IMG/VR virus record: IMGVR_UViG_3300028653_000418
Location: 1-20,275 of that record
DNA length: 20,275 bases
Strand: one strand, 5' to 3'
From: a virus
The notes under the pieces are model-generated. The model saw only the letters and a program-made list of their open reading frames with translations. It made no database searches and was not told the DNA's origin. How positions within the stretch are numbered: position 1 is the stretch's first letter; each line of letters begins with the position of its first letter. The position numbers and the translations under genes were made by a program. Below, in pieces: positions 1 to 20,275 of the stretch.

Positions 1-183
1 TCGGTCACCGGTTACACGGGCGTGTACGCCACGCAGCTCGCCCAGGTCGGCGGTAACTGGCTGGTGAACCACAACACCCCGGAAGCCGTGTTCACGGTCG
101 CTGTGCCCGGCCCAGGGACGTACAAGGCCACTACCGGCGGCCCCGGCCTAGCGAACACCGTGAAGACGGTGGTCGTCGCCTGA
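1..183 (+). CDS. C-terminal end of a truncated phage protein, possibly virion
   Basis: The reading frame is open from the first base and stops with TGA at 181-183, giving 60 residues of a protein whose start lies outside the window. The visible part is rich in Gly, Thr and Val with alternating hydrophobic residues and ends in VKTVVVA, which suggests a compact beta fold such as a decoration, fibre or Ig-like domain. There is no catalytic motif. The composition resembles the small protein at 3684-4031. The family is not recognised; the structural role is an inference from composition only. Confidence 0.7.
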   Translation, partial: SVTGYTGVYATQLAQVGGNWLVNHNTPEAVFTVAVPGPGTYKATTGGPGLANTVKTVVVA

Positions 184-202
184 CCTCCGAAGGGAGGTGT
201 CC

Positions 203-280
203 ATGCTCGTTACCATCCTGATCGTCGCAGGCATCATCGCCCTGATCCTGCTCGGTATCTACCTCATCCGCCGCGTCTGA
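203..280 (+). CDS. 25-residue single-helix membrane peptide
   Basis: An ATG at 203 follows GGGAGG at 192-197 with good spacing. The product is almost entirely one hydrophobic helix (LVTILIVAGIIALILLGIYL) capped by a basic tail, IRRV, which predicts an inner-membrane peptide with its C-terminus in the cytoplasm by the positive-inside rule. It sits 19 bases after the upstream structural-type gene and just before a promoter. No family is recognised. Similar peptides recur at 1225, 1293 and 6420, so tiny membrane proteins are a habit of this genome. Confidence 0.6.
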   Translation: MLVTILIVAGIIALILLGIYLIRRV

Positions 281-288
281 CGCTCGTT

Positions 289-318
289 TTGCAACCTGGT
301 GCTCCCTTCTCTTAATGT
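289..318 (+). promoter_or_regulatory. sigma70-like promoter
   Basis: TTGCAA at 289-294 and TAATGT at 313-318 are separated by 18 bases. The -35 lies in CTCGTTTTGCAAC, which resembles CTCGTTTCGACAC at two other promoters in the window. Transcription would start near 325 and serve the gene at 355. Confidence 0.5.
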
Positions 319-354
319 GAGGTCATGACTTCACAGAGAACGGGAGCACCAGTC

Positions 355-519
355 ATGAAGAAGCTGCGAGACCTTCTGCTTGAGGCCAAGAACAGCCTCA
401 GCGAGGCCCTGGCCGAAGCCGAGACGCTGGGGGACACGGGCGTCTACAACCAGGTCGATGAGGCCCTGGCGTCGGTTGAGAACACGCTGGACGATCTTCG
501 CGACCTTGGAGCTGAGTGA
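355..519 (+). CDS. Small acidic helical protein, unknown function
   Basis: Product of 54 residues, acidic and Leu/Ala/Glu rich, predicted as two amphipathic helices. A longer reading from the ATG at 325 is possible, but I prefer 355: GGGAG at 341-345 is well placed for it, and the predicted transcription start falls almost on 325, so the longer form would have to be a leaderless mRNA. No cysteines, membrane segment or known motif are present. It may be a small DNA mimic or an antitoxin-like protein, but nothing in the sequence establishes that. Confidence 0.7.
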   Translation: MKKLRDLLLEAKNSLSEALAEAETLGDTGVYNQVDEALASVENTLDDLRDLGAE

Positions 520-541
520 CCCAGGACACGTAGCCAGTGTC

Positions 542-569
542 TTGACGGTGGCCCCCCATCGGGTAAGCT
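542..569 (+). promoter_or_regulatory. sigma70-like promoter, TTGACG-16-TAAGCT
   Basis: TTGACG (542-547) and TAAGCT (564-569) have a 16-base spacer, and a GGAGGG run follows the -10. The GGTAAGCTGGAGGG segment is nearly repeated at 6062-6076. It lies directly ahead of the gene at 607. Confidence 0.6.
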
Positions 570-606
570 GGAGGGGAATCACTCGGCAAGGCGAAGGGGA
601 GATACC

Positions 607-876
607 ATGAGCAGCACCGCACTCACCGCACCGGTCCAGGCGACCGACGTGCTCGATGAAGTTGCAGAGTCCGTCATGGCGGTCGCCACGTGCGATGCGG
701 ATGCCGCTGAGGTTGAGCGCGCCTACGTCCGCGTCACCGGGCCCGCGCGGGAGATCCTGGACTTCTGCAAGCACCACTACGACCTCCTGGAAGTCGACCT
801 CCTGTCCGCCGGGTACACCGCCGTCATCGACATCAGGGCGAAGCTGGACCCGGACTACCTGCGGGACGAGGCCTGA
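607..876 (+). CDS. 89-residue protein of unknown function, first gene of the WhiB operon
   Basis: ATG at 607 is preceded by GGGGAG at 597-602. The product is acidic, with a Thr/Ala-rich N-terminus followed by helices; it has two cysteines (CDADA and DFCKHH) but no metal-binding pattern. It is the first gene after the promoter at 542-569 and ends one base before the WhiB-like start, so the two are probably co-transcribed and translationally coupled. No family is recognised. Confidence 0.7.
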   Translation: MSSTALTAPVQATDVLDEVAESVMAVATCDADAAEVERAYVRVTGPAREILDFCKHHYDLLEVDLLSAGYTAVIDIRAKLDPDYLRDEA

Positions 877-877
877 C

Positions 878-1228
878 ATGACCGCCACCCGCGATTACTC
901 GGAATTCGACTGGATGAACGAGGGGAGCTGCCGGAGCTACGTTCCGGCGACCGGATCACCGTGGCCCTGGGACACCGACCACCTGCGCGGGAAGCACGCC
1001 GCCGAGATCATGGCCCGGCGCGAGGGCGTCGCCAAGGGGATCTGCGCGAGCTGCCCCGTCCGCGACCGCTGCCTCACCGAGGGCCTTATGCTGGACGTCG
1101 CCACCGACATGCCTGACGGCATCTGGGGCGGGAAGACGCCAGAGGAGCGGGCCCCCCTGGTCGGCAAGGGGATCAAGTGGATCTCCGGGATGCGCCGGTT
1201 CGCTACGGCGGGAAAGGAAGTCGCATGA
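878..1228 (+). CDS. whiB: WhiB-family iron-sulfur transcription factor
   Basis: Product of 116 residues with the four invariant WhiB cysteines: C18, C56, C59 and C65 (CASCPVRDRC), which in this family ligate a 4Fe-4S cluster. GIWGGKTPEER at 81-91 matches the family's G[VI]WGG turn, and the basic C-terminal tail that usually contacts DNA follows. WhiB proteins bind the sigma-factor region 4 and regulate transcription; phage versions such as that of mycobacteriophage TM4 are known to interfere with host WhiB2 and septation. I chose ATG 878, two bases after the preceding stop, because upstream frame sequence overlaps the previous gene. The stop overlaps the next start (ATGA). Confidence 0.93.
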   Translation: MTATRDYSEFDWMNEGSCRSYVPATGSPWPWDTDHLRGKHAAEIMARREGVAKGICASCPVRDRCLTEGLMLDVATDMPDGIWGGKTPEERAPLVGKGIKWISGMRRFATAGKEVA

Positions 1229-1296
1229 CCGCCATCATTATCGTGATCTTCGTGCTATTCCTTATCGGAGTAGCCCTGATGTCGATGCTGTCATGA
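1225..1296 (+). CDS. 23-residue single-helix membrane peptide
   Basis: The ATG at 1225 overlaps the WhiB stop as ATGA, and GGAAAGGAAG just upstream can serve as ribosome site. The product is MTAI followed by one continuous hydrophobic helix (IIVIFVLFLIGVALMSML). It overlaps the next membrane peptide by ATGA at 1293. No family is recognised. The strict coupling to WhiB upstream and two proteins downstream supports real translation despite its size. Confidence 0.6.
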   Translation: MTAIIIVIFVLFLIGVALMSMLS

Positions 1297-1415
1297 TATG
1301 GCTGGCACTAGCCCTTCTGGGCCTGCTGGCACTGGTCCTGGCCGGTCGCGCCGGAAGCAGCCGACCGCCTGGTCCACCTTCCTGTACCCCACGGCCACCG
1401 AGGAGGAAGCCATGA
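1293..1415 (+). CDS. 40-residue membrane peptide with Pro/Arg-rich tail
   Basis: The ATG at 1293 overlaps the preceding stop. Residues 1-18 form one hydrophobic segment (MIWLALALLGLLALVLAG); the rest is rich in Pro, Ser and Arg and ends PRPPRRKP, consistent with a cytoplasmic or surface-exposed basic tail. A single Cys at about 31 is not in a lipobox. Its stop overlaps the ATG of the gene at 1412. Function unknown; the neighbourhood suggests a membrane role during infection, which is only an inference. Confidence 0.5.
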   Translation: MIWLALALLGLLALVLAGRAGSSRPPGPPSCTPRPPRRKP

Positions 1416-1858
1416 GGATTCCGAGCGCCGTCGCTAAAGCAGCGATCGACACCTCAGCGCTCAACCAGATCCTGGGGACGGACTCAGCCGAATCGGTTCT
1501 GGCCGCCGCCCTGGCGCGGAACAAGCGTGAAGTCCTGGCCGAGATCGCGGACATGGCCGACGCGGCTGCCATCTCTGAGGACGTCGGAGTTGACCCGCGC
1601 GTCGTCCTGGAATGGTTCGCCGCGCAACTGCGGGACCAGCTCCCCGACGAGGACCAGCCCGGCGCGTACGTTCCCGGTGACGGGGACTACGTTGAGATGC
1701 ACATTACCGGCCTGCTGTCGGCCTACGACGTCACGGGCCCGGACGGGACGAGCTTCACCGCCTGGGATATCACGACGGACAACGGGCTCAGCGTTCCACT
1801 TGAGCAGGCCGACTTCGACCAGGCGCGGGTCCAGATGCTCTACCCGGGTGACGGATGA
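1412..1858 (+). CDS. 148-residue acidic protein, unknown function
   Basis: ATG 1412 is chosen over an upstream frame extension because GAGGAGG at 1400-1406 is an ideal ribosome site. The N-terminal half is helical and Ala-rich (about residues 1-75); the C-terminal half is likely beta-rich, with YVEMHITG and SFTAWDIT segments. No catalytic motif or membrane segment is apparent. Stop and next start overlap as ATGA. No family recognised. Confidence 0.8.
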   Translation: MRIPSAVAKAAIDTSALNQILGTDSAESVLAAALARNKREVLAEIADMADAAAISEDVGVDPRVVLEWFAAQLRDQLPDEDQPGAYVPGDGDYVEMHITGLLSAYDVTGPDGTSFTAWDITTDNGLSVPLEQADFDQARVQMLYPGDG

Positions 1859-2100
1859 TCGCAGCGCTGCTCATAGGCACGGTCGGCACGATCCTAGCGA
1901 ACGCGCTATGGTACTTCCTGGCCGCCCGACCCCTGCAGAGGCGCGAGCGCGAGGCCCTGATAGAATTACACCAGGCACATGAAGAGGCAGAGTCCGACCG
2001 GGCCCTGTCCGCCAAGAACCACAAGCGACTGGCCAAGATAATTGACCGGCTCGAATATGACGTAATCAAGGAGGCAGAGAAGCATGGGATGGACGACTGA
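1855..2100 (+). CDS. 81-residue membrane-anchored coiled-coil protein
   Basis: ATG 1855 overlaps the preceding stop. Residues 2-23 are a hydrophobic anchor (AALLIGTVGTILANALWYFL), followed by a long charged helix rich in Glu, Arg and Lys with coiled-coil character (EALIELHQAHEEAES). This layout resembles phage spanin-like or holin-associated small proteins, but there is no lysis gene next to it, so the role is open. It carries an in-frame TTA leucine codon at 1966-1968, notable because the window also encodes tRNA-Leu(TAA). Confidence 0.7.
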   Translation: MIAALLIGTVGTILANALWYFLAARPLQRREREALIELHQAHEEAESDRALSAKNHKRLAKIIDRLEYDVIKEAEKHGMDD

Positions 2101-2326
2101 GGGAAGCGGAGACTCCGCGAGGTCCGTGCACACGACCACCGGGGCCACCAGCATGAAGGAGCACCGCGTTCGCCTGAGGGACCAGGCCGAGGTGCGCAGC
2201 GAGACGACCGCACCGAACCGCACTAAGCGGTACCGCACGGACAAGGAATTCCACGCCAAGGTGGAAGCCGAGGCGGCGCTGAAGTTCCTCAGGGAGAAGC
2301 TGCTCGAAAACGCCAAGGAGGCGTAA
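2084..2326 (+). CDS. 80-residue basic protein, unknown function
   Basis: ATG 2084 lies inside the end of the preceding gene (17-base overlap) and has GGAGG at about 2069-2073. A shorter form from ATG 2153 lacks a ribosome site. The product starts with a Ser/Thr/Gly-rich stretch and continues as a highly charged helix (LKFLREKLLENAKEA). No recognised domain. Confidence 0.65.
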   Translation: MGWTTEGSGDSARSVHTTTGATSMKEHRVRLRDQAEVRSETTAPNRTKRYRTDKEFHAKVEAEAALKFLREKLLENAKEA

Positions 2327-2331
2327 TTCCA

Positions 2332-2529
2332 ATGCCAGTCTACGAATTCAAGTGCGAGGAAACGGGCGACATCCGTGAACTCGTCATGAACTTCCAGGAC
2401 CTGGAAGCCATGGATGGTGGCTGGCATGAGTACGACCAGGAGACCGGCGAGCTGCACCGCTACCGCCGGATCTACAATGCCCCCGCGATCCGATTCAACG
2501 GGTCGGGGTTCTACTCAACAGGAGGATGA
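2332..2529 (+). CDS. FmdB-like small protein with degenerate zinc ribbon
   Basis: The 65-residue product begins MPVYEFKCEETG and ends APAIRFNGSGFYSTGG, which matches the two conserved ends of the FmdB family of putative regulatory proteins (MP.YE..C at the start and a GSGFY.T end). In typical FmdB proteins two CxxC pairs bind zinc; here only C8 remains, so metal binding is probably lost. GGAGG at 2318-2322 precedes ATG 2332. Homologues are common in actinophages, but their function is not established. Stop overlaps the next gene's ribosome site region. Confidence 0.75.
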   Translation: MPVYEFKCEETGDIRELVMNFQDLEAMDGGWHEYDQETGELHRYRRIYNAPAIRFNGSGFYSTGG

Positions 2530-2534
2530 AAGAA

Positions 2535-2663
2535 ATGACCGAGTTCCTTTCAAAGATGCACAGCTCCATCGGTTCCGGCGAGAAGATCGTCATCCCGCTG
2601 CTTACCTTCATGGCGTTCTGCAACCTGATCATCATCCTCGGCGTCTTCGGCGTGATCGGCTAA
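2535..2663 (+). CDS. 42-residue single-helix membrane protein
   Basis: GGAGG at 2521-2525 fits ATG 2535 (9-base spacing) better than ATG 2526, which would follow the ribosome site immediately. The N-terminus is amphipathic (MTEFLSKMHSSIGSGEK), followed by one transmembrane helix from about residue 20 to the end (VIPLLTFMAFCNLIIILGVF). It ends two bases before the DUF1003-like gene. No family recognised; size and topology would fit a small holin-like or regulatory membrane peptide. Confidence 0.7.
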   Translation: MTEFLSKMHSSIGSGEKIVIPLLTFMAFCNLIIILGVFGVIG

Positions 2664-2665
2664 TC

Positions 2666-2980
2666 ATGACGCGGGCCGACCTGGCAGAGCACGTCAGCGA
2701 GCGGGTGTCGAAGTTCGCGGGCTCGTGGAAGTTTGTCATGGTGTTCCTGGCGGGTGTTCTCACCTGGATCACCGTGAACGAGTTCGCGCACTTCGACGGC
2801 CAGGACATTTACCTGAACCTGGTGATCTCGATAGCGACGACCCTGCTGGCGACCTTTATACTGATGCACGAGAACCGGCACCGCGAGCGGGACCTGCAAG
2901 TCCGCAGGGACCACATGGAGCTGACCCGGCAGATTAAGGAACTACTGGAAAGGGAATCCCATGACAGACTACCTCGTTGA
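2666..2980 (+). CDS. DUF1003-like two-helix membrane protein
   Basis: The 104-residue product has the DUF1003 arrangement: a first transmembrane helix starting at SWKFVMVFLAGVLTWI (about 20-37), a short linker containing NEF and FDGQDIYLNLV, a second transmembrane helix (LVISIATTLLATFILM), and the family's polar ENRHRERD segment followed by a charged coiled coil to the end. DUF1003 has no established biochemical role; it occurs in bacteria and phages. ATG 2666 has no clear ribosome site and is likely coupled to the stop at 2661-2663. Confidence 0.75.
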   Translation: MTRADLAEHVSERVSKFAGSWKFVMVFLAGVLTWITVNEFAHFDGQDIYLNLVISIATTLLATFILMHENRHRERDLQVRRDHMELTRQIKELLERESHDRLPR

Positions 2981-3092
2981 AAAGGCCAAGGCCGCGCTGG
3001 AGTCGCAGCGGATGTTCGAGGCCCTGTTTGACCATGACCCGAAGGTCGACACCCGGACCCCGGCGCAGGTGGCTGAGGACTACCGGAGCTAG
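2961..3092 (+). CDS. 43-residue protein, unknown function
   Basis: ATG 2961 lies inside the end of the preceding gene, with AAAGGGA at 2949-2955 as ribosome site. The product is helical (LVEKAKAALESQRMFEALF) with a polar C-terminus ending AEDYRS. Its stop (3090-3092) is part of the -35 region of the promoter that reads into the tRNA block, so this is the last gene of the operon that starts near 542. No family recognised. Confidence 0.7.
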   Translation: MTDYLVEKAKAALESQRMFEALFDHDPKVDTRTPAQVAEDYRS

Positions 3093-3094
3093 TT

Positions 3095-3124
3095 TTGCCT
3101 CCGGGCAGTGGCCTGCGATACAAT
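3095..3124 (+). promoter_or_regulatory. Promoter ahead of the tRNA block
   Basis: TTGCCT (3095-3100) and TACAAT (3119-3124) are 18 bases apart. The TTTTGCC -35 context resembles the TTTTGCAA promoter at 289. Predicted initiation near 3131 is right at the tRNA-Met-like element. Confidence 0.5.
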
Positions 3125-3130
3125 TCCATA

Positions 3131-3197
3131 TGGCGGTCGCAAGGTGCCACGGGGGTCTCATAAGCCCCTAAGCTCGGTTCGATTCCGGGGGTCGCTT
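3131..3197 (+). tRNA. tRNA-Met(CAT)-like element without a matching acceptor stem
   Basis: An anticodon arm GGGGT-CTCATAA-GCCCC (anticodon CAT at 3159-3161), a T arm CTCGG-TTCGATT-CCGGG (3173-3189) and a TGGC/GCCA D stem (3131-3134 / 3146-3149) are all present in the right order and spacing. The 3' acceptor strand would be GGTCGCT (3190-3196), but the 5' position holds AATTCCA, which does not pair and overlaps the promoter -10. It is therefore either a decayed tRNA gene or a tRNA-like RNA. No CCA is encoded. Confidence 0.4.
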
Positions 3198-3262
3198 CTA
3201 CTGCCCCAAGTCCGGCCACGGGACGGGGACATACAGAGACAGTGGCCCAAACTGAATAGCTG

Positions 3263-3334
3263 TCCTTCGTAGCTCAATGGCAGAGCGTCCGGCTGTTAAC
3301 CGGCAGGTTCCAAGTTCGAGTCTTGGCGAGGGAG
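3263..3334 (+). tRNA. tRNA-Asn(GTT)
   Basis: A full cloverleaf folds: acceptor TCCTTCG (3263-3269) with CGAGGGA (3327-3333), D stem GCTC/GAGC, anticodon loop CTGTTAA with GTT at 3295-3297, and T arm CCAAG-TTCGAGT-CTTGG (3310-3326). The discriminator is G3334 and CCA is not encoded, so the host enzyme must add it. The top pair of the anticodon stem (T3288 with C3304) is mismatched, leaving four pairs. It lies downstream of the promoter at 3095-3124. Confidence 0.93.
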
Positions 3335-3683
3335 CGAGGAGAGCGTATGGCTCCGAAACTCGGAACACCCACTGCGTGATCCTCTCCACTTCGGTGGGCA
3401 CTGACTAGCGACGAGCTTGGCGATGTGGCCCACCGGACACGTCCCGGTCGTGGTGGATCGCCTAACTTCACCGGCCGGGAATCAGGGCCCTTTCGGCGGC
3501 TTTTCCTCCCCTTTCCCCGCCGGAAGGGCCCGCCCTTAATGGGCCCCGGTGTGGGATGCGACCCCTGACAAAGCACCGCCGGGGCCCGCTACCATTTCCG
3601 GGGATAATTCCGCGATACTGGACGTAGACAAGAGGCAGCAGAAGAATCGATACTGTCGCCGCCCCTCCTGAACAGGACTTTAA
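3335..3683 (+). other. Noncoding stretch with four strong hairpins
   Basis: No convincing gene is seen here. Hairpins: CCAC-TTCG-GTGG at 3386-3397, a stable UUCG tetraloop; GGCGAT/ATCGCC (3419-3424 with 3457-3462) enclosing ACCGG/CCGGT (3432-3436 with 3444-3448); a 15-pair stem with one G-U pair at 3485-3499 with 3517-3531 (17-base pyrimidine-rich loop); and a 9-pair stem GGGCCCCGG/CCGGGGCCC at 3541-3549 with 3579-3587. None has a U-tract, so none is a classical terminator. They may stabilise or process the tRNA transcript or protect the mRNA of the gene at 3684. Confidence 0.6.
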
Positions 3684-4031
3684 ATGACTGCTTACTCCGA
3701 GACCATCACCACGGTCGGAGCCCTCGCGGCGAATGACCGCGTGCGCGCCGTTGCGTCCAAGACCGGATTCGTCCGCGTCTACGACCCGGGTCTGGGCACC
3801 AGCACCAGGAACGCCACGAACCTCCCCCTGGTCGCCGTGGTCACGGCTGCGCTTCAGCACGACGACGCGGCCCCCTGGTACACCGAGGGCGTGACCCCTG
3901 GCGCGGGCCAGAAGGGCGCGGTGCGTATTCAGCTCACCGTCGCGGCGGCGGACACCGGGGACGCCAGCTCGGTCCAGACCTTCACGGTCGAATCCGGCGC
4001 GCTCGCCATCAAGTCCGTTGGTAACGACTGA
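3684..4031 (+). CDS. 115-residue beta-rich protein, possible virion decoration protein
   Basis: ATG 3684 follows AGGACT. The product is rich in Ala, Val and Thr with alternating beta-strand patterns (VRAVASKTGFVRVYD, AVRIQLTVAAA, TFTVESGALAIKSV), has no cysteine and no membrane segment. This composition is typical of small capsid decoration or head-associated proteins, but I do not recognise the family. It stands alone between noncoding structured segments, as a separately expressed and possibly abundant product would. Virion role is an inference. Confidence 0.8.
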   Translation: MTAYSETITTVGALAANDRVRAVASKTGFVRVYDPGLGTSTRNATNLPLVAVVTAALQHDDAAPWYTEGVTPGAGQKGAVRIQLTVAAADTGDASSVQTFTVESGALAIKSVGND

Positions 4032-4045
4032 CCTTACGGCTCGTT

Positions 4046-4075
4046 TCGACACCGGGGCTTCTTCCGTTGTAGGGT
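4046..4075 (+). promoter_or_regulatory. Promoter ahead of tRNA-Leu, TCGACA-18-TAGGGT
   Basis: TCGACA (4046-4051) and TAGGGT (4070-4075). The 13 bases CTCGTTTCGACAC around the -35 are repeated exactly at 16505-16517 ahead of the proteasome-ATPase gene, which makes a promoter function for both more likely. Confidence 0.55.
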
Positions 4076-4103
4076 ATGCACATACCTCAACAGAGGAGCC
4101 CCG

Positions 4104-4190
4104 AGTGCTTATGCGGGGGCTGGCACGGCACACATCGCCAATAAGTAATCCAACCGGATGTCTCAGCTCTCCAGCCCCTCCCTAAGCACT
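4104..4190 (+). other. Structured RNA element enclosing a possible 26-codon ORF
   Basis: AGTGCTTA (4104-4111) pairs perfectly with TAAGCACT (4183-4190), and inside it GGGGCTGG (4116-4123) pairs with CCAGCCCC (4171-4178), with four-base internal loops. An ORF from GTG 4105 to TAA 4185 (MLMRGLARHTSPISNPTGC and so on) has AGAGGAG six bases upstream; its start codon lies in the outer stem and its stop in the opposite strand, so translation and folding would compete. It may be a leader peptide or a noncoding RNA. Codon use is unlike neighbouring genes, favouring RNA. Confidence 0.4.
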
Positions 4191-4200
4191 TGTGGCGCAC

Positions 4201-4302
4201 GGCCCCATGGCGGAATTGGCATACGCGACGGTCTTAAACACCGGAACACTCCCATACCCCTTAATAGGGTGGGAGGTGAGGGTTCGAGTCCCTCTGGGGC
4301 TA
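4201..4302 (+). tRNA. tRNA-Leu(TAA) with enlarged variable arm
   Basis: Acceptor GGCCCCA (4201-4207) pairs with TGGGGCT (4295-4301; first pair G-U); TGGCGGAATTGGCATACGCG is the classic tRNA-Leu D arm. The anticodon loop CTTAAAC places TAA at 4235-4237, and the T arm is GAGGG-TTCGAGT-CCCTC (4278-4294). The discriminator A4302 is the leucine identity base. The variable region is about 33 bases (usually near 15 in tRNA-Leu) and folds as CTCCCA/TGGGAG plus CCC/GGG. It decodes UUA, the rare codon read by bldA tRNA in Streptomyces. No CCA is encoded. Confidence 0.93.
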
Positions 4303-4324
4303 CGGGAATTTCAAGGAGGAATGG

Positions 4325-4474
4325 ATGACGGCCCTGCTAGTTATCATGTCAATGGTGATAACCGGCTGCGTTCTGGTCGGTGTCGGAGCACTAATCTACA
4401 GCGTGTTCCTCTGGCTCCTATTCGGCTGGGATTCCCTGAAGCGCATGATCCGCTACTACCGGGAGCGACTCTAA
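4325..4474 (+). CDS. 49-residue single-pass membrane protein
   Basis: AAGGAGG at 4313-4319 precedes both ATG 4321 and 4325; only 4325 opens this frame, giving MTALLVIMSMV. The product is one long hydrophobic region (about 3-34, possibly two short helices around GVGALIYSV) with a basic tail ending RYYRERL. It directly follows tRNA-Leu, so the transcript probably carries both. Its stop overlaps the next start (TAATG). No family recognised. Confidence 0.65.
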   Translation: MTALLVIMSMVITGCVLVGVGALIYSVFLWLLFGWDSLKRMIRYYRERL

Positions 4475-4695
4475 TGGTGTGCAAGGCCTGCCGTATCGGC
4501 GGCGACTCCCTGAAGCAGTCCGGTAGTACCAGCATCAGCGAAGAGACCAGGCAGTGGTTCCGCGAGGACGCTGACCGCTGGCACGCGAAGTGCAAGGGTG
4601 AAACGCACTGCGACTGCCAGCACTGGACGAAAGCATCTGGAATTCAGGAGAAGTACCAGTCCGACGTTCTGTCGGGCCTGGAAAAGCACGTATAG
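4474..4695 (+). CDS. 73-residue Cys/His-rich protein, possible zinc finger
   Basis: ATG 4474 overlaps the preceding stop. A CKAC pair at residues 3-6 and a second cluster, CKGETHCDC, later in the chain give five cysteines and a histidine in two groups, a plausible treble-clef or zinc-ribbon arrangement. The rest is polar and helical (SEETRQWFREDADRW). Upstream in-frame sequence runs back through tRNA-Leu and is not coding. Function unknown; it lies 11 bases before the RecA-like gene and is probably co-expressed with it. Confidence 0.75.
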   Translation: MVCKACRIGGDSLKQSGSTSISEETRQWFREDADRWHAKCKGETHCDCQHWTKASGIQEKYQSDVLSGLEKHV

Positions 4696-4706
4696 GGGGA
4701 GGGTCC

Positions 4707-5513
4707 ATGCACCCAGACGAGGCAGTGGCCGCACTCGGCCGAGAGAAGACCGGACGTGAAAGCGTGCTTGTTCCCACGGGATCGGCAGGCCTGGACGTCC
4801 TGATAGGTGGCTGGCCCATCGGATCGGTATCCGAGATCTACGGGCCCGCGTTCACCGCGAAGACGACTCTGGCCCTTGAGGGGGTCAAGAACATGCAGGA
4901 GTACGGGACAGTGGCCTACGTCCCGATGGACGGGGACTTCCACCCGGACTACGCGCGGCGCATCGGGATCGATGTCGACAGCCTGCTAGTCATCCGCCGT
5001 CCCGGGACCGGCGCGATGTGGCGTGAACTCCCCGTGGACTTCGTGGTACTGGACTCGGTGTCCTACAGCAAGCAGGTCGACCACATTAACTACCTCCTGG
5101 CCGGGAAGACCATCCTGGCCGTCTCCCAGGTCCGTACGGCTCTCTCTGACCCGTACAGGGCCACTACAGGCGGGTACCTGGCGAACGCGAGCGTCCGCGT
5201 CCAACTGGCCAAGCACGGGGACCTGATCCAGGCGAACGTCTCCCGGAACACGCTCGGCTGGCCTGGCATGGTCCGTAGCTGCTGCTTCCAGGTCGGGCCG
5301 GACGGGATCTTTCACGACGGGGAGGTTTTCGACCTTGCCCTCCAGACGGGCCTGATCGAGACGGAGAGCGGCCACTACTACCGGCTAGGTGATCACCTCG
5401 GACATGGGCGTGAGGCGGCTCTGCGTTCGGCTGTGAGCCATCCAGGGGGTATACCGGCCCTTGAGGCGCTGCTGCACGACGAGTTCAGGAAAATCTACCG
5501 CTCAGCGGTTTGA
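4707..5513 (+). CDS. RecA-like recombinase/ATPase, reduced and atypical
   Basis: GGGGGAGG just upstream supports ATG 4707. Product of 268 residues (bacterial RecA is about 350). The RecA core is recognisable: EIYGPAFTAKTTLALE at 43-58 (Walker A), FHPDYARRIGIDVDSLLV matching RecA's DPEYA..LGVDIDNLL, VDFVVLDSV with Walker B Asp116, and SQVRT...TTGGYLANAS matching the L2-side region. The Walker A glycine before Lys52 is alanine, and RecA's catalytic Glu motif (DAEHALDP) reads MDGDFHP. It presumably binds DNA and takes part in phage recombination or repair, possibly as a UvsX-like or regulatory paralogue. A promoter overlaps its stop. Confidence 0.88.
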   Translation: MHPDEAVAALGREKTGRESVLVPTGSAGLDVLIGGWPIGSVSEIYGPAFTAKTTLALEGVKNMQEYGTVAYVPMDGDFHPDYARRIGIDVDSLLVIRRPGTGAMWRELPVDFVVLDSVSYSKQVDHINYLLAGKTILAVSQVRTALSDPYRATTGGYLANASVRVQLAKHGDLIQANVSRNTLGWPGMVRSCCFQVGPDGIFHDGEVFDLALQTGLIETESGHYYRLGDHLGHGREAALRSAVSHPGGIPALEALLHDEFRKIYRSAV

Positions 5514-5537
5514 CACCTGGCGGATCACGGGTAAGGT
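5510..5537 (+). promoter_or_regulatory. Strong sigma70-like promoter, TTGACA-16-TAAGGT
   Basis: Perfect -35 TTGACA at 5510-5515 overlapping the RecA-like stop, -10 TAAGGT at 5532-5537. Initiation near 5544 would transcribe the noncoding structured region, which suggests that region is expressed as RNA. Confidence 0.65.
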
Positions 5538-5543
5538 AGGCAG

Positions 5544-6040
5544 TGAACGTTAAAACTGAATAAGGGGGACGGACCACCCGGCGCGCAGCGCAGGGGGCCT
5601 CGCACCCCCCACCAGGCGGGACGCAGCGCGGTGCGCTGGCCCACGGGGACCGGGGATCAGACTCGGCGGGGTTCAACCCCCCACCACGCCACAGGGGATC
5701 AGGAGCAGGGGCAAGTCTGCGATGACGATCAGGAAACTGCCTCCTCCGACCCCCGTCAGCACCGGTCAAGGCCCCCCAAGGGGGAGCGAATTCCGGCGGG
5801 TGCCGTATCCGTAAGCGGCTGAGGCCGGACCGGGGGTCGCGAACCCCGGCCTGGTCAACAATTCAAAGAGCTTGGCCTGGCGAGGTGCATGGTGGACAGG
5901 GCGGTCTAGAACGCCTCCACCCCCTGAACCGTGAGTTGCAACGATCGGGGCGGGTTAACGGGGGTTCGATTCCTCCGGAGGTCACCACAACGGCTGGTCG
6001 GCACTGATCACGCGAAGGTGCCGCGTAAGGATCTGTGTAA
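5544..6040 (+). ncRNA. Expressed structured noncoding region with tRNA-like 3' end
   Basis: About 500 GC-rich bases follow a good promoter and hold no convincing long gene. Visible structure: GGGGG-CCTCGCA-CCCCC near 5594-5610; a T-arm-like CGGGG-TTCAACC-CCCCA at 5667-5683; a 13-base helix with one A-C mismatch at 5823-5835 with 5844-5856; GGTGGA..GGCG/CGCC..TCCACC at 5891-5921; a T arm GGGGG-TTCGATT-CCTCC (5960-5976) followed by GGAGGTC and ACCA (5977-5987), exactly a mature tRNA 3' end. CGCCTCC at 5912-5918 could pair as the acceptor (six of seven positions, 76 bases overall), but no proper D or anticodon arm forms. This may be a decayed tRNA cluster or a tRNA-like RNA. Confidence 0.4.
5722..5814 (+). 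CDS. Possible 30-residue Pro/Arg-rich peptide
   Basis: ATG 5722 opens 30 codons ending FRRVPYP and TAA at 5812-5814, with AGGAG at 5701-5705 rather far upstream. The peptide begins MTIRKLPPPTPVSTGQG and is rich in Pro and Arg. It lies within the structured noncoding region, so it may be chance; codon use is only partly like nearby genes. Recorded because it is the only short ORF here with a plausible ribosome site. Confidence 0.2.
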   Translation: MTIRKLPPPTPVSTGQGPPRGSEFRRVPYP

Positions 6041-6069
6041 TGAAAGACCAGATCGCCAGCCTGGTAAAC
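6041..6069 (+). promoter_or_regulatory. Possible promoter, weak -35
   Basis: TAAACT at 6064-6069 sits in TGGTAAACTGGAGGGAG, which nearly repeats the -10 region at 560-575. The -35 (TGAAAG, 6041-6046, 17-base spacer) is poor. If used, the hairpin at 6074-6120 would form at the 5' end of the mRNA. Confidence 0.4.
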
Positions 6070-6073
6070 TGGA

Positions 6074-6120
6074 GGGAGAGAATCGCCGGGATCGCTCACG
6101 AGTCCTTACGATTCTCTCCC
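6074..6120 (+). promoter_or_regulatory. 12-pair perfect leader hairpin
   Basis: GGGAGAGAATCG (6074-6085) pairs perfectly with CGATTCTCTCCC (6109-6120) around a 23-base loop, followed by TTCTCTATGT. It sits between a -10-like box and the gene at 6144. It could be a 5' mRNA stabiliser or, given the pyrimidine-rich tail, a terminator of the upstream RNA; the tail is too poor in T for a confident terminator. Confidence 0.6.
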
Positions 6121-6143
6121 TTCTCTATGTCGATGGTGATTTC

Positions 6144-6398
6144 ATGGCAACGCAGGATGACGGCAAGGTCCCGGTCTATGAGGTCGGATGGCACTCCGGC
6201 TTCGGCGGGATGTCGAGCACGCACACTCTGAACCCCCTCCAGTTCCGCCACCAGCTCCACGAGAAGTTCGGGCACCTGGACTATTTTGAAATCGCGGGTG
6301 CGGGGCGGTACGATTCGAAGCACATGCCGGAGGACGTCGACAAGCTACCGTCGAACACGAATCCCCCGTCACAGAAGCCACCGGGAGCCCGGCGGTAA
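6144..6398 (+). CDS. 84-residue protein, unknown function
   Basis: ATG 6144 is chosen because the frame upstream runs through the leader hairpin and the tRNA-like region; the ribosome site is weak (GGTGAT). The product starts MATQDDGKVPVYEVGWHSG, has a central mixed region (LHEKFGHLDYFEIAG) and a Pro/Ser-rich disordered C-terminus ending PPGARR. No known domain. It is followed by a tiny membrane peptide in the same transcript. Confidence 0.7.
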   Translation: MATQDDGKVPVYEVGWHSGFGGMSSTHTLNPLQFRHQLHEKFGHLDYFEIAGAGRYDSKHMPEDVDKLPSNTNPPSQKPPGARR

Positions 6399-6419
6399 GG
6401 CATCAACTAGGAGGAAACC

Positions 6420-6497
6420 ATGTTGTGCGAAATTCTCGCCATCACAGCCGTAGTAGCCCTCGTGGCACTGCTGGGCTACCTGACCGACATCCTGTAG
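6420..6497 (+). CDS. 25-residue single-helix membrane peptide
   Basis: AGGAGGAAACC directly upstream is an excellent ribosome site for ATG 6420. The product (MLCEILAITAVVALVALLGY, then LTDIL) is one hydrophobic helix. It closes the short operon starting near 6070, and the next promoter begins three bases after its stop. No family recognised. Confidence 0.6.
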   Translation: MLCEILAITAVVALVALLGYLTDIL

Positions 6498-6499
6498 AT

Positions 6500-6530
6500 T
6501 TGACTTCACGAGCATGCCCGATGGTAAGCT
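6500..6530 (+). promoter_or_regulatory. Promoter, TTGACT and TAAGCT with long spacer
   Basis: TTGACT (6500-6505) and TAAGCT (6525-6530) are 19 bases apart, slightly long, but the -10 is identical to those at 564 and 10525. It precedes the phosphoesterase gene. Confidence 0.55.
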
Positions 6531-6570
6531 CGTGACCAGGAACCCAAAGCCTTGAAAGCAGGTGTACCGG

Positions 6571-7986
6571 GTGTCTTACCGAAATCTGAAGGAACTCGCA
6601 CAGCAGAATGAGCGTGTGCTTGGCCTCCTCGCCGGAGAGCTAGGAAACGTCGCCGCTGCGGAAGCGATCAACAAGCTCATGAATCGCGAGTTCAGCACCA
6701 CGGAAGCCGCCGTCCGCCGCTGGCGCGCGAAGTACCTGGAACGCTACGAGGCTGCCCTGAACGATGACACGGACCTGTCCGAGGACATCGGCGCGGGCCT
6801 GGACCTGGACGATGACGAGACCATTGTCGACCTTAGCTGGTCCGGCTTCCAAGAGGCCGACCGCGCGGGACTCCACAGCAAGCTGGACACGGCGCTAGAT
6901 GCCGTAAACGCCAGCCCTGAGGACGTCGCCGGTCTGCGGGTCTCCCAGTACCAGACGATTACCAAGGACGCCGCTAAGGTCGCGCACATTCACGACCTTT
7001 ACGCCGTGAAGCTCCTGGTCAAGACCAAGGACGTCACGCCGGAGTGGCCCCTCATTCAGCCCGCCACCCCCACCGTCGTTACGCCGGTTCCTAGCAGTGG
7101 CCGTGAGCGTGGGCACGAGAAGGTCGCGATCATTCTGCCCGACCCGCAGATCGGCTACCGGTTCTTTATCAACGACCAGACCTTTGACCCGTTCCACGAC
7201 GAGGCCGCGATGAACGTCGCGCTTCAGGTCGTTCGCGACGTCGACCCGGACCTGATTGTCCACCTGGGCGATTTCCAGGACTTCGCTGAGTTCGGCCGGT
7301 ACGAGCAGGAGCAGGCCTTCGCCGCGACAACGCAGCGCGGTATCGACAGGGGACACCAGTTCCTGGCGGAAGTTCAGGCAGTGGCTCCCAGCGCCCACCA
7401 GCTCGTTATGGAGGGGAACCACGACCGGCGTCTCCAGAACATGATCGTGAATAACGCCAAGGCGGCGTTCGGGATCAAGCGGGCCGGGAACGTCGACAAG
7501 TGGCCGGTCCTTACCGTGCCGTACCTGCTCCGTTTCGAGGATCTTGGCGTTGAGTACGTCGAAGGGTACCCGGCCGGGCAGTACTGGCTGAACGATAACC
7601 TCCGGATCATCCACGGCCTGAAGGTCCGAAGCGCCCAGAGCACCGCGTCCGCCGTGGTCCATGACGACGACGTGTCCACGATCTTCGGCCACATACACCG
7701 GGTGGAGACGCAGTACCTCACCAGGCAGAACCGCTCCGGCGGGAAGACGCTCGTGGCGCACTCCCCGGGATGTCTCTGCCGGATTGATGGCGGCGTACCG
7801 TCCGTAAAGGGCTCTACGGGACTCTCCGGCCGCCCTGTGGAGTCATACGAGAACTGGCAGCAAGGTCTCTCTATCGTCCGCTACGAGCCGGGCGCGGGGT
7901 CCTTCGCTATCGAGTCCCTGTTCATCGACACCATGAATGGTCACAAGGTCCGGTTCGGCGGGAAGGTCTACTCCCCAAGTGCCTAG
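6571..7986 (+). CDS. Calcineurin-like metallophosphoesterase with N-terminal helical domain
   Basis: GTG 6571 has AGGTG seven bases ahead; an in-frame GTG at 6562 lacks a ribosome site. From 6571 the product is 471 residues. Residues 1-55 are helical and HTH-like (AAAEAINKLMNREFSTTEAA, VRRWRAKY), suggesting DNA binding; an acidic linker follows. The catalytic domain (about 185-465) shows D191-P-Q193 in place of DxH, GDFQD at 233-237, GNHD at 282-285, His348 (IHGL) and GHIH at 373-376, the two-metal set of calcineurin-type phosphodiesterases. The substrate is not indicated: DNA ends, cyclic nucleotides or phosphoproteins are all possible. It heads the operon that ends at the terminator at 8837. 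Confidence 0.9.
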   Translation: MSYRNLKELAQQNERVLGLLAGELGNVAAAEAINKLMNREFSTTEAAVRRWRAKYLERYEAALNDDTDLSEDIGAGLDLDDDETIVDLSWSGFQEADRAGLHSKLDTALDAVNASPEDVAGLRVSQYQTITKDAAKVAHIHDLYAVKLLVKTKDVTPEWPLIQPATPTVVTPVPSSGRERGHEKVAIILPDPQIGYRFFINDQTFDPFHDEAAMNVALQVVRDVDPDLIVHLGDFQDFAEFGRYEQEQAFAATTQRGIDRGHQFLAEVQAVAPSAHQLVMEGNHDRRLQNMIVNNAKAAFGIKRAGNVDKWPVLTVPYLLRFEDLGVEYVEGYPAGQYWLNDNLRIIHGLKVRSAQSTASAVVHDDDVSTIFGHIHRVETQYLTRQNRSGGKTLVAHSPGCLCRIDGGVPSVKGSTGLSGRPVESYENWQQGLSIVRYEPGAGSFAIESLFIDTMNGHKVRFGGKVYSPSA

Positions 7987-8230
7987 GGACCGGCTGATAG
8001 GTGACGAGTGGTGGAGTTTCACCGCCACTAAGTTCGCCAACAACGCTACTTTGACAGAGATCAACCGGGAGCGTACGGTTGAGGAAGTAGCCAGCCCGGC
8101 AGTCGACAGCCTGCTAGGCGAGATCTCACAGGAGGACAGAGAAAGTGAACTACGACGAGCGGCTGCACAACTACAGCTTCCAGAACTGGGACCCGTTCGA
8201 CTACGGACACCGCCGGAAGGTCATCGGTAA
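7979..8230 (+). CDS. 83-residue protein overlapping both neighbours
   Basis: GTG 7979 gives MPRDRLIGDEWWSFTATK and a helical Glu-rich segment (INRERTVEEVASPAV). It overlaps the phosphoesterase end by 8 bases and the well-supported gene at 8145 by 86 bases, which is unusual here. Codon use in the first 55 codons fits the genome; the overlapping last part (LRRAAAQLQLPELGPVRLR) may simply be read-through. Either a real gene with a long overlap or one whose original stop was lost. Confidence 0.5.
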   Translation: MPRDRLIGDEWWSFTATKFANNATLTEINRERTVEEVASPAVDSLLGEISQEDRESELRRAAAQLQLPELGPVRLRTPPEGHR

Positions 8231-8330
8231 GGACGGCCTGACCAGCAGGCAGCGGCGTCGGCTGATCCACAAGGACGGCCACCAGTTCGCGGCCGAGGTT
8301 CTGGCCGACAGCCTGAAGGGGACCAAGTGA
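8145..8330 (+). CDS. 61-residue basic protein, unknown function
   Basis: GGAGG at 8131-8135 sits nine bases before GTG 8145, a strong start. The product (MNYDERLHNYSFQNWDPFDY at the N-terminus) has an aromatic N-terminus and a Lys/Arg-rich helical C-terminus (SRQRRRLIHKDGHQFAAEVL). It may bind nucleic acid, but no domain is recognised. Its stop overlaps the GTG of the next gene (GTGA). Confidence 0.75.
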   Translation: MNYDERLHNYSFQNWDPFDYGHRRKVIGKDGLTSRQRRRLIHKDGHQFAAEVLADSLKGTK

Positions 8331-8464
8331 ACACCGACACGGCCAAGCCAGAGACGGCGGCTGCCAAGCGCCAGGCTGAACTGAACCGCGTGGTCTCCAC
8401 GGACCTCCGGTCCCAGCTCACGGTGCGCGAGCTTAAGCGCTACCAGCGGAGGAACAATAAGTGA
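8327..8464 (+). CDS. 45-residue charged helical protein
   Basis: GTG 8327 overlaps the preceding stop and has AAGGGG upstream. The product is a charged, likely helical peptide (AAAKRQAELNRVVSTDLRS, then VRELKRYQRRNNK) with a very basic C-terminus. It is coupled on both sides by GTGA overlaps. Function unknown; the basic tail would suit RNA or DNA binding. Confidence 0.65.
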   Translation: MNTDTAKPETAAAKRQAELNRVVSTDLRSQLTVRELKRYQRRNNK

Positions 8465-8817
8465 GGGACCACGAGCACGTTCTCGACCAGGAGCTTCAGC
8501 AAATTCGCCGTCGCTGGCTTGACATCGAGATCGATGCGATTATCGAGCAGGCTCATTACGACGACCCGAACTCCGACGTCGTGGCGAACGAGCACGTTCT
8601 CGACCAGGAGCTTCAGCAAATTCGCCGTCATCTACCTTGGAGAGGAGGACCAGTGATCCCGCAGCTCCCCCGGCCAACGATCCTGAAGCGCACTCCACGG
8701 CGGCAGCGCAGCCTGGTCCTGAAGTTCCCCACCCCCGAGCTGGCCAGCCGGTTCGAGCAGTGGCTTCACGACGAGGGCTACGCGTTCTGGGAGGTCTCCG
8801 AGCCCTACGAGGACTAG
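8461..8817 (+). CDS. 118-residue protein with internal duplication, possibly a fusion of two genes
   Basis: GTG 8461 overlaps the preceding stop; GGAGG lies at 8449-8453. The product carries the motif EHVLDQELQQIRR twice (about residues 5-17 and 44-56), encoded by identical DNA. The second copy runs straight into a perfect ribosome site (GGAGAGGAGG, 8639-8648) and an in-frame GTG at 8653, which would start a 54-residue protein (IPQLPRPTILKRTPRRQ, ending EVSEPYED). So either one protein is made, or an upstream gene has lost its stop and the C-terminal 54 residues are also made separately. Confidence 0.65.
   Translation: MRDHEHVLDQELQQIRRRWLDIEIDAIIEQAHYDDPNSDVVANEHVLDQELQQIRRHLPWRGGPVIPQLPRPTILKRTPRRQRSLVLKFPTPELASRFEQWLHDEGYAFWEVSEPYED
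8471..8512 (+). repeat. 42-base direct repeat, copy 1
   Basis: Identical over 42 bases with 8588-8629, inside one reading frame. The copies start 117 bases (39 codons) apart, so the duplication keeps frame. Recent duplication is likely because third codon positions have not diverged. Confidence 0.95.
8588..8629 (+). repeat. 42-base direct repeat, copy 2
   Basis: Second identical copy; it ends 10 bases before the internal ribosome site at 8639-8648. Confidence 0.95.
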
Positions 8818-8836
8818 ACCTCTGACAGGCAACTGA

Positions 8837-8888
8837 ACACGGCTCGATGGTACACTGGTGAGTACTGTCGAGTCGTGTTTTGTTATTG
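8837..8888 (+). terminator. Intrinsic terminator
   Basis: ACACGGCTCGA (8837-8847) pairs with TCGAGTCGTGT (8868-8878; one G-U), with an inner GTAC/GTAC stem, followed by the T-rich tail TTTGTTATT. It ends the operon that begins near 6530 and separates it from the gene at 8907. Confidence 0.8.
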
Positions 8889-8906
8889 CTGCACCGGAGC
8901 CCTTTG

Positions 8907-9236
8907 ATGGAACTTCTAGTTTCACTTGCTGTCATAATCCCGTGCATCATTGCTATCGCGTCCATCGTCCTGTTCCTTGTCCGGATTGACGTCCAGCGGT
9001 GGATTCTAAAAGAAGTCGTATCACTGCTGAAGAACGATGACACCCCCGTCGCCGTCTACGCGCACCAGAGCCGCGAGGAAGCCAAGGCGGCCAAGGAGGA
9101 AGCCATCGCGGCGAAGACGGCAGCGGCCGAGCTGAAGCAGGACGTACGCGAGACGCACGAGGACGTACGGCAGATCCGGGACCTGCTGGTCCAGCACATT
9201 ACTGATAGTGACCTGCACCGTGGAAAGGCATACTGA
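8907..9236 (+). CDS. 109-residue membrane-anchored coiled-coil protein
   Basis: GGAG at 8895-8898 supports ATG 8907. Residues about 3-28 form a transmembrane helix (LLVSLAVIIPCIIAIASIVL), followed by a linker (VDVQ-like region at RIDVQRWILKEV) and a long Ala/Lys/Glu coiled coil (SREEAKAAKEEAIAAK) ending in QIRDLLVQHITDSDLH. This looks like small phage membrane proteins of the holin-accessory or XhlA type, but no lysin gene is nearby. It is the first gene after the terminator; no clear promoter is seen other than sequence within the terminator. Confidence 0.75.
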   Translation: MELLVSLAVIIPCIIAIASIVLFLVRIDVQRWILKEVVSLLKNDDTPVAVYAHQSREEAKAAKEEAIAAKTAAAELKQDVRETHEDVRQIRDLLVQHITDSDLHRGKAY

Positions 9237-9457
9237 TGGACAGCGAGTACGCCGACGCTAAGACGGAATGGGCCGACTGGAACGCGAATACCGCGTACAA
9301 TACAGGTCTGGCGAACAGTAAGATCCGTAGTGAAGCTCGCCGGGCAAGTACCCCCGTCCGTCCGACCAGGCAGGGCACCTTTAACGACACCGCGAGCCGC
9401 CCGCACCTGGACCCAAGTCGTTTCGCGCAACACATGCTGGCTCGCACCGGGAGCTAG
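9236..9457 (+). CDS. 73-residue polar protein, unknown function
   Basis: ATG 9236 overlaps the preceding stop (TGATGG). The product is polar and probably partly disordered (EYADAKTEWADWNANTAYN at the start, PVRPTRQGTFNDTASRP in the middle). No motif recognised. Tight coupling to the upstream gene supports expression. Confidence 0.65.
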   Translation: MDSEYADAKTEWADWNANTAYNTGLANSKIRSEARRASTPVRPTRQGTFNDTASRPHLDPSRFAQHMLARTGS

Positions 9458-9471
9458 CTTCTGTGGAGTAG

Positions 9472-9651
9472 GTGAGTCCAATTCCCTTTAAGTCAGATAA
9501 TCAGCGCAAGTTCATGTACAGCCAACATCCAGAAATTGCCGAGCGCTGGTCAGAGGAAGACAAGAAGAACAAATCGAACCGGCGGGACGCCCACAAGAAG
9601 CACCACCGGGTCAAGCAGTTCCATTCGGGCAGTGGCCGTGACAGCGACTGA
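9472..9651 (+). CDS. 59-residue basic phage protein of the FKSxxQRxFMY type
   Basis: GTG 9472 gives MSPIPFKSDNQRKFMYSQHP, then EIAERWSEEDKKNK and a His/Lys/Arg-rich tail. The FKS..QR.FMY..HPE.A..W pattern is one I recall from many small phage proteins of unknown function; that is recollection, not a search. The GGAG at 9465-9468 is very close to the start, so translation may be weak or begin at ATG 9514. Its end overlaps the ADP-ribosyltransferase-like gene. Confidence 0.65.
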   Translation: MSPIPFKSDNQRKFMYSQHPEIAERWSEEDKKNKSNRRDAHKKHHRVKQFHSGSGRDSD

Positions 9652-10189
9652 GAACCTGGGTCCCCAGTTCATTCACCGTGGCCTGGTGCTCGGAACGCCC
9701 CCCGGCGTCGGAGACGTCATCAGTGACCCGTCCATTCCGGCCAAGGACCGGGCCGACGCGGTGCTTGAGCACCTCCGGAATAAGTCCGGCCAGGAGAAGT
9801 TCGGCGGCGGGTACTCCCGTGAGGGTGCCGGAGGACGTACGGGTCAGCACTGGTCATCCAATGAGAAGGTGGCGGTCGGCTATTCCCGCCCGCGTCCGCC
9901 GGATGAATTCAAGCAGCAGGTCTACGAGAAGAATCACCTGCCTCCCGACACCGGAGTGGTCCTGCACGCCGAGCGCCCGCCCGAGCAGGCCGAGGTCCGC
10001 AGCAAGAAGTCCCTGGACAAGATCGAGGCGTTCGGGGAGAACAATCATTCCGAGCGCGAGGTCTCACTGCGGCGCGGAGCGAAGGTTCACGTCACCGCAT
10101 TGTCATTCCCGCAGTTCGGCGGGGGAGACGTTCCGACGAACCAGGTCCCGAAAGAGACCGTGCCCGTGGATGCGTGGTTCAAGGCTTGA
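9638..10189 (+). CDS. Putative R-S-ExE ADP-ribosyltransferase with N-terminal tag
   Basis: From GTG 9638 (GTG 9632 is also possible) the product is 183 residues. It starts MTATENLGPQF, a version of the tag found on four other proteins here. The order of motifs fits arginine-type ADP-ribosyltransferases: HRG with Arg14 for NAD binding, HWSSNEKVAVGYS at 71-83 in the place of the STS motif, and SEREVSLRRGAKVHVTAL with the catalytic ExE at Glu139-Arg-Glu141, in the usual ExEv...G..f.V context. Such enzymes transfer ADP-ribose from NAD to host proteins; T4 ModA and Alt are phage precedents. The long frame upstream overlaps 9472-9651 and is not used. Confidence 0.7.
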   Translation: MTATENLGPQFIHRGLVLGTPPGVGDVISDPSIPAKDRADAVLEHLRNKSGQEKFGGGYSREGAGGRTGQHWSSNEKVAVGYSRPRPPDEFKQQVYEKNHLPPDTGVVLHAERPPEQAEVRSKKSLDKIEAFGENNHSEREVSLRRGAKVHVTALSFPQFGGGDVPTNQVPKETVPVDAWFKA

Positions 10190-10497
10190 TGCCGAACAGG
10201 GACTTCAACGAGCTAGTAGCGATCGTCCGGCCGCCAGCGCCGGAGATCCCGCCAGCCGTGCGCCAGGAGCGCGAGCGGCAGGGGATCTTCCACAGCCATG
10301 AGCCGGGACAGGCCCCACGCGGCCCGGAGAGCGACGCTCGTGAGTTCAAGCCCGACCGGGACGCGATGCATCCCGTACACATGGACCGGGCTGAGGTTTG
10401 CGTTCTGGACGAGCGGGGGGGTCATCTCCGGCTTGGCCAGCACTGCCCTCACTTCAAGGGCTACGACAAGGACGAGGTGACTGAGGTCACGTTCTAG
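10189..10497 (+). CDS. 102-residue protein with Cys/His C-terminus
   Basis: ATG 10189 overlaps the stop of the ADP-ribosyltransferase-like gene, so the two are co-translated. The N-terminal part is Pro- and Arg-rich and probably disordered (VRPPAPEIPPAVRQERERQG); the C-terminal part (HPVHMDRAEVCVLDERGGHL, RLGQHCPHFKGYD) has two cysteines and several histidines that could bind a metal. Possibly a partner of the neighbouring enzyme; function not recognised. Confidence 0.7.
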   Translation: MPNRDFNELVAIVRPPAPEIPPAVRQERERQGIFHSHEPGQAPRGPESDAREFKPDRDAMHPVHMDRAEVCVLDERGGHLRLGQHCPHFKGYDKDEVTEVTF

Positions 10498-10500
10498 GAC

Positions 10501-10530
10501 TTGACCTGGGCCCCGGTGACCGACTAAGCT
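10501..10530 (+). promoter_or_regulatory. sigma70-like promoter, TTGACC-18-TAAGCT
   Basis: TTGACC (10501-10506) and TAAGCT (10525-10530). It starts three bases after the preceding stop and heads the operon containing the ArdC gene. Confidence 0.65.
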
Positions 10531-10567
10531 CAAGATACAAGCTCAGCGGAACCAGGGGAGGCACCCA

Positions 10568-10810
10568 ATGAGCAGCACCTACCGAGTGACCAGGACCAGC
10601 AGGTACCCGGACTACGTGGCGTACACGGTGGTCCCGCTCACCAGCACGGCCCAGGCACCGTACTTCGCGAACGAGCCCGACCCGTCCGACGTGGTTATCA
10701 TCTACGGCGGGCCCGAGTGGCGCATCCCCGAGACCACGACCCACGTCAAGGTCAATGTGACCGGTGACATCGTGGACGTCCACAGCATGCTGAAGGGGTG
10801 GCTCGCATGA
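10568..10810 (+). CDS. 80-residue protein, unknown function
   Basis: GGGGAGG at 10555-10561 supports ATG 10568. The product has alternating beta-like segments (YRVTRTSRYPDYVAYTVVPL, VVIIYGGPEWRIP, THVKVNVTGDIVDV) and no cysteine or membrane helix. First gene of the ArdC operon; its stop overlaps the next start. Position beside an antirestriction gene hints at a counter-defence role, but nothing in the protein shows it. Confidence 0.75.
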   Translation: MSSTYRVTRTSRYPDYVAYTVVPLTSTAQAPYFANEPDPSDVVIIYGGPEWRIPETTTHVKVNVTGDIVDVHSMLKGWLA

Positions 10811-10989
10811 CCCGCGAGGCAGCGATCGAGCACCTGCGCAAGTTCTTCGCCATCAAGGACGACGCCGAGCGCACCGTGATCCTCTACCTGGCCCGGACCA
10901 AGGGCTACTACATCAGCACCGAGTACGGCGCGGTGGCGCGGTACCGGGACGGCGAGTACACCATCGGACGAACGGGGGACGTGTTCTAA
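10807..10989 (+). CDS. 60-residue protein, unknown function
   Basis: ATG 10807 overlaps the preceding stop (ATGA) and has AAGGGG upstream at 10792-10797; an in-frame start nine bases earlier is less well placed. The N-terminal half is helical (REAAIEHLRKFFAIKDDAER), the rest beta-like (GYYISTEYGAVARYRDGEYT). Its stop overlaps the ArdC start (TAATG), indicating one translational unit. Confidence 0.75.
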   Translation: MTREAAIEHLRKFFAIKDDAERTVILYLARTKGYYISTEYGAVARYRDGEYTIGRTGDVF

Positions 10990-11948
10990 TGAGCGGCCAG
11001 GACCGGATCTACGAGATGATCACCGAGCGCATGATCAGCCAGCTCGAAGCGGGCGTCGTGCCGTGGCGGAAGCCGTGGGCGACCTCCGGCATCGGCGGCT
11101 TCCCGCAGAATATCAAGTCGAAGAAGCAGTACCGGGGGATTAACGTCTTCCTGCTCTCCGGCACGTACGGGTCCCCCTGGTGGGGTACGTACGACCAGAT
11201 GGCCGAAGCGTCCGGAGCCCGGAAGGTCTCGGATAACTCGCGTCGCGGTTTCCATTACGAGAAGGACGGCGAGCCCTGGACCGGCCTGAAGGGCGAGAAG
11301 TCCACGGTTATCGTGTTCTGGAAGCGTCTCCTGATCAGCGAGCGGGACGAGTCCGGCGAGACCACGAAAAAGACGATCCCGATGCTTCGCTACTTCAACG
11401 TCTTCAACGCCGAGCAGGTCACCGGAATGCCGGAGAAGTACCTCCCGATGGACACGACGGTCGACGCCGACCCCACCGTGGTCCTTGAGGCCGCGCAGAA
11501 GATCCACGACGAGTACCTCGCCCGCGAGGGTGCCCCCGCTTACAAGGAAATCGGGGCGCGCGCTTTCTACACCTGCGACGGCTCCGACAAGATCACCGTT
11601 CCTCCCCGCGAGCTTTTCACGACCGAAGAGGAATACCACAGCACGCGGTTCCACGAGGAGACTCACAGCACCGGGGCCGAAAGCCGTTGCAACCGGCCCG
11701 GCGTCAATACCTTCGACCACTTCGGCAGCCAGAAGTACTCCAAGGAAGAACTGGTTGCGGAAATGGGTGCGGCGATGCTGATGGCAATCGCTGGCATCGA
11801 GTCCAAGGCGACGTTCGAGAACTCGGCCGCCTATGTCGGTAACTGGCTCAAGAACCTCAAGAGCGACCACAAGCTGGTTATCCAGGCCGCCGCGCAGGCA
11901 CAGCGCGCCGTCGACCACATTCTCGGCGTTACCTACGAGGAGGCATAA
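10989..11948 (+). CDS. ardC: ArdC-type antirestriction protein (ssDNA-binding domain plus zincin)
   Basis: Product of 319 residues, a usual size for ArdC. The N-terminal domain (about 1-150) has the family's RIYEMITERMISQLEAGVVP and WRKPW segments, then YRGINVFLL, typical of the ArdC ssDNA-binding fold. The C-terminal domain is a zincin-like metallopeptidase: HEETH at 222-226 is the HExxH zinc motif, and Glu258 (ELVAEMGAA) is the likely third ligand. ArdC of plasmid pSa binds ssDNA and shields it from nucleases, so the phage probably uses it against restriction on entry. It begins at a TAATG overlap and is followed by another such overlap. Confidence 0.93.
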   Translation: MSGQDRIYEMITERMISQLEAGVVPWRKPWATSGIGGFPQNIKSKKQYRGINVFLLSGTYGSPWWGTYDQMAEASGARKVSDNSRRGFHYEKDGEPWTGLKGEKSTVIVFWKRLLISERDESGETTKKTIPMLRYFNVFNAEQVTGMPEKYLPMDTTVDADPTVVLEAAQKIHDEYLAREGAPAYKEIGARAFYTCDGSDKITVPPRELFTTEEEYHSTRFHEETHSTGAESRCNRPGVNTFDHFGSQKYSKEELVAEMGAAMLMAIAGIESKATFENSAAYVGNWLKNLKSDHKLVIQAAAQAQRAVDHILGVTYEEA

Positions 11949-12196
11949 TGGCTATCGAGATCCGCAACCACCCGAACCTGTTTTCCCTTTCCGCCCAAGA
12001 GACCGTGGACCTGCTGACGGATCTCACGTCCGCCGCCGGGGACGCCGGGCACCTCGTTGCCCGCGCCACGGAGAACGGCTTCGCCAGGGCCCCGATAGGA
12101 AAGTGGTACGTCCAGGTCGACCATGCCGGAGACAGTAAGTTCCTGGTATCTATCCAGGGTAAGCGGACGAACTTCGCTAACCGCGAGATCCGGTAG
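11948..12196 (+). CDS. 82-residue protein, unknown function
   Basis: ATG 11948 overlaps the ArdC stop (TAATG) with GAGGAGG just before it. The product has a helical half (SLSAQETVDLLTDLTSAAGD) and a beta-like half (KWYVQVDHAGDSKFLVSIQG) ending ANREIR. No known domain. As the direct ArdC partner it may assist antirestriction; this is inference from position. The stop TAG forms part of a promoter-like -10 element at 12188-12199. Confidence 0.75.
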   Translation: MAIEIRNHPNLFSLSAQETVDLLTDLTSAAGDAGHLVARATENGFARAPIGKWYVQVDHAGDSKFLVSIQGKRTNFANREIR

Positions 12197-12199
12197 AAT
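12188..12199 (+). promoter_or_regulatory. Extended -10-like element ATCCGGTAGAAT
   Basis: ATCCGGTAGAAT is matched at 11 of 12 bases by ATCCGGTAGACT at 15299-15310; both are followed by an AAAAG run and lie at the same kind of site, just ahead of an operon containing a tagged gene. No good -35 is present, so an extended -10 promoter is the simplest reading. Confidence 0.4.
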
Positions 12200-12205
12200 A
12201 GAAAA

Positions 12206-12565
12206 GTGGCCAGCAGGAAAGCCGAATTCTGGAAGTCCCTCCAGGAAGCGAAGAACGCGGTCCGGCAAGCAGACTCCGAGGGAGACATGCGCCGGGAGAT
12301 GTTCTACGCCACTAAGCCCGGTGCGCCGGACATTGAGTACGCGCCCACGCAGACGTCGGACAGGTCGAACCCGCGAACCGCCGCGATGCAGTACTGGCAC
12401 GATCAGCAGGTTATGCGGGTCTCCTGGGGCGACGGCGGGACCCCGTACCTCTACTACGACGTCACCCCCGACGAGGCGAAGCGTTTTACTAAGTCGACTT
12501 CCCCCGGGCGCTTCATAAACGGGAACCTGAACTACAAGCCCTACGGACCGGATGCGGGATCATGA
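12206..12565 (+). CDS. KTSC-domain protein
   Basis: GTG 12206 opens a 119-residue product. The N-terminal 60 residues are charged and helical (ASRKAEFWKSLQEAKNAVRQ). The C-terminal half, about 68-115, matches the KTSC domain: VMRVSWGDGG, PYLYYDVTPDEAKRF, then SPGRFINGNLN, corresponding to the family's F..G..Y.Y..V....F....S.G..FN pattern. KTSC occurs at the C-terminus of some lysyl-tRNA synthetases and as small phage proteins; its function is not firmly known. The ribosome site is weak (GAAAAG). Its stop overlaps the tagged gene at 12562 (ATGA). Confidence 0.8.
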   Translation: MASRKAEFWKSLQEAKNAVRQADSEGDMRREMFYATKPGAPDIEYAPTQTSDRSNPRTAAMQYWHDQQVMRVSWGDGGTPYLYYDVTPDEAKRFTKSTSPGRFINGNLNYKPYGPDAGS

Positions 12566-12900
12566 GCGCGCAAGATAACATGAACAGTCTTCAGTTCAAG
12601 AAGACCGAGGCCGGGCGCTACCACGCACGAGGTGCAGCGCATAACTATATTGTGCAGCGTGACAATCCCTGGCGGCTTAGCGTGTATGAGCATGAACCAC
12701 ATCCTGAAAGCCCGGGGCTAGACGCGATGAAGCTGTCCAAGCCCGAGCCGAAAGAGCAGGACACGCACGATACCGCTGGCCTGGCCAAGAAGACTGCGCA
12801 GCATTACGAGTCCCTTGGTGAGGATTACAAGCAGAGTGAACACCACTACATGAACCGGTACACGGCGGCGTTAGAAGGTGCTTACGACACTGAGCCGTAA
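12562..12900 (+). CDS. Tagged protein, unknown effector domain
   Basis: The 112-residue product begins MSAQDNMNSLQFKK, the tag shared with proteins at 9638, 15332, 15709 and 16121. The body (AGRYHARGAAHNYIVQRD and DTAGLAKKTAQHYESLG) is a small beta segment followed by helices and is not recognised. It overlaps the KTSC gene by ATGA. It contains an in-frame TTA leucine codon at 12871-12873. The tag suggests it travels or is targeted with the other members; its activity is unknown. Confidence 0.8.
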   Translation: MSAQDNMNSLQFKKTEAGRYHARGAAHNYIVQRDNPWRLSVYEHEPHPESPGLDAMKLSKPEPKEQDTHDTAGLAKKTAQHYESLGEDYKQSEHHYMNRYTAALEGAYDTEP

Positions 12901-12967
12901 GCGAATTAACATTTGGTTCAGAGCGCGCATTAGGCTCCTGGCCAGGACTACTAATAAGGAGCACTAC

Positions 12968-13489
12968 ATGGAACTCAAGTGGAAGCTACTCGGCCTGTGG
13001 TGGCGTCTCCGGGGCATTAACCCGCCGTTCATGGCGCGGATGATCGACCTCGCCCCGGACGCGCCCCGGGTCGGCTTCGCGAAGACCTACGAGACGGAGT
13101 ACCCCTACCGGCCTGGCTGGGGGACAGTGGTCCGCCTGTACGGCGCGCACGGCGTCCTCCTGGCGAGCTTGCAGCCACGGGTGGCACTGGACGACGACTC
13201 CATCGACGCGCGCCTCCTGATGGCTCTCCGGGCCACGGAGGGCACGTCCGAGTGGCGGGCCAAGGCGTGGGACGATGGCGAGCGCGTTGGCGAGCTGATC
13301 TTCACGCACGCGAGCAGCCCTGAAGAGGCCGCCGAGTTCTCCGACATGCTCGGACTGGACGACGAGTTCACCCGGGTCGTCTCCGACAAGTGGCCCGTCG
13401 ACTCGGAAGCCCTGCAGTTCGCGGACGCCTGCGGCGACATCACGACCAGGGAAGCCCGACAGATCCTGGACGCCGAGCGGGATGCGTAA
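12968..13489 (+). CDS. 173-residue protein, unknown function
   Basis: AATAAGGAGC upstream supports ATG 12968, and in-frame sequence before it is not needed. The N-terminus is basic and aromatic (ELKWKLLGLWWRLRGI), perhaps a membrane-surface helix. The rest is acidic, mixed alpha/beta (VVRLYGAHGVLLASLQPRV, AEFSDMLGLDDEFTRVV). No domain recognised. The end overlaps the next gene by eight bases. Confidence 0.8.
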   Translation: MELKWKLLGLWWRLRGINPPFMARMIDLAPDAPRVGFAKTYETEYPYRPGWGTVVRLYGAHGVLLASLQPRVALDDDSIDARLLMALRATEGTSEWRAKAWDDGERVGELIFTHASSPEEAAEFSDMLGLDDEFTRVVSDKWPVDSEALQFADACGDITTREARQILDAERDA

Positions 13490-13727
13490 CAAGATCCAGG
13501 TCGTCCCCGGCTGGGACCCCGCGCTGTACCACAAGATCGAGCGGAAGGTTGGACGGCTGGACCGGGGCACGATGCTGGACTTCGCGGACGTCGCCGGGTC
13601 CGGCATGTCCCGGGCGTTCGGTGACTTCCGCCGGGAGGGGGACGAGCGGTCCCTGCTGGAGATAGAGGCAGGTCTGCAGACTCTCTGGGCGATCGTCCAG
13701 CGGCTCAAGGGGGAACCCCCCGTTTGA
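13482..13727 (+). CDS. 81-residue helical protein, unknown function
   Basis: ATG 13482 overlaps the preceding gene by eight bases. The product is mostly helical (PALYHKIERKVGRLDRGTML, then SLLEIEAGLQTLWAIVQRL), with a central Gly-rich turn (DVAGSGMSRAFGDF). No known motif. Its stop lies inside the next promoter, so it ends this operon. Confidence 0.75.
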   Translation: MRNKIQVVPGWDPALYHKIERKVGRLDRGTMLDFADVAGSGMSRAFGDFRREGDERSLLEIEAGLQTLWAIVQRLKGEPPV

Positions 13728-13752
13728 CGGACCCCGCCGGGGGGAGTAGTGT
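13724..13752 (+). promoter_or_regulatory. Promoter TTGACG-17-TAGTGT inside an inverted repeat
   Basis: TTGACG (13724-13729) and TAGTGT (13747-13752). CCCCCC at 13716-13721 and GGGGGG at 13739-13744 flank the -35 and spacer, a possible operator. It serves the operon starting at 13780. Confidence 0.6.
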
Positions 13753-13779
13753 GGGGGTACAGGGAAGAGGAGGCAGAAC

Positions 13780-14004
13780 ATGAGCTACGTGAACACTAAC
13801 CCGGGCGCGGAAGCCGACCGGCTTCGCACCGACAACTTCTTTGCCGACCTTCACCAGCAGCGGCACGACGAGCGCGTGCGCTTCGCGGAGTACGCCGCTG
13901 TGAACGCCGGGTACCAGATCTGGGTTCAGACCCGCCCGCCACGCCCCGGCCCGTCGCTTCTCGCGCGGTTCGGCGCTTGGATCGAAAGGCAGCAGCACTC
14001 ATGA
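13780..14004 (+). CDS. 74-residue protein, unknown function
   Basis: AGAGGAGG at 13766-13773 supports ATG 13780. The product is polar and helical (EADRLRTDNFFADLHQQRHD), then VNAGYQIWVQTR and a C-terminal amphipathic helix (SLLARFGAWIERQ). First gene of its operon; the end overlaps the next start by four bases. No family recognised. Confidence 0.75.
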   Translation: MSYVNTNPGAEADRLRTDNFFADLHQQRHDERVRFAEYAAVNAGYQIWVQTRPPRPGPSLLARFGAWIERQQHS

Positions 14005-14246
14005 TCTTTCTACTACTCCTGGTCGTCGTGGTGCTCTGCATCGTCTACGACTTCCGGAACTCCCAGTACGTATCGAAGTCGGTGAACACCGCCTACGCGG
14101 TTTCAATCATCCTGCTCGCCGTCACCGGGTTCGGGATCATCGGCCTCGCGGTCATGCTCGTCTCGGTAGGCCACGTCTACCTGGCCAAGCAGAAGTTCCT
14201 AGCGGCGCAGAAGGAACTACAGGACAAGAACGGGGAACGGCAGTGA
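14001..14246 (+). CDS. 81-residue two-helix membrane protein
   Basis: ATG 14001 overlaps the preceding stop. Two transmembrane helices are predicted: residues 2-15 (IFLLLLVVVVLCIV) and about 33-56 (AVSIILLAVTGFGIIGLAVM), followed by a charged helix (AKQKFLAAQKELQDKNGERQ). Both ends probably face the cytoplasm or periplasm together. Holin-like topology, but no lysis genes adjoin. Coupled to the next gene by overlap. Confidence 0.75.
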   Translation: MIFLLLLVVVVLCIVYDFRNSQYVSKSVNTAYAVSIILLAVTGFGIIGLAVMLVSVGHVYLAKQKFLAAQKELQDKNGERQ

Positions 14247-14605
14247 AGGTCTACCTGGCCGCCGACTACGCGCGGAAGAACGAGATAAGAGAGGTCGCCG
14301 CGAAGCTACGGGCCCTCGGCATCGAAGTCACGAGCCGCTGGCTGGACACGCCCGACGACGGCATTCCATGGTCGGCAGAGGCGAAGGTCGACGTCGAAGA
14401 CGTCCAGGACGCACACACACTGGTCAGCTTCACCACGGGTGAACTCGCCCGGGGTGGCCGACACGCGGAATTCGGCATGGCAGTGGCCCTGGGCAAGGGC
14501 CTGGTCATTGTCGGCCCGCGTGAGCACGTCTTCCACTTCCTGCCCGAAGTTCTCCTCTTGCATGGCAAAGAGCAGCTTCTCGACTGGGCGAAGGTCGTGG
14601 CCTGA
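14243..14605 (+). CDS. Nucleoside 2-deoxyribosyltransferase-like protein
   Basis: GTG 14243 overlaps the preceding gene. The 120-residue product starts KVYLAADYARKNEIRE, the usual first strand and loop of the nucleoside deoxyribosyltransferase fold, and has RGGRHAEFGMAVALGKGLVI with Glu76 in the position of the catalytic nucleophile, then VGPREHVFHFLP. These enzymes exchange or hydrolyse the base of nucleosides or nucleotides. In a phage it could serve base salvage, modified-base metabolism or removal of nucleotide-derived signals; the sequence does not decide. Length is slightly below typical family members (about 140-160). Confidence 0.85.
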   Translation: MKVYLAADYARKNEIREVAAKLRALGIEVTSRWLDTPDDGIPWSAEAKVDVEDVQDAHTLVSFTTGELARGGRHAEFGMAVALGKGLVIVGPREHVFHFLPEVLLLHGKEQLLDWAKVVA

Positions 14606-14607
14606 TC

Positions 14608-14859
14608 ATGGCCATTCACCGGTATGACCGGACCTATAAGGCCCACGTCAATAAGGGCTCGGACGGCCGGTGGCACTACGTCGTATTCGAGACCGCGAAG
14701 CTCGAAGGTACCAAGCTGGTCCGGCGCGAGCGTATTGTCCACGGGTCCTTTGAGACCTGGATCGCGGCCTACACTAAGGCCACCCTAGCTGTCTCGGCAT
14801 TCCGCGAGGCTCACCGGGTATCCGTTAAGCATCATCACGTCTGGAGGAATGACGACTAA
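14608..14859 (+). CDS. 83-residue basic protein, unknown function
   Basis: ATG 14608 is two bases after the preceding stop. The product has beta segments (AIHRYDRTYKAHVNKG, RWHYVVFETAKLEGTKLV) and a helix (WIAAYTKATLAVSAFREAH), and ends with a His-rich stretch (VKHHHVWRNDD). No family recognised. Stop overlaps the next start (TAATG). Confidence 0.75.
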   Translation: MAIHRYDRTYKAHVNKGSDGRWHYVVFETAKLEGTKLVRRERIVHGSFETWIAAYTKATLAVSAFREAHRVSVKHHHVWRNDD

Positions 14860-15299
14860 TGGTTCACCGGAAGCAGCCCGCAGAGAAAGTTCCCCCAAAG
14901 GCACCGGCTAAGCCGCTTACCGCCGCCGCTCGAATTCGGCAATGGGCCGCAGAGACCGGAGTCCCCGGCGTACCCGAGCGCGGGCGCATTCCCGACTGGC
15001 TGCTCGAACTGTATTCCGCCGACGACAGGAATGCGGCGGTCACGGAAGCCCGTGCCAAGAGGGCGCAAGCGGACGTGGAAGCCGAGAACAACCCGATCAT
15101 GAGGCCGACTGGTAAGCGCCACCGCGCGAACTGCGGCTTTTGCAGCGCGGCCCTGGGCGCGAAGCCACATTGTGAGCGCTGCCCCGGCACCATCCGGAAC
15201 GCCGACCCGTCGAACCGGGACCGCGTTTGGGTCTGCCCCTGCTTCGAGAAGGACCCGGAGCGGCACGTCAAGGCCAAGGACTACCGCAGCCTCACCTAA
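14859..15299 (+). CDS. Lsr2-type DNA-binding domain fused to a Cys-rich zinc region
   Basis: The 146-residue product has a Lys/Pro-rich N-terminus, then at about 22-55 AARIRQWAAETG and ERGRIPDWLLELYSA, which match the C-terminal DNA-binding domain of actinobacterial Lsr2 (IR.WA...G..V..RGRIP....AY); Arg41-Gly-Arg43 is the minor-groove RGR. The Lsr2 dimerisation domain is missing. The C-terminal part has C92-x2-C95, C105-x2-C108 and C126-x-C128, a likely zinc ribbon. Lsr2 silences AT-rich foreign DNA, so this protein may compete with host Lsr2 or coat phage DNA (inference). Confidence 0.78.
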   Translation: MVHRKQPAEKVPPKAPAKPLTAAARIRQWAAETGVPGVPERGRIPDWLLELYSADDRNAAVTEARAKRAQADVEAENNPIMRPTGKRHRANCGFCSAALGAKPHCERCPGTIRNADPSNRDRVWVCPCFEKDPERHVKAKDYRSLT

Positions 15300-15310
15300 T
15301 CCGGTAGACT
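15299..15310 (+). promoter_or_regulatory. Extended -10-like element ATCCGGTAGACT
   Basis: Second copy of the element at 12188-12199 (one mismatch), 22 bases before the tagged gene at 15332 and directly after a stop. No convincing -35. Confidence 0.4.
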
Positions 15311-15331
15311 TAAAAGGTCGATGGGAGTTCC

Positions 15332-15712
15332 ATGAGCGCGCTTGATAATGTTTCCAGCCAGCAGTTCGTGAACCAGGTGCACCAGTCTGGTGGCGCGTCA
15401 ATTCATGCGGCCTCTGGGAAGCTCCTGCCACCCGGCAAAAAGGGATTCATGGTCGGCGGTAACGCACCAAGCATGCAGGTTCCGTCCGAGGAGTTCGGTC
15501 CCGAGCACGTCCAGAAGTTCGCTGCCTCTCTGCCCGCAGACCACAGTACTTATGTCGGCGGCTGGGAGCATGAGGGCCAGGTCTACCTGGACGCTTCCCA
15601 GAAGGTTTCCCGGGCCAAGCAGGCGACGCGGCTAGGCAAGAACCGTAACCAGATCTCCGTCTGGGACAACAAGAACATGAAGGAGATCCCCACGGGTGGT
15701 ACCGGCGAATGA
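15332..15712 (+). CDS. Tagged protein with a domain recurrent in actinophages
   Basis: GGGAG precedes ATG 15332. The 126-residue product starts with the shared tag (MSALDNVSSQQF), then GGASIHAASGKLLPPGKKGF, and ends VYLDASQKVSRA, RLGKNRNQISVWD and EIPTGGTGE. I recall this GAS...YVGGW...VYLD.S......A..LG..RNQI.IWD....EIPTGGTG pattern from actinophage proteins of unknown function; this is recollection only. Stop overlaps the next tagged gene (ATGA), so the two are made together. Confidence 0.82.
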   Translation: MSALDNVSSQQFVNQVHQSGGASIHAASGKLLPPGKKGFMVGGNAPSMQVPSEEFGPEHVQKFAASLPADHSTYVGGWEHEGQVYLDASQKVSRAKQATRLGKNRNQISVWDNKNMKEIPTGGTGE

Positions 15713-16128
15713 GCGCGCAGGAGAACCTTTCGAAGCCGCAGTTCTTTCACTTCACCGATCACCCGTTTAATCCCGGTGAAGAGGTTATGCCTGTTGCCGA
15801 GCTAGGCACCGAGCCTAGTAACAGCAATGAGAACGTCGGGGACCCGGATAAGACGTATGTCACTACCAGCCTGCAGCGTGGGCACGAGATGAACTACGGG
15901 AACCGCGTTTACCCGGTAAAGCCTCTCGGGAAGCTCGAAGCGGACCCGGACAGTAACGGGGACGGATTCATGACCGGGGGACACCTTCAGGTTCTTCCGC
16001 ACACGGCCGAGACGCTGGCGATGTCGAACCAGCAAATTGACCGGACGAATCAAGTACACGCGGACCTGCGAGCCAGGAACGGGGCAGGAAAGGGCGCATG
16101 GTGGGACGAGGTGATTCCCGGTGAGTGA
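15709..16128 (+). CDS. Tagged Arr-like ADP-ribosyltransferase homologue
   Basis: Product of 139 residues starting with the tag MSAQENLSKPQF. After it, FFHFTDHPFNPGEEV, TYVTTSLQRGHEMNYG and RVYPVKPLGKLEADPDSN follow the order of the rifampin ADP-ribosyltransferase Arr (FYHGT..., IYFS..., YIVEPTG..E.DPN). His14, Tyr50 and Asp79 sit where the Arr NAD-binding His, Tyr and catalytic Asp lie. The GT of the HGT motif is FT, so activity is less certain than in the neighbour at 16121. Target unknown; rifampin resistance is not implied. It overlaps the next gene by eight bases. Confidence 0.75.
   Translation: MSAQENLSKPQFFHFTDHPFNPGEEVMPVAELGTEPSNSNENVGDPDKTYVTTSLQRGHEMNYGNRVYPVKPLGKLEADPDSNGDGFMTGGHLQVLPHTAETLAMSNQQIDRTNQVHADLRARNGAGKGAWWDEVIPGE
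15713..15750 (+). repeat. 38-base identical repeat encoding the tag, copy 1
   Basis: Identical over 38 bases to 16158-16195. It encodes AQENLSKPQFFH at the N-terminus of the protein at 15709. Confidence 0.95.
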
Positions 16129-16504
16129 GCGGTACAACCAGTTCCTTGCTAACCGTGGCGCGCAGGAGAACCTTTCGAAGCCGCAGTTCTTTCACGGCAG
16201 CGCGGATAACTTTGAGCCCGGTGACAAGATCGACCCTCGCCAGGCGTACGAGCGCGTCTCCCCGGAAGCTCAGCAGGGCCGGGCGTACTTCACCACCGAC
16301 AGGGCTAAGGCGAGCTTCTACGCCGACCGGGCCTCTGCGAAGCGTGGTGCCCCTCCCCGCGTCTACCAGGTAGAGCCCATGGGCGAGTACCGGCAGGACA
16401 TGATGACCAAGCGGTCGCCAGAGAACAAGGTCACCGCCGCGCCCCTGAAGGTTCTGGGCGAAGAGAATCCCGTGGACTGGAAGCAGACCCACTACGAGCG
16501 TTAG
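16121..16504 (+). CDS. Tagged Arr-like ADP-ribosyltransferase
   Basis: GTG 16121 gives a 127-residue product with 12 extra residues (MSERYNQFLANR) before the tag GAQENLSKPQFF. The rest is a compact Arr fold: FFHGSADNFEPGDKI at 23-37 (Arr: FYHGTKANLAIGDLL), AYFTTDRAKASFYADRA at 55-71, RVYQVEPMGEYRQDM at 80-94, then APLKVLGEENPVDW. His25, Tyr56 and Asp93 match the Arr catalytic set. Arr enzymes ADP-ribosylate rifamycins; relatives are used as protein modifiers. Size is close to Arr (about 140). Probably an infection effector acting on a host protein; the substrate is unknown. Confidence 0.82.
   Translation: MSERYNQFLANRGAQENLSKPQFFHGSADNFEPGDKIDPRQAYERVSPEAQQGRAYFTTDRAKASFYADRASAKRGAPPRVYQVEPMGEYRQDMMTKRSPENKVTAAPLKVLGEENPVDWKQTHYER
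16158..16195 (+). repeat. 38-base identical repeat encoding the tag, copy 2
   Basis: Second identical copy, 445 bases from the first, inside the gene at 16121 and in the same reading frame relative to the tag. Confidence 0.95.
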
Positions 16505-16510
16505 CTCGTT

Positions 16511-16539
16511 TCGACACGAGCACTCGTTTGGCGTAGCCT
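16511..16539 (+). promoter_or_regulatory. Promoter of the proteasome-ATPase operon, TCGACA-17-TAGCCT
   Basis: TCGACA (16511-16516) and TAGCCT (16534-16539). CTCGTTTCGACAC at 16505-16517 repeats the -35 region ahead of tRNA-Leu (4041-4053), suggesting shared control. GGGAGG at 16557-16562 supplies the ribosome site of the following gene. Confidence 0.55.
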
Positions 16540-16571
16540 GAGTACACGACCGAACAGGGAGGCAACATAGC

Positions 16572-18083
16572 ATGGCAACCGACTTTGATGTTCAGCAGTT
16601 GCGGACAACCCTGGCGCAGGCCAAGGAAATTATCCAGCAACAGCAGGCGGCGCTTGACCATCTGTCCGAGCCGCCGAATCAACTGGCTGTCTTTGCCCGG
16701 TGGTTCAGCGAGACGGACCGGCTGGCTATCGTCAGTGCCGGTGGCCGCGACATGCGCGTCCCGGTCGCCAAGGACATTCTCCCGTTCGTCGGCCAGCGGG
16801 TCCTGCTTTCCCCGGAGGGCGGCGCGGTTATCGGCCTGGACGAGTACCCGGTGCACGGTGCCGTGGTTAAGTTCGACCATGCCCTGGACGACGGTCGCCT
16901 TTACGTCAAGACCTGCACCGACGAGGGCATTATCGTCACGAAGTCGCGGTCCCTGCGCGGGCTGGAAATCAAGTCCGGATCGTCATTGATGCTGGACGAG
17001 AAGTCCGGCATCGCAATCGAGGTCATCTCCGGTCCGGACGAGACCCAGGATCTCATGCTCGAAGACGTCCCCGATGTGTCGTACTCGGACATCGGCGGCC
17101 TGGACACGCAGCTCCAGGAGATCCACGACAGCATCGAATTGCCGTACCTGCACGCGGACCTGTTCAAGAAGTACCACCGCCGGGCCCCCAAGGGCATCCT
17201 CCTGTACGGTCCCCCCGGGTGCGGTAAGACCCTGGTCGCAAAGGCAGTGGCTAATAACCTCGCCAAGAAGTCCGGCAGGGAAAAGGCTCACTTCCTGAAC
17301 ATCAAGGGCCCCGAGCTGCTGAACAAGTGGGTCGGGGAGACCGAGCGGTCAATTCGCGAGGTGTTCGCTAAGGCGCGCGAGCTTGGCTCCGAGGGTGACC
17401 CCGTGATCATCTTCTTTGACGAGATGGAGTCTATGTTCCGCCAGCGCGGAGCTGGCATTTCCAGCGACGTCGAATCGACCATCGTCCCGTCCCTCCTAGC
17501 GGAGATGGACGGCGTGGAGGGCCTGAACAACGTCATCGTCATCGGCGCGTCGAACCGGCAGGATCTCATTGACCCCGCCATTCTCCGGCCTGGTCGCCTG
17601 GACGTTAAGATCATGGTCGGTCGGCCGGACAGCGTGGCGGCCTACGCCATCCTGGAGAAGTACCTCACCGATGACCTTCCCTACGGCGAGCCGATCTCCC
17701 TGGGCAGCGTCATCGACGCGATGTACGCCGAAGAGAAGGATACGGAATTCCTTGAGGTCACCTACCAGAATGGCCAGAAGGAAACCCTCCACTTCAAGGA
17801 CTTCTCCTCCGGCGCAATGATCGCATCGATCGTTGACCGGGCGAAGACCTCGGCTATCAAGGACGAGCTGGAAGAGAAGGGCACGGGCATTACGCTCAAG
17901 CACCTGCTCGATGCCGTCGCCGCTGAGTTCAAGGAGAACGAGGATCTGCCTAACACGTCGAACCCCGACGACTGGGCGAAGATCTCCGGCCGGAAGGGCG
18001 AGCGTATCGCGCACGTCCGTCCCCTGCTCCGTGAGGAGGACGACAAGGAGACCAAGACCATCGACCCGGGGATGTACCTGTGA
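16572..18083 (+). CDS. arc: Proteasomal ATPase (Mpa/ARC-like) encoded by a phage
   Basis: 503 residues against about 590-610 for host Mpa/ARC. Residues 5-34 are a short coiled coil (host: much longer, the Pup-binding part), then interdomain OB segments (about 36-165; PPNQLAVFARWF, GGRDMRVPV). The AAA+ module follows: GPPGCGKT at 213-220 (Walker A), IIFFDEME with Asp283-Glu284 (Walker B), GASNRQDLIDPAILRPGRLD containing the arginine fingers Arg339/Arg342. The C-terminal part (FLEVTYQNGQKETLHFKDF, ENEDLPNTSNPDDWAKISG) is diagnostic for Mpa/ARC. It ends GMYL, like the GQYL tail that docks into the 20S proteasome and opens its gate. ATP-driven unfolding for the host proteasome is the likely role. 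Confidence 0.93.
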   Translation: MATDFDVQQLRTTLAQAKEIIQQQQAALDHLSEPPNQLAVFARWFSETDRLAIVSAGGRDMRVPVAKDILPFVGQRVLLSPEGGAVIGLDEYPVHGAVVKFDHALDDGRLYVKTCTDEGIIVTKSRSLRGLEIKSGSSLMLDEKSGIAIEVISGPDETQDLMLEDVPDVSYSDIGGLDTQLQEIHDSIELPYLHADLFKKYHRRAPKGILLYGPPGCGKTLVAKAVANNLAKKSGREKAHFLNIKGPELLNKWVGETERSIREVFAKARELGSEGDPVIIFFDEMESMFRQRGAGISSDVESTIVPSLLAEMDGVEGLNNVIVIGASNRQDLIDPAILRPGRLDVKIMVGRPDSVAAYAILEKYLTDDLPYGEPISLGSVIDAMYAEEKDTEFLEVTYQNGQKETLHFKDFSSGAMIASIVDRAKTSAIKDELEEKGTGITLKHLLDAVAAEFKENEDLPNTSNPDDWAKISGRKGERIAHVRPLLREEDDKETKTIDPGMYL

Positions 18084-18427
18084 GTAATGAGGAGTGGGAC
18101 ACGTCCCGGCTGCCAAAGAAATGGCAGAGGTACGTCGAGGCGCGCGAGAATGAGATCCGGCAACTGAAGCGTCACGTAGAGGAGCTTTCCGCCGGGCCGG
18201 ATGACTCTGATACCTTCATCACGGACTACGCGCACCCCGACCGGAAGCTCGGCAAGAGCCCGAACGTCGCGTACGTCCTGGACACGGCAGACCCGTACGG
18301 GAAGATCTTCGCGCGGATCGAGGAGCACCGGGGCGTCAATACCCTGTACATTCAGGGATACGGGATGTCGACGTTCATCCAGCCGTTGGCATCGAATTCA
18401 TTCCGGGTGTCTTTGCGGGACACCTAA
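18080..18427 (+). CDS. 115-residue protein coupled to the proteasome ATPase
   Basis: GTG 18080 overlaps the ATPase stop (GTGA), so its translation depends on the ATPase. The N-terminal helix (LPKKWQRYVEARENEIRQLK) looks coiled-coil forming; the rest is a small alpha/beta domain (NVAYVLDTADPYGKIFARIE, VNTLYIQGYGMSTFIQPL, NSFRVSLRDT). No family firmly recognised. Position makes it a candidate adaptor or partner for the ATPase, but it also precedes packaging genes and could belong with them. Confidence 0.78.
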   Translation: MSNEEWDTSRLPKKWQRYVEARENEIRQLKRHVEELSAGPDDSDTFITDYAHPDRKLGKSPNVAYVLDTADPYGKIFARIEEHRGVNTLYIQGYGMSTFIQPLASNSFRVSLRDT

Positions 18428-18445
18428 ACAACCCAGGAGGAAACA

Positions 18446-18814
18446 GTGCCAGAGTTCAAGGTCATCGATCAGTTCAACAAGACGCGGTACATTACCGCTG
18501 ACTACTTCACCAGCGCGGACCGGGTATCGAAGTTCTGGCGAAAGAAGTCGGAGTTCGCTAACGAGCTTGTCGCGACACTCACCGACACCATGGAAGTCAC
18601 ACAGCCACCGGACAGGGCGTACGTCGGCAGGGACCCCTGGTTCTACGCCTTGTCACAGCCGAAGCCCAAGGCAGTCGTCCGGAACGTCTTCGACATAGAG
18701 GCCAGCGCCTACCCGAACGCGACCCGGAGCGACATCAAGCGGCTGCTGGACCAGTTCCTCGTGAGCCACTGCTACCACCAGGTCAGCTTGTCCCAGGAGA
18801 TCATCTACAAGTAA
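18446..18814 (+). CDS. 122-residue protein, unknown function
   Basis: AGGAGGAAACA before GTG 18446 is an excellent ribosome site. The product (MPEFKVIDQFNKTRYITAD at the start; SKFWRKKSEFANELVATL, NVFDIEASAYPNATRSD and LLDQFLVSHCYHQVSLS later) is mixed alpha/beta and not recognised. It lies directly ahead of the large terminase, a usual place for a small terminase or other packaging factor, but I see no helix-turn-helix that would support that. Confidence 0.78.
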   Translation: MPEFKVIDQFNKTRYITADYFTSADRVSKFWRKKSEFANELVATLTDTMEVTQPPDRAYVGRDPWFYALSQPKPKAVVRNVFDIEASAYPNATRSDIKRLLDQFLVSHCYHQVSLSQEIIYK

Positions 18815-18834
18815 CAACCCCGCCTCCCCAAAAC

Positions 18835-18877
18835 ATATCCTGGTTCTGGAGCACCTCCCTCTCCGGAACCGGGATAT
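18835..18877 (+). promoter_or_regulatory. 17-pair hairpin immediately ahead of the terminase start
   Basis: ATATCCTGGTTCTGGAG (18835-18851) pairs along its whole length with 18861-18877 (two G-U pairs) around a nine-base loop. It ends four bases before ATG 18882, and its 3' arm holds the only Shine-Dalgarno-like bases (GGGA, 18871-18874). It may therefore limit terminase translation; alternatively it is a terminator, but the tail TTTACATG is short. Confidence 0.7.
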
Positions 18878-18881
18878 TTAC

Positions 18882-20275
18882 ATGGCAGCACTGGATGACG
18901 AATTCGAGCTAGAGCACGGCGGCGAAACCCAAGAGGAAAAGCAGCTTCGCGAAGAGACGCAGATTGTCGTCACGGTTGCCCAGCAGGCCAAGCTCAATTC
19001 CCTAGTCGACAAGCTCATGGTGCTCACTGACGAGCTGTCCGGGAACCCTCTGCGTGAATACCAGATCCCGTTCGGTCGCCGGATCTTTGAGTCCCTGATC
19101 ACCGGGGACGGCGCGCGTATCACCGCGCTGTTCTCCCGGCAGTCCGGTAAGACCGAGACCGTGGCGAACGTCATTGCCGTAGCCATGATATTCCTGCCCC
19201 GGCTGGCGAAGGTCTATTCCGATTTCCTGGCCATGGGGAAATTCAAGAAGGGCTTGTGGGTCGGTGCGTTCGCGCCCGTCGAGGACCAGGCCGACACGCT
19301 CTACGGCCGGATCGTCGCGCGCCTTTCCAGTGAGGAAGCGCAGTCATTCTACGAGGACCCGGAGATTGACGACCGCATCGACGGCCACGGTAAGATCGCG
19401 ACCCTGAAGAAATGCGGATCGTTCGTCCGCCGTATGACCTGCCACCCCAAGGCTAAGATCGAATCCAAGACCTACCACCTGATCCTGATTGACGAGTGCC
19501 AGGACGCACACTCCAAGACGGTCAAGAAGTCCGTGAACCCCATGGGAGCGTCGACCCGCGCGACCCACGTCTGGACGGGAACGCCGACCTACACAAAGAA
19601 CGTCTTCTACGATCAAATTCAGAAGAACAAGCGCAAGGCATTGCAGCGCGGTAGGCATAAGCAGAATCACTTCGAGGCGAACTGGCGCATTGTCGCGGCC
19701 TGCTTCCCGACGTACAAGGCGTCGGTCGCGGACGACATGGAGACAATGGGGCGCGAGTCCGAGGAGTTCCTCCTTTCCTACGAATTGAAGTGGCTGCTCG
19801 ACAAGGGCCAGTTCACCACGTCCGAGAAATTCGAGGAGCTTGGCGACCGCCGCGTACAGGCCCTGGAGCACTCATGGTTCAGGACGCCCGTCGTGGTCGG
19901 GATCGACTGCGGCCGGAAGCAGGACAAGACGATCGTAACGGTTGTCTGGGTCGACTGGGAGCACCCGGACGAATTCGGATTCTTCGAGCACCGGGTCATA
20001 AACTGGCTCGACCTTGAGGGAATGGAATGGGAGACTCAGTACTTCAAGATCTTCGACTTCCTCCAGTGCTATAACATCGAGGCGGTAGGTGTAGATATCG
20101 GCGGAATTGGTGACGTGGTTATCGGCCGCCTGAAGACGCTTATGCCGAACATTAAGTTCGTGGAATGTGGGGACGCACCCGGCGAGCAGTCGGTACGGTA
20201 CAAGTGGCTCCAGCAGCTCATGCAGCGCAAGCGAGTCATCTGGCCAATGGGCGCGAAGGTAAAGCAGATCCGGGT
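18882..20275 (+). CDS. terL: Large terminase subunit, C-terminal part outside the window
   Basis: 464 residues are visible; the frame is open at the window end. After an acidic N-terminus, the ATPase domain shows LREYQIPFGRRIF (adenine-binding Q region), SRQSGKTET with Lys90-Thr91 (Walker A), LILIDECQ with Asp204-Glu205 (Walker B) and WTGTPT as the coupling motif. The nuclease domain begins VVGIDCGRKQDKT with Asp342 and continues with AVGVDIGGIG (Asp405), two metal-binding acids of the RNase H-like fold; the third would lie beyond the edge. It packages phage DNA into proheads as the motor and nuclease. No strong ribosome site is free, because the upstream hairpin covers it. Confidence 0.96.
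   Translation, partial: MAALDDEFELEHGGETQEEKQLREETQIVVTVAQQAKLNSLVDKLMVLTDELSGNPLREYQIPFGRRIFESLITGDGARITALFSRQSGKTETVANVIAVAMIFLPRLAKVYSDFLAMGKFKKGLWVGAFAPVEDQADTLYGRIVARLSSEEAQSFYEDPEIDDRIDGHGKIATLKKCGSFVRRMTCHPKAKIESKTYHLILIDECQDAHSKTVKKSVNPMGASTRATHVWTGTPTYTKNVFYDQIQKNKRKALQRGRHKQNHFEANWRIVAACFPTYKASVADDMETMGRESEEFLLSYELKWLLDKGQFTTSEKFEELGDRRVQALEHSWFRTPVVVGIDCGRKQDKTIVTVVWVDWEHPDEFGFFEHRVINWLDLEGMEWETQYFKIFDFLQCYNIEAVGVDIGGIGDVVIGRLKTLMPNIKFVECGDAPGEQSVRYKWLQQLMQRKRVIWPMGAKVKQIR

Follow-up and report, generated by a model that had tools for sequence, protein, structure and literature searches.

Results

Gene neighborhood and relatives

The window, by which we mean the whole stretch of DNA that was analyzed, is a 20,275-base virus record with actinophage-like genes and belongs to a bacterial virus. 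A RecA/UvsX-like recombinase gene (positions 4707 to 5513, with its TGA stop codon at 5511 to 5513) is followed by a gene for an 84-amino-acid (aa) protein, which begins at 6144, and by a metallophosphoesterase gene (6562 to 7986). The preliminary description had placed a noncoding stretch downstream of the RecA-like stop, and this region is real; on its plus strand lie a conserved 72-nt leader (5543 to 5614), a tRNA-like RNA directly 3' of it, here named TLS-A (5615 to 5690), and a second tRNA-like unit of 76 nt, TLS-B (5912 to 5987). The leader and TLS-A had been overlooked in the earlier reading. The region sits within a dispersed phage tRNA island on the same strand, which comprises a normal tRNA-Asn (GTT; 3263 to 3335), called by ARAGORN and by Rfam (64 bits); a tRNA-Leu (TAA; 4201 to 4302) with an over-long variable arm, which was missed by ARAGORN and scored 50.6 bits with the Rfam tRNA model; and a short tRNA-Met-like gene (3132 to 3197), recognized by reading the sequence, with a CAT anticodon and a reduced D-arm region. 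The homologue of the last gene in the related phage L002 (1669 to 1734) scored 18.9 bits with the Rfam tRNA model, which is below the cut-off.

Two relatives, L002 and L003, were found via the metallophosphoesterase (77% and 63% protein identity, respectively), and they were the sole close matches when the RecA-like, metallophosphoesterase, and 82-aa proteins were used as probes. The RecA-like gene is 71% identical between the window and L002. No relative was found among prokaryote genomes, and phage records gave neither a DNA match nor a match to the 82-aa protein. The comparison therefore comprises three syntenic phages, and TLS-A is known from two sequences. A further candidate, L015, was rejected as an unrelated AT-rich contig with a chance 20-mer match. 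When a model built from TLS-A (R2) was run on approximately 415 kb of loci, only its two founders were clear, the other matches being weak and tRNA-like; the TLS-A model found nothing in 396 genomes of one phylum, which is no proof of absence.

Promoter and conserved leader

Sequence reading and comparison with L002 identified a putative plus-strand promoter (5510 to 5537) that consists of TTGACA (5510 to 5515), a 16-nt spacer, and TAAGGT (5532 to 5537). It had been described as a good promoter over the RecA-like stop. The overlap with the stop codon is present, and L002 repeats both hexamer positions and the spacing (TTGACA, 16 nt, TATCGT, and then GTGAACGTTAAAACTAAATAAGGGGGACGG), although the spacer itself is only 50% identical; however, because the -10 hexamer matches the sigma-70 consensus at only three of six positions, a consensus scan rejected the promoter at its threshold.

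The leader begins at about the expected transcription start and is the most conserved part of the locus: 68 of its 72 positions (94%) are identical to L002 (4032 to 4106), compared with 71% for the RecA-like gene and 64.5% for TLS-A. Since the leader, and not TLS-A, is the most conserved element, it could itself be a functional RNA. It opens with a possible leaderless six-codon open reading frame (ORF), GTG AAC GTT AAA ACT GAA TAA (5543 to 5563), 3' of which lies a G/C-rich hairpin. Compared with shuffled sequences, the leader fold was not clearly more stable (z scores of -0.94 and -1.6). The leader motif occurs once in the window, and neither a second copy there nor a further relative beyond L002 was found. 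The leader also includes CGTTAAAACTNAATNAGG, whose likeness to Escherichia coli tmRNA is presumably a coincidence.

Fold and compensatory changes of TLS-A

The best-supported element of the region is TLS-A and not the unit at 5912 to 5987 that had been highlighted. In the window, TLS-A has an imperfect acceptor stem (GGCGGGA/CCACGCC), a D arm (CAGCG-CGGTG-CGCTG), a mini-hairpin (CCC-ACG-GGG), a second hairpin (CCGGG-GATCAGA-CTCGG), and a T arm (GGGG-TTCAACC-CCCC), followed by discriminator A5691 with no encoded CCA. The minimum free energy (MFE) fold of the L002 copy (4107 to 4184) has the same tRNA-like shape (z score of -2.55), with an acceptor stem of GGCAGGG/CCTTGCC and a 5-bp D arm whose 5-nt loop contains GG; its mini-hairpin (CCC-ACA-GGG) has 3 bp, its second hairpin pairs over 6 bp around a 7-nt loop, and its T loop reads TTCAATC. 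The window copy is less perfect: its acceptor stem contains two mismatches (or a single bulged A), and its T stem is 4 bp long. Its own MFE fold departs partly from a cloverleaf, and the overall fold stability of positions 5616 to 5692 was at chance level (z score of +0.24).

An alignment of relatives, as proposed in the preliminary description, did reveal compensatory changes. Although 35% of positions differ between the two copies, the fold is kept, with 94% of the cells paired. Seven of the 26 base pairs were changed on both sides, and these changes were spread over the D arm, acceptor stem, T arm, and 3' hairpin; no such pairs were seen when the partners were slid by one to three columns. 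The slide control favors the TLS-A fold, since the structure came from one of the two sequences, but the double-sided changes are independent of this bias. Two sequences fall short of a full covariation test; nevertheless, we regard the predicted structure of TLS-A as well supported. Neither hairpin resembles a normal anticodon arm: the mini-hairpin, CCC-ACR-GGG in both copies, has a 3-bp stem and a 3-nt loop, and in both copies the 7-nt hairpin loop has an A at position 33, where U33 would be expected.

The TLS-B unit

The T arm, acceptor strand, and encoded ACCA that had been reported at 5960 to 5987 are all present, as is the 76-base unit from 5912 with most of an acceptor stem and no anticodon arm. 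The acceptor strands (CGCCTCC at 5912 to 5918 and GGAGGTC at 5977 to 5983) form six of seven pairs, with a C1-C72 mismatch, and CGCCTCC lies 48 nt 5' of the T stem, which is exactly the spacing of class I (ordinary) tRNAs. The T arm is GGGGG-TTCGATT-CCTCC (stem, 5960 to 5964 and 5972 to 5976; loop, 5965 to 5971), and ACCA is encoded at 5984 to 5987. In the MFE fold, a single long arm (CCCC..GGGG) replaces the D and anticodon arms. Within the 631 bases from 5500 to 6130, two T arms were observed, compared with 0.017 expected from dinucleotide shuffles, which makes the tRNA ancestry of TLS-B likely.

The overall fold stability of 5912 to 5987 was not above chance (z score of -0.76), like that of 5616 to 5692, so that the strong helices attributed to the region mostly reflect the high G+C content. 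No relative of TLS-B was found in viral contigs, where its 3' end was sought by exact matching, or in phage records, and without a relative, this unit may be either decaying or functional. Two other structures were rejected. A permuted or split tRNA at TLS-B lacks a fitting 5' half downstream, and a full-length tmRNA at about 5596 to 5987 lacks an Rfam tmRNA match; moreover, L002 conserves the hairpin that contains the proposed 5' strand, although it has no TLS-B.

Comparison with known RNA classes

Covariance searches with tRNA, tmRNA, and other Rfam models, a check put forward in the preliminary description, matched neither TLS-A nor TLS-B to any family, and the suggestion of an undescribed RNA holds in this sense. 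An Rfam scan of the 651 bases between the recombinase and the 84-aa gene (E value of ≤10) returned evident chance matches alone, among them the Tymo_tRNA-like family (RF00233) at 5620 to 5707 (12.5 bits; cut-off, 40), and neither ARAGORN nor the Rfam tRNA model made a call in 5480 to 6130, even at an E value of 10. Both TLS-A and TLS-B have an acceptor stem, imperfect in the window TLS-A, and a T arm with a TTCRANN loop, and the T arm was all that model R1 recovered from the region. Neither forms an above-cut-off tRNA (RF00005) cloverleaf with a 5-bp, 7-nt, U33-containing anticodon arm. The anticodon stem-loop, whose absence marks a TLD-only tmRNA, is missing according to the folds and the alignment, and the tmRNA hallmarks, G3-U70 and a GGnnUCGAC D loop, are absent from both units and present in L003. 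The L002 copy of TLS-A scored 28.1 bits with the tRNA-Sec model (RF01852; cut-off, 47), and its branch is 7/5. Judged from these comparisons, TLS-A is neither a tmRNA nor a recognized tRNA.

TLD-only tmRNAs in L003 and other viral contigs

In L003, a 125-nt tag-less tmRNA (1807 to 1931) occupies the corresponding slot downstream of the RecA-like gene and overlaps the recombinase stop. It scored 49 bits with the Rfam tmRNA model (RF00023), above the cut-off, and the short stretch alone scored 40.5 bits (E value of 5e-15). It has a 7-bp acceptor stem with G3-U70, the GGnATCGAC motif, an 8-bp P2, GGAC, and a T arm; it is too short for the tmRNA pseudoknots, and a clear tag is absent.

A scan of viral contigs for tmRNA ends 55 to 85 nt apart, followed by an acceptor-stem filter, gave 19 candidate TLD-only tmRNAs, that of L003 and 18 more, in two size classes. 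The larger class (111 to 132 nt) carries extra internal hairpins and, in addition to the L003 RNA, comprises L026 (5115 to 5246, minus strand), L037 (1727 to 1851), L053 (1146 to 1256), L060 (4568 to 4688, minus strand), L062 (5986 to 6096, minus strand), L065 (9520 to 9646), L067 (6385 to 6495, minus strand), L069 (3424 to 3546), and L073 (10684 to 10809). The smaller class (69 to 84 nt) comprises L027 (5803 to 5886, minus strand), L032 (4491 to 4572, minus strand), L050 (680 to 761), L066 (4139 to 4220), L080 (4807 to 4889), L085 (806 to 887, inside a phage array of 20 tRNAs), L089 (1661 to 1729), L090 (5325 to 5401), and L091 (4138 to 4220, minus strand). The Rfam tmRNA cut-off was passed by 17 of the 19, and ARAGORN called none of them. 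The P2 strands differ in nearly all 19, yet 117 of 133 positions pair, compared with at most 94 in 5,000 re-pairings, a control that ignores kinship among the sequences. The mini-tmRNA pattern with a stricter 3' end had at least 122 matches in prokaryote genomes, and among those listed, none had a tmRNA-spaced acceptor.

Discussion

Tentatively, we favor the explanation that TLS-A, once processed, acts as a tRNA mimic without an anticodon and occupies host factors that normally bind tRNA or tmRNA; we consider this possible rather than probable. Transcription would start at about 5543, driven by the promoter that overlaps the RecA-like stop, and host RNase P, together with 3'-processing and CCA-adding enzymes, would excise TLS-A (5615 to 5690), leaving the 72-nt leader as a by-product or a second small RNA. 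The excised RNA would retain the acceptor stem and the D-T elbow, the features that tRNA-binding factors recognize; since it has no working anticodon arm, it could not decode. It may instead occupy acceptor- or elbow-binding factors, such as EF-Tu, the SmpB/tmRNA pathway, or tRNA-processing enzymes. We infer the transcription, processing, and factor binding of TLS-A, as well as its effect on the host. What favors a tRNA-mimicking regulator or decoy, as suggested in the preliminary description, in the case of TLS-A is that a relative keeps its structure through compensatory changes.

The proposed action is modeled on that suggested for phage DS6A and its tag-less TLD-only tmRNA, which PMC4131195 and PMC11915505 describe with reference to Mao et al. 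(2009); according to these sources, a similar molecule is a strong inhibitor of tmRNA and may act by titrating SmpB. The DS6A RNA was the only published phage TLD-only tmRNA found in the literature. Like TLS-A, TLD-only tmRNAs are small phage RNAs with an acceptor stem and T arm and without an anticodon stem-loop or tag frame; TLS-A differs from them in its true 5-bp D arm and in lacking G3-U70, the UUCGAC D loop, and P2. Because TLS-A is without these tmRNA hallmarks, the precedent applies to it by position and missing anticodon alone. The tmRNA of L003 in the TLS-A slot is a hint that RNAs resembling tRNAs are made by such phages to disturb host translation or ribosome rescue. In a broader proposal, TLS-A and the TLD-only tmRNA would represent at least two independently built kinds of anticodon-less mimic, which this phage group maintains in one genomic slot and uses as dedicated inhibitors of a step in host translation or ribosome rescue; this appears doubtful to us.

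Alternatively, TLS-A and TLS-B may be decaying tRNA genes that lost their anticodon arms in an island that is turning over fast. We consider this rather unlikely for the locus as a whole, and the two units differ in this respect. An array in decay, also raised in the preliminary description, is possible for TLS-B: no relative of this unit was found, it lacks an orderly D arm, and its acceptor stem has a C1-C72 mismatch. The imperfect acceptor stem of the window TLS-A and the functional tRNAs nearby are also consistent with decay. However, decay of TLS-A is difficult to reconcile with seven double-sided compensatory pairs, an L002 copy that folds perfectly despite 35% sequence divergence, and the conserved mini-hairpin. 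Also at variance with decay is a further anticodon-less structure in L002 (1785 to 1873; z score of -4.4).

It is unlikely, to a slightly greater degree, that the functional RNA is the leader or its six-codon leaderless ORF and that TLS-A is a 3'-processing signal, at which RNase P would set the 3' end of the leader and thereby stabilize a phage small RNA. Such an arrangement would be consistent with the identity of the leader, which is far above that of its neighbors, with its beginning at the expected start site, and with the divergence of TLS-A in sequence while its shape alone is conserved. Against it, the leader fold is not clearly beyond shuffles, and the searches for a second copy or a further relative were negative.

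Least probable, and in our opinion very unlikely, is that TLS-A is an unusual decoding tRNA, with the mini-hairpin inserted after the D arm, almost no variable loop, and the 3' hairpin as a displaced anticodon arm: in both phages, a stem of 5 to 6 bp closes a 7-nt loop, which reads GATCAGA in the window and GACAGGA in L002, the L002 copy weakly matches tRNA-Sec, and allo-tRNAs demonstrate that odd cloverleaves can work (PMC7609411), but loop position 33 is A rather than U in both copies, the loop letters at the anticodon differ between them, and neither ARAGORN nor the Rfam tRNA model calls TLS-A.

Other systems resemble the proposed mimic in part. tRNA-Sec and variable-arm tRNAs share with TLS-A a 5- to 6-bp D stem, a tiny loop, and an extra hairpin before the T arm, whereas TLS-A has an acceptor/T branch of 7/5 rather than 8/5 or 9/3 and no anticodon arm. 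In some phage tRNAs, the anticodon loop likewise departs from that of the host (PMC10264068); however, these tRNAs keep the anticodon arm and have been suggested to function in decoding, whereas TLS-A and TLS-B have no such arm. The viral 3' tRNA-like structures of RF00233 are also tRNA mimics, but they are the genome ends of plant RNA viruses and not phage genes.

It has long been asked why phages carry tRNA genes. A non-decoding, tRNA-shaped phage RNA under selection for shape would suggest that, for some of these genes, mimicry rather than decoding is the mode of action. In addition, the scan extends the single published phage TLD-only tmRNA that was found to a set of about 20 candidates, with which the idea that phages block trans-translation can be tested directly.

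Several other features were observed in these phages. The tRNA-like structure at 1785 to 1873 in L002 has an 8-bp acceptor stem, a 10-bp hairpin, GGC-GAAA-GCC, and a T arm, and it sits between a tRNA-Met-like gene and a tRNA-Asn. In L003, a tRNA-Met (636 to 704) and a tRNA-Leu (720 to 793) have an apparent C for U at anticodon-loop position 33. Contig L091, which also bears a TLD-only tmRNA, carries a Pistol ribozyme (5471 to 5534, minus strand; 65.5 bits). Directly 3' of a promoter-like box, TGGTAAACT, and 5' of the 84-aa gene lies a hairpin (AGGGAGAGAATCG/CGATTCTCTCCCT) with the conserved loop CGCCGGGATCGCTCACGAGTCCTTACGA; it is present in the window (6067 to 6131) and, with 84% identity, in L002 (4491 to 4553). 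Finally, adjacent ORFs at 15709 to 16504 of the window have a common repeated start, ENLSKPQFFH, and may resemble rifampin ADP-ribosyltransferase-like proteins.
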